NCBI RefSeq assembly: GCF_037392515.1
Contig: NC_090288.1
Coordinates: forward strand, 4,333,501 to 4,397,500
Source: Haliotis asinina
Lineage: Eukaryota > Mollusca > Gastropoda > Lepetellida > Haliotidae
Reading direction: 5' to 3'
DNA length: 64,000 nt
Below the pieces are notes generated by a model that ran no database searches, was not told where the DNA came from, and worked only from the letters and a program-made list of their open reading frames with translations. Made by a program: the position numbers and the translations under genes. Positions 1-64,000 of this stretch are shown piece after piece; the stretch's first letter is position 1; every line of letters starts with the position of its first letter.

Positions 1-904
1 CTTCCCGTGCCTGTGACGGAGCTTGCCCATATATTGTGGGTGCTATGCCCAATAAAGAAGTATTAATAACAACCCTACTCTGACTTCAAAATTGTAAAAT
101 GCTGAATATTTCTTTGCTGTTAATGCCTTACTATTGACACATGATAAAAATGTGGTTATGGGTATCTGGAGAAAACAATATTCCTATTCTGACTTCATTC
201 TGTATCTATATAAGTAATCAATGTTCACATGCTCGAAATACAATATGGTATAGACATAAGAAGGTAGTAATGTACTGGTCTGTGATCAAACATACCTGGT
301 TCCACTTAGCAACAATAATACATTGTATATCCTGCACTCAGTTCATTTACCTACACACAGATAAGTAAGTCCTAATGAGCTGTCTTGTACACAATGTTCA
401 TGTTGAAGATGTTCATAAGGTGGCTTCTGGATGAATACACGATCTCCACGGGAGAGACGCACCTACTTTCTTGGTCTGTCATATCTTGCTGTTCCATCCT
501 TAACTTGTGGGTTGTCCATTAGGTGGTTGCTGTATGATGCTCCATTCAAGATGGCAGTGTTGAGGGACCATGTTTGCTTGCAATCTCTTCGTTTTGACGT
601 AGAACTTGGGGGATCATCCTTGATACATGATGTTAATGGTAGGCACATAGAGAGGTTGCAGATTGAATAATAATAACTAAATATCATATAGCCTGGTCAC
701 ATAGTTTTTGGTCAGTAGAAATATTTGACATCGCTGTCCTGAAGTAGACACTATAACAGAAGCATTAACGGCTACAGTCCAGTAGCTATGGTTCTGTAAA
801 TACTTTGGATAGTCGGTTTAATGTTGAAACACCATCACTGTAAATCACTGACAATCACACCATCGGACATTCTTAAGTGGTCGAAATGTGACTGTTAACC
901 TTCC

Positions 905-1012
905 AGCGCCCCTTAGGCCACATGTATACTCCCCAGGGAGCTGAGAATAAACCTTCCGTGTCAGCAGATCCATTAACCGGGGAATGAGATTGTATAGCGC
1001 ACGATGTATGAA
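905..1012 (+). repeat. Fragment of long tRNA-like SINE (family D)
   Basis: The stretch TGTATACTCCCCAGGGAG followed by a TGAGA-rich block matches the 3' half of the full SINE copy at 9553-10128. Only about 100 bases are recognisable and they are diverged; no tail or target duplication is visible. Confidence 0.55.
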
Positions 1013-1734
1013 ACAATATTCTTACTCTTGAAGTACGCGTCTTTCATATTTAAAGAGACAAACAAGCGGATACAAATGTTTTGTGATATCTACGAAAACG
1101 AAAGACAGACTTACATTGACGACATTGATTTGTGGGCTTCTGACCTATAATTAGTCCACAAAAATAATGTCTGAAAAATACAAAGTCAAATGATTGGACA
1201 ATCTACCAAGAAGACAAAATTATGACACATTTGTGAAAGTGAATCACATGTATACACTGACTGTAACAAGGCTACAAATCCGAGTCAACCTAGTTCTGAG
1301 TAAGTGGAGAATATACGAATAAGCAGCTGTCTGCCTAATGCTGATAGCTAATGTTTCATTGTCAAGTGGGTGGAGGTATTCACAGATGCTGTTACCCCCA
1401 TGGACACGACCCTAGCACTAGGTGGTCCCCCATGGACAGTTTAGAGCATGTGATACATTATCGTTAAGTTAAGTGATCGACAGGAGTGCTTGTCTACTCC
1501 CAGTTTAGAAGTCCGAATCAATATAGATTGACCGATGGTCAGGAGAATAGATCTCCCTTTTTCTGGAGCTCTGAACCTGAAGATGATAAACCTGCGACTA
1601 ACTATAAACCTACAAACTCTATTCGGAAAGGGCTAATTTCGATCAGGGCATTATATGTAGCACCGTGTACTATTGGGTTCCATGTATATCAAGAAGTATC
1701 ATATATATATATGGAGAGAGAGAGAGAGAGAAAG

Positions 1735-1812
<78 letters not shown>

Positions 1813-3004
1813 AAAGTATTCTCCACCCATTCACCACAAAACCTTATATCTAAACCCGATGCGGCTAATCCGACAATCATACCATTAAATCAGAATGAGG
1901 CAATCAGAAGTATGTCGAAAAATGACGTCATGTCCTACACGAAGTTTGGCCGTGGATTGATTCAGTCAGTGTCACAATGCTGTTGATGTTTCCCGAGATA
2001 TACAGACATAGACTTTATTATAGATTCCGCATTGATCGGACATGAATGTCGGATGTTTTCGTCCACCATTGTCTCGAGAATGACAGTGACTGGTGCACAG
2101 ACAGGCACTTATCTATAGTTAACTGTCTGTGATCAGGCCTGAGTATTGATGGCGATGGATGCAGCTGAAGTAAAGACAGACGTTTAGCAAAATATATCGT
2201 ACTCTGTATATTGTATTTCACAACAAAACGTTTCTTTCATACATTTTACTTTGTACCGCGGAAACTTTGTATTACAACTGGCTTAACCGGGGTTTTCTTG
2301 CCGTACAACTTAACTCACTGGACTCGAACGGAAAAAGGAAGAGTCCGCGTGTTTGCGTTGCACTTTTCTTACCAATATTTGACTATACATGATCGTTCCA
2401 GATCATTCGTGCACGTGCACACATCCGACACGTGTATCACTGATAGATTTGTTATAGGACAACAAAGACATTTGAACGCTACCTTTTCCTTCCAACCAAT
2501 GTGTATATCTCAATTCAGAATGCCAGAGCAACTAACCACCTTTAACGTTTTGAGACCGGTTTCTAGTCGGACATAACCAGAGAAAATAGAACATGTAAGC
2601 TACGAGACTCACTCACAATAGCTGATGAACTTCATCATTTACTGTGATGTAGTTACTTTAACGACATTAGACTAGAGTGTATTCCTTCACAATACCTTAA
2701 ATGGAAAAGGCTGGTTACCTTCTTACCTTCAAGCCAACAATGTGTACAAAGAAAACAGCAAAACTGGAAACGCTGTCTATATTTATTATACTATCGCACT
2801 TTAAATGATAACTGTGCTCATCTTGTTATTCACTATGTAATCCGATACTTTTGTGCTCTTGAACCACAGCTGGGTGGTTGAAGGAGAATAAAGAAGTTGA
2901 AGAAGTGTAAGTAAGTGTCTTGTTTCTGAGCTACATTTCCGTCTGCCATTCGGACAATATATGAGTAATACACAGAAATACCTCGGTTCACGTGTATTAA
3001 GTTC
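1013..3004. other. No gene recognised
   Basis: Apart from the composite microsatellite at 1713-1809 I see no coding exon, RNA gene or known element here. The 121-residue open frame at 2211-2576 (plus strand) has no recognisable motif and ordinary AT-rich composition, so I treat it as chance. Confidence 0.5.
1713..1809. repeat. Composite microsatellite (GA)n(CA)n(TA)n
   Basis: Three dinucleotide runs abut: GA at about 1713-1731, CA at about 1735-1763 and TA at about 1764-1809. The short open frames across it on both strands are products of the repeats and are not genes. Confidence 0.97.
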
Positions 3005-3135
3005 ACATATGGGGACGGTCTATTGGTTAAAGCGTCCGCTTGTCACGCTGAATACCCGGGTTCGAGTCCCACATGGGCACAATGTGAGATGTCCGCACTG
3101 GTATTGCTGGAATATAGATAAAAGCGACGTAGACT
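3005..3135 (+). repeat. tRNA-like SINE (family A)
   Basis: It has a pol III A-box-like GGTTAAAGCGTCCGCT and a B-box-like GGTTCGAGTCCC spaced as in a tRNA. The non-tRNA body follows, with the family's TATTGCTGGAATAT. It lacks tRNA cloverleaf ends, so it is a SINE and not a tRNA gene. The 3' CTCA tail is degraded. Confidence 0.85.
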
Positions 3136-3414
3136 CATACTTAGTTACTAGTTCACAAATGAATGTTTATACAACTGTGGAAACACTAATAGTTACAACT
3201 GGTTTCAAGGCGTGCTGCTTTCTTTACCATTTCCTTGCTGGGACCAGTTCAGTGAGTGGTTGGTTTGTTGGTTGGTTGGGTAGGTGGGCGGGTGGTTTTG
3301 TCATGGTGTTAAACATTAGTTACCATCACTAGACTTGAAAATATGCAGGTTATGGTCCCTTAAATACCTTGAATATTTTTGGTTGAAATATTAGATTATT
3401 TCCATTCCCTTGTG

Positions 3415-6060
3415 GGAAGTCGCATGAATCAATGAAGCCATGCACCCAGAATACGCAAATGAGTACACAGGCTCAGATGATGATGGTATTTCGTGTCTCG
3501 AGAAAAAGATACTTCACATTATGTCAGACTTCGGAGATGGTGTTAAATTTATAATTATTGATGATTTTAATGCACGGACTGCTGAAGAGCCAGATGTTAT
3601 TTCACATTCTGATACACAACATTTGCCGCTCCAGGAAGACTTTAGAGACGACAGTTTTGACATGAAAAGAGTATCATGTGATAAACAAACAAATAATTTT
3701 GGTAGAAGTCTTCTCAACTTGTGCAAAGTTTTCAGCCTTCATATTACCAATAGAAGGAACCCATGTGATAAACTTGGTAATTTCCCATGTATCACCCATT
3801 CTGGAGCCAACGTCGTTGACTATGTACTGGTATCGAGTGAATGTTTTACTAGAATTCACGACATTATTGCAATACCGAGATCAGAGTCTGATCATCTCCC
3901 TATATCATGTCATCTTAGTGACGTCATCAAGCTTATGACAAGCCATGCTGCGCCTAGTATACCCTTCTTGAAAGTGGCAAGATATATTTACAGCAATAGT
4001 GATAGACAACATTTCACTGATGTGTATACTTCTGACAAAGTGATCTGGATGATCTCGGAATTCCTAGAGTATTTAGATGGTGATATTAACTGTACAGTCA
4101 CCAAACTGTCTAATATTTTTGCTGCTACAGGGAGACAACTCAGACTGACCGTCTTTGATGTGCGAACGACTCTCAAACAACCACCCTGGTTTGATAACGA
4201 TTGCCAACAACTAAGAACCAATAAATATAGATGCTTTCACAGATTTAGGAAAATCAACTGTGACGAATATCGAAGGAAGCACTTAGAATCAAAAAGAGCC
4301 TTAAAAAGTTATGCTGTCTCAAGAAAACTGAATTTGATAAGAAAGAAGCAGACGAGATGGCCTATAAATCAAAACATGGAAATTGCAAAGCATTTTGGAA
4401 AATGATAAAACAAGCATTTCGCACAAGTAATGACTCATGGATTCCAGCCCAGGACTGGCACTGTTACTTTAGGAATCCTAAATTATCTCTGTCTTTGATG
4501 AACATGTTAAATACTTTCTTGAACACCACTCGTGCCAAGACTGTGATGGGTAAGCTAGCCAGGACATCTATCTCGATGAGGAAATTTCCGAAACAGAAAT
4601 CAAAAATGCAATTTCTAAACTGAAAATGGGAAAGCAACTGCTACAGATAGGGTACCTCCGGAAGTTTACAAACTATCATCGGAACTTATAATCCCATATG
4701 TGAGGCTGTTATTTAATAAGGTCCTAGATGAGGGTATGTTCCCATTACTATGGTATATTGGAATGATTTTGCCTGTATTTAAGTCCGGAGATAATCAAAT
4801 TACAGAGGAATTTCCCTACTAAATATCATGAGAAAAGTCTTTACAACAATAATCGAGTCACGACTTAGAAAATGGATTGAAGTTAACGAATGTATATCTG
4901 AATGTCAAGCCAGATTTTGTCCACAATATTCTACTACAGGGCATTTATTTACACCACAGGCATTGTTCCAAATATTTGGGTAAAACAAAAGATCATTCCT
5001 GTTGGTGGATTCATTGACTTAAAAAAGCATTTGACTTTGTAGACAGAGATAAATTATTATATGTGCTCGTGCAACGTCGATGTCATGGAAAGTTATTTAT
5101 CTTACTCAAAAATATGTACCATCAGTGAAGGCTTGTGTTAAAGTTGGTAATTCAAGTAGCTTTTGATACCTCCCGTGAAGTAAGACAAGGATGTATCTTA
5201 AGTCCCGTACTCTTTATTCTGTTTATTAATGAATTTGTACATGTCTTGTATATGTCTTTTAACAGTGGAGTGTTCGTTACTCAGGATATACGAGATCTAC
5301 TGCTACTAATGTTTGCCGACGTATCATCGTATTTCAAAATGGTGGAATTCTGACAAAATCGGAGAGATGGTTGTTCGGTAATTAGCCTATGCATTTTGTT
5401 ACTTACTATAAATATCTTGGAATTGTGTTTGACGATTTTGGGCAAAATTATTTGGGTGTCAAGTGTGAGATCTATTTCACTGAGAAATGGTTTTTCACAT
5501 GTATGGCTAAACCAAAGTGTTGGCGATGTACAGTTATTCATCCTAACCTCCGAACAACGCATCAAAGATATAGTCTACAAGAACTGGCATATAGACGTTT
5601 GCAGCTCAACATTTCTAAAACACTATTCACAATTCAAATACGACCTTCATTTGGAACCGTATATCACTGAATTAAAAAAAAAACAAATACCCAATACGTG
5701 CACACTGCAAATTCCGAATTAAAAGTGTCAGTGATACTGAACGTATTACACCTATTAAAATAGAATGTATTTGCACTGGAAAATGCACAATGCACACACA
5801 CGAACGTACACACACAGATACCTACCTACCTACCTACATACATGCATACATACATGCATATATACATGCACGCAGGCACGCACGCACGCACATACATACA
5901 TACATACATACATACATACATACATACATACATACATACATACATACATACATACATACATACATACATACATACAGCCAGCCTAATTCCATTTTTATGA
6001 AGAGATATTCGCGTATGCGAAACATGCTCTAAATTATTTGGTAAAGAATTTTAAACCACA
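3415..6060 (+). mobile_element. Decayed non-LTR retrotransposon (LINE), EN and RT pieces
   Basis: The longest frame (3440-4405) carries the C-terminal half of an AP endonuclease: IIIDDFNART and, later, SDHLPIS, which contains the catalytic-type SDH. Further on, in shifting frames, come the reverse transcriptase blocks NYRGISLLN, FIDLKKAFDFVDR, REVRQGCILSPVLF and a catalytic-loop remnant FADV where FADD is expected. A post-RT block with KYLGIVFDDFG follows. The 5' end is truncated, since the start of the endonuclease is missing. At least three frame changes separate the blocks and one catalytic Asp has become Val, so the copy is dead. Related sequence may resume after the TACA repeat at 5820-5976, up to about 6060. 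I cannot place the clade by eye. Confidence 0.88.
5820..5976. repeat. (TACA)n microsatellite inside LINE remnant
   Basis: A long run of TACA units, with CCTA and GCAC variants at its left end, lies in the 3' part of the LINE. The threonine/histidine/tyrosine-rich frames across it are repeat products. Confidence 0.97.
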
Positions 6061-8147
6061 AAGCACAATAACTGTAACCACTCTATCGCAGTCAGCATGA
6101 TGTCAAAGCAAGACTCGTCAACAATTCTAATGCCTGCAGATTGCTGGAGAGGCCGTTATGAGTGCATGTGGCTAGCGCTGGTTTTAGACTTACAATACGT
6201 AATGACCCCAAGTTGACTTAACACCGAAATGTCTCCTCCTATGAGATTTCTTTTACATACAAATGAATTGTTATGTGCGAGCGTTATTTGTTGTAGAATA
6301 GTGTAGTAATTGTTTCTGTTAGAATAGTGAAGTTTGAGTTAGAATTGAGTTAGAATTCAGCAGGGGCAATGGCGTGCTCTTATACTAAATGTCATGAGCA
6401 ACTGCGAGTCAAGAGGATCCTGGAACATTCTGTGGATGGAATAATCCAGCGTGTTAAAGCGTGTTAAAGTGAGTATGGTCTTACACCGCATTTATCAATA
6501 TTTAGAATATGTTATATTCGGGATTACACTTCCCTAATAAAGTACAAATTCTAGCACCTAATCGCCAGCACAGCAATTCAGTCTCCTATCCTGCTCAGCC
6601 ACCTGGCAGTTAGATGCCTGACTGGAAGTTGCGGGTTCGAATCCCGGATTGGACCCAGGTAGGCTAACTCCCTACCCCCTCCCCCCACAAGCATGGAATA
6701 GAATGCTCCTGTTGGAAATATCCTATAGATATGGGGCTGGGTTGTGTCTTTGTCATTGAACATCATCTGTTAATTTTCATTCTGGATTCCCCACCAAGAT
6801 CTCTTCCTAACCTTGATCGTGAATTTAATAACCACTATCTTGCCTGCTATAGTTTCTTTAATATTTGTACTGCCACTCTCTATTACGGTTATTATTCCTT
6901 TGCAGTAATTGGTACTGATCAGAAAATAAATATAACATAGAGTCGTTAATTAATTCCTTTGTTATTTTTTGGTTTTCTACTGAATTCATTTATATACCGA
7001 TTTCCACTTATTGTTCCAGATTGGAAAACGAAACGTAACGGAATAGGTATGGCTCTCGTCATCGTATACATAGTCGAAATCGATACGTTACTCTTGTATC
7101 GATGCAAATTCAATGGGAACCCCGTATGAACGGAATTCAACTTTTTGGAAACTACATGTGCGAACCCTTGTTTCAATAAGGTTCAAAATTGTATTTCTTA
7201 AACGATGCTTAACAAGAAATATATGTTTTTCAATTGATTATTTAGTCAAGACTCCATATTTACAAACAACAGCTGTAATACTGCTGAAACATATACATTG
7301 TACTCGTGAAATAGTCAAAATTGTACAATCGAGTATATTTTATGGTAGAGTTATGGATGTGGGGAGGGATTCTGACAGATCTTTAGATTGTACATCTACA
7401 GTCCGGTGTATTTACGTCGACTCGTAGCTTCGACTGTTTTGTCTGTCGGGTTCTTGAATACATGCGTGCACAGAAGCACAGATGTTGAAATCATTCCTGA
7501 TCTGCTGAGAGAGTAATGAGTCCAGGTGTTCGTGAAATGTCTGAGAGTCATTACCTCTGACGAGACCAGCACTGACCGAGAGTCACCCGTCAACCCTACC
7601 TCCCCTGGGGACTGGCCCTGGAGCTGTACGTCCCCTGGTGTTATGCCTCATGATTTTCCAGCGTTGTCGTGAATAGCAGGATAATTCCAGGTTTCGTTTG
7701 AGAACTGTTAGCTAGCTCGTTGTAAATGTGGATCATCTATCATAAGTGAGTGAGTGAGTTACGGAGCAACTCCGCTTCGAATAATAATCTCATCGACGGA
7801 TGATCAATTTAAATTGGAAGGAACGTCATAAGTGACTGAGGTTAAAGCTATGTTCCCTTTTATGTATGGCGATTGTAACACTCGATAAACTATAATTAGG
7901 GCAAGCAAATTCGTACGAATCATCAGCGGATCCCAAAAGGTACGGGACGTCACTCTGCATGCACAATTACATGCCTCCAGAAAGTAGTCATCATGATCGT
8001 GACACATATATACATAACGAGTGAACGTTGAACATGAAAGCTATTCAAATGTGATATTTTAATTGATTTATTCATGAGCAAAAGCGAGATAAAGAGTGCA
8101 AGAAAAAATTATTTTAATATATACGGTATCCATAATTGTACTGTGTA
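6061..8147. other. No gene recognised; one small tRNA-like SINE
   Basis: Apart from the tRNA-like piece near 6580 I find no coding homology. A short GTGAGTGAGTGAG run at about 7745 looks like the end of a SINE whose body is not recognisable. Confidence 0.5.
6580..6660 (+). repeat. tRNA-like SINE fragment (separate family)
   Basis: A B-box-like GGTTCGAATCCC follows an A-box-like tract, but the flanks differ from families A and D. There is no cloverleaf, so it is more likely a SINE head than a tRNA gene. Confidence 0.5.
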
Positions 8148-8535
8148 ATGTGTAGATGGTATCCAAGGTTACATTAATTGTCTATACGGTATCCAAAATC
8201 ACCTTCATTGTGTATACGGTATCCATGGTTACCTTCATTGACCTTCATTGTATATGCGGTATCCAAGATACCTATATTGTCTCTACTTTAACCCAATTTA
8301 GTGTAATTGTGTATACGGTTTCAAAGTTACCTTTGTTGCGCATACGATATCCAAGGTTACCTTCAGTGTGTATACGGTATCCAAGGTTACCTTCAGTGTG
8401 TATACGGTATCCAAGGTTACCTTCAGTGTGTATACGGTATCCAAGGTTACCTTCAGTGTGTATACGGTATCCAAGGTTACCTTCAGTGTGTATACGATAT
8501 CCAAGGTTACCTTCAGTGTGTATACAGTATCGCTT
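8148..8535. repeat. 30-bp minisatellite
   Basis: The unit runs TGTGTATACGGTATCCAAGG then TTACCTTCAG. Units are nearly perfect from about 8365 to 8525 and degenerate on the left. Because 30 is a multiple of three, all frames stay open and give repeated decapeptides; these are not genes. There are no variable spacers, so it is not a CRISPR array. Confidence 0.96.
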
Positions 8536-8545
8536 AGTTTGGTTA

Positions 8546-9444
8546 CATAACATTGGTTGAATTCGTTGAACTTTCAAGTGGTTACACAAGAAACCACAAT
8601 GATCGCATGAACATATTTAGAACACGTCTGTAAATGTCACTGTCAAAGAATATACTTATGTCATGTTTACGCATCCGTTTTATACCAGTGATACATACAT
8701 ACTGTTCGTGTTGTGAATGTTCATGATAATGTTAACATATGTATATTAATCAGAACGGCACTCTTGGGTTTTGGGTCTCCCTATAATCGATGTTGAATGT
8801 TTACCTAATCAGTTACTGAACAACTTGCTGTGAGATGTGAATCGTTGTGAAGTGGTCCCGAGGGTGAATGGTAGTTAGAAATCAATTTCCACAAAACTAT
8901 GAGTTAAATAACTAGGTCCAACCACAACAACAAAATAGATGTGTTTCATGATATTTTCTGATCTCGTCACTTCGGTTATCGCGATTATTTCCTTTGTTAC
9001 CTGAACTACTGGGCGAAGGGGCACGGTATGTGTGAATTTCTTCCTAGTCATTTATCGTATGATTTAAACAGTAGACTCACGGGAAGAATGGTCCTTGCAC
9101 AAAGGAAAATAATAGCGAAATTCGAGGAATTGTTCTAAGCCAGGTAATCCGCGGTAATTAGTCACAAAGGTAAAAGAACATCATACTCCTTTTATAGCCA
9201 GAAATATTGACAACATCATTATTAAAAGGAATTCTAGATTTCTTTAATTGTTACATGTATTGATGCTGCTACTTGAATATCGATTTCACCCATGTCTTTA
9301 GTGAATTACTAGGGCAGAAAATATATATCTGGCGTATCATATACAATCAATGGTCTGTAGTCTTTCTGACATGTTGTCCTAACAGCTTGTAATCCTTATT
9401 ATATGTTGTCCCCATGGTATGGGATCCTTATGGCATGATGGCAT
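8546..9444. other. Unassigned spacer between two blocks of the same minisatellite
   Basis: No gene or known repeat is seen. It separates the 30-bp array on the left from its degenerate continuation at 9445, so it may itself be an insertion. No target duplication was found at its ends. Confidence 0.4.
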
Positions 9445-10090
9445 TTCCATTGGGTATACGGTATCCGAGGTTACGTTCATTGTCTATAAGGTATCCAGAA
9501 TGACCTTCTTTGTGTATGCGGTGACCAAGATTACCTTCATTGTGTATAAGCTTGGCATGGTGGGCGAGCTGGCTAAGGCGCCAGGCTAGTGATTCAGCGA
9601 GGTTGAGGTTTCGGGATCGAACCCACCTGTGACCGGGTGTAAAAACTTTTGAGTCAACTTTGTGTACAGACCCTTTCAGTGTTGTCACAACCCCTAGTGT
9701 ACAGTACACAACCCTGTGCACTTAAAAGAACCCACGAATCCGTTGGTATATGACCAGATGGTGGCCACATGAACACGTGCATACACCTAGTTGCGGGTAC
9801 AGCACCGTGCAGTAAACTTGGACAAAGTGCTGTGACTATGTGTCCCAGTCCACCCAGTTATCAATTGGGTACCTCGTTAGGATGAAAGAGCCACAATAAT
9901 CTCGGTGCGCCTAGTGGCAGCACGAGTTGTATACTCCCCAGGGAGTTGAGATTGAAACACGATGTGCTGTTGAGATTGACATCCAGTGATCGAGGGAAAA
10001 ATACCAGCGCCTTGAGCATGCACTAGTGCGTGACTATATGTGCTATATAAATATCCCATCTATCTATCTATCTATCTATCTATCTCTCTA

Positions 10091-10126
<36 letters not shown>

Positions 10127-10155
10127 TCTATAAGCTATCCAAGGTTGCCCGACAT
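9445..10155. repeat. 30-bp minisatellite remnant, split by a SINE
   Basis: Three to four degenerate units resembling the 8148-8535 array occur at 9445-9552, and the last unit resumes at 10137 with ATCCAAGGTTGCCCG. Removing 9553-10136 (the SINE plus one copy of its TATAAGCT target duplication) restores one continuous unit. Confidence 0.8.
9553..10128 (+). mobile_element. Full-length long tRNA-like SINE (family D) with TATC tail
   Basis: The element has an A-box-like GGCGAGCTGGCTAAGGCGCC and a B-box-like GGGATCGAACCC near its 5' end. A roughly 400-base body contains TATACTCCCCAGGGAGTTG, and the 3' end GTGCTATATAAAT is followed by (TATC)n. It is flanked by an 8-base direct repeat TATAAGCT (9545-9552 and 10129-10136). 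It sits inside a unit of the 30-bp minisatellite, so the array is older than the insertion. Confidence 0.88.
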
Positions 10156-10772
10156 AAACGTTATTCACATTCTGAACATTCTGCACTAATCCAGTCACTA
10201 ATACAGTAGTGTTCTTTCACATATATCGAGGGAAACAAGTAAGGGAACACATGAGGGTACAAGTGTTCCTTTATTCTTTTCTATGTTGTTTCTCAAGCGG
10301 TGCGATACAGGGATTTTGAAGAAACCTTGGGAACATGTACAGTAAGGACTGTTCCTTCATGTGATCCCTAATTTTTCCCTCAATATATTTTACGACATTG
10401 ACAATATCTTCAGGTCAGCAAACACATTGTTTCAGTTTTTACAGTATAACCAGCCTGTCATCATTAGGAATACCTTTTCACTGCAATGTACACGCAAGTG
10501 CTTTTCTGGATTCAGATCGCATCAAAAGTCTTAATGGTTAGTTGCTCTTGGCATTACTTACATTACCAAACCTGTTGGTTGTGAAAGTAGACAGAGAAGA
10601 ATAAACAATTATTTAGGAAGCCCACGGATGGTACTTCAAAATTTTCCTTACCAAAATTGTACAACTTATCAATATATTTCAGGAGATATACTTTTATTAC
10701 AATAAAATCAATGTCGTGGGCGTGGGAGACCAAGTCGTAGAAGTAGCATGTATTGACTGTACAGTAGTAGTG

Positions 10773-10856
<84 letters not shown>

Positions 10857-11821
10857 TGCTTGAGCAAGTAACACTTCATCAGGACGTTCCTGATCCGAAG
10901 ATTTATGTTGGTTTGATTACATCCCGATATGCTAGCATAATACATGAGAAGTCAACTTTGACCCGAAAGTAGACCCGATACGTTTATAATAATTTAGTCC
11001 AACACCCATGTGGCGATGTTAATGAGTCCTAAGAGAAAATTTCGCGATATCCAAAGTACAACACAGCCATAGGAACCAAGCCTTTAGTTCGAGAAAACCG
11101 TTAGTCCGACTAATCAGAGTTCAACACAACGATGGCTGATGTTGTGTGTTGCTGAAATGGTCGTCATAACATGAGGTCAAAAGTAGGACAACGTGAAAGT
11201 TAGATCCACATGATCGAACACTTTATCCGCTAAACAAGCAGAGTTGATCCTAGACTGGCGCCATTTTCTGTCTGACTATCCCTTCTGCAATAATGACATG
11301 ATGTGACATGACAATAATGACATCGCGTGTCATTTTTCAAACAAAAGCCACCATCACTGTTGTATGCAACAAAGACAACCATGGGATCCTTTTAATCAGA
11401 ACGAGTATAGGAATCTAAACCAAGATCCTTAAAGCCCAAGGGACACAACTGCATATCTAATTGTCTTTCACAACTCTGAGTTCAAATTCTATTAATCTCA
11501 CCATGGATGACTATATTCATTCTCTATGCTCTAATAATAGCAAAGACATTCTTAAGGGTGACATGCCTTAGGACAGTACAAGTATGATACCTTGAAATCC
11601 AGTCCAGGATATCAGCCAACGGCTTTCACTGCCCAGAATAGTGTGTGGCTCAGATTTGCGTGTCTATTAGCCCGCCAGGAACATCATGACACAAATATGT
11701 GGAACTGTACCCAGTCAACTGACATAATTCTCAGTGTGAGAAGTGATATTAATCAACCATGGTAGTCATCACTATTGTCAATAATGTCGTCGTTATTGTT
11801 ATTGTCATTGGTGTTTTTGGT
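10156..11821. other. No gene recognised; contains (TAG)n microsatellite
   Basis: The trinucleotide run TAG/AGT at 10763-10857 produces long tyrosine or threonine runs on the minus strand that are not proteins. Elsewhere I see no coding homology. Confidence 0.6.
10763..10857. repeat. (TAG)n microsatellite
   Basis: About 30 uninterrupted trinucleotide units with one TGG variant near the left end. Confidence 0.98.
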
Positions 11822-11908
11822 GAGTGAGTGTGAGTGAGTTTAGTTTGACGCCACACTCAGGTAAATAACGGCGGTCTGTAAATAACTGAGTCTGGACCAG
11901 ACAAGAAT
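11822..11908 (-). repeat. SINE family B, 3' fragment
   Basis: Read on the plus strand, GTGAGTGAGTTTAGTTTGACG is followed by CGGCGGTCTGTAAATAA and GAGTCTGGACCAGACAA, the last third of the family B consensus. I orient the element so that the CTCACTCAC end is 3'. Confidence 0.8.
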
Positions 11909-11944
11909 AGAAAAACAAACACACGTATTTACAAGTGATTAAAA

Positions 11945-12150
11945 GTGTTATTACAATTTACGTAAATATTTATTACATTTTGCCGAAACCAAACGTTATT
12001 ACAATTTACGTCAAGTTTTATTACAATTTGCGTTATTAGAATTTACGTCAATTCTTAATACAATTTACGTTTTCATTACAATTTACGTCAAGGTTATTAC
12101 AATTTGGTGCAAATATTACAATTTGCGTTTCTATTACAATTTGCGTCGTA
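11945..12150. repeat. Irregular array of ATTACAATTTACGT motif
   Basis: About ten copies of ATTACAATTTACGT or ATTACAATTTGCGT occur head to tail with spacing of roughly 15-27 bases, always in the same direction. The spacing is too irregular for a simple slippage array. It might be a terminal region of a DNA transposon, but I see no inverted ends. Confidence 0.75.
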
Positions 12151-12159
12151 ACAGCCCAT

Positions 12160-13456
12160 ACTGATGTGTGCTTTTATATCATCTCTATGTACACAGCTAC
12201 ACTCTTTCAACGTCAACGTCGAGTGGAGATTTAACGCACTGGATGCTTTTGTTTTTGTAGCAACCGTTGCAAAATTCGTAAAACAGCACTGAGCCTTATG
12301 GCAAACAAACTCAGTGATCAGTCAAATTAAAAGATGAATATTTCATTTTGACATGGTACACTTGGTATATTTAATATGTAACTGTTTAACCAAAGTTCAG
12401 TCACTGGCGATTTCCAAATGCGATCTTAATTCTGTAATGTTCCAATCCCATTTTTAAAATATACCTGTTAGGATATTCAACAACCTGTTTCTAAACAAAT
12501 AATATTTGGAATGTTCAAATTAGTAAATGAAATAAAAACAAGGGAATAAATCGCAGTGAGTACAGAATGTTTTCTTAAACACATCAATGTAGATCAGCCC
12601 ATATCACTTGGCTTCCCAGTTTGAGAAATGATAGCTCTTTCCCTAAGAGAGGAAGAACTTTCTGTTTCTTCTCCTCCGGTCAGTCAATCGTTTCACAGCC
12701 TTCCTGCTTTCCAGCTTCTGAAATTTAGAAAACAAACTATCAATACAAACAAGCATTCGTCAACAATATCCATGGCGAGAGAAAAGAAAACTGTTCAGTA
12801 TTGCTTGAGGTGAAATAAACTGAATCCCCTGTCCAATAAGCGAGGAGCTCAAAAAGTATAAACTGAGCATTTAACCTCCAAAGTTTTAATCGCAGAACAG
12901 CTTATTGATATTTGATAGAGTGCGGAGACACAAAGAAATTCTCCTGTGAAAGCCGTAATTTATTTTCTAAATGTTACTTACAATATGCTAATATTTAACG
13001 AAGGAATATATATGCGTGAACGCAGACATGATAAATGCACCTGTATTTATTTCTTATTGTTACTGTTACTTGACTCGCATGATGTACATGTAGATACGCT
13101 ATGTTTCAGTCGCTGTATGCTCTCTGCTGTCTGAAGTTAAGTGAGACGTCCTTTCGCCTCAATGAGTCGAAACATGCTTTTGTAAAGAATGGTGCACAAT
13201 AATTATTGTTCATGAAATCTAATGATGTAGAACTGATTCTGCGATCAGGCGTGGTCTGAAATAATCTAAGCACCACCTTAAACAGGATTTGTGTTTTACT
13301 GTGATCTCCCTTAAGCTGTAATACTTGCCTGTGACGTTCATTCGTCTGTGAAACCAACTTTTATGAATTCAGCTGATAAAATTTGAAACAAAATCGAACA
13401 CACGACCAAAGGTGTCTGGTTCGGCAGAAGGACGCAATAGCAACAGTGAAATAGTG
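12160..13456. other. No gene recognised
   Basis: AT-rich unique-looking sequence. Open frames at 12628-12813 and 13106-13357 are short and lack recognisable motifs. Confidence 0.5.
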
Positions 13457-13680
13457 ATTGAGTTAAGCGTTATGCCGCACTCAGCAATATATGGTGTTGG
13501 TCTGCATATAACCGAGTCTGGACCAGAAAATCCAATGATCTACTGCATGAGCATCGATCTACGCAATTGGGATATGATGACATGTAGCGATCAATTAAGC
13601 AAGTCTGACAACCCCATCACGTTAGTCGCCTCTAACGTTTTATCAGTCCTAATACGGATCTTCACTCGTTCAAAACGCAA
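13457..13680 (-). repeat. SINE family B, nearly full
   Basis: It includes the blocks GCCGCACTCAGCAATAT, GAGTCTGGACCAGA, GAGCATCGATCTACGCAA and GTTAGTCGCCTC in the same order as the copy at 40456-40712, with moderate divergence. Confidence 0.85.
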
Positions 13681-13704
13681 AGTGGTGAATAGGGGACAGT
13701 AGAT

Positions 13705-13860
13705 AACATTGGGGTGCAACAATGACCGAGTTCGATTCCCGACATGAGTTCAGGGTGGGAAGTCCATTTCTACTGGATTCGGCCTTAATGTCGCAGGAAG
13801 TTTGTTAAGAGGCGTAAAATCGAATTCACTCTGCCACCCACAGACCCACCCACTCACTCA
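13705..13860 (+). repeat. tRNA-like SINE (family A), diverged
   Basis: The B-box-like GAGTTCGATTCCC, the block GGAAGTCCATTTCT and the 3' end GGCGTAAAATCGAATTCACT match family A in order. The A-box region is poorly preserved. Confidence 0.65.
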
Positions 13861-14774
13861 CTTCTTGTTAATAAGGATGTGTCCGTTGCATAATTATACA
13901 TATCTCTACCCGAGTGTCTACGTAACACACCGCCACATAGTGTGGATATTTAACACCATGGTGATAAATCTGTGATAAATGGAGATCCCATAGACAACTT
14001 GCCCTCATAACCGAAAAGAAGATTATTTTAAGAGTAATTGGCTTTAATGACAATAATACAGATCGACAATGGCAGACTGGCAGCAATCGTCTGAAAAACG
14101 TCACCAACTGTGTTTCACCAACCACCGTAAACACCCTGCCTGCTGAGATCGATAGAACAAGCCCAGAAAATTAGCGCAAGGGCTTGCTTCAAGTGTTGGG
14201 TATGATACTCAACAGCCTAAAGGAACGCCTGTAGCTGAGATCCTTCGATCAGTGTGTGATTGATTTTCACAAGCCTTCGTAATTACGTTTCCTTAAGGTG
14301 GGACATGGAATGGATTTCAACGAATGGTTACGAAGTCGCATTGATGGCGCATGCAGTATCCACAATGATATTGATTCTGCTGGTGTCAGTGTTTACATCA
14401 TGTGTTACTTGCTGAATTGTTGGGCAACAAATGTTGATGATTATTACAAGATTTGCAAGGAAACGTGTTAACATGGGACTTTGCAGCTTTAAGTTGTGTA
14501 ATACCTGAAGAATACTGATAGTTTCTCGACTAAGGTGTTGCGGTCCGGTGTGCCAAATGTTTGGTTTTCTTGTATAAGAACTTATGTTGTCTAGCAATAA
14601 AAGCTTGGTGGCTTCGTATTCCTTATCATATTTTTACATTTATGTCGTACCTCTGACAACTCAAAGTGTCTCACTTTTTGAATGTGTGGACTCTGTGTGT
14701 TAATTACATGATAGCAAGGATGCTGTCGTGTGATTTGATACAGAGTAGCAGAGAAGCAATTGACAGTATATTCC
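13861..14774. other. No gene recognised
   Basis: Nothing with coding or RNA homology seen; the minus-strand frames at 13868-14134 and 14328-14597 show no family motif. Confidence 0.5.
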
Positions 14775-15310
14775 AGTAGCTATTCGAATACAGCTCGAGC
14801 TCACAATCTCAGTAATCATCTCTATGCTGATGGCACTCAGCTATATCTCGAATTCAAGCCCCTAACTGCATCTTCTCTACAGATTACCCTGCAGACATTA
14901 ACAGATTGCATAGTTGAGATCCAGTGTTGGATGAGCAGTAATTTTCTGACATTGAACGATGACAAAACTGTGATTCTCATCATCAGCTCCAAACAGAGAA
15001 AATCAAAGTTCAAGGTCCTTGGAGTTTCAAACTGAGGACGTTTGTTCAACCAGAAAGCTATGTTCGAAATCTAGGAGTCATCTTTGATTCAAAAGTAATC
15101 ATAGAAAAGCACGTCAATAACATGTGCAAATCTGCATATTACCACCTAAAGAACAGATTACCGGGTACATGAACACTCCATTAGTAAAATGCCTACGCCA
15201 TGCGTTTGTGTCCCCATTCTAGACTACTGTGCAACAGTCCACCCTATGAATTACAGAAGTACATGCACAGCATTTTCAAACCACGGCAGCCAGGCTCATA
15301 CCACGCACAT
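14775..15310 (+). mobile_element. LINE fragment, end of reverse transcriptase (CR1/L2/Jockey-like)
   Basis: The frame reads NHLYADGTQLYLEF, the RT catalytic loop, normally YADD and here YADG. It continues with WMSSNFLTLNDDKT, and in another frame NLGVIFDSKV, KHVNNMCKSAYYHLKN and degraded LDYCATVHP. Loss of a catalytic Asp plus several frame changes make it inactive. The block order and the NLGVIFD and YHLKN motifs recall CR1, L2 or Jockey elements. Confidence 0.85.
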
Positions 15311-16484
15311 ACATGTATGTGCACATAACACCAGTACTGATGGTGTAATTGTTAATCCTTTGTCTGCCACTCAGAATTCTATCTGTAATCGCATTGCAAT
15401 GTTTTCACAACGGCGTCACAATTTCATATGGAGGCGTCGCTTTTACAGTGATATACAGAAAAGCAAAAGAAAAGGAAACAAAATGAAATGTCATAAAAGT
15501 AAGAGTTCACGTTTATGTCTTTTTTTGAGAACTTGACAAAAACGGAGTTGCGTTCCTTTTGCTGAAACTGTTATCCTGACATTGCGTTTCCTCTGTTAGG
15601 TGAACGTTGACCACTAACTGACGGTCAGTCGGCAAGAGGTGTGTGTGTGTGTATAAAATACATGGTTCGAACATTGTGGTGGTCGTTATCGTACACAATG
15701 TTTTGACATACGTTTCGTGACACTTCAGATTTGGTTCAGATGTAATGTATCAGCTGTATACAGGATGGGTAAATAGACTTAACACTTTTTAAGAACAATG
15801 TTATATTCACTTCAAACTTTGGCAATACATTTCAAGTGAGTGACCCTTACTTACCATTGTGATACCTCAACATATTCAACTATCAACAGAAGTGTCAAAG
15901 ATATCATTAATGTGAGTGAGTGAGTGAGTGAGTGCCAGCCCCGCAACAGAACTTGACTGCGGAAATAACCAGATCCCCATTCTAGCTGACTCGGGCACGA
16001 AGTACTCATGGCATATTCTACACCGGAATACCGGTAGGAATGAACATTAGAAACGTATTAAAGCTGAATGTGAGAATGACACATGTGCATGCATGCTACC
16101 TGAAGAACATCCCGCGAAATGGTAAGGAGATGTTAGTAGGACGAACACACAATCGATCAGCATGAAATCTGCCTGCCCTAAGGAAGTACATGGAACTTCG
16201 TGTACAAATCTGTTCTTAATGACAAATTCCTCTGTTAGTGTTCTCATTGCTACTGCTCACACCACGACTGCGAAGTCATCTATTTTCGAGAGGGACCGGA
16301 AGCTATTTTATCCATCAAGTCTAAGATATTTCATGCAATCAAGAGTTCAGTTTTTTGTACGACGTGATGTTATTGTGATAAAGAAGCAGTAACGTTGTAG
16401 TTCCAGCGTTGGGTACCAAGGTTGTTGAGATACACTCTCGGTACTTTCGAATTTGTAACCTCTGTATTCCCTATAAGCCGCGAA
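15311..16484. other. No gene recognised
   Basis: A short GTGAGTGAG run at about 15913-15937 followed by GCCAGCCCCGCAACAG resembles a degraded SINE end. Nothing else is recognised. Confidence 0.45.
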
Positions 16485-17010
16485 TATATGCGGCCTGGTC
16501 GTCCTTGAATACATCCGACTGTGTTTCACGTGAATATATATTACATACATACGGGCTGGTTATGTGTAGATGAAGACTGGTGGTTCGTGGAAGCATCACG
16601 CCTTGGTGACGTACAGACTAGTATCTGAATATACGCGATGTTTTCGTAAGTGCATAGATACGGCTTTACCAACAGTGATTAGACATGACCTTGACGAATG
16701 AAAATAATGTGAAAGCCCGTGAATATCTTCACGGGCGTCCAAGCCACAAATAATGTGAACGCCCATTAAGATATATATACTGTATAGTCTACCGTGAATA
16801 AAAATAATGTGAACGTTAGTGAATATCTGCGGATCAGACGCCAGTGCAGACTCCTTCGTGAGTACAAATGGTGTGGACGCCGTAAACTGAATCAGATCCG
16901 TGAATACATACGGCCTCGGCAACAGAGACATGGAGCCCATGAAAACATACGGTTGTCGTTATCTCGACGAAAATCAGTCCGATCCCCATATAAAAGCTTG
17001 GAACTCTAAT
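16485..17010. repeat. Degenerate tandem repeat with GTGAATA..CGGCC motif
   Basis: Variants of GTGAATATATGCGG, GTGAATACATACGGCC and AATAATGTGAACGCC recur at irregular 30-60 base intervals, as in an old minisatellite. The open frames here are not conserved coding sequence. Confidence 0.5.
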
Positions 17011-17689
17011 ATCTAATTTTACGATAAGATTTCCACTGGTTTGAACTGACATTGATAAAAAGTCATTTACAAATGCTTGTACTGAATTCAAAATTATACT
17101 CAGATTTCAAATGAAATTTCTTATGAGCATGGAAATTAAATTTCGTTTACATTTAAAGTGTATACTCAGGTTAAACATGAAACGTGGATGCAATATGACA
17201 TATGAACGTGAGAGCGCCTGCTGTGTTTCTATGTGCTGTATCACCAGGATTTACGCCATTTCATCTTGATGTCAATAAAAATACTTAATACATTGTAATA
17301 TCTCAGGAAAAAAGATATTTATCTAATGCACAATCAGTGTTGCGCTAATATGTTTTGTAAGGGATTTTACGTGCATTTTATATCCACCTGTGTGTGCACG
17401 TGTGCATTATACCAGCTCTAAAGCAAAAGAAAAAACATCCGGATCTGAATGAATCTGTATTTTTGTGAAAAATATTCACTGCATAAAGCTCTATCTATAC
17501 ATCGCGTATCTTAGAAACATTGTCCTCCAATTCACAACACAGCGTCATGAACGTTACACCATTTCATTGATTCTTGTCGTGAATAATGTTCTTGGAACCG
17601 CCTTTTCCAATGGCAATATTTTTACAGACATTGTTTGGTAATGATTACACAGAAATAAAATAATACATCCTTAAAAGTGACAAGAAAAA

Positions 17690-18510
17690 ACGTCGGCATG
17701 CCACATGAGCGTGTGTGTCCACGTAAATCCCACGAGTGCGTGTGTATCCATGTTTTCCTGTGTGTGGGTCTGTGTCTAAGTATTTCCTACAGGAGCGTGT
17801 AGGTCTGAATATATTCTTCATTTGCGTGTGTTCCAAGTTTTCTGCACGTGCGCTTGTATGTCCAGTTATATTCTGTAGGTGCGAGTGCGTCTAAGTATAC
17901 TCTATAGGTGAATGTATGTCTAAGTATACTCTATAGGTGAATGTATGTCTAAGTATACTCTATAGGTGAATGTATGTCTAAGTATACTCTATAGGTGAAT
18001 GTATGCCTAAGTATACTCTATAGGAGAATGTATGTCTAAGTATACTCTATAGGTGAATGTATGTCTAAGTATACTCTATAGGTGAATGTATGTCTAAGTA
18101 TACTGTATGTCTAAGTATACTTTATAGGTGAATGTATGTCTAAGTATACTCTATAGGTGAATGTATGTCTAAGTATACTCTATAGGTGAATGTATGGCTA
18201 AGTATACTCTATAGGTGAATGTATGGCTAAGTATACTCTATAGGTGAATGTATGTCTAAGTATACTCTATAGGTGAATGTATGTCTAAGTATACTCTATA
18301 GGTGAATGTATGTCTAAGTATACTCTATAGGTGAATGTATGTCTAAGTATACTCTATAGGAGAATGTATTTCTAAGTATACTCTATAGGTGAATGTATGT
18401 CTAAGTATACTCCATAGGAGAATGTATGTCTAAGTATAACCTGCAAGTACGTGTATGTCTAAGTATATTCCACATGTAAATGTATGTCTACCCAACACGC
18501 ATGTATTGTA
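17690..18510. repeat. 29-bp minisatellite
   Basis: The unit is TCTAAGTATACTCTATAGG plus TGAATGTATG. About 19 near-identical units lie at 17880-18440, with degenerate units outside. No unique spacers separate the units, so it is not a CRISPR. The same TAAGTATA core is found in degenerate arrays at 30540-30845 and 32165-32440. The right edge lies about 30 bases from the Tc1/mariner element at 18543. Confidence 0.96.
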
Positions 18511-18542
18511 CATCTAAGCATATCCTGTATTAGTCCTAACTA

Positions 18543-18568
18543 TAGTCTGGTTCATAATTATTGAGAAT
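18543..18568 (+). repeat. Left terminal inverted repeat of Tc1/mariner element
   Basis: It pairs with 19814-19839 with three mismatches, preceded by the TA target dinucleotide. Confidence 0.93.
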
Positions 18569-18735
18569 GTTTCATCTTACTTTGAGCTATCCTAACACCT
18601 CAACCGATTCACTGATACTTAAAACTAAGTAATGGTGTAAGGGAGGTAACTCATCTTGGCCTACTGAGTATAGTACAATTAGAGTTACCTCCCCTGAATC
18701 TGTAGCAGACGTCATTTTCCTCAGCACTGTCAACA

Positions 18736-19716
18736 ATGTCTGCTGAAGATAAAAGAAGGTTGATTTTTGAGTTGTGTAATCAAGGAATTGATGATGTAAA
18801 TACATTGGCAGAGAGAACAGGAACTCCTCTTTCTACTGTGTATAGGATTAGGAAGAATTTTAAAGAGGGAAAGGATTTTGGGCACCAGAAAGGAGCAAGG
18901 AGACCAAGAAAATTGGACTTCTCAGATCGCGTCCGGCTGAGAATTTTAGCGTCTAAAAAGCAAAGGGCAAGCATCTCCAACATCAGGTATGAAATGATAG
19001 AAAGGGGATCAACAGTTGTATCAAAATCTACAGTTAGAAGAAATTTGATTGATCTTGGATGGGAGAAAAAGACTGGAATTACTTCTCCTCTCATGAAACA
19101 AGAACATAAAGACAGGCGTGTTGAGTGGTGTTTGGCACATGAAAACTTTGACTGGGAAAATGTGATTTTTACTGATGAAAGCTCAATATGGGTATATCCC
19201 AATAATGTGAAAATATGGACAAAGTCTGCGTCAGCACCGTTGTATCGACGACCTAAATACAGCCCAAAGTTTCATGTATGGGGAGGGATATCCTTATTAG
19301 GAACGACTCCGCTGTGTGTGTTTGAGGGAAATCTGACAAGTCAACGCTACACTAACATATTAGATAATTTTCTCCTTCCAAGTGCACATGTGGTTTATGG
19401 AAATGACTGGATTTTGCAGCAAGATAATGATCCTAAACACACCGCAAAACATGCCAAGCAGTGGTTTCAGGAGAAAAATGTGACTGCATTACCATTTCCT
19501 GCATATAGTCCTGACTTAAATCCCATTGACAACATTTGGGGGATGATGAAGGAATGTGTGAATCAAAAGGGGTTGACAAAAATTGAAGACATGAAGAGAG
19601 AAGTGGTCCGATACTGGGACAGCATAACTCACGAGACACTAACCTCTCTGATAGGAAGTATGCCTACCCGTCTTAGACTGTGCCGTGAAGCTCAAGGAGA
19701 CTTGATAAAATATTAA
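18736..19716 (+). CDS. Tc1/mariner transposase, 326 residues, DD34D
   Basis: This enzyme would cut the transposon out by its inverted repeats and insert it at TA. The N-terminal 110 residues look like paired helix-turn-helix DNA-binding domains (IDDVNTLAERTGTPLSTVYR, then SISNIRYEMIERG with SKSTVRRNL). The RNase-H-like catalytic core follows, with IFTDES (D147), LQQDNDPKHTA (D230) and SPDLNPIDNIW (D265). The spacing D230 to D265 is 34 residues, giving DD34D; Tc1 proteins with this DNDPKHT and PDLNPI context usually carry Glu at the third position. The ATG sits 193 bases inside the left end, no stop interrupts the frame, and 326 residues is close to the usual length. It may encode an active enzyme, which sequence alone cannot show. 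Confidence 0.96.
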   Translation: MSAEDKRRLIFELCNQGIDDVNTLAERTGTPLSTVYRIRKNFKEGKDFGHQKGARRPRKLDFSDRVRLRILASKKQRASISNIRYEMIERGSTVVSKSTVRRNLIDLGWEKKTGITSPLMKQEHKDRRVEWCLAHENFDWENVIFTDESSIWVYPNNVKIWTKSASAPLYRRPKYSPKFHVWGGISLLGTTPLCVFEGNLTSQRYTNILDNFLLPSAHVVYGNDWILQQDNDPKHTAKHAKQWFQEKNVTALPFPAYSPDLNPIDNIWGMMKECVNQKGLTKIEDMKREVVRYWDSITHETLTSLIGSMPTRLRLCREAQGDLIKY

Positions 19717-19813
19717 ATTGTTACCTACACAACATGAAAAGGTCAGTTCACTTTCACAATACATTCAATTTTACCTGATTTGTTCTCGTTTAATAATATG
19801 AAATGCTTTAGCT

Positions 19814-19839
19814 ATTCTCAATAATTTTGAACCATACTG
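19814..19839 (-). repeat. Right terminal inverted repeat of Tc1/mariner element
   Basis: Its complement begins CAGTATGGTTC and matches the left end at 23 of 26 bases; TA follows immediately. Confidence 0.93.
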
Positions 19840-19865
19840 TATATTCTCGATGTCCACTGAATGTT

Positions 19866-19925
19866 CTCGTCACGATATGGCTGAAATATTGCCGATGTGA
19901 CGTTACATATTAACTCACTCACTCA
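19866..19925 (+). repeat. SINE family C, 3' end
   Basis: GTCACGATATGGCTGAAATA, GATGTGACGTTA and TTAACTCACTCACTC form a tail also present inverted at 33950-34015. It differs from families A and B upstream of the CTCACTCAC end. Confidence 0.7.
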
Positions 19926-21754
19926 TTCAATGTCCAACTTTTGAAAAGCTTCCATTTCATTTTGAAGAAATCATTTATCACGTCACGCCTAAAACTGCAC
20001 ACACGCGGGTAAAGTGGGTAACTAGATGTTATTCATCACAACACATTGGGGTATAGTACTTATTTTAAAATGCAGAAAATGAAAAACGACCTGGCATGTG
20101 GCACCTCTTGGATAATGGTATGCCTTCACATAATATCATGTAAAATCTGTTCAGTATAGTATTGGATAACTATTAGTCATAATCGATAATAAGATTTGGA
20201 TTGCTTGGTGTATATTACACGGCCTCTATGTTTATCCCTGTAATCCTTTGTTATCCCATTTATTCTTTATCATCGCATTGTTAATTATTTATTAGTCTTC
20301 TGTTGTGTATGTCACCTGTTCTTCCAGTGTACCATTCACACCTAAAAACGATACAAGAACCTGAATCGAACCGTCGTGCTCTCGGATGGAAGAAGTTGTC
20401 ATCCATACATACTTGTTCCAGATGGTCATACTGTTCATCACTGAATTGTCTGGTATAGAATCGATTATTTGCGGATCGACGCCCTATAGTTGGTATATTG
20501 CTCAGTGTAGTGTTAAGAAGCATAAAAGCACAATTTTAGCATCTATGCTTTCTGAAACCTGGTATGTATTACTTCCACATATTAAATTAAAATTCAGGCT
20601 TACAGACTATCGATGCATACTGCCTATAATGAAAAAATAAATTATTTTATAATAATATTTACCTTTTAATTGTCTGCGTAAAATATGAATAAATACCTGA
20701 TATAATGAGAAATTTCTGTCAAGAACACAGGTTATGCAGCAAACGGTTGTCCTACAGTGACGCTTAGAAAATAGAGACGTGAGTTAGTGAAAAACAGACA
20801 TGTCGAGCTGTTTACCATCGCCACAGCGAAATCTGCCCAGCATAAAAAGTCTTCGAGGGATCGCATGTAAAATACCGTTAAGAAACAAGCCATAGTATGT
20901 GGTGCTAACTCGTGCCATCGTGTGTTCGTGCCATCATCATTATCAGTAATATATAATCGCCCTATATTTATATCGTTGGTTTTACTTAACACTGTTCAAT
21001 GGGCCCTAGCTGGAACATCATTACCATTTCAGTTCAAAGCGATCACAACCCATGTGCCATTTACTGACCGACTGACCGTGGTCTCATGTATTTCTCCAAG
21101 GTACAAGAATAATCCTTCGGGGAATAGTAAATTCAGCAAGATAACACCGTCTTGTCTTGTAGTTCAGGAACATTACGGCTAATTCGGTAGAAATAGTCAT
21201 CCCTAGTGGTGGCTATCGTTTTAGTGCTTCGTCTCAGGAGTTGGATGAGGATGATAAGATGCAATGTTTGGTGAAGTTTGGAGACAGGGAGTCCATTGGT
21301 GAAAACATGAAAAGATATCTCTGCGTGTTCCCACAAAGGTAAATGTTTGGAAGTCCACTTTTGCTGCAGTGTTACCTGTTAAGTGCTAATATGGCCAACG
21401 GTGGATCCGACAAGTAGCACTTTATGTCACGGAATGTATAAGCAATACTCGTTACAATGTGGTCACTGCAACATGTTATAAACTGAGGATCAAAAGAAAG
21501 TAGTCAAGTGCTTCGGACTCTAAAGTAAAAACGTATACTCAAGTTATGTTGATGCAAACAAATATTTATATCTCATTGATGTGTTATCAATCTTACACAA
21601 TGTCGACTTAAAACATCATAAGTAACTGTTGTGTAAAACACAGGAGTTCCACATGTAGCATTTTTCACACAAACTGTAAAAGCAGCTGTGGCTAACAATT
21701 GATGAACCATGCGACCGGGATCTTGAGAGACGCCATCAATACCAATACCTCGCA
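19926..21754. other. No gene recognised; one SINE fragment
   Basis: Apart from the family B fragment at 20428-20525 I see no element or exon. Frames of 60-86 residues here have no motif. Confidence 0.5.
20428..20525 (+). repeat. SINE family B, 3' fragment, diverged
   Basis: CACTGAATTGTCTGGTATAG, ATCGATTATTTGCGGATCG and TTGGTATATTGCTCAGTG follow the family B order with several changes. Confidence 0.7.
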
Positions 21755-22250
21755 AGAATGCATGCTTCGCGCCACTTTCTCATGACGTAAGCTTCAATGG
21801 GTTTCCACATGTCGTTTAAGGCATTCACCAGATCCTGACGATTTGTTGGTTGGTTAGGACGTCTCCTAAGTTCTCTACCAAGATGATCCCATAGGTGTTC
21901 AGTGGAAGACACGTAGGGGGAACGCGAGGACCATGGCTAGATGGCAACATTGACATTGTTTCGAAAGTTCTGAGTGATCCTGTGTGGGGACGCGCATTGT
22001 CTTGTTGAAGGGGTCCCCATGGTTGTCGCTACAAGAACTGCTGCCGGTCTCAGGGCTTCGTCAATTTACCGTTGTGCATTCAGGTTGCCACGGACAACAA
22101 CCAGTTGTGTCTCCTGGTCATATACTCTTATCAGTTACCAGAACTCGCTTCTGCAACGTCGTACACGTTAGGCATATCGTAGTCTGGTCTGCCGAGGCAG
22201 TGTTGGCCAGCCATGAAGGTATGGTAGATATCTGCATGTCGAAAAGCATA
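21755..22250 (-). pseudogene. Decayed Tc1-like transposase
   Basis: Read on the minus strand in shifting frames, the blocks YDQETQLVVVRGNLNAQR, QDNARPHTGSLRTF, NNVNV, a degraded STEHLWDHLGRELRRRP and LVNALNDMWKPI appear in Tc1 order. QDNARPHT holds the second catalytic Asp. The SPDLSPIEHLWD region keeps only the tail (EHLWD), and at least two frame changes and a stop interrupt it. It is not the family of the complete element at 18543-19839, which has QDNDPKHT. I could not define the inverted ends. Confidence 0.85.
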
Positions 22251-23389
22251 TTTTGGGTTTTAGGATCGCAGCACGTGCATTCACAGAGTTAGTTGGAAGC
22301 TGTACTGTATGGGAAAAGTGGAATGCTATAGAGATCTAATGCTACGTTTGAAGAACATCAAAGAATTTGTAAGTGCTCGAATAGTAGTGCCTGACATAGT
22401 ATTGTCACTAACTTAATTATGGGGCAGTACCAATATATTTCAGTCAAATTGAAATTTACACTGTATGTGAGGATGCTTTCATCAAAAGGATAAATATTTG
22501 AGACCTACTACACCTCGGGTTTTCCTCCCACACTAACGAGACACGTCCTCATATCACTGAAACACTGTCAGGCCTGAAGATGTTTGGGCGTTGATTCCAT
22601 AACTAAGATGGATATTAAGAGGGTATGAACCACGTCTTTTGTGATTCTAACTGTAATATGATCAGGGGGAAATAACTCACTCTCCGACATTACACATTTA
22701 CATAATTTCACAGACATTGTCCAGAACATTGTCTAGAATTCATTCATTCATTCATTTATGTATTTGTTTATTTATTTGGTCGTTGCAACTCGTTTAACAA
22801 AATTGATGATTTCAGCCGGTCACCCCACTTGTTTTGCTTGTTATTTCTCAGCGCAGTGCATGAGTCTGGTTGATTTACGACCGTCTGTTAATTATCAGAG
22901 GTTGATATCAAGCCCTAACGTCGTCACGACGCGGCGGTAAATAATTCGCCGGGTCAGGCGATTGCGCGTTGCTACCTTCTTGTTAGGTAACCATGTAATT
23001 CTGTTGGAAATATAATTGGAGGGGCAAACGAAAAATACTGAGTTCTTCCAGTTTTATGTAAATGAAAATTGCAATAATCGCTAAAGAAATGTATTATCGC
23101 TATTAACACCCTTCCCTCAGTGGTTGGGTAATTTTGAATAAATATGCCTCAATAAAGACAAATTTACCACATGGTCCGAAACATATCTGAAATAGTTTCA
23201 ATAACGCCCAAAAGAGAAAATGTGATTTGAATCTCTAAGATATTATGAATACCAAACCCATCAGCAGTTTTGTGCTGTGGAAATTTTGTTTTGACTTTAA
23301 GATGGCTTCAACTAAATGTTCTTTCTTTCTTTTGAATTGAAAAAAAAACATGAACGGCTTCCGTAATCCTTTTATACAGGAAAATGTCA
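22251..23389. other. No gene recognised
   Basis: A short ATTC/ATTT-rich stretch at 22740-22775 is the only low-complexity tract. No exon, RNA gene or element recognised. Confidence 0.5.
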
Positions 23390-23845
23390 GCGCTTTCTGA
23401 ATCTGGAAACTGATGAATGTATGAATGTTTAAAAAGGGCCGGTGTGCGTCCCTTAATCAACCGTTTGTATCCCGTACGCATGTGATACATCGCAACACCT
23501 GTATCATGATGGCACGCGTTCTCTTCTTACGACAGGTCGCAATGTTACGAATGCTTTGTGAATCTAGACCATACTGAATGCATTAATGGTTCAATACAGT
23601 GGGTGCGCATCACTTAACTCACCGTCTATATCGCATACACCCCTCTCTCGATTCCATGTGGTCGGTTCTTACGACAGATCTTAACCTTACGAACACTTTT
23701 GACTCGGGATCCTGATGAATGCGGATGTGTGTCCCTGAACTCCCCTGTATTGAGCGTGCAGGCCACACATCGCAACATCGCTATCTCGATTGAGTATGGT
23801 GCATGCCTTCGTCCACCACTAAGAACATGAGGCTTATTCCGCAAT
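23390..23845. repeat. Three degenerate tandem copies of a roughly 150-bp unit
   Basis: The block order TGAATCT..GAATG, TGCG(T/C)..CTTAA, CGTNTAT..CGCATAC, TTCTTACGACAG, TTACGAA recurs three times, each copy about 60-75 percent similar to the next by eye. No coding sense is apparent. Confidence 0.6.
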
Positions 23846-24602
23846 GGGACTTCTACAATGAAAAAAATGCATTCTGTGCAATATCATCAGAAGGCTCGAC
23901 GATGTGAGCATTAGGCGTGATCATGCATTATCAACATGGACGGTGGCAGCTAAAATAAAGAACAGCTTAGGTCATCTCGGCAAACACTACCATCGACTGG
24001 AACATCTTTGGCACAATACGACTCGTGGAAACATTCAAGTTTCATTAATGTCAAAGTCAGTATTGAATTGATAACAAAATTAATCACATCGATTCTGAAT
24101 CGCCCGCTGTAGTCCTTTGCATACACTGGCTCGTGGACCAAAATTAGGGGATCACTCAGTGTCATTACAAGAACCAACATGCTATCACGAATTCGTTTTA
24201 GTTAGTTTCCACAAGGACACACTAAAAAGTTCCATGTTTCTCAGACAATGTTATTTGCCAGGTTGACATTTAGGTTTTATAGGGTTCTTACGTTTTCTGT
24301 TGTCTTTTTTTCGTTGCTTTTCTCCGTTGTTTTTATTTTTATGTTGCTCTGCTTGTGGATTTTAGGGTTTTAAAACGGGTAAATCTGTAAGCTGGTTCGT
24401 TGATAGGACTCAGGATGACTAAAGAGTCTAACCGTACCCTTGACAATTAGCTAGGTTCTTCTATGTGTAGTGACTGAGTTTTCTTTGTATTATACTGAAT
24501 AGTTAAATGAACGTCCCAATTACAAACTGGTCGCACGTACGAGCTGTGTGACAAAAGTTTACATGCTTAAACATGTTCTTTAGAGACAACGATACTTTAA
24601 CC
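23846..24602. other. No gene recognised; short dispersed repeat at 24055-24120
   Basis: A block with AATCGCCCGCTG reappears at 33000-33062 in the same direction. The rest is T-rich and unassigned. Confidence 0.5.
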
Positions 24603-25040
24603 AATTGACAATCGGGCTATATGCCAGGTGACTCTACCTCTAAACAATTAAATTATTCGTGTGATTTTATAGCGAAAGGATTTGATGATGGTAAAGAGGT
24701 TAGAACAGTTTTTGTGACATTAGTACGTCATTTGATGAGGTATGGAACAACTGAATCCTCCAAATGTAAAAACTGTGGCATCAGTGGATCACTTTTGAAC
24801 TGGTTTGAAAGTTATTTGCAAAACATCACAAAAAGTCGTCATTAATGGATACTGTTCCGATTATGAATCTGAACTTTCTCGCGTCCCACAGGGTTCCGTA
24901 TTGGGACCCTTTCTTTATATTGTATACATAAATGGTAAAGTAGATGACATAAATAGTCACATATGTCTATTTGCTGACGACACCTCATTTTACGCAATTG
25001 CAGATTATCACGATATTGCCGCATCAAATGTACATGCAGC
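24603..25040 (+). mobile_element. LINE fragment with reverse transcriptase core
   Basis: Two frames together give PGDSTSKQLNYSCDFIAKGF, GISGSLLNWFESYLQN, SRVPQGSVLGPFLYIVYIN and ICLFADDTSFYA. These are RT blocks in the right order, with the FADD catalytic pair intact (24970-24981). A block is missing between the first two motifs and one frame change precedes VVINGYCSDYESELS. Both ends of the element are missing or unrecognisable, so it is a non-LTR fossil fragment. Confidence 0.88.
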
Positions 25041-25689
25041 GTGAGGAACAGAATAGCAATCAAAGCGACTTCTTCGCCTGGGTGAAGTCGGCTGGACTAC
25101 AATGTGAAACTTGAGGCTTCCTTTTTGCTGCTGAGGACCAGTCACATCCAGTCGCAATCGCCAAAATGTGATTCTTAAACAAAATACTAACATGAAATGG
25201 CGACTGTGTAATGAATGTACAGAGGCACCTTGTCAGTGGATGCCCTTCCTTGGCTCAAACAGCTTATCTTACGCGACATGGTGCCATGGTTCGTTGTCAC
25301 TAATTTTCTGTCCCTTTTGACAGCAGTGCGATTGGCAACAGTCAGAAAAAGTATGCTAAATATGCAGATCTCGCCTTTGAAATGTCTCTCTTGCATCCCA
25401 AGTACATTGTCGTCAGACTCCCCCTATGGTTTGGTACCTCCATATCCCTTGGCGTAGATCAGGAGAGTGCCGAGCTCTCCCCCGGGAGCATAGCTCTTCT
25501 GGGTAATGCAGAAGGCTGCAGTGCTGGGGAAGCTACATAATTTCCGCCAAAGGTAGCATTTCCTGGGAGAAGTCGCACTCGCTGTCTTGGCTACGTGTAG
25601 AGAGGGTAAGGACCCTGAGCTGATGCTGAAGCCTTACGAGTCTGACTGTACCAAGATCACCCGAACCCTTTCTGCTGCATAATATCTGA
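25041..25689. other. Unassigned, possibly repeat-derived
   Basis: The plus strand contains short readable stretches such as MSLLHPKYIV and ESAELSPGSIALLGNAEG in different frames, suggestive of an old mobile-element coding remnant. I cannot name a family. Confidence 0.3.
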
Positions 25690-25875
25690 AATCTGTAAGA
25701 CCATGGTTGTCGTAAGAGGCGACTAACGGGATTGGGTGGTCGGGTTCACTGACTTGCTTGACACATGTCATTGGCTGTTGATCAGTGTACTGCAGTGAGT
25801 TTAGCTTTACACCGCACTCTTACGACAAGCAAGGGTTACTGAAATTCAAGTCTAACCCGGACCTTCACGAGTATT
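25690..25875. repeat. Two SINE family B fragments in opposite orientation
   Basis: 25690-25787 reads 5' to 3' as the start of family B (GTCGTAAGAGGCGACTAACG to TTGATCAGTG). 25795-25875 holds the opposite strand (GTGAGTTTAGCTTTACACC to ACCTTCACGAGT). This is consistent with a rearranged or inverted copy. Confidence 0.75.
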
Positions 25876-25982
25876 TAAATCAAAGAAACAATATAATGAT
25901 AATATCATTGTAAATATGCAGATACATATCTATAACAGTAGCACATATATTCTTCAGCAATATGCGTACATATGCGTACCAA

Positions 25983-26258
25983 TGCTTGATCTACGACCAA
26001 CAAACGTGCCGTACGATGACCCGCCAAATCACTGATCATGACCTCTCGCTCCATTCAGACTCAGTCTACTCAATCATGACCTGACCCATTTCTCCAAGAC
26101 GTTCGTGTTGAATGACGTACATGTTTAGGGGAATGCAAATGAGCATCACACAATGAACACAATGTTAAAACAAACTTGACAATGACAACAGATGTGGGTG
26201 TACATTTCCTGCTGCTATTGACGTTATGGTCCACTTGGGAATTCACGGTGAGAAATCT
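25983..26258 (+). repeat. Inverted duplicate pair 1, left copy
   Basis: It is the reverse complement of 35862-36144. Over the first 215 or so bases I count three substitutions and one 9-base indel (ACGTACATG present here); similarity falls off towards the right end. No terminal repeats or coding sense found. Confidence 0.9.
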
Positions 26259-26794
26259 GTTAGATTTCACTAAATTGATAGGTTACGCTAAGCGACCGTG
26301 CATGTTTAGGGGAAACAAAAAATACGATCGTTTCGGTAAGATGGTAAGGCTTGGTGATTAGTAACTGAACAGGAAGTTGGAGTCAAACAAAAAGGGACAT
26401 CCCTTCCAAAACAAGCACTCGCCACCTCCCCACCCCCTCCTATCACCCCAAACAAAACCACCAACCACCCAACATCCCCTTTCCATTCATTCCCTCAAAG
26501 AAAATGTGAATGTGAAATGAATTATGAACAACAAAGATACAAAAAACAAACAAACAAACAAACCCAGCAGCCAACATTGAAAACGAAACATCAACCACAC
26601 ATGCTCGGCGTAAACAAACTCCACATGCGCACAACGATTTTAATTCCGCTGGACACCCATGAACCTCATCCGCTGCTCTTTCATCATTTTCCCAGACTGG
26701 TTGCGCGGGATAACTTCCTCAGCGCACATGAATTCGGCGACGTGTAACATCTGAGGCCAGGGTTATCTCAGCAGTTGATGCGTTCAGTCTTCCC
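26259..26794. other. No gene recognised
   Basis: Contains a CA/CC-rich tract at 26400-26480 and an AAAC run near 26540. No exon recognised. Confidence 0.5.
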
Positions 26795-26955
26795 GCCAGT
26801 GAGCGAGTGAGTTTGTTTTACGCCGCTCTCAGCAATATCACGGCTGAGGACACAAGAAAACATGGGCTCTCACACAAAGTACTTCAGTAGGGAATCGAAC
26901 CCGGGTTTTCAGCATGACGAGCAAACGCTTTAACCACTAGGATACCCCACCACCC
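26795..26955 (-). repeat. tRNA-like SINE (family A), nearly complete
   Basis: Plus-strand order is GTGAGTTTGTTTTACGCCGC, AGCAATATCACGGCTG, then GAATCGAACCCGGGT (complement of the B box) and AAACGCTTTAACCACTAGG (complement of the A box). Confidence 0.9.
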
Positions 26956-29524
26956 ACTTCGAGCTAGTGGCTTGAGACCGTTTCTCCACACTGATACGAT
27001 GTGTGGAGCCCATTGCGAGTGTCCCCATCCTTGATTATTCACCGATGTATCATACATGAATAAAGATAACGTACCCAGGTTAATTCAGAATGACAGCCTC
27101 TGAAATATTATCTTAAATAGGCTCAAAAATAACAATCAATTATATTCACATTTTCACACAATAATATCGTTAGGGAAAATGGATCGGTACTTCATGATTC
27201 TCAATGAGAACTCTCACCATATGCTTAGCAAACAGTTTCACTACGCCTCTCCACAGTGAGGTTCTGGGGTAATGCTGTGTGGAAGCAGAGAGTAGATATC
27301 GTGTTATGATTTTTCTTACGGCCATGAGATAACAACAAACGATGTTGTTTGATGAGAAATCATGTTTCAGAACTGCAACGTCGCTTTTGACGTCTCTGTT
27401 ACTAGTATCGTTTTCTCGTCTTGTGTTATCGTCGTCTCATCTCGTGTTATCGTTTTCTCGACTGGTGTTATCGTTTTGTCAGTGTCGAAGGGGTAACTGA
27501 AGACAATGCAGCGATGTCCCCTCAAGGCCACCATCATAAATTGAGGATACTAAACGACCTTCGGTGCAATACCATGTTTATTAAACGAGTTAATGATTTT
27601 TTAAACGAGATAAATCTTTCACGAGTTTAATGAAAATGGTATTTCACGAAAACAAGTCTCAGTATTCTGTCTATTACTGGCCAACATAAACTGATAGAAA
27701 CTGTGGCTTCCAGCTCTCAGTGTGATGACTCTCAGCTTTCCGAGTGGCACGAGTTAACATATCAGCTTTGTCATACCACTCGATGAAATACACACGTTAT
27801 TTGACAACATTAACAAAATATTCTGTTTATTATATTTTCATCATTGTTTGTAAATGTTCGAGACATCGAGTAAGTCTGCAAAAGTGATATTCTACTCAGT
27901 GAAATATCATTTATATTTTCATCAGTATTTACAGTATTTCACTCTTTAAAATACAATACACTGAAGTATCTTCCAAGGGCGAGTAATAAAGATCAAAATC
28001 GTGCAAGTAGATTTCAGTCACTTTTACCTAGCTGATACTTTATGTTCTCTAACTGTTTAGCTGTGTTACATCGGCCATTATATGATCAGATACGATCAGA
28101 AAATGAAGTGATTTAAATTTTAAAACGACGGGCCAAACCGTTCGATCCACCAGGGCCCCCTTAACGTCGAGGATTGCTTGTGTTAAACCGCATCCGATGA
28201 CAAGGATCTCTGTTCATATTGTAGTGTTAGGTAACAGGTTCAGTTTGTTAATAATATAAATCGATATGAGTGTATAGAGTGTTTGCATTTAGTTAACAAG
28301 AGTAAGGGTATGAGTATTAAGTGCAGAAAATATGTGTATCAAGTTTGTAAAGTGTTAAAGTGTTTGAGTGCTTAACATCAAATTGTGCATTTATGAGTTA
28401 ATATGTGTATGAAAATATGCATGTATGAGTTTAACACTAAAAATGAGGATTTCTGGTTATGACAGTGCGAAATTATCAGTGAGAGATTTATGAGGTGATT
28501 CTGTTACCTAGGCAACGGCAAGGCAGGTAAATCTGGATGGGTGACATGAGCGGCACATGCTTGAGTCAGCTGTGGTGTGAGTGTCTCACTCACTAGACTG
28601 AATGAATTTAGAAGGTCAAAAGAATTTGGTATGTAATTTAATATATTCATAGATTTGTTTATTTGGGTAGCATTATGTTAATGTAAATCATGGGAAGTAA
28701 AATTTGAGGATTTGACATTTGTTTTCAAAAGGATTTTTGGAAAGGAAAGCTACATGTAGAACCCTAATCATATTATCAACTACTGATTTGACTTCAGGTG
28801 TGACCATGACAACCTTCAGTTTTGATGGCGTTGCAAGGCACAGTCGTCGTCTCTTTATGAAGAATTAGAGGCTCATGGGTCAAATCAGCGTCTACACGCA
28901 AAATATAACCAATACTGCCATAGCGCTAATCCTACTTGACAAAGAATGCCCACTACACCTACTACAAAAGTAATTTATTTAGATCCTATGGATATTATCA
29001 GTATTCCTGTCCCAGTGTAGGAGGTTCTAAACGTCTAACGGGCTTCCATTCTTTCGTATTGCTCTATGCCGATCAATAATTCCTTTTGTGTGATGTTTAA
29101 ATGAATCTAGAAACCCATCAATTCACGCTATCGAATCTTCAGCAATACGATGAAAACTTCTCTTCACATGTAAATTACATGTTAGAAAATCAGTCGATAC
29201 GAAAGACGATGATGAAGGGGTATATTAAAACTGTAGTGGTATTTTACGCGTGAACCAGATTCAAATGCAGTTACCCAATCACTGAAGAGACTCCGACAGC
29301 AAAAAAATGTAGACCAAGAACTATGAGATGACGTGAAATTGTAGTCACGTTCATGACAATCTAACAACCCAACACCGTTGTGTCGACCTCTGATGTGCCG
29401 AACTTAGCTTTATCTCGAAGTAAATACTCGAGAAGTATTCATCCTTTCGACATCATTTTGACTTTGTCGATCTTCGGATAACTCCATTTCGACACAACGG
29501 TACTTAATAGCGATGTACATGTAC
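26956..29524. other. No gene recognised; one short tandem repeat
   Basis: Apart from the 21-bp repeat at 27396-27480 the region is AT-rich and unassigned. A weakly repetitive GTGT/GAGT-rich stretch at about 28260-28440 may be an old minisatellite. Confidence 0.5.
27396..27480. repeat. 21-bp tandem repeat, about four copies
   Basis: Units resemble GTGTTATCGTTTTCTCGTCT with small changes. Confidence 0.8.
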
Positions 29525-29668
29525 CTATCTGTCGCTATATACCCAGTGGTTACAGCGTTCCCGCGTCACGCCTAAGAGCCAGGTTCGATTCCCTACGAGG
29601 GTACAAAGGGTCCCAAGTCGTGATGTTGCTGGAATATTGCTGAGAACGGCGTAAAACCATACTCAGCC
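29525..29668 (+). repeat. tRNA-like SINE (family A)
   Basis: A-box-like GTGGTTACAGCGTTCCCG, B-box-like GGTTCGATTCCC, body TGTTGCTGGAATATTGCTGA and 3' GGCGTAAAACCATACTCA are all present in order. Confidence 0.9.
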
Positions 29669-29944
29669 ACTGAAGAACTATGTGTTCTCGTCTCTTCCTT
29701 GATGTATCGACATTCGGATATCCCAATGCAAATGTTTGTTCACTGCACATTCCAGTCAGGTATGATGTACTTATCCTTTTACCATTAATCTCGCGTAGCT
29801 TGAGGTTTATATACATGTATAGGTGTATATATATAGTGTGTGTTCATTTAAAACTGGTATTAAACCACACTCACTCATTCATCCATCCTTCCCCATATAC
29901 CAGAGCATCCTCTCATTCACTCACTCATTCACAACCAAGGCGAT

Positions 29945-30420
29945 CGACACGTAATCCTGGTGTTGAAGAAACATACCTGAAAGTCATGAAACCTTTGAGG
30001 TTTGGTTGTTCACTGTCAGCACAGTCATTCAACACTGATGTCTGTTCGAGTGAGTGAGTTTCGTTTTACGCCGTTTCGTTCGAATTGAGCTAGAAACTGA
30101 CATGCTACAGATATATTGCGACATGGGGTCCGTCAAGGTTTGTATAAAAAAAATTATTCAGTATAATTATAAGAAAACTAAAATATTGTGGTGAGTTGTT
30201 ATCCATTACGAAGTTGGTCTTTTTGACGCGATCGCTCCTTAAACAATTATAGCAATAATAACAATCCGCTTATAGATGGCGCTCAGGCACCTTGTCTGCT
30301 CACGGCACTACGTACATTACCATTCCTGGTCATAGGGCACTATCGTACTTTCCGATAATTTGTCAACTCGCTGAGGATCAGACATTCTGCCTGGTAACAC
30401 ATGGCTTGTTGTAAACCCAG
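29945..30420 (+). repeat. Inverted duplicate pair 2, left copy
   Basis: It is the reverse complement of 34010-34655 with indels. Shared blocks include CTGGTGTTGAAGAAACATAC (right copy: CTGGTATTGAAGAAACCTAT), GATATATTGCGACATGGG, GTGAGTTGTTATCCATTACG, AGTTGGTC and CACTATCGTACTTTCC. Similarity is roughly 80-85 percent by eye. It contains a GTGAGTGAGTTTCGTTTTACG remnant. Confidence 0.85.
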
Positions 30421-30539
30421 AACTGTTTCATGTGATCAGTTCCATTTGTGATTTTATGGCTGATTTGAGGTCAGGCTGTACAGGTCAGTCATTTGGGAAA
30501 AGGAGTAAAACCGCCTCGGGATGTGCTCAATAGAATACC

Positions 30540-30845
30540 TAAACTGTTATATTTCTACCTATATCCCCCATGCATATATATATATCTGAGTATACCTTAC
30601 ATCTGATGCTAGTCTAAGTATACCCGTTGTAAGCGTCAGTATATCCTACATGTGTTATAAGTCTGATCATGAGTATACACGCTATGTGTCGTAAGCCTGA
30701 ATATACCCTTCGTGTGTTGTAAGCTTGAGTATATTCTTTATGTGTTGTAGGTTTTTTTAAACCCTGAATGTGTTGTACGTCTCAGTATATCCTTCATGTG
30801 ATATAGGTCTGAGCACAACCTTCATGTGTTGTAAGTCATCAATAC
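30540..30845. repeat. Degenerate 28-32 bp minisatellite
   Basis: Variants of GTGTTGTAAGTCTGAGTATA and CCTTCATGTG recur about nine times. The TAAG/GAGTATA core is the one in the 17690-18510 array. Confidence 0.75.
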
Positions 30846-31014
30846 AATTTTCTGTCAGCCTGTGTGTCTGTCTGTATGACAGTTTGTCTGTCAGCAGACC
30901 ACTACTTACATGTAAGCTTCGTTTAACCGATCTTAGAATAATGTTCCGGCTATATCACAGTGTCAGCAGGAAAAACAGGTCTTTTGAAGATACGGGATGA
31001 AATTGATCTTCAGT

Positions 31015-31182
31015 AACCCTTAAGGCGACTAACGGGATTGAGTGGTCAGGTTCGCTGATTTGGCTGACACATGTCATCGTATCAGAATTGCGTAGATCTA
31101 TCCTGCTGATCACTGGATTGTCTGGTGCAGACTCGCTGGAATATTGCTGAATGCGGCCTAAAACTGTAGACATTCACTCATT
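31015..31182 (+). repeat. SINE family B
   Basis: GGCGACTAACGGGATTGAG, GACACATGTCATCG, TGATCACTGGATTGTCTGG, CTGGAATATTGCTGAATG and a CATTCACTCATTC end occur in family order. Confidence 0.88.
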
Positions 31183-31282
31183 CTTGACGTCACTTTGACC
31201 TTCCTCTGAACACCTCACGCTCATCAGGGACATTCGATGAGACGACAATTTAAAAATTAAACTTAGATGGGTTTTTTAATTT

Positions 31283-31288
31283 TTTATT
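31283..31288 (-). terminator. Candidate poly(A) signal of USP gene 1
   Basis: AATAAA on the minus strand, 123 bases after the stop codon at 31411-31413. AT-rich context makes chance occurrence possible. Confidence 0.45.
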
Positions 31289-31410
31289 TTATAATGAGGG
31301 TCAAAACGGAGACGGATCAATAGCATTTACCATACTAAGAATTAAAATATAATGCCCTGAATCACCGAGGATGTCAAAGCGTTAGCGCTGGGTATTTGGT
31401 GGTCTGTGGA

Positions 31411-34400
31411 TCAATGTCCGCTGTGTGTGCCGTGCTGTTTATGGTGGTCTTTGTGACGACAAACGACGACTGGGACGTGAGAGTGATGAAGGACGTAGTC
31501 GCTGATGCTGCCGACAAATGTCCTCCTCATTTTGCCAAGGCCCCTGGTGCCGGTGACGATCATGGAGGCATTCTCTTCGTCGGCAACTTTGCAAATTACC
31601 TCCCCCGGTTTCCCTGGGATGCTGCGAACTTTGCCCTCGAGCTGTAATAAAGCACTCCATCCTTATTCTATGACCAGATATGTGTGGATATTTCTACCGA
31701 TATCCTCCTTGTGAATATACAATAGTGATTATCCTACCTCACACACGAATGTCGCTTTCTGATTGGCTAAGCGCTGTTCTGTTACTTTCAATGTACCCGC
31801 TTATAGGCGATGTAATATTTTCAATGTACACTGCTAGGAATTCCAAACTCTTCTGGTGCTTCATGGTAGTACTTCTTTGCCTCGAATGCCACTGCATCAC
31901 GCATGAAGCACGGAAATTACCGACGTTTTGCGATTGTAAATGGATGGAAGGGAGATAACGGTAAATATATTTACCTTATGTGTTCTGCAACATGGCGATT
32001 TGCCTCGCATTCAACAGAAGTGCTTCAAACAGTTCAAAATTAAAATTCAGGTGTTCGATAAGATAAATACGTTGTTCATCGGTCCCTCGGGGTGCGGGCT
32101 CGGGGAACATAAACAAACCTCGAGGGTACATGATCCCATGGCCCTCCTCGTGACCAGTGAACAACTTATAATACCCTTCATGTGTTGTACATTTCATCAC
32201 ACCCTTCACCTGTTGTAAGACTGAGTATATCTTCAATGTGTTTTAAGACTCAGTAATTCCTTAAAGTGTTGTAAGTCTATCCCACATATTGTGTGCGTAT
32301 GTCTAAGAATATCCTACATTTGGGTATATGTTTAAGTATATCCTAGATGTGCGTCTCTGTCTAAGTATATTCTAAATGTGCGTGTGTATCCAAATATATC
32401 CTGTTCATGTATATCTAAGTGTATCCTAAATGCCCTGGACATCAAAGGTCTTACAAGATTCTTCATGTGTCTTCGTGTGAATAAATCATCACAGACACTG
32501 ACCATGCCGGTGTTTTACTTACTCCATTGTCTTTCAGCGTTTGGCTCAAAGTGTCCACCATCTTCTGAGCCCGCCGCTCTTCCTCGTGCATCATCTGAGT
32601 GATAAGACTGACATCAGTCATGACAGGAGCCTCTGGAATACAGAGTGAATGATTAAGAGGTTGGGTGTGATGAAAGAAATTAGGATTCTGTGTCGATTTT
32701 AGAAAGTATTGTTCAAATATTAGGAACTATGTCAAAGCATTATGATGCAGCAATTCTTACAGGTTTTTGTATTCGGCCTACTAAAGCATTTGTGGAGTCG
32801 CATACTGGTATGTATCAATTTGACGGAGTAGATTAAACTCCACCACAAGTCACAGGTTACACTGAGGGGCAAATGCTATGTCTGTATGTCGATAAAGAAC
32901 TAATAGATAAATAACACTTAATGTATCATAAAACACAAAAACATAAATTTCAATTATTTGCACATTTGATTTGTTAATCAAAGTTACTTTACAAGAATTT
33001 CCCGGAATTCAATGGATAACAAAGTTAATCACATTGAAGTTGAATCGCCCGCTGCAGTCTTTTGCAATGGGTTCTCTCTGATTTTCTCGGGACTTTGGGG
33101 TGTTTGTTAGTGTGTTTATATTCTTCATTACTGTGGTTGCGGTTTTGTTTTGGTTATTGCTTTTCGTTTCTTGTAATTCATAATACCATTTTAGTTACAT
33201 ATTACATATTTACATATTTTGAGATATTTAGTACGATGGCTGATGTAAGCCTTTCTATGGGTGTCATGGTATTTTACATATCTCAACATAAACGTTTTGA
33301 AAGAATGACATGTTAGATGTTAATCAAAGTGAGTGAAATTAGTTTTACGCCGCGCTCAGCAATATGTTAATCAACATATCAGACGTATTCAACTCACAAG
33401 AAATCGCACAGAGATGACCCGGTAGACAGCACATGCATTTCATGTTATCTACATGTATGCTGTAATCTATATCTTGTTTTCAGCAGTCGTTTGTATTTTT
33501 AGAAGTTTTGCCCGATTTTACGGAGTAAACATGCTTGTCTAGACATTCCACTGAATGCCCAGTTAGGCCGTTGTGGGTTATTTGGACATATGATATTTGT
33601 AATTGTGAAATTTTTATTGATGCAAACATTTTATTGATGTATCAGTCTGAAACAGTTTAAATATTTCTATTGAGCACATTCGGAGGAGGTGGTTTTGTAA
33701 AGAATATCCTCCCGTAAACAGTGAGGATGGACGCATTGTACGACACATTTCACATGTCGGTAAAAGATAACCAATGGTTTACTTTCAGGTAACCAGATAG
33801 CTCTCACACAGACTTCTATAGCGATGTTGCATTGAATTTCATATTCCTTTTTCAAATCAAGAACAGATGTACAGCCTGGCCTCAAAGCAGCCATAAAATC
33901 ACAAACGTAGCTGATCACATCAAACAGTTTGGGTTTGCAAGAAGCCATGTAAGTGAGTGACTTAATATTTAACGTCACATCGGCAATAGCCGATATCGCC
34001 ATATCGTGACGAACAAGCGATGTGCTAACATGTAGCATGGCTAAATGATCCCCAAGGAGTTGAAAAAGTATGGGAAAGTACGATAGTGTCCTGACCAGGG
34101 ATAGTAACACAGAGCCGTGAGCAGGATATGTGCGTGAACATGACCGCCAAAGAACTGAACTATTATTATTTCTATAATTGTTTCAGGAGTGATCGCGTCG
34201 AAAAGACCAACTTCGTAATGGATAACAACTCACCAGGATCGAATCTGGCATTTAAAACTAGGAGCACTATAAGTTCGTTCGCTGATAACAGGATAATTAA
34301 AGAGGTCAAGCTGTACTCCCGAAAGTTTAGTAAGTCCATCCTCATTGTGTAAGGACTGTGTTTGAAGAACACCTAGAGAGATAGAGGGAGAGAATTTTAA

Positions 34401-37400
34401 TCTTGGAATTACAATGAATAGTTGCAACTCATGTTTATACAAACCTTGACGGACCCATGTCGTAATATATCTGTAGCATCTCAGTTTCTAGCCCAGTTCT
34501 AACGAAGCAGTGTAAAACTAAACTCACTCACTCGAACAGACTATGGATCAGTGGTGAATGTCGAGTGCTGACAGTGAATAACCATACCTCAAAGGTTTCA
34601 GGACGTTCAGGCATAGGTTTCTTCAATACCAGGATAAAGTGTCGATGGTATTTGGTGTGAATGAATGTGTGAATGGGCGGATGCTTTGGTATGTGAGGTA
34701 CTAGGTGGATGAATTAAAGGGTGATTGAATAAATTTTAGCTGAAAAAACACGGTTGTGGCGAAGGTGAAGTTTTCTATGTAATAACTTCAAGTTATCCGA
34801 GGTTCAGCACACCCGATCCTAAATAGATAAGCACATCATAACTTACAGAATGTGCAGCGAACAAACTTTTCCTTCGAGACATCCGAAGTTCGACGCATCA
34901 AGGTTCAACACAAATTTCCGGTATATATGTCAGTTTGTGATCACCTTGTCATCCGGGATTCAAACTCGCGAACAAAGGTTTCTGATACGCTTTCAGGGTT
35001 AGTTTTGCATTGTTCTTGATGTTGGTGCTCAACTGCATAGAAGTGTCTGAAGGACTGAGCGCGCCTTTGATGCTTCGACCGTTGGTCGCGTCTTACTAAA
35101 AGGCGTTGCAAGTAACCATGCTCTTACCTTCCTCGCGCTCCTCATTTAAGATATAAGTGGTCGAATGTGAGGGTCTGAGTTTAGTATTTATGCAGGACTG
35201 CGGCATGATATATCAGACCGGTAGCACAAGAAAACTTACACTAGTCCCGACGAGGACTTGCAATGAGTGGGTATGGTTGTACGCAGTTTTAATAATATTC
35301 GACCAATATGTCACGGCAGGGGGCAGCAGAAACTGCCTTCACACATGATAACCATATGGGGCATCGATTTTCAGCAACCCCGCCGATGCCTATATGAAGA
35401 GATTTTGCCACATCGCAAGAACTAAATGTGTATGTCTAACCACTGACAAACCAGTGGTTGACAGTACGAGTAGAAATCGGATGCGGCATACTTCTAGTCC
35501 AGCTTTTGTCCGATTTACCCCTGGCCTCAGATGTTACTACAGTCTGGGGGCGTTATGAATGAGTGGCGGGTTGGTTTCGTGGAATTTTAACCGTTCTGTT
35601 CATGCCAATATTGTGTTCACCGCACAATTGCTGTTGCTGTTATTTCGTTTAAAACATAGACTACTGGGGCTCTTGTTGTGTTTGTTTTCACTGCATTCTC
35701 GGAACTCAATAATATTTCAACTTCCATGCAATTTAGTTACTAGCACCCAGCCATACCAACTTACCATAGCGATCCACTGTCTCCTGCCTAAAGATGTAGG
35801 GTAACTTACCAGGCTATCGATTTAGTGGAATCCAAGAAACATGGGCATGGATTTCGGGAATCTGTATTCTCCACCTTAAATTCCCTAGTGGATCATAACG
35901 TCAACAGAGTCAGAAATGTACACCCACATCAGTTGTCATTGTCAAGTTTGTTTTAACATTGTGTTCATTGTGTGATGCTCATTTGCATTCCCCTAAACAT
36001 TCAACACGAACGTCTTGGAGAAATGGGTCAGGTCATGATTGAGTAGACTGAGTCTGAATGGAGCGAGAGGTCATGTTCATTGATTTGGCGGGTCATCGTA
36101 CGGCACGTTTGTTGGTCGTAGATCAAGCATTGGTTTCTTACCGGTCCATACTCGATCATTTACAGACATCGTCATTTAACTAGATCACTAAGTTCGGCTT
36201 TGAACCACATAGAACATCGCCTCTTAAGACATTCTCTTTTAAAATTCCGTTAATTTAGAAATCAAATAGCTCGCATGCAGTGTCACAGGTATTTGATGAT
36301 CGCACTACGAAATCGCTTTGTGGAAGGGGTCCAATGGGAAATGATTGTTCAATACATCGAAAGTCTAACAAAATACTGTTATAAGATGAAAAGTGCATCC
36401 GTTATGCATCCATTAAACAAGGAACATGTTACAAGTCCATTTTTTGAGAATTAATAGAATCAATGCTATCACTGGTAATAAATAAAGGCCTTCGGGGTAT
36501 AGAACATCATAACTGCCAGTAACAGAACATAAAAGACTCTTAAAGTAGCAATTAACGATGAGTTACCGATGAGTATCTGACAGTAATTTCCGATCACGAG
36601 GTACGACATGAGACCATGTTATATTGTAACTTTAAACGAATCGGAGGGAGTGTATCTGGTCATGTGACAAGGGTGGGAAAGCTCCAACATTTAGAAAGAT
36701 AGAGTTAACACTAGACAGTGCTGCGGGTTACAAAGTCAGCAGAAGAGTCGCATCGCCATCCATCCGGGTGCCGATCCACAAAGCGTTACGATATGTCGTA
36801 ACTCTATACGTTATCATAGGCTTACGCAAGTCGTAGCGTTACGAAGGCTTTGTGGATCGGGGCCCAGGTCCATATCTGGAAAAGAGCTTGCCCTGGCCTG
36901 TCCAGTCCAAGTCATCTCGTAATGAAGAAAAGGATCGAGTAAAGTAAGTTAGCATAGAACCTGTGTTGAGTTATTCACTGTATGCCAGAGTGCCAGTACA
37001 AGAATGCAGTGCTGTAGTTAGGAGTCCCGGTCGTCCGACCTCTCGCTCCTTGACGTAACAGCCCCGGACGGGCCAAACGAGTGTGTAACTTGAGCTTGCA
37101 TCACCCCTGACAATGCGGAACGGCCATCTTAATGGGTGACTGGTAATACGGTTTACTTACACCCAAATCACAGTTACGGCAATACTTACGAGAGTAGGTG
37201 ATGTTGTGGTACTCGGGGCAGTGGACTATCACGACATGGTCGACGGGGCGACGAATGTTCTTCAAGTAGACTGCAACACAGAAAGGTGCTTGAATGAATA
37301 TGAATGAATATTGTTTTACACTTTAGTCAGACATTCTTCAGCAGTCGGTGCTTACCAGAGGTACAAGACATCAGCTCACTTCTTTTCTTTTCGGCCGAAC

Positions 37401-40400
37401 GAAGTAAATATCCTAGACATTTTGAGCGCTAACATCGTTCATGGTCGATATCCATCGTTTAAAAAAGCAACTTATTCAACTGGGGCTCCTCACTCAGAGA
37501 TAAAGATGATTTGCCAGCGCGCCATTATAGAGTGAAGGCGATGGGTACTTCGAACAGTACCTGTGGTCAAATAATAACTGTGGTCAAACAATAACTGTAG
37601 TCAAACAATAACTGTGGTCAAACAATAACTGTGGTCAAACAATAACTGTGGTCAAGTGGAAAGATCGCCTGCCCGGGAAGCGGAAAGTCGAATGTTCGAT
37701 CCTCAGGTATGTCACATTAAAATATATATTTGCATGATTAGGTTCCTAACATCACGTTGTGGTCAAGGTCATCGTAGAAGTAATGTGGCGACAGGTGTAC
37801 GTCGAGGGCAGAAGAATGCAGGTTGTGTGAGTATATTAGAAGTTGTTCAGTGGTCACGTCGAGGGTAGAAGAATGCAGGTTGTGTGAGTATATTAGAAGT
37901 TGTTCACTGGTCACGACGGGGGTAGAAGAATGCAGGTTGTGTGAGTATATTAGAAGTTGTTCACTGGTCACGACGGGGGCAGAAGAATGCAGGTTGTGTG
38001 AGTATATTAGAAGAATGCAGGTTGTGTGAGTATATCAAAAGAATGCAGGTTGTGTGAGTATATCAGAAGAATGCAGGTTGTGTGAGTATATCAGAAGAAT
38101 GCAGGCTGTGTGAGTATACCAGAAGAATGCAGGTTGTGTGAGTATATTAGAAGAATGCAGGTTGTGTGAGTATATCAGAAGAATGCAGGTTGTGTGAGTA
38201 TATCAGAAGAATGCAGGTTGTGTGAGTATATCAGAGGAATGCAGGCTGTGTGAGTATATCAGAAGTTGTTCACTGGTCACGACGGGGCATGGGTTGATGT
38301 ACCCTCCAGGTTTGTTTATGTTCGAACCCCTCCAAGATAATTTTGAATTGTTTGAAGCATGGGTATCGGATGGTATACTTCAGCCAACCTGTGAAATCAA
38401 ACGATTCGAATCTTGTATCTTGCTGTTTATTCCCACAGGTATAGTCTAAGTAAAATCGCCACGATGCAATTCCATTTCTTCAATATTCAGAGGAACTACA
38501 TTTGAACGATTTGTCACAATTTATTTATTGGAATGGGAGGCAAGTGTTTTCGTAGCCATCGCTAGATTTGCAGACGACACAAGAAAACAAATTTAGAGTT
38601 ATCTACTTTCCATCGATTTGCATTCGCAAAAACCCGGTAACTTCCGTGCATCATACGTGACTGAATGTTATGCGAGATAAAGAAGTACTACCACGAAGTA
38701 CCCAGTGAGTTGCAGTTGACAGTATGACACATTGTAGTGTACCTCGCTTGTAAGTGCGTATATCGTATATTGTTGTAGAATATATGAACTACTGTATGTA
38801 CAGTATATACACGTACTGTATCTGTACACAGACAATCATGTTATTATATTGATTCTTTAATTTTGTAATTTTTAATACCCGTGGGGGTTTGTCTTGTTTG
38901 TCTTACCGTAACGATATTGTTCAGTGTGATGTACAACTATACTCACTACAGTACAGTGATCAACAGCATGAGCATCGATTTACGCAACTGTGACCTCATG
39001 ACATATATTTACCAAGTCAGCGAGACTGACCGTCTGATTCCGTTAGTCGCCTCTTACGACAATATACACTTAATTATACTTATATTTAGTATTGTTTACT
39101 AAATGGAGCTATGAACTCCGGATGAACTAAGTCTCTTTGTCCCCAGTGACAAAGGCGGATTCCTAATCAGCAGGTAAACGTTTGTAAGAGAAGGTCAAGT
39201 GATACACCCTATGGGTCAAGTTCACAAGCAGATAACGGCCGTGCTGGGCTATGGAGAGGTCATGTGTGTACCTTTCTCTATAATCAGTAAAGGTTAGCAT
39301 AGAGATAGCACGTGCACTCTTAATGCAAAGAGGGCAAAGTGTTCATTTCAACATACACCAATACTGCTGATTGAAGCTCACAACAATACATATAATTAAT
39401 TGATTACATTATTCTAAAAGAAAATATCACGCCGGGGCACACCAGAAATGGGCTTCACACATAGCACACATGTGGGGAGTCGAACTCGAGTTTTCGGCGT
39501 GACGAGCCAACGCCTTAACCATTAGGCTGCCCCGCCGACCCTCACATCGGAACCAGCAAAATAAGGATTGATATTATGAGCATCACCATCCGCAGACATC
39601 AAGCCAGACAAACTGTTTTAGTTGTCTTAAATGGGTTCGTTCGTGACTAAAGTCTCTGGATGACCAATTTCTCTTTTTGTGTATTTTATGGGTGTTACAA
39701 ATCTGTGTAAATGTACTTTTAAATTTATCAGCACAATCTGGGAAGAAGCACCGGGTGTTGGAGATGTTGCCTGGATAGTATGTAACTGAAACACCTGACC
39801 TGAACAAAAACATGTATATCCAAATGAGACACGGCATACTGGCTCCGAGACGGCAGTTTTATAAATCATAATTTAAGACATTCAGACTGTCCAAATGAAA
39901 TTTTATCTACAAATTTTGTTTTTAAAAATTATTGTACACGCTATTTTCATAAATGTACAACAGCATGTCTCATTATATTTCAGCAAGTGCAACAATTTAT
40001 AATTACATGAGAGTATATTTGAATATGTCTACCTATGTCTAAATGCAAATATGAGTGCGTTTGAGAACTGCTGAGTATATTAAAATACATCTCGGCCATA
40101 TGATGGCAGTATAATACTTCGGAGTATAAATATATTATATCTGAGTTGTTGGGTGGGTTGGTTTGTTGCCGCACTAAGCAATATTCCAGCTATGCGGCGG
40201 TTAGCTGTCAACAATCCAATCTGGAACAGACAACCAGTTACCAAATGTACTGGCATCGATCATCTTAATTGTGATACGATCATATGTGTCAGCCAAGTCA
40301 CCATCAATGGGTGGCTGCAGATCACCAGGATCTTCACGGGTACTTATTATATATATGTAAGTCAAAGTATATACTGAGTATATATGAGAATGAAAATGTA

Positions 40401-43021
40401 TATTTGATTGTGTTTGAGGATACATGACGTACGCAGAGTGTTTGTGAAAAAGCGAGCGAGTTTAGTTTTGCGTCGCACTCAGCAATATTCCAGCAATATG
40501 GCGGCGGTCTGTAAACAATCGAGTCTGGACCAGACAATCCAGTGATCAACAGCATGATCATCGATCGCGCAAATGGGAACCGATGACATGTGCCAACCAA
40601 GTCAGCGAGCCTGACCACCCGATCCCGTTAGTCGCCTCTTACGACAAGCATGGTATGACTAGCATGGGTTGCTCAAGGCCGATTCTACCCCGGACCTTCA
40701 CGGGTCTGTGTGTGAAAGATAGAATATCAGTTGTCGGATATTACTTCAAGGTATATACAAATAAATTCTTTGTCTTAAAGGAGATACGAACAACCACGTC
40801 TCGTAAAATTCCAAAGATGTAGCACAAGTAGCAAACATTTAATTTATCAAACCTATGACAAACCTTGACCATTCGAAGCAAGGGCAATGCGATAAGCATT
40901 ATTCTATTCAGTGTTTCCATACCTGGGGATGAGTAATACGATATGTAATGTCCACATAACATTGTAATGTGTCATGCGAGGTTAATCGGTCGGGGAACGA
41001 CATGACACGGAAACCCCATAACGAGGTTGTTGCACTGTGTGGAAAGTGATGAACGTGAACGTGGCTCTTGGCGTGATCTCGCGTGATTCATTCCAGTGAC
41101 TATTATGGACAAAAAGCGTTCAAATGAATACCTCACGTCTACTCGTTCAAATTAGACCCAGTTTTGCAAATAACAATGTCTTTATTACACTCCAGTAACG
41201 GCAGATATCCCAGATTCAATAATGGTATAATAATCTGTACCACGAACAGCGCCATCTCAGTCAAGAGGGAAAGTACAGCTAAAAAGCCCTTCAAAGAATA
41301 ACTCGCGTCTGCTCATTCAGGTTAGTCACAGTTTTACAAATAACAATGTCTTTATCAAACTCAAAAAACGACAGATTTCCCAGACACACAGATTGTAAAA
41401 TGGTCGGCACCATGAACGGCGTTATTTCAGTATAGAGATACGTTGTTTCACGTATATCGTGCCTAGCTTGTCACCCGTCAGCATGGAAGAAATGCCAATA
41501 TACTCTGTGGTTTATAAATATTGAGGTGTGTTTGAGTACAAGTGTGTGTTAAATCAATATATAAGTACCTCTGAGTATAGCATTACTTTATCATGCATAT
41601 TTTACTTATGCGGGTATGGTTAAGTGTAAGCATGTTTGATGTATACATGCAGATGTGTGTGTGCGTGTGTGTGTATACACACGTGTGTTTGAGAGAGGGA
41701 GGGGAGAGAGAGGGAGTGAGAGAGAGCATTTTAGCTTTCTTGATCATGCAGTGAACATTCAATATTAAGTAGTGAGTGAATGAGTGCGACTTTAAAGGAA
41801 CTCAAATCACATTACCATATAGGCACCCATGTCTTTAAAACATTCAACCCAAACATATTCTGGGATATTTTAACTACTTTCGATTTGACGTCTAAATATT
41901 ACGTTTCGCGGGTGTGCCATTTCTATAAGTGCTCACGCAACAACTACCTGTGCCATGGTTCACGTCAAAATGTTTGCATGCATATTTGAAGACAGCAAGT
42001 TGCAAACATTCTCTCAGCTCGAACATCCTGCACAAATAAACCGCCAGGTAACTGTTTGGTGTTAAAGAGCTGGAGGAATTGAAGAATTTAACCACAGGGT
42101 GATTTTATTTTTAACTTCACAATAGAACGGTTTAGCTATTCAAATATATAGCGTGTGGCTCTGACCAGATGAGATGCAAAAGACAGAAGTGCTGAATCCT
42201 GTTTTGCTAGTATGCGATGAAACTAGACCAGAAAAGACCTCTACAACTACTCTGTAGATATGTATATAGTAGAAAAACTAATATATCAGGCAGTGATGAG
42301 ATAAAGAAAACAAGGTAACTCTAAGTGTCATTTGCACATCGAGTTATCTGAGGTTTGACACACGCTAAGTGGTGACTGAAAACAGCCCAAAGTGTACACC
42401 AGATTCATAAACTAACATTGTATGAACCTGTATGTCGAACAAACGTTTGATGAAACTGAGCCTAACTGTGCGTTCCGCATCTTCTACATGCGTGCGTGTG
42501 TGCGTGCTTTCGTTCGTTCGTGTCTGTAGTGACTTGGATGAGCAGAATTTGATCCAACCCACACAGACACAGTGCAGATTTCCGAGGGAGTTAGTCTTTG
42601 CCTACGTTTTAATACTGACAGGTTCTCGTAAAATTAATGTCCCTTGACGCTCTTTACGTTTTGGTTACCGTTTTGGGTTTTTTTTCGTTCTGTATTTGAC
42701 GAGGCCAGGTGGTTAAACCAGCGACCTTCCGTATCCCAGGACACACGTTCTTACCAGTACAGAGATGACATAAACGAATATTATCTGTAGTGTGACGATC
42801 TTACAAGATTAGAGACACGTGGACAACATTCAGCTCGATTTGATAAGTCAGCTCAGAACAGCTGACGACAGCCAACTAATCCTACCTGTCTTAACTTTAC
42901 GTGTTTACACGCCCTCCTCTTTCACTGCAACACTAACCGAATGAAACTTACATTGAAATGCATATTCGGAGTACTCGCTTCCATCCATGGCTAAAACGAC
43001 GACTCGACCTTCCTCTGACAT
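31411..43021 (-). CDS. Universal stress protein, four exons, 163 residues (gene 1)
   Basis: Exons, in transcription order: 42952-43021, 37190-37270, 32523-32632, 31411-31641. Every junction is GT..AG, and the phases (1, 1, 0) equal those of the paralogue at 52459-56971. The protein begins MSEEGRVVVLAMDGSEYSEY, the first beta strand and ATP-contacting Asp of the USP fold. It continues with DHVVIVHCPEY, an acidic helix MMHEEERRAQKMVDTL, and [20 protein letters not shown], which fits the family ATP motif G-2x-G-9x-G-S, then HVPVVV. Exon 4 ends in a His-rich tail (HKDHHKQHGTHSGH) absent from the paralogue. The start was chosen by alignment to the paralogue; the frame stays open for 92 more codons upstream (to 43297), so a longer N-terminus cannot be excluded. 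USPs are cytosolic stress-induced ATP-binding proteins. Introns of 5681, 4557 and 881 bases are full of repeats. Confidence 0.92.
31690..32164 (-). repeat. Dispersed element core, copy 1 (USP gene 1, intron 3)
   Basis: Read on the minus strand it starts TATAAGTTGTTCACTGGTCA, then CATGGGATCATGTACCC, GGTTTGTTTATGTTCC, TTTGAACTGTTTGAAGCA and, after about 120 bases, TTTCCGTGCTTCATGCGTGA and AAAGAAGTACTACCATGAAG. The same blocks in the same order make up copy 2 at 38262-38745. The minus-strand open frame at 31976-32236 lies over it and is not obviously a protein gene. Confidence 0.82.
32165..32440 (-). repeat. Degenerate 28-31 bp minisatellite joined to element copy 1
   Basis: Units such as GCGTCTCTGTCTAAGTATAT and TTGTAAGACTGAGTATATC (plus strand) recur about nine times. 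In the element's orientation the array lies immediately 5' of the core, the same arrangement as at 37800-38262. Confidence 0.78.
32640..33949. other. Intron 2 of USP gene 1, left part; no exon seen
   Basis: The block at 33000-33062 with AATCGCCCGCTG is shared with 24055-24120. A SINE end (TTAGTTTTACGCCGCGCTCA) lies at 33335-33365. Nothing else recognised. Confidence 0.5.
33950..34015 (-). repeat. SINE family C, 3' end
   Basis: GTGAGTGACTTAATATTTAA, CGTCACATCGGCAATA and CCATATCGTGACGA are the complement of the blocks at 19866-19925. The 147-residue minus-strand frame at 33667-34110 runs through this repeat. Confidence 0.75.
34010..34655 (-). repeat. Inverted duplicate pair 2, right copy
   Basis: It mirrors 29945-30420 across about 4 kb. 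It carries extra bases relative to that copy, notably around 34320-34430, and lies in intron 2 of USP gene 1 while its partner lies downstream of that gene. Confidence 0.85.
34656..35861. other. Intron 2 of USP gene 1, middle part
   Basis: A poorly preserved family A SINE on the minus strand covers about 35290-35385 (GGGGCAGCAGAAACTGCC to AACCCCGCCGATGCC). No exon seen. Confidence 0.45.
35862..36144 (-). repeat. Inverted duplicate pair 1, right copy
   Basis: Reverse complement of 25983-26258, about 98 percent identical over the best 215 bases apart from one 9-base indel. It lies in intron 2 of USP gene 1. Confidence 0.9.
36766..36865. mobile_element. 100-bp palindromic MITE
   Basis: The ends are inverted repeats: GGGTGCCGATCCACAAAGC on the left, and GGGCCCCGATCCACAAAGC as the complement of the right, 17 of 19 matching. 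The interior (GTTACG..CGTAAC..GTTACGAAG) is also partly palindromic. It is too short to code and lies in intron 2 of USP gene 1. I recall similar CCGATCCACAAAGC hairpins from molluscan genomes but cannot confirm this here. Confidence 0.85.
37558..37655. repeat. 17-bp tandem repeat, about six copies
   Basis: The unit is CTGTGGTCAAACAATAA, nearly perfect. It lies in intron 1 of USP gene 1. Confidence 0.95.
37800..38261 (+). repeat. 28-bp and 55-bp minisatellite joined to element copy 2
   Basis: The left part has about three units of some 55 bases that include GTTGTTCACTGGTCACGACG. The right part has about ten 28-base units (GAAGAATGCAGGTTGTGTGA and GTATATCA). The longer unit is a 28-base unit plus the first 25 or so bases of the element core, so the array has captured the core's edge. 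Confidence 0.9.
38262..38745 (+). repeat. Dispersed element core, copy 2 (USP gene 1, intron 1)
   Basis: It opens GAAGTTGTTCACTGGTCACG, then GGGTTGATGTACCCTCCAGG, TTTGTTTATGTTCG, TTTTGAATTGTTTGAAGCA and, about 180 bases on, TTCCGTGCATCATACGTGAC and AAAGAAGTACTACCACGAAG. Block order matches copy 1 at 31690-32164, in opposite genomic orientation. Confidence 0.82.
38945..39065 (-). repeat. SINE family B, middle part
   Basis: GAGCATCGATTTACGCAACT, ACCAAGTCAGCGAGACTGAC and CGTTAGTCGCCTCTTACGAC on the plus strand; both ends missing. Confidence 0.88.
39425..39545 (-). repeat. tRNA-like SINE (family A)
   Basis: GGGGAGTCGAACTCGAG (complement of the B box) and AACGCCTTAACCATTAGGC (complement of the A box) with GAAATGGGCTTCACACAT in the body. 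The CTCA tail is absent. Confidence 0.85.
40168..40341 (-). repeat. SINE family B, diverged copy
   Basis: GCCGCACTAAGCAATATTCC to GGATCTTCACGGGT on the plus strand. It lies about 115 bases from the next copy in the same orientation. Confidence 0.82.
40456..40712 (-). repeat. SINE family B, best-preserved copy
   Basis: On the plus strand it runs from GAGTTTAGTTTTGCGTCGCA through GCGGCGGTCTGTAAACAATC, CAGACAATCCAGTGATCAAC, CAAGTCAGCGAGCCTGACCA and GTTAGTCGCCTCTTACGACA to CCCGGACCTTCACGGGT. In sense orientation the 3' end matches the tail of family A. It is useful as the reference for the other copies. Confidence 0.93.
41111..41440. repeat. Tandem duplication, two copies of about 170 bp
   Basis: AAAAAGCGTTCAAATGAATA..CAAATAACAATGTCTTTAT..CACGAACAGCGCCAT recurs 170 bases later as AAAAAGCCCTTCAAAGAATA..CAAATAACAATGTCTTTAT..CATGAACGGCGTTAT. 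About 80 percent identity. It lies in intron 1 of USP gene 1. Confidence 0.85.
41441..42904. other. Intron 1 of USP gene 1, right part
   Basis: Degenerate GAGTATA/TAAGTGT repeats at about 41510-41660 and a GT/GA-rich tract at 41650-41730. No exon seen. Confidence 0.5.
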
Positions 43022-43297
43022 CGTTGATGCTGTTGTAAGTGATGGTGATGCTAAAGGAGATGTATTTGGTGCTGTCGCTTGTTCTGCGCTCTGAGACTTG
43101 ACATACCTATCACGTGACTTTGTGGTGTCTGACGCGGTTGGGAGCTTTGATAACGCAATGCTGTAGTGAAACTGCTTTAACATTCCGACAGCCGCGTCAT
43201 CCACATGCCGACCATCGGCCAGTGGTTTAAGACAGGCGGTCAGTTTCTTTGAAGAGGGACTATGCTCAATGTGATAGTGATCATAATTGACATGCAA

Positions 43298-44781
43298 AGA
43301 TGACGAAACGAGAGTTTAGATACCATCTGGCTAACGGTTATTTCAAATAATCTGATGAGGGAAGGAAACAAAGATATGCCATTAAACTACGAGTTGTTAA
43401 ATCAATAGTACATACCAGACACGGATCATTGTAACATCTTTCTTACACACCCAACGGATCACCCCCTTTCCGATGTATCCTTTGTCAATAGATCACAATG
43501 GCATAGTACATAAATGACTCACTACTTAATACTTGAGGTGATCCTCCGCAAAACCTTTCCACAATATAAATATTGAATCAATAATCCACAATATATGCAT
43601 CAATCAATCGTTTATTCAGAAGTATAGGTAATTTCTAATTACATATTTTTCTAGCTTAACAGGTGTGTTATTATCTACATATTTTCTTGTTTGATGGGGA
43701 TAGTCTTCCTTGCAATATTTACTTTAGAACCGTGTGCAGATATTCTACATTTACCTCGACTCGGTGTTTTTCAGCATGTTTGTGTAGAATTTTGGCTATA
43801 GAGGGGATATATCCAAAGCCTTGAAATGAGCTGGATATGCTGAGATAAATTTTAACATGCCATGTTTGAGCAGTTTCGACATTGAAGTAGTCCGTCAAAA
43901 TGTCTCCCTGGGGTCAGTATCATGAAGTAACCAACCACGAAGCTCACACCCGAACTTATAGGTTTTGTCAAACTCGAACTTACAGTTACTTCGTACCTAC
44001 AACTTTACATAAGCCCCTAAAACTTCGACACAAAAATGTTTGACGGTGTATATGTTTGATAAACGTCTTACTAAATTTGCCCCCCCCCCCCCCCCCCCCA
44101 CCACCACCACCACCTTAAAGCTTGAGTAGATTTTTAAACTCTTCCACTAAAGGTGAAATAATGCATTTAATATCCAATATACAGAAACTTAACTCCTTCT
44201 CGACTAAACATCGTTCACACATTACGATCCAACAACTATTATCTTATTTGCTTCACATGATATTATTGCATAATCCAAATTCCATCGACGAGACGCATGG
44301 TTCAAAGCGACGTAATTGGCTGGTCCTAAGAGAATTTGTAGAATACGTTGGTTGAATGCGGGACTCCGGTCAGCTCGACAGTATTTATCGTCGCAAAGAC
44401 TCATCAAGACGCAAACACTTCCTTGTAAGGTGATTATCACAAGATTTCTTTACAGTTCATATAAAAAATTAAAAGTCAGGTCAAATGACACTGAGCTAAA
44501 CTGTCAAAATTATCTGTAAATGTCTCTTAAACATCATTTGGCTTGTTTACCTCTCGTATTTATCACAGTGTGCTCTAGTTGGTGGTGGGAGATATGTGCT
44601 GGAGCTATAAGTAAGAAGTGGTATCAAAATGTTCCAGTTATCGCCAAGAAGTTACTGAGCAATCAGGATAAAAGTTTGACTGTAACATCAGTGATCCTTG
44701 TCTAGTTAATGAACCAAGAACTATCTACTTCACTATATCCGGTCTTATGCTATTTGCTCCTACACACCAGTACCCCCAAGT
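43298..44781. other. Upstream of USP gene 1; no gene recognised
   Basis: It contains a poly-C run (44080-44099) followed by CCA units to 44113. No TATA box or other promoter element for the USP gene could be assigned with confidence. Confidence 0.5.
44080..44113. repeat. (C)n(CCA)n simple repeat
   Basis: Twenty C residues, then CCA units. Confidence 0.97.
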
Positions 44782-45448
44782 ATGAACAAGATTGAAGCAT
44801 GCAGTGTAATTAAGTTTATTGCACTTAAAGGGCTGCACTTCCTGATGAGATGAAATCTGTTTATGGTGATGATAGCCCATCCCATAACACTACTGAGCGA
44901 TGGAAACGGAATTTCCAGACCGGTCACATGTCTCTCACAGATGAGCCAAGACGTTGACGCCTCTCTGACTGATGATATGGACACCGTGAACAAAGTCGAG
45001 GCACGTGGTTATGCATGAGACCGACTTGAGTTATGGGTCTTCATTCATAACTAACTGTACATGTCCAAAGTGTCAGCATGCTGGGTTTCCTCGTTTACTG
45101 ACTCCTCTTACAAGACAGACTCCACGGAACATGTCACGACAGGCATTGGTGCTTCTGGAGCAGGATAAGGAGGATTTCTTCAATCTTGTAACATTGGGTC
45201 TATTTGAATGTTACAAATGTGAATGATACGTCGTTTTGATGACACAAATGGGGTCATTCAAGGGGTGGATGGTTGGTTTGTGAAGTCAGGGGACTTCTAT
45301 CTAGCCGTTCTGTGCAAAAAACGGCGGGAGAAATGTGTAACTCGGGATGGTGGCTATGTAGCGATGGCATAAGAACACGAAAGCAAAATAAAGTTTCTAC
45401 TCTGAATGAGCCTTTTTGATAATTAAAACTTTTTGATATCTCCTCGTA
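44782..45448 (+). pseudogene. Mariner transposon relic, core deleted
   Basis: The frame starts MNKIEACSVIKFIALKG and, after one frame change, continues DEMKSVYGDDSPSHNTTERW, FQTGHMSLTDEPR and DDMDTVNKVEARG, the mariner N-terminal helix-turn-helix. It then reads GFPRLLTPLTRQ and ALVLLEQDKEDFF, the stretch before the first catalytic Asp, and jumps to the C-terminal end GWFVKSGDFYLAVLCKKR and REKCVTRDGGYVA. The catalytic middle, including all three acidic residues, is missing. At 45424-45448 the complement of the sequence reads TACGAGGAGATATCAAAAAG, resembling a mariner inverted end; no left end found. It is a long-dead copy from a family different from the other two Tc1/mariner pieces here. Confidence 0.85.
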
Positions 45449-45599
45449 TGTCGACCCATCCATCATTAACACGGGTGCGATGAGGGCATGTTTGACGTTT
45501 CCGGATTTATGAAAGAATGGACGAAAACGACACTTTCGCTCTAGAAATATTCATTAAAAGCGACGAAGCCCTTTGCATAATCATAGACTTGGTTTCAGT

Positions 45600-45785
45600 A
45601 ACACGTTTGTCGTAAGAGGCAGCTAAAGGGATCGGTGGTCACACTCGCTGACTTGGTTGACACATGCCATCGGTTCCCATTTGCGTAGATGGATGCTCAT
45701 GCTGTTGATCACAAGACTGTCAGGTTCAGACTCGATTATATACACACCGCCGCCATTGCTGAGTGCGTCATAAAACTAAACTCAC
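45600..45785 (+). repeat. SINE family B
   Basis: GTCGTAAGAGGCAGCTAAAG, GACTTGGTTGACACATGCC, GATGCTCATGCTGTTGATCA, CAGACTCGATTATATACAC and AAAACTAAACTCACT in family order, with a short deletion near the 3' end. Confidence 0.9.
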
Positions 45786-46030
45786 TTTGCATAATCACAA
45801 GACATCGCTACTGAAAGCAGGGTGGACTGCAAAATGACAAAGTCGACAATGTCTCAGTCAAATAGCTGTGAGAATATTACACTATTATGCGTGAAACTGT
45901 AAACTAGCAGTACACCGTAGGAAAGACGATATCTCAACAAAGCAGCGATCACACATAAGAGAATCCAACTTCGTTCACGACCACATGTAGTTTCTGATCG
46001 CATCGTACGGTCGTACAGAGCTTTTTAGGA

Positions 46031-46038
46031 TATAAATA
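46031..46038 (+). promoter_or_regulatory. TATA box upstream of helicase-like gene
   Basis: TATAAATA lies 260 bases before the ATG at 46299. A start site about 30 bases downstream would put a small upstream frame (ATG at 46072, ten codons including stop) in the leader. The leader also carries a near-repeat of CATCAGCGACACAC. The position is plausible but no transcript data support it. Confidence 0.4.
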
Positions 46039-46298
46039 GCGCATCGTACTATAGTTAGCTCCAAGTCGACTATGGCGGTGTGTGTACATAATCACCCTTG
46101 ACTACGGTATCGATTGCGACACCGTACTGTTAACGTTTGTCAACGAGCGTGTTGCGTTCGGCGTACATAGGTTACATATAGTGAGAGACAGTGCTGTAGA
46201 CGTGTTTTCGTGTTTGGACACCATCAGCGACACACACGCGTTAAGCACGCATCACCGACTCACACATCAAGTAAGCATCAGCGACACACGCATGTGAC

Positions 46299-47483
46299 AT
46301 GGACATGAGTGAGAAAACAGTCAGTCCTGATGAGAAGTATGTGGAAGGCTTTGGTTATAAGGTCGGGACAAGGAATAGGAAACGAACAAGGCATGTTGAG
46401 AGGTCGAGAGGTAGAGATCATAAGAGAAGTGGACCTAACCTTGACGATCGTCACCGACGTAGACGAATAGATAGAAGTCACAGAAGAGGAGGAGATAGAA
46501 GTCGCAGCAGGAACGGACACAAACGCAGAGAAGAATTCAATTCCTCATCTGACGATAAGGAAAGTGAGGTGAGAAGTACATGTACGGTCCATACAAAACG
46601 CGAAGATGACCACTCGAACAAACCTGAGGAAAATTCGAAACTTGAATCATCATCACTTGATGATCACGTTGAAATTATGCAGAGGGATGATCGTCACTGG
46701 GCCGAGAAATCTATGGATGAAATGACCCAAAGAGATTGGTTTATCCTAAAATCGGATCATAATATCAGGTGCAAAGGTGAACGTGTTCCTCATCCTTTGA
46801 GATCATGGAATGACCTCACAGTTCCTAGTTTTATAAGGGAGGTAATGGACAAAAGCGGGTACAAAAAACCCACTCCCATTCAGATGCAAACAATTCCTAT
46901 AGCTCTACAAACCAGGGATGTTATCGGTGTTGCTGGAGCCGGAAGCGGCAAAACAGTCGCATATCTTGTTCCTCTTTTCGCACGTATTCACGGATTGCCA
47001 AAATGCCAAATGATGAAAAAAGCGACCAAAGTTCCTGATGCTGTTATTCTTACACCAACACGCCAGGTGGCTCAACAGGTCAAGGAGGAATGTGACAAGT
47101 TTGGCGAAGCAAGTGGCATCCGAACAGTCACAGTCATCGGAGGTGTAAATTTTAAGGAGCAAACCAAGAAGCTAGCTTCGGGCTTCGAGATTATTGTGGC
47201 CACCCCTGGTCGACTCCTTGATGTTCTAGAGAAAGGTATCCTTGGTCTCAACGAGAGGACCTGTGTTGTGATGGATGAAGTTGATGTTATGATAGAACTT
47301 GGCTTTGAACCTTTTTTATGTAAAATCCTTGATACATTACCAGAAAGGCCAGAGACAGAAGGTGTAGAAGAGGATGCGGAGAAGTACCACCAGACAGTCA
47401 TATTCACGTCTACCATCTCACCTACCTTGGAGCGTCTCGCGCGTACATTCCTTCATGATCCCTGTGTGGTACAGGTTATTTGA
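46299..47483 (+). CDS. Intronless DDX23/PRP28-like DEAD-box helicase copy, RecA1 domain only, 394 residues
   Basis: Residues 1-100 are Arg/Ser/Asp-rich, like the RS domain of the U5 snRNP helicase DDX23. Residues 133-170 (HWAEKSMDEMTQRDWFI..HPLRSW) and the RecA1 domain follow DDX23 closely: Q motif GYKKPTPIQ (187-195), Walker A AGAGSGKT (212-219), PTRQVAQQ (253-260), TPGR (302-305), DEVD (326-329) and TST (370-372). Known DDX23 has ETGSGKT, PTRELAQQ and DEAD at these places. The changed Ia and II motifs suggest lost or altered ATPase activity. The frame stops at VVQVI just where RecA2 should begin; a 15-bp minisatellite and then a RecA2 tail remnant follow. Animal DDX23 genes have many introns, and this copy has none across 1.2 kb, so it looks retroposed. 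That the frame is still open suggests recent origin or constraint. It could be a translated half-helicase or a young pseudogene. Confidence 0.85.
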   Translation: MDMSEKTVSPDEKYVEGFGYKVGTRNRKRTRHVERSRGRDHKRSGPNLDDRHRRRRIDRSHRRGGDRSRSRNGHKRREEFNSSSDDKESEVRSTCTVHTKREDDHSNKPEENSKLESSSLDDHVEIMQRDDRHWAEKSMDEMTQRDWFILKSDHNIRCKGERVPHPLRSWNDLTVPSFIREVMDKSGYKKPTPIQMQTIPIALQTRDVIGVAGAGSGKTVAYLVPLFARIHGLPKCQMMKKATKVPDAVILTPTRQVAQQVKEECDKFGEASGIRTVTVIGGVNFKEQTKKLASGFEIIVATPGRLLDVLEKGILGLNERTCVVMDEVDVMIELGFEPFLCKILDTLPERPETEGVEEDAEKYHQTVIFTSTISPTLERLARTFLHDPCVVQVI

Positions 47484-47484
47484 A

Positions 47485-47739
47485 ATCACATCCAGCATCA
47501 TCACATCCTGCACGATCACATCCAGCATGGTCACATCCTGCATCATCATACTCAACATTATCACACCCAGCATGATCAAATCATGCATGATTACATCCAT
47601 CGTTGTCACATCCTGCATGGTCACATCCTGCATTGTCACACCCAGCATGATCACATCCTGCATGATCAAATCCAGCACGGGAACACCCAGCATGATCACC
47701 GCCAACATGATCACATCCTGCATGATCACATCCTACATG
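47485..47739. repeat. 15-bp minisatellite inside the helicase copy, 17 units
   Basis: The unit is ATCACATCCTGCATG with substitutions. Seventeen units fill exactly 255 bases, so one overlapping frame (47374-48027) stays open through it as pentapeptides such as VTSCM. It occupies the place where about 130-150 residues of RecA2 would be encoded. Confidence 0.93.
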
Positions 47740-47775
47740 AAGGAGAGTTCCACATTGGTCAAAACGGATATTTCA

Positions 47776-48027
47776 GGTAAAGATATCAACATATCTAAAG
47801 TGTCAAGGACTATTGGTGAAAACGTAATTCGTTTTGTTCGGGCAGGTCTTGGAGGTAAAAGCAGTGTTACAATTTCCTTCCTGACGGATGAAGCTCATCA
47901 TCTGTTCTATATGCTGATGCAGATGTTCCTTGCTATATCTTGTTCTGCCAAATTGTCTAATCACCTGCTGCCCACAACAATCTTGCATGGTAGATTAACA
48001 GTAAGAAACCTGAACACTAATAATTGA
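47776..48027 (+). pseudogene. C-terminal RecA2 remnant of the DDX23-like copy
   Basis: The frame GKDINISKVSRTIGENVIRF, VRAGLGGKSSVTISFLTDEA and HHLFYMLMQMFL aligns with the end of DDX23 (known pattern: NIEDYIHRIGRTGRAGKSG, then VAITFLT and a VFYELKQ helix). Motif VI, HRIGRTGR in the family, has become IRFVRAGL, so the arginine finger region is not conserved. The block just before it is shortened. This frame differs from that of the 394-residue N-terminal part. The obvious GT (47475) and AG (47776) pair would not join the two in the right frame. Confidence 0.8.
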
Positions 48028-48899
48028 CGTTGACGATATAATCTGAGATATAAATGTAGTGGAATTGTGGTGGAAAATGAAACACGTCAATTGAGATTTG
48101 TTTGCGCGATTATGATTATTATGCACAGAGAGAGACTCACAGAGAGACACATACAATGTATACACACACATAAATACACATACAAGTGCACACACATGCA
48201 TCAATGTATAGATGCATGTATACATACATGCATAAACCCTCCGCGTTGTTCACGCACGCATGACGCAGCCTTTCATGGCGTAGCGACTGACGATATCTTG
48301 AAGCATTCATAAAAGAACACAGATTCCGTTGTCACAAACATCATTGACCGACGCCATCTCTTGAACATACAGTTACGTCAACTATGCCTCAACTATTTTG
48401 TCAACTAATAACTCCAGACAGCTGCACTATTTGTAATGAGAGGTGATGCACTAGGTATTTGCCCTGGATCAGAAAGTTAGACCAAGTCTTTCGTCCGCTT
48501 TCAGCAACGTTCCAGCAACAACAGGATTCGACGAAATAGGCTTTGCTCCCATGAACGATGCCACCATAAAGGGATAAGAAACATAGTACTCAAATCGAGA
48601 GGTGACATGCAATCAAAAACAAGCCAGATATCTAACATCAACTGTTCAGAAAAGCCGGATAACATTTTAAGCATATTTGACGAATGTGACATTCAAACAA
48701 ATACCCAAACCTCGCACTGACGAACTCGGACATACAATAATCCCAGTATCGGTCAGCAAGTACACTTTTGGTTAGCGTCCATTACATATTCGACGCTTCC
48801 AAACTTAGTTTAGTTGTGTAGCTGTTATTAGTTAGTTGTTATCGCTTGACATTGCACTAAGAATGACAGTATTCGGGGGTCTACGCATTACTCGTCAGT
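48028..48899. other. No gene recognised
   Basis: Short CA/TGCATA-rich tract at about 48130-48235. No poly(A) tail of the helicase copy could be located. Confidence 0.5.
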
Positions 48900-49020
48900 A
48901 ACCAATGGCTGACGGGGTCAGGTGGTCAGGCTGGCTGACTTGGTTAACACATGTTATCGTATCCCAGTTGCATAGATTGATGCTCATGTTGTTGGTCATT
49001 GGATCCTCTGGTCGAAATGT
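48900..49020 (+). repeat. SINE family B fragment
   Basis: GGTCAGGCTGGCTGACTTGG, TTAACACATGTTATCGTATC and GATGCTCATGTTGTTGGTCA; truncated at both ends. Confidence 0.85.
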
Positions 49021-49524
49021 GTCAAGGCGTTACTTGGAAGAGATATCCGGTTGTGATCACTAACAAAACAAATTCCCGATGCAATATTCTCCTAGGAATT
49101 ACATCACGTTTTGACTTTCACGTGAACATATGACTTGCTTGTCCATGCATTTGTGATGAGTGCAGCAGATGATTCCGGGTACGCTCATATTGTCTGGTGT
49201 CTTTTAACAGTGGTCCAAGTTCATGATCACGTCGGGTTCTTACAAATCTGTCAGATGAGTCTAAATTAAGTAGATATCTTGTGAATATAGAAAGACATGT
49301 GTCGTATTATTTCCACAGACATTAGAGGGAGAACATCAGAGAACAAACAAGGGGTTGAATGTAGACGTGAAGATAGGAACTACGAGATCAAATACCGGTG
49401 TAGCGTTCACAAACACGAACACTTAAGTTGTTCCGTATGGTAAGGTTACACCACAATGAATCACCAAGCCACAGGATACTGGTTCTTCAGTGTCATTTCA
49501 GTTTGTCTTCCTCGTGTGTGAGGG

Positions 49525-49650
49525 ACGGTGGAATAGCCTCATGGTTAAAGCGTTCGCTCGTCGCGCCGAATGTCCGAGTTCGATTCCCCATATGGGTGCA
49601 ATGTGTAAAGCCCATTTCTGATTACCCCGACGTGAATAGAAAAATTATTG
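49525..49650 (+). repeat. tRNA-like SINE (family A), 5' part
   Basis: TGGTTAAAGCGTTCGCTCG (A box), GAGTTCGATTCCCC (B box) and GGGTGCAATGTGTAAAGCCC. The 3' tail is replaced by unrelated AT-rich sequence. Confidence 0.9.
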
Positions 49651-49950
49651 GAAAAAAGCTGCATAATACTATTGTTACTGCCTCCTTGCTTGTGACAATA
49701 CGAGCGCCATTATGTAAAATGAATTAAGACTGATTGAATACAACATGTGTTTCTTTCAAGTAGTTTAAAGTGCTTAAAGTATTACTTAGACCACTTCATG
49801 TCGTTGCTTCCGGGCATAGATGGTTTCGACCTTACTTGTTCATACATTTTTCCAAAAGAGACTAGATATCGATATCGGGACACTGCTTTTAGATGATCAT
49901 ATAATCTCCTTTAATGGTGTAACTATGTTGGCAGTTTCCTCAAGGCACAG

Positions 49951-50075
49951 ACACCGTTTTCTCCAGGAACAGAGGTCGTTTTCTCCAAGTTCGTGGGCCG
50001 TTTTCTCCAACGCGGTGACCGTTTTCTCGAGTTTTGTGGGGTCCGTTTTCCCTCAGGTCCGTTTTCTCTGTATTC
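49951..50075. repeat. Tandem repeat with CCGTTTTCTCC core, about six copies
   Basis: The core recurs at 20-25 base spacing with variable linkers. Confidence 0.8.
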
Positions 50076-50329
50076 CAACTTAAACCGAAAGTAATCAAAA
50101 CAAACCTAGCAAACACAACGCGGCTGTACTGTCATAGAACTATTCGATTTCCAGCGTACTCCACTCCGTTCCTAGCGTGGCTTGTACTTCCTGTCTCATG
50201 CCCAATATCACATTGGTTAGCGAGAACATATGACCTGGGTGTCGTACTGCTTCTAAAACATGTGTGTCATTGTCCCGTGTCTACAGAGTCATTACACTGT
50301 GTGATTGAAGGTTTGAATAAGAATTATCG

Positions 50330-50535
50330 GTGTTAGAGGCGACAAAGGGGATCGGGCGGTCAGGCTTGCTGATTTGGTTGACACATATCATCGGTCCCCA
50401 GTTGCGCACGTCGATGCTCATGCTATTGACCAATGGTTTGTGTGGGACAGACTCGATTATTAGCAGACCGCCGCCACTATATAGCTGGAATATTGCAGAG
50501 AGCATCGTAAAAGTGAACTCACCCTCTCACTCATA
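50330..50535 (+). repeat. SINE family B
   Basis: GAGGCGACAAAGGGGATCGG, GATTTGGTTGACACATATCA, GATGCTCATGCTATTGACCA, CAGACTCGATTATTAGCAGA and CTATATAGCTGGAATATTGC in family order, ending AACTCACCCTCTCACTC. Confidence 0.9.
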
Positions 50536-51199
50536 ACGAGACACATTACACCGCGTGACGGACAGTCAAGACGCATGTGTGGTAAGTGGTCATTTGCCTG
50601 ATAGGGTTGATCTGACTGCCGCATATTACCTATTTTCGATAGACTGTCAGTGGACATATTGAAATATCGACACATGGACATGTATTTCCGTATAAAGGTG
50701 CAGTTACTACAAACTTCAAATTATCTGTGATACATGAAGATCAAGGGTCACGATGGAAATGTACAAAGTCATTGTATCTCAGACTTTAGGGATAGCAGAG
50801 GGCTCTTCAACGAATGCATCTGAAATCTCAACCGGCTTGTTCGCTATAAAATTCCGTTCAGCGAGGTACATATTACAGGTTCACATTTCACATTTAAAAC
50901 ACCCTGTGTATCATAACACCTGCCGGAAATGTTCACTGTATGACCTACTGGATAGACATTGTCTATCCCTATCTGACATGCCTACAATGTTCCATTCACT
51001 GCATTAATCTGATATAGATATCTAACTGACAGGCTGACTCATTCGCGTACTACTTGTAACCACTTGTAACATCCAGTGATTCAAATGTCAGCTCATGTTC
51101 ATTGCCTGACACGAAGTAACTTCATGTCGATATCTCATGTCGATATCATACAACACGTATGCTATTGTACAGGTATTTATACTATTTGACATATCAATA

Positions 51200-51310
51200 A
51201 CACAGTGAGTGAGTGAGTTTAGTTTTAGCAATATTCCAGCAATATCACGGCTGGGGACACAAGAAATAGGCCTCAGTCATTGTGTCCACGTGGGGCATCG
51301 AATCCGGGCC
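51200..51310 (-). repeat. tRNA-like SINE (family A), 3' part
   Basis: GTGAGTGAGTGAGTTTAGTT, AGCAATATCACGGCTGGGGA and GGGGCATCGAATCCGGG (complement of the B box). The A box is missing. Confidence 0.85.
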
Positions 51311-52458
51311 GGACCCTGATTTTAGCATAAACCTCTTGTGATTGTTTATCAACATTTGTGACATTATTGATGTTTTCATTATAAAACCCAATTTGGTAAT
51401 TCATTACCATTGTCACGCATGAATATGTCCACCAAAGAGGAATTGGGAAATCAAGCGTTTGAGTTTACCTGTTGTGACACCTGGGTATATTTTTTATAAG
51501 TGCGATCTTCTATACATACCTATGTACACATAGATATACATAAACGTTTACACCCAAATGGCGACTAACTTGATATATAGCGGTTGCTAATCGCATGTCC
51601 GTTTGTCAAAATAGACGAAAGTGGCAAAACGCTTTGTGTTTTGATAAGAAACATAAATTGAACACTTCATTTCCACTCATTCTATCTTACAACAAAGGCT
51701 ATGGACACGTTTTCGTGTCGAGGTTATTGACGTCAAGTGTCGGCAATCTGTCTGGCTTTAACACATCAACACATGACAAACATCAACGTCATTTTTTTCA
51801 AAGATTTTTTCCCTTCTGCATTATCAGTAATCACGAAGTAACACGAACATATATTTTATCACATACGGACATTCGTAATTAAATTCTGTTGTGTTAGAAC
51901 TTCATGACATCATTATGATTGATTACACTATACATGGTAATAATACAAAATATGGCATTACGACAACATAGATATACGAACATACTACCTAAAATGTGAT
52001 TTACACATTATGAATAATCATGTTTATGGAATTATCTTTACTACGAACGAGTTTGGGTACATTTCACACTTAATATAATGAATCGTTGTGGGTCATAAAC
52101 AGCAAAAGATTCATCAAAGTTGAGAAATTTTCAGATGACCCTCTCGAAAACATTCGACAGCTGAATACACAAAATACGTTCATGAAGTACTTTGCAATGA
52201 CTTTGTTCAAATGCATATTGTTTCCGAGCATCTTCACCATGCCGAAGAATATATTAATATATGTATTATAGTTTTTGATCACGACATATGTGCGTCACCT
52301 CAGTACGATAGCTTATGGACGTGCACCCTTCCACGAGACAAGTACAACCACTCTATGACGCGATGTGACGTCATCCCATGGCTAGTGAAACATCAGAGTT
52401 CATTTTACAGTTGCTATAGAAACCATGCACCGACACATCGTCATTCGTCCTGAGGTGT
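51311..52458. other. No gene recognised; 3' flank of USP gene 2
   Basis: AT-rich. I could not pick out a poly(A) signal for USP gene 2 with confidence. Confidence 0.5.
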
Positions 52459-55400
52459 TTACTGTCCCTGTTTGATGATGACGACGGGGACGTTGGAATG
52501 GTGAAGGACGTAGTCACTGACGCTGCCTAAAAACGTCCTCCTGATTTTCCCCAATCCACGTGTACCAGTCACAATCATTTTGGCCTTCTCCTCCTCAGCA
52601 ATCTTCACGATTACCTCCCCTGGCGTTCCACCCATACTCCGAACCTTGCCGCCAATCTGTTGCACAAACAGGATTGAAAGAAGCGATAAAACCATGTTCA
52701 CAGGTCAGTTGTCCACTTGAGAATTACTTTGGGAACATATTGTCAGCCAAATAGGACATTGCTCAGGACCTCATTTTGCCATTGGTTCTTAGAAATGTCT
52801 CTCACGCGTTTATTATTAATGATTCAGGAAACGTTTAGTCTGGCCGTTAATGTTGTAACCTTCATCAAAGAATTTATGTACAAGAGTCGTATACAAGTGA
52901 GTTAAGTCTTCGTAGAAAAAGCATGAGCGATGTTGTCGACTCAAAATGATGGCATATTGAAAGGCACTAAGGGAAAACTGACGATTTCATAGCCTTAGTT
53001 TGTGCCCACTGCTCATTCTAATTTTGTTACCTGTCGCGATTAGGTTTAACGTCTTGACAACGACTTTTTTGTTTACGTGTCTTCGCATATATCCAGAACA
53101 GATCAGCAAAGAGAGGGGTACACTTCTGGCACATATGGAAGCTTTTGCTTCCCATTATTTTTGTCTCAGTTTACTTTAGATATCACCTGCCTTCATTTTG
53201 CCTTCCGTACTCGTTGTAAACACGTACCCCAACATTCTTCAGCCTCTCCCCGAGCTGTTCTATGAATTCTTTGATCCTTTGCTGTTCCACCTCCAGTTGG
53301 TCGGCTACAATAGCTATGTCAGTCATCACCATACCTGAAACACCCAACATAGTCCATTGGAATGACGCAGTATGTACACTTATTGTAGAATATTCAATAG
53401 GATAACATATGCCAAATGAAGATATTGTTGTATTACCTACTGTGAAATTAGATTACCCTTTTACATCATAAGTTAAACAACACAAACAGAAGCATCACGA
53501 GTTACGAAAACAATATCACACAAATACATAGATAAAATACTGATATAATTACCAATGAATATAAACATAAACCGTAACTGGAGCGATATGTTAGCATACC
53601 TAGTGTTATGCAACGGGTGATCCATGTAACACGTATACTAGACGTTGTGATTCTGCTGATCAATAATCCAAGATCAATCAATATATTCTGAATCATCTTC
53701 TAGCATTTCATTACAATATCGATAAGACTCTATTTTTATTTTCGGAAGGTTGACATTTAAGTTCCACGATTGTAAGGCATGCTCGATCAGAAACAGACAT
53801 ATCGCAATCAGTAAAACCATTAGAAAAGAATGTATGTCAGTCAGGCAATCATTGTTCTCCTCTACGATATGTATGAAGATTATCGTAAGTCAACTCATTG
53901 TTAAAAAGAGTAAATAAAATGGTGTTTAATACATAGCCCTGTTTCAGTCCAGTAGGAGATACAAAATCCACAATAAAACAAGCGCTACACCGCACATATG
54001 ATGATACAAATTGATGAAAATCAAGTTAGCGATATGAATACCACATTTTAGGAGAACATCTTGTAACATAAGGTTAATTCAGTCAGTATAAGCTTCAGTC
54101 CACGAGGTCTGAAGGAATGGATTGGGTAACTTGTCTGCCTACACATAATAAGTATTTTGTCAGTCCCCAACTTGACTGATCCAAACTTGATCATTTACTA
54201 ATCGAACATAATAAGTTATTTATGGCAAAATGTAACACCCTGGATATACGAGAATGATAGTACAGCTGACACATTGTTATATTACGCTGTCCTTGGCCTC
54301 TGATGTAACGATGACGGTGCATGAATACAGTATAATATGACGTTGTCCTTGACCTCTGATGTAACGATGGCGGCGTATACATACATGGGAGTCCATTGAC
54401 AAGCACGTCGACACCCTGATAGTACATTGTGAGGTCGGCCCTTTTCGCTGAGCTTGACGAAAACTGATAACATCGGTGACAATCAAGAAATGTCTCCTGC
54501 CATTAACCAGTTGATTTGACCTCCGAAATATGTAGGGCCGTGTATTGAGTGCAACTGCACTGCAACATATAACCGTTTGCATTTTATCTTGAACACGTAT
54601 CTTAATTAAATAATTTTGTTTAATATAACGATTTTAATACTTTGTATACAGCCTTTTATACAGTCTTGTGGATCTAGCACCTGTCTGGAGGGTTGAAGAG
54701 CTGTGTTCGATGCCAATACCGATCCATAAAAACGAAGTTTAGATTTGCTGCTTGTTGTTACTTCGACATGTCGTCGGCAGTATTAGTATAAAACAGGGAT
54801 TTGTTGGCTAGAAGTCGGCGTAATGTGTTTGAGAGGAGTATCCATGTCAGCGGTGTGTTATTTCAGTGGACGAGCACAGTCTGCAAAGCGACATAACACT
54901 AGTTCCTGTTTCATATTTCATTCCAACATGACAACATGACATCCGATAATGTTCTTCCCCTTTATTCCTCCATTTGTAGGCAAACTTAACATAGAACTAT
55001 CATGAAATTTTAATTTTAATCAAAACTACCCACGCATGTACAGGAATGTGTAATCGACTGTACCCTCTGTTGGATGGATATCGGACATGTTGTACATAAC
55101 TTGAAAAACAATGTCAGTCTTCGGCATCAATTATGTGCATTCGGGAAAAGTCGTTCAAGCTCGTTTTTGAGATTCAGAAATCACATAAAAACAAACTTCT
55201 CCGAACGCTTCGCACTGTCTTATCGAAAAGGTCAAAACCTCGGGGCTGACCGATTGACCTATTGAGGTGACCTCGGATCTGGACGCATAGAATTATCATA
55301 AAAGATCCCATTCAATTAATCTAACCCACTATCCAAATACCAATGCATGCTAAATATAGAAATTTGTTAAACGGAAAACAAACGTATATAACTCGAACAG

Positions 55401-56971
55401 GTGAAAGATGAGAAGAAATTTCGGTTGAAGAAGTAAGAATATACTCCGAAACGTCGCGTTCCGCATAATAAAGAACTTGAGTCCCATTAATGTTCACCTT
55501 TAATGTGAAACTGATTCCGAAGACCCACTCTTTAACTGACTTTATTTGCACGTACAGTCAAAATACCAAAAGACAGCGTTTCCTACTTTGGACCAGAGTG
55601 CCCGTCACCACAGGACAGATTTACATAATTAGTGCTTGCACAGTAACCAACGATTATGGGGAACTCCACCGGAAACATTCAGACTCGTTCATATACATTT
55701 ATATATATTTCGACTAAAACATATGTGAATGAGTATGGTTGTACTCCGCAATATTCCAGCAATTTCACAAGGACATGGGTTTCACAAATTGTACCCAAGG
55801 GGAATCGGGTCTTCGGGGTGACAAGCGAGCGCTTTAAACACTAGCCTACCCAAAATATAATGAGTCCGGAACAAAGTTCAAAGCACTTCGTCATATCCGT
55901 AAGGTCTTCATAAGCGTGTTTGTTATAAGCAGAGTTTACTAGATATGGTGTTTATATATCTTACTTGAGTGGACAACAGCCTGATATTCCGGACAGTGGA
56001 CAAGGACGACGTGGTCGTTTGCCTTGTGTATGTTGGCCATATACCCTGCGAGGAAGAAACAAATGTCTTATTTATAAATGTATGCCTAAACATTTTTTAT
56101 TTTGTAAATGTATTATTTATTGCATTGTTTCCAGAAAATTAACAAGTATCTCGAGATCATCCACGGAATATATAGCCAGTCTGCTTGCATGGAGGACTAT
56201 CCACAGTCCACAATTCAAATAGTGAATATTCAGAAAATTACACCCTTATTTTTGACAATTAAAGAATGTCTGATATGGCTCTTTTTATAAGATGTATAAC
56301 AATTCGGCAGAAATATCTCACTATATGTTCACAAACGTCTTCATTCTTTGTCCTATCTGTTTTCGTAATACGGTGTTCATAATATCGACCACCCCGGTTT
56401 GCATAAACAGTCGATCATTTATTGAGGAAAAACTGTTTATGAAGTTAAACAAGTTAAACAACAAACCAACTATGATTTAGGTATGTTGTGAGCAAATGTT
56501 CACTTGAAATATATACAGGTAGCGCATTTGAACATAACTAAGTTTTCAGTTGCAAGGACCATCTTTGACAAGAGTCTAAAATTGTACTTATCATGCCTTT
56601 GGGGAGTGACTTGACACAACCAGAAATTCGACACATAAAGTTCGAGAGGTCAGGGTGAAAATAATGATAAATATAAGGGCACAGCCGAAAATTCGTCTCA
56701 ATCGAGTTCGAGACATTGGGGTTCAACTGTATTGTGAAGTCTGATAAGAGAAGAAAAAGAGTCGCTATCTGCCCCGCCAGTGTTCACATTACACTACATA
56801 TATCACACATGTTCGTGACGTGGATGATTCTTGAGTAGAAAAACGAACTCCCATTCTCCGTACAAACAAAACTTCCTATTTACGAACAAACTCACACTTA
56901 CATTCAAAGGCATAGTCTGAGTTCTCGCTCCCGTCCATTGCTATGGCTACAACTCGCTTGCCGTCGGCCAT
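52459..56971 (-). CDS. Universal stress protein, four exons, 151 residues (gene 2)
   Basis: Exons in transcription order: 56902-56971, 55965-56045, 53228-53334, 52459-52656, all with GT..AG junctions in phases 1, 1, 0. The product starts [20 protein letters not shown] and continues [20 protein letters not shown], the helix [18 protein letters not shown], then [19 protein letters not shown], which fits the ATP-binding pattern G-2x-G-9x-G-S, and ends [10 protein letters not shown]. An in-frame stop lies a few codons upstream of the ATG, which fixes the start. Length is normal for the family. Exon 4 matches gene 1 at about 45 of 62 aligned residues, and exon 1 is the same length (70 bases) in both, so the pair is a tandem duplicate. 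Introns are 856, 2630 and 571 bases, far shorter than in gene 1. Confidence 0.93.
54270..54385. repeat. Tandem duplication of about 57 bp (intron 2 of USP gene 2)
   Basis: CTGTCCTTGGCCTCTGATGT and TTGTCCTTGACCTCTGATGT occur in matching contexts 57 bases apart. Confidence 0.8.
55730..55855 (-). repeat. tRNA-like SINE (family A), intron 2 of USP gene 2
   Basis: GCAATATTCCAGCAATTTCA, GGGAATCGGGTCTTCGGGG (diverged B box) and GCGCTTTAAACACTAGCC (complement of the A box). Confidence 0.85.
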
Positions 56972-57199
56972 CTTGAACAGGTCAATGGATTTCTCTGTTG
57001 GTTGTCACTCGCCTTTCTTGTCCAAAGTGAGCATATCTCTAAGTCACGTGAGACTACCCACGAGGTTACATGATAGCTATGATAGACAGCACAAGTAAGC
57101 GCACATGATGTACACTGGTGACGGTGTTGTGATGTTAGAAAAAATATCTATGAACAGCATGACATAGCGCGGGGTTATTTTTTTATGAACTGATTTCTT

Positions 57200-57430
57200 G
57201 GTTTATTTGTTGCTTAACGCCACATTCAGCAAAGTTAAAGCTTTTTTGGCGGCGGTCTGTAAAGAATCGAGACTGGGTCAGACAATCCAGTGATCAACAT
57301 CATGAACACCGTTCTACGCAGTTTGAACACGATGGCATGTGCGAATCGAATCAGCAAGTCTGACGACCGAATCAGTTATTCGACTTATGATAAGCATGGG
57401 TGTTAGTCTAACCCGAATCTTCATGGATAG
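57200..57430 (-). repeat. SINE family B
   Basis: TTAACGCCACATTCAGCAAA, GGCGGCGGTCTGTAAAGAAT, CAGACAATCCAGTGATCAAC and AATCTTCATGG in family order on the plus strand. Confidence 0.88.
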
Positions 57431-57569
57431 TATCGACTGATTTTTCACGTTACCTTTACAGTGTAAATGAGTTAGTGGGCTGGGTGTACTATGATGCTTA
57501 AATCAGAAACCTGGGGACAACTTTCTTGTTGTACTATTCTTATCTTATTATATGATTTATAATCCGAAG

Positions 57570-58195
57570 CAGTGGGGTAATCTTGTGGTTACAGCGTTCG
57601 TTCGTCACACTGAAGACCCAGGTTCGATTCCACACATGGGTACAATGCAGCGTTCGAATTCTCTGACAGCCCGAAGGCCCACCACCGGTTGGTATTATAT
57701 CGGACCTGTAGTTTCAAATATTTGCAGGCCCTTGTGGCCCTCAGTAAATTATATGTGCGTTCTTTTTCTAACTGGTATCTTTCCCCTTTTCTTGTTAACG
57801 TTCAGGAATCATCCATGATCCTTCATGTTACGATAACTTAGTTTCACATCCTGGTACTTCAGAGCTTTGCGCACAGGAACGTCAATGCCAGTAAACGTCT
57901 CTCTGGGTCTTAGGACTCGCTATTCGATTTTGTAGAAACAGTGTAAAACTGTGCACAGTGTAGTCTGTTTTGTTTTTATCGGTTTGACATATTCAACAAC
58001 ATGGACCTGCAGATTTCATTCAGGGCCTGTAGATTTTATACACAGCAGACGGCAGCAGGCCCTGGCGGCCAATTGGCAAAATATATAGTATTGCAAACAC
58101 TGGTACAATGTGTGAAGCCTGGCGTTCCTTGCTGTGGTATTGCTGGAATATTGCTGAAACCGGCGTAAAGGCATAGTCACTCACTCACTCGTTCA
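57570..58195 (+). repeat. tRNA-like SINE (family A) split by a MITE
   Basis: The 5' part (57570-57647) has TTGTGGTTACAGCGTTCG and GGTTCGATTCCACACATGGG. The 3' part resumes at 58103 with GTACAATGTGTGAAGCC, TGGTATTGCTGGAATATTGC and GGCGTAAAGGCATAGTCACT. Removing 57648-58102 and one copy of the 8-base duplication restores a normal SINE. Confidence 0.93.
57648..58102. mobile_element. hAT-like MITE, 455 bp, nested in SINE
   Basis: Exact 8-base duplications GTACAATG flank it (57640-57647 and 58103-58110). The ends are short inverted repeats: CAGCGTTCGAAT on the left, CAGTGTTTGCAAT as the complement of the right. An 8-base duplication with CAG(C/T)GTT ends is typical of hAT transposons. There is no transposase frame, so it is non-autonomous. 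The interior has repeated GCAGGCCCT and GGCGGCC words near both ends. Confidence 0.9.
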
Positions 58196-58234
58196 TTGTA
58201 ATGGGAATAATAACTAAGGTCACAAGACGAATGC

Positions 58235-58390
58235 TAGTTATACACTCCAAGCAGTGAGCTTGCATGTGACGCCAAAGGACCGGGTTCGATTCCAAACAAG
58301 AGTACAATTAGATCAATGGCTGGCGTATCCCGCTGTGTTCTTGCTGGAATATCATTAGTAACTGAGAGGTAAAATCAAACTCACCCACGT
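58235..58390 (+). repeat. tRNA-like SINE (family A), diverged
   Basis: GGGTTCGATTCCAAACAAG, GAGTACAATTAGATC, GTTCTTGCTGGAATATC and GAGGTAAAATCAAACTCACC. It is the second family A copy within 700 bases in the same orientation. Confidence 0.8.
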
Positions 58391-59335
58391 TCTCCTTTTA
58401 GTGTTGCCCTGTGCTAACGGAATAAAATAGAAAGACCATTTGAAATTACATACTGCCTACAGTCTCATTAAAATAATTTTGTACATCGTTACAACACCAT
58501 TGTGCCTCAAGATTTGAACATACCTGTAAGAGGCTGGATCATTCTGTTTTGCCAGTCATTGTCGAAGCTTCATATGTCTGATACGAGTTTGCGGGGCATT
58601 CAAACAAGCATGGTTAAAAATAATTATTACAATATTCAAGTGACTCCTATTGCCATTGTGTTGCTATGGATATGAAAAACATTTTATTATTTGAGAGTGG
58701 CATGAAATCTACACCCAAAGGCTGGGCGTGGTTGGCTCAAGAGCGCACATACCCCAGATATCTTTCAATTAGGGTTTTCCATTCAAGTTTGCTTAAGGTT
58801 CTGTAGACATGACCTTCTAAGTCGGTAATCGAGTTTATTGTAAACGAGTCAATATTGGATTTTGATAGCATTGAATTTGACTTATTCTACCAAAATATAT
58901 TTTACAGACAAATACAAATATACTTCCTTCCGAAAAACGGTCATTTGGTACAATAAATGTTTTGATAAATCGATTTTATATTTAATGATTTTTTCACGAA
59001 CAAATGGTGGCTGAAATATATAGGATATAACGTCAAGGGGTTTCAAGGTAGCACTCGGTATTTTTCTATCGATACAGTGGCCAATCGCGAATATCTCCCA
59101 CATCTACCTGCTACTATTGCCAGCTATGTTGTTCCGCATGGCAAGTCATTCGAAATGCCTCTTAAAGACACACTGTCACCACATTTCTCTACAAATATAT
59201 AATGCATTTCTATCAATAAAACTAACCACCAGCCCTCATGGAAACTACGATACAATTTATTCCTAACGAAATTACGTATTTAGATTACATTGTCAAGTGA
59301 AAAGTTCGAATGAAGTAATGCAGCGTGTTATCGAT

Positions 59336-59375
59336 CATGAATGAATGAATGAATGATGAATGAATGAATGAATGA
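59336..59375. repeat. (TGAA)n microsatellite
   Basis: Two blocks of TGAA units separated by TGA. Confidence 0.95.
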
Positions 59376-59622
59376 TAGCAAGAAATAATAGCAAGAATTA
59401 TATATGAATGGATAAAAGTAATATAGAAAAAGAAGAAAAGAAATACATGTGTGAATGAATGAAAAGATAAATGGTACAGCACGGCCATCTCAAACATGTT
59501 AAAGAATGCAAAACTATAGCTAGAACATGTGTTTTTAAGAATCTACTTTGAGACATCTTTACATTAGTATTTAATTCAGATGATTAGAAAAGATAAGATA
59601 AGATAAGGTAGGTAATATCGGA

Positions 59623-59699
59623 CCCAGATAGCATTCAGACGTTGTCCCAACGTTGGGCCAATGTCTGCCAATTTGGCCCAACTCTAAATGCTATCTTGG
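59623..59699. mobile_element. Short palindromic element (77 bp)
   Basis: The left end CCCAGATAGCATTCAGACG and the complement of the right end, CCAAGATAGCATTTAGAGTT, form an imperfect inverted repeat. The interior repeats TTGGGCCAA-type words (CAACGTTGGGCCAATG, CAATTTGGCCCAAC). It resembles a hairpin MITE; no target duplication is evident. Confidence 0.65.
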
Positions 59700-60958
59700 A
59701 GATGAGATAACATTAATAATGTTTATAAATATTTTATAATATTTTCATCATGAACAAAAACTTATAACTCAACAGCAGTGAATAAAAATCATGTAAAAGG
59801 CCCATAAATGATGAATCAACTTCGAACTGACTTAAACGTCAAGGAAAAGTAAAGACAAGTAATATCAGATGACATAATATTATATTTTCCAAAGGGAAAT
59901 GGTAGCTACAGCGCGAATGAACACATAAAATAACACTTAGAATCCAAGGTGTTCTAGAACACAAACAGTGTAACGGAAATTAGAAAAAAATATAATATTC
60001 TTGTGAAAACCTTAGTAAATCATGGGGAGTATGCAATGTAAATTAAACAACGAAACTGTAAGAGACATTATCGTCAGAGGAATAATTAATGTAGCAATAG
60101 TGTCAAACACAAAATTCAACGAACTAAATCAATAGGAGCTCGGATAATAGCTGGGATTAGCGAGACAAGATTAAGCATGGAGTAAAAGAACAGCCCTGAA
60201 AACGTAACAGGTGTCGTTGTCAAGACAGAAAACAATGTTTATAGACAAGGACAGACATAGAAAATAGAAACTGTCGTTAGAAACTTTTCAACAATTTTGC
60301 TCTCGAAAAGTTTGTGTGTACTACTTATTTTGGAACCAAGGGATTTTTCAGCCGGTTATTACAATATCATTTATGGCATTTCTTCCAAAAACTGAAAATT
60401 ATAACTCACCAGCAATGAAGAAACGTTTTTTTCCATATACGTTGAACCAACTTTGAATTGACATCTTGTTGGCCGTTTTATACACACATTTCAAGCTGAT
60501 TTAACTGAATTTTCAGCATTTTGGATCTGAGTGGTGATTTACAATCATCTCTTTAGTTTTACTTGCTTATTTTGAATAGTTTCCCAAGACTCGTAGTTCA
60601 ATTACACATGTACCTAGCATACACAAAAAAAATGCAAAGCTTGTCTTGTAAGCTATACTTCATCACTGCTTGTACCATTCGTCATAGTTGGGTTCAGAGC
60701 TCTAAACCAAAAGCAATAACACGTACAAGGAAACACATAAACGGAATTCAACGATGCAAGTTAAAAAGTGATCCACGATCATTTGCTGGGACGTAAAAAA
60801 GCTCTTGACATTAAAGTGTCACTGTGCAGTGAGTGAAATATTGAAACACAAGTGTGTATCTGAGTGGATCTAGATAATCTTTCCTGGACACATGTTGCAT
60901 GTGTTACCGCAGAATACGATCTTTGGTAATGAATACATCTATATGCAGTCAAAGCATG

Positions 60959-63418
60959 TCATTCAATCATGTTAACTGTAGTAATAGATTCACGTAGTCT
61001 GTTCCAGAATACAACGCTGCCATACACGTCGGTATTGTACTCCAAGTAACAGTTGTTGGACAACATCACTGCCATGTCCTTGGGGAGATGCTTCATGTCA
61101 ACATGCTGATAAAGCACAACCAGCACGATGTTCTGTCTTCTTGAGATCCCCTCCATCCGGGCCATGTTGTACTCAAACTCACACCAGTGACTCTTCAGGA
61201 AAGAAGGAGACAAAACGATCAAGGTCTTGCGGCTATTCTGGATCGCGTTAACGATGTTGGACGCAATTACTTCCCCCGGAAGAAAATCCCGATGATGGAT
61301 GCACAATCGAAGTCCTCCTTTGTCTTCCAGTTCCGATATCATACTCTCGATAACGAGGCATCTGTCTGTGTCTGCATATGACACAAAAGCATCATACTGA
61401 TACTCTAGGTCATCTTGGTCAGACGTCTCCAGTTCCCGATATTTTCTTCTCCCAACAAAGTACAGGTATTTCAGTTTCCATCTGTGTCGATACCCTGCCC
61501 CTAACCCTATCCCGACCATTGTCACTAACAGACTGGACACTGTCAGGGCAGAAGTAATAACATTTGAGCTGCATCCTTTTTCTAAACCTGTTATTATAGA
61601 CTCCAGATTTCTAAAGCTGTTGACCATCCCATTTTTAGAAAGACACGTCAGTGATTCCATGTCCTCAACTTTATCAGCGATTTTGTTCATCCACCGGAGT
61701 GATTCCAGCGATGAGCACATGCATCTGAAAGGGTTTCCTCTCAGACGGATTGAAACATTTGACAGTTTGTCCAGTTCTTCTAGAGTCTTGACTGGCATTT
61801 CGAGAAGTTGGTTATGACTTAAATCAAATAATTTTAGATGTGACAAGTGTTTGAGTTGAGCAGCAGTTGTTCTTATGATGTTATTATTAATTCTGAGAAA
61901 TTGTATGTTTGTTAGATTTCTAAAGAGAGCCTCTGGTAAGTAACTGATTCTGTTTTGAGATATATCTAGATCTGTCAAATTCACAATGTAACTGAAAATA
62001 TCACCCTTTTCATCAGAAGCTATAACATTTCCGAGAAAGTTGTTTGAAAGGTTGAGATGTGTCAGACTATTGTTAACATTAAAGAAACGTGAGTGAAACC
62101 ATTCCATTATGTTGTCAGAGAAATCAAAATGTTCAACTTTTTCAAAACCAATAACAACACCTGTAACAGAAGAAATCAAATTACCATTTAGAGAAATGGC
62201 CCTCAAATCGTTTTTCTTCACTTTAGCCCCCATTAAAACCATTCTTAAACAACAGAATGACACTTTCAGTACTTGAAGGTTTGGTGGAAAATTGAATGTA
62301 GCGATCCCATTCCCTTTCTGTAGTGTTTTCTGGTTTGAGATATCTAGAACTCGAAGTGCCTTTAGTTGTGTCATTTCAGACAAGTATGGGCCATTATAAA
62401 ACCTGTTCCATCGGGCCGACAACACCTCTAGAGTTTCGGGTAAATTTAACATGGTTCCTTTTTCGAAATCAATGACTCCATTGCCAGAAATGTCAAGTTC
62501 ACGCAGTGAGGTATTCTTTAGATGCACAAAATCGTTTACCCGCAGTTGATAACAGGATAGGGATAATTTAGTTATATGGTTCATTTTCAGAATTTGTATT
62601 GTAGAATCACGTAGGCCATACGTTGCTTTAACGAATTCAGGAAATCCTAAATCCCAATTTTCTGATATATCAATTGTATGGATACGGTAAAAAGGTGAAA
62701 ATGTTGAAGGTACGATTTCTCTGATTTGACAGTAGGACATGTACAGATATTCCACATGGGGTACATTTAGAAAAGTTGAGTTTTGCAAGGTCAGTTTGCA
62801 GTAGTTGGTATATGGGGTGAAGGCGAGAAGAGAGAGTTTCTTAAGTTTGGCAAATCCTGGTCCAAAGTCTGCCGGACGCCCATCAACGTAAAGATGAGTA
62901 AGTTCTGCTAGATACCGAAAGGCTGCGTCAGGATATGTTGCAGGGCCACTGTCATCTCCAGGCCATGCTGTCAGCTGATTGAACTGGATGTTAAGAACCT
63001 GAAGTTTATGTAGAGGCTTGAACAGATTTGTTTTGTAGGTTTTTGGATCCAGCTTTAGATCATTGCCTTTTAGGCTTAGGGTGACAAGGTTGTTAAGACC
63101 ATAAAAAGCCAGTTCATGCAGGGTGTTGAGGTTGTTTCTTTCAAGATATAGACTTTGGAGATTTCTCATTGTTGAAAATACCTTTGGGCCTATTGTTGTT
63201 ATGCTGTTGCCATCGAGACAAAGCACTGTGGCTGATGTTGGTAAACCCCATGGAACCTGTGTAAGATTTAAGTTTGAACAGTTCACGTATACCCGGTGGT
63301 GGCCGATGGTACAAGTACAAGGGGAACAACTCTGACCAGAAATCATTGCTACCAGCGGGATGTTGAAAATACATGTAAATATCAGCTTTGAAGGTTGTAG
63401 ATTCGCCATTCTCAACAT
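60959..63418 (-). CDS. Toll-like receptor, single exon, 819 residues
   Basis: A membrane pattern-recognition receptor that would signal through TIR adaptors to NF-kB. Residues 1-28 form a signal peptide (hydrophobic KLIFTCIFNIPLVAMISG). A Cys-rich N-terminal cap (CSPCTC) follows, then about 20 leucine-rich repeats with LxxLxLxxNxL spacing. One C-terminal Cys cap (NPFRCMC to GLEKGC) directly precedes a membrane segment at about 620-643. The single Cys cap makes this the vertebrate-like rather than the Drosophila Toll-like type. The TIR domain spans about 673-815: box 1 YDAFVSYA, box 2 with RDFLPG (BB-loop Pro at 714) and box 3 FWNRLR (804 onward). All are intact and no stop interrupts the frame. 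An acceptor-like TTTTCTTTCAG ends at 63486 on this strand, 68 bases before the ATG, so a 5' untranslated exon may lie outside. The ligand cannot be told from sequence. Confidence 0.96.
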   Translation of the reverse strand: MLRMANLQPSKLIFTCIFNIPLVAMISGQSCSPCTCTIGHHRVYVNCSNLNLTQVPWGLPTSATVLCLDGNSITTIGPKVFSTMRNLQSLYLERNNLNTLHELAFYGLNNLVTLSLKGNDLKLDPKTYKTNLFKPLHKLQVLNIQFNQLTAWPGDDSGPATYPDAAFRYLAELTHLYVDGRPADFGPGFAKLKKLSLLAFTPYTNYCKLTLQNSTFLNVPHVEYLYMSYCQIREIVPSTFSPFYRIHTIDISENWDLGFPEFVKATYGLRDSTIQILKMNHITKLSLSCYQLRVNDFVHLKNTSLRELDISGNGVIDFEKGTMLNLPETLEVLSARWNRFYNGPYLSEMTQLKALRVLDISNQKTLQKGNGIATFNFPPNLQVLKVSFCCLRMVLMGAKVKKNDLRAISLNGNLISSVTGVVIGFEKVEHFDFSDNIMEWFHSRFFNVNNSLTHLNLSNNFLGNVIASDEKGDIFSYIVNLTDLDISQNRISYLPEALFRNLTNIQFLRINNNIIRTTAAQLKHLSHLKLFDLSHNQLLEMPVKTLEELDKLSNVSIRLRGNPFRCMCSSLESLRWMNKIADKVEDMESLTCLSKNGMVNSFRNLESIITGLEKGCSSNVITSALTVSSLLVTMVGIGLGAGYRHRWKLKYLYFVGRRKYRELETSDQDDLEYQYDAFVSYADTDRCLVIESMISELEDKGGLRLCIHHRDFLPGEVIASNIVNAIQNSRKTLIVLSPSFLKSHWCEFEYNMARMEGISRRQNIVLVVLYQHVDMKHLPKDMAVMLSNNCYLEYNTDVYGSVVFWNRLRESITTVNMIE

Positions 63419-63486
63419 GCTCAGTTGAATATGTTCGGCATATGATCGAGACCGAATATTCTTTGGTGTAGTCGTCTTACTATTTC

Positions 63487-64000
63487 TGAAAGAAAAATAT
63501 TTTTTGTATTGAGGATTTTGAAACAGATGTAACCAGGTAGTTTCTGTACTTGTTACTGCCAGGGAACAGCGAACATATTAGCTATTGAAAAGGTAAAGCT
63601 GAATAACAGTCACAATTATGATGATATATCAACACGTTTGTACGGAATGGCGTGAGTGATTGAAGATTTGTTGAAGGCGTTTTCAAAGCATATTGTTATG
63701 GTTTTGCCCAAGGACCATAAAAGTTGGTCAAATGTTGTTCGGTAACCAGTAACGGATCTTTGTAATACAAAAGGCGAATTACTAATATTATCCAACTTGA
63801 CTGAGTCACTACACATAGAAAGAAGTTTGCCATGTCATTCTCTCTTGTCTGAATAGGATATTGAGTCAGGAAACACAGAGATGGCATAGATGTACTTCAT
63901 TGCAGTTTTGCAAGAGAACCAACGGCATACTCAGCAATATGCAAGTGATTCTAGAGAAAGGGAACCTATGATTTGACTGTAACGGTGAGATGTGCATTTA
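63487..64000. other. Upstream of the Toll-like receptor; probable 5' intron or promoter
   Basis: No coding sequence recognised. The splice-acceptor-like tract at its left edge makes at least the first part likely to be an intron. Confidence 0.4.

Follow-up and report, generated by a model that had tools for sequence, protein, structure and literature searches.

A DDX23-derived open frame whose RecA1 domain appears to be maintained by selection beside a degenerate RecA2 region

We describe a partial copy of DDX23 whose RecA1 domain appears to have been maintained by selection, most simply after the loss of RecA2; a low dN/dS, the absence of stop codons and the sparing of conserved sites all point in this direction. 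The copy lies in the window, a stretch of 64,000 nucleotides on contig C9 (4333501-4397500) of an assembly of 1.14 Gb in 159 contigs, and its elements follow one another in the order RS-like part, RecA1, stop, an array of 17 units of 15 bp and a damaged, out-of-frame RecA2 tail. The reading to which we give about an even chance is that DDX23 would have been duplicated within the animal's own lineage, that the PRP8-anchoring segment and the larger part of RecA2 would then have disappeared from the copy, and that a short RS-RecA1 protein would afterwards have been retained by selection.

Results

The open frame (window positions 46299-47483, plus strand) encodes 394 amino acids followed by TGA and combines an RS-like N-terminus with a DDX23-type RecA1 domain. 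Pfam DEAD (PF00270) matched residues 192-379 (E 1.7e-36) and human DDX23 was the top PDB match (residues 128-392, E 5e-86), in agreement with the DDX23-like RS and RecA1 frame of 394 residues described in the original prediction. The frame also ends where predicted, with the TGA at 47481 closing it at the RecA1/RecA2 border. The proposal of a half-helicase derived from DDX23 was likewise supported, as RecA1 is closest to PRP28 and the RecA2 motifs are lost or damaged. The AlphaFold model of the copy (two sequences) was only moderate (mean pLDDT 65, pTM 0.69) and predicts strands alternating with helices, as a RecA fold should. Immediately 5' of the start codon, a 26-bp tandem repeat of 2.7 copies occupies positions 46222-46293.

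RecA1 with its N-terminal extension (aa 130-392; 46686-47474, plus strand, two in-frame gaps) is 64% identical (167/262) to the other DDX23 of the assembly, located on contig C10, and 54% identical (141/262) to human DDX23. It carries the motifs Q, I, Ia, Ib, II and III in a form nearest to PRP28, with alterations. Motif Q reads GYKKPTPIQ at aa 187. Motif I (AGAGSGKT, aa 212, 46932-46955; AETGSGKT in C10 DDX23) retains GSGKT and has the conserved T214 replaced by A. As predicted, motif Ia is changed, reading PTRQVAQQ (aa 253, 47055-47078) instead of PTRELAQQ through replacement of EL by QV, and motif II is DEVD (aa 326, 47274-47285; DEAD in C10 DDX23) through replacement of A by V. Motif III is FTSTI (aa 369, 47403-47417; FTATM in C10 DDX23), with A replaced by S; all these motifs lie on the plus strand. 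With VIGG at aa 279 and TPGR at aa 302, the residues GSGKT, DE-D, PTR, GG and TPGR are retained.

The N-terminus (46299-46679, plus strand) is charged and RS-rich, as in DDX23/PRP28, with 9 RS/SR dipeptides vs 23 in C10 DDX23. Its start, ATGGACATGAGTGAG, agrees with the C10 DDX23 start at 13 of 15 bases. Alignment of the RS part with the C10 RS region gave a score of 103 (shuffle mean 72) that was attained by 3/1000 shuffles, hence the resemblance goes beyond composition; tblastn found the RS match at E 2.9e-8 with the composition filter off. The putative TATA box reported upstream (TATAAATA, 46031-46038, plus strand) is indeed present, 268 bp upstream of the frame, but carries no weight as a candidate core promoter, because about 0.3 TATAAA are expected by chance in 400 bp; as evidence for a gene it was dropped.

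Unforeseen in the original prediction, the copy also lacks some 200 residues between its RS part and its RecA1, and the C10 stretch that begins at about residue 110-120 and ends at 325 has no counterpart there. This stretch includes the PRP8-anchor segment of C10 DDX23, which we take to be the equivalent of human PRP28 aa 273-327. The anchor piece (C10 246-297) scored 19 against copy residues 1-127, below the shuffle mean of 23.5, and its score against the six frames of 45501-46700 was reached by 0.13-0.98 of 300 shuffles. For the wider C10 segment 120-325 against the same six frames the fraction was 0.02-0.96, with the minimum in one plus-strand frame of the six. One study describes aa 273-327 of human PRP28 as remaining on PRP8 (PMC11208138). 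With the PRP8-binding segment not found in the copy, the suggested role of a U5 snRNP decoy lost its support, and a decoy competing for the U5/PRP8 seat through the anchor segment would be unlikely. The copy may contact U5/PRP8 through RecA1.

Downstream of the stop, exactly 17 units of a 15-bp repeat were confirmed at 47485-47739 (mean pairwise identity 0.75). A related 15-bp array of 18.3 copies was found at C6:47284036-47284283 and another, with a 30-bp double unit in 21.6 copies, at C6:13848284-13848532; thus the array is one of this genome's ordinary minisatellites. The idea that RecA2 was replaced by a minisatellite as a special event is not borne out by these kindred arrays, and the similar repeats elsewhere rule out the array as a RecA2 remnant. 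Moreover, changes in the repeat-unit columns were not enriched at third positions in either open frame; nothing thus points to evolution of the array as protein, and we rejected it as coding sequence. The stretch from VV to motif V is of similar length in the copy (289 nt) and in C10 DDX23 (276 nt).

The degenerate RecA2 tail (47755-47964, plus strand, frame +1 relative to RecA1) is open and runs from motif V to near the C-terminus with an 8-aa gap. It matched human DDX23 from motif V onward (E 3.4e-6) and, free of stops, was 44% identical to C10 DDX23 over residues 689-771, or 40% for the window 47755-47964. Of the RecA2 motifs IV, V and VI of DDX23/PRP28, motif IV was not found in the copy, motif V is damaged (TDISGKDIN vs TDVAGRGID) and motif VI is lost (RFVRAGLG vs RIGRTGR), the last two lying out of frame; the tail had been predicted as recognisable, in another frame and impaired in motif VI, and it proved to be so.

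For RecA1 compared with C10 DDX23 over 263 codons, dN was 0.25, dS 1.32 and dN/dS 0.186 (bootstrap 0.08-0.30, 60 resamples). A dN/dS of 0.5 was rejected with 2 delta lnL of 27 (267 codons), and of 42 and 40 in two joint fits. A simulated neutral copy beside a parent with synonymous change only gave a mean dN/dS of 0.44-0.47 (about 0.45 expected), and 0/160 neutral simulations were as low as the observed value (minimum 0.252), a threshold that presumes equal mutation rates at the copy and C10 loci. The dN/dS of RecA1, proposed at the outset as a check on decay, is therefore near neither 1 nor the neutral-copy expectation. The count of stop codons does without the equal-rate assumption: in simulations decaying to a protein identity of 0.65 (observed 0.64), neutral decay predicts 5.1 stops in RecA1 and left none in 6/1000 runs, and 10.3 are predicted at half the estimated dS, vs 0 observed. 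Furthermore, among 249 gap-free RecA1 columns aligned across four PRP28 proteins (C10, human, 5dtu and yeast PRP28), 23/103 invariant sites were changed in the copy vs 69/146 of the others (Fisher p 6e-5), a difference attained by 0/1000 neutral simulations. RecA1 is altered too, since motifs I, Ia, II and III hold 5 of the 23 changed invariant sites and, across six sliding windows, dN/dS peaked at 0.40 near motif II (aa 290-355) and ranged from 0.08 to 0.26 in the others.

The tail behaves differently. Its dN/dS was 0.43 over 84 codons and 0.35 over 92 codons anchored better at motif V (interval 0.06-0.61). Joint fits with a common dS gave 0.17 for RecA1 vs 0.44 for the 92 tail codons (p 1.7e-8), and 0.17 vs 0.34 for the 73-codon tail core (p 4e-4); the tail tolerated a fixed value of 0.5 (2 delta lnL 0.37, and 3.2 with the core), which RecA1 did not. 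Among positions where C10, human and 5dtu agree, 44/148 were changed in RecA1 vs 21/42 in the tail (p 0.017). Constraint on the RecA2 tail is weaker than on RecA1. Hence RecA1 resembles a functional duplicate, an open frame under purifying selection (dN/dS 0.19, no stops), and does not show the neutral evolution of a processed pseudogene, with which the tail is compatible. Between the two outcomes originally offered, a decaying copy or a retained RecA1, the dN/dS, the stops and the site classes favour the latter.

A lesser, still substantial possibility is a divergent duplicate that was long active as a longer protein (RecA1 with some RecA2) and was recently broken by a shift and the stop at 47481, which would make it a young pseudogene. 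Consistent with this, the tail matches DDX23 in one frame throughout, with no stop in 98 codons and no internal frame change (neutral probability of no stop 0.02-0.18, simulated over 92 codons), and a single frame change separates it from RecA1. Within the tail, invariant sites were changed at 21/42 positions vs 14/20 of the others, the same direction as in RecA1 and not significant (p 0.18). The stop-free frame, the wide dN/dS interval and this like-directed contrast suggest that the tail loss may be younger than argued; a highly diverged tail with an intact frame fits poorly with long neutrality, and the intact frame is hard to square fully with a relaxed tail. In addition, no AATAAA or ATTAAA was found in 47481-49000, only variants (such as TATAAA at 48049, downstream of the stop), a weak counterpoint because C10 DDX23 itself shows a lone ATTAAA within 1 kb downstream of its stop. 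On the other hand, the dN of the tail is about 2.6 times that of RecA1 (0.64 vs 0.25) and neither motif V nor motif VI survives, which indicates that the two halves have long been under different constraint. A late joint death of both halves cannot yield the extra tail changes, because RecA1 would then carry stops and has none. The array, with no third-position excess, likewise speaks against a recently active longer protein.

It is improbable, in our judgement, that the frame still continues into the RecA2 tail, whether by splicing out of the repeat, a +1 frameshift at the TGA or a one-base assembly error at 47475-47484. Between 47368 and 48027 the tail frame contains no stop, which takes it across the entire array and into overlap with the RecA1 end, and CAGGTTATT at 47472 looks by eye like a weak splice donor. 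However, the array lacks the appearance of coding sequence, and even such a product would have neither motif IV nor a proper motif VI.

The other DDX23 locus (C10:6782236-6784617, minus strand; L019:3234-5618 (-)) encodes 794 aa in one exon with intact motifs. A genome search with the copy as query, all 37 candidates of which were scored, and a second search with 57/221 candidates scored found no multi-exon DDX23 in the 1.14-Gb assembly. The 37 matches of the second search were the two DDX23 loci, one window tail and 34 exon-sized pieces of at most 72% identity; four pieces within about 9 kb on C5 resemble a normal multi-exon DEAD-box gene. The multi-exon parent that had been assumed did not materialise, the sole other DDX23 found being a single exon. 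The copy is intronless, as predicted; that trait is no mark of retroposition, since C10 DDX23 shares it and has no parental introns for the copy to have lost, and the term retrocopy rested solely on the absence of introns. Retroposition is a possible origin. No A-runs or T-runs of at least 7 were found in 46001-49000, and the copy is too old for a poly(A) remnant or a target-site duplication to be expected. Comparison of 44001-50000 with L019 found, besides the coding sequence, nothing more than short recurrent pieces, presumably a dispersed repeat, and weak or chance-level matches, and bases 45950-46700 have a single genome match, namely themselves; a duplication of the DNA segment along with its flanks was ruled out on these grounds. 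Human DDX23 is multi-exon. In the present assembly C10 DDX23 is a single exon while the DEAD-box gene on C5 looks split into several, and C10 DDX23 may in turn be an intronless gene that took the place of the ancestral one.

When changes were polarised with human DDX23, 262 RecA1 columns held 70 copy-only and 0 C10-only changes, 26 common to copy and C10, and 25 differing in all three; 71 tail columns held 30 copy-only, 3 C10-only and 3 shared changes. Counts so lopsided place nearly all protein change on the copy branch and argue for a duplication within the animal's own lineage, clearly in RecA1 and equivocally in the tail taken alone. The copy-branch dN/dS would be about 0.37 if dS is split evenly. 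A plain processed pseudogene, neutral from birth, would account for an intronless, truncated frame with damaged motifs and a minisatellite interruption, and is very improbable, as the dN/dS, the stops, the site classes and the simulations exclude it for RecA1 (presuming that C10 DDX23 is the closest relative of the copy and that mutation rates at the two loci do not differ strongly) and the only other DDX23 found is likewise intronless.

The window holds further features. A Toll-like-receptor-type open frame of 872 aa (60959-63577, minus strand) carries leucine-rich repeats together with a TIR domain. A Tc1/mariner-type DDE transposase frame of 336 aa lies at 18706-19716 (plus strand), with DDE_3 above the cut-off and a Tc3-type HTH just below it, and a 29-bp satellite (17889-18490) is located upstream. 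A LINE-type endonuclease domain (Pfam Exo_endo_phos_2) occurs in a frame at 3428-4405 (plus strand).

Discussion

A short RS-RecA1 protein retained after duplication would imply that the frame of 394 aa is translated today and that RecA1 has stayed under selection since the loss of RecA2. Lacking RecA2, with motifs IV-VI and the arginine finger, such a protein would form no closed helicase core and would not unwind RNA. RecA1 would still offer GSGKT and DE(V)D for nucleotide binding and PTR, GG and TPGR for RNA contact, so that, with RecA2 gone and these motifs kept, the product would be a non-enzymatic binding module. Its RecA1 would most likely contact whatever RNA or U1-side partners PRP28 RecA1 contacts, and it could temper full-length DDX23, perhaps in a single tissue, the germ line for example. 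We tentatively propose a RecA1-only DEAD-box derivative, kept under selection long after the loss of RecA2 and of the PRP8 tether, that might bind RNA or U1-side surfaces without unwinding and modulate the 5' splice-site handover by DDX23.

DEAD-box proteins are regarded as machines built from two domains. If the proposal is true, a natural, selected RecA1-only product would show that half of such a machine has a use of its own, and it would provide a tool to probe what the RecA1 of PRP28 binds while the 5' splice site is transferred. A dead locus would still be instructive, as an example of rates that tell the maintenance of one domain from the relaxation of the other. Among the papers screened by title and abstract start, none dealt with a DDX23 retrogene, an intronless DDX23 or a mollusc PRP28 paralog; by title, no natural RecA1-only protein appeared among the matches listed, and by title or abstract start no precedent was found in the literature on DEAD-box retrogenes, intronless helicases and abalone retrogenes.

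The copy resembles DDX23/PRP28 (U5-100K) in its RecA1 with the N-terminal extension DDRHW...RDW, in the RS-like N-terminus and in the matching start. It differs in having no working RecA2 or PRP8-anchor segment, in the DEVD, in the altered motifs Ia and III and in a much faster protein evolution. The DEAD-box helicases DDX21 and DDX50 also have DEVD as motif II, a likeness to the copy for which our literature and PDB searches returned no support; they belong to another subfamily, in which both RecA domains are present. A DEVD shared with DDX21 and DDX50 would mean that this motif need not by itself abolish ATPase activity. RBMXL2 is a functional splicing-factor retrogene, and its deletion is reported in one study to block spermatogenesis (PMC6345566). 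Unlike RBMXL2, to which the retrogene origin and the knockout phenotype belong, the copy is known from the genome sequence; like RBMXL2, it appears to be a retained duplicate of an RNA-processing gene.
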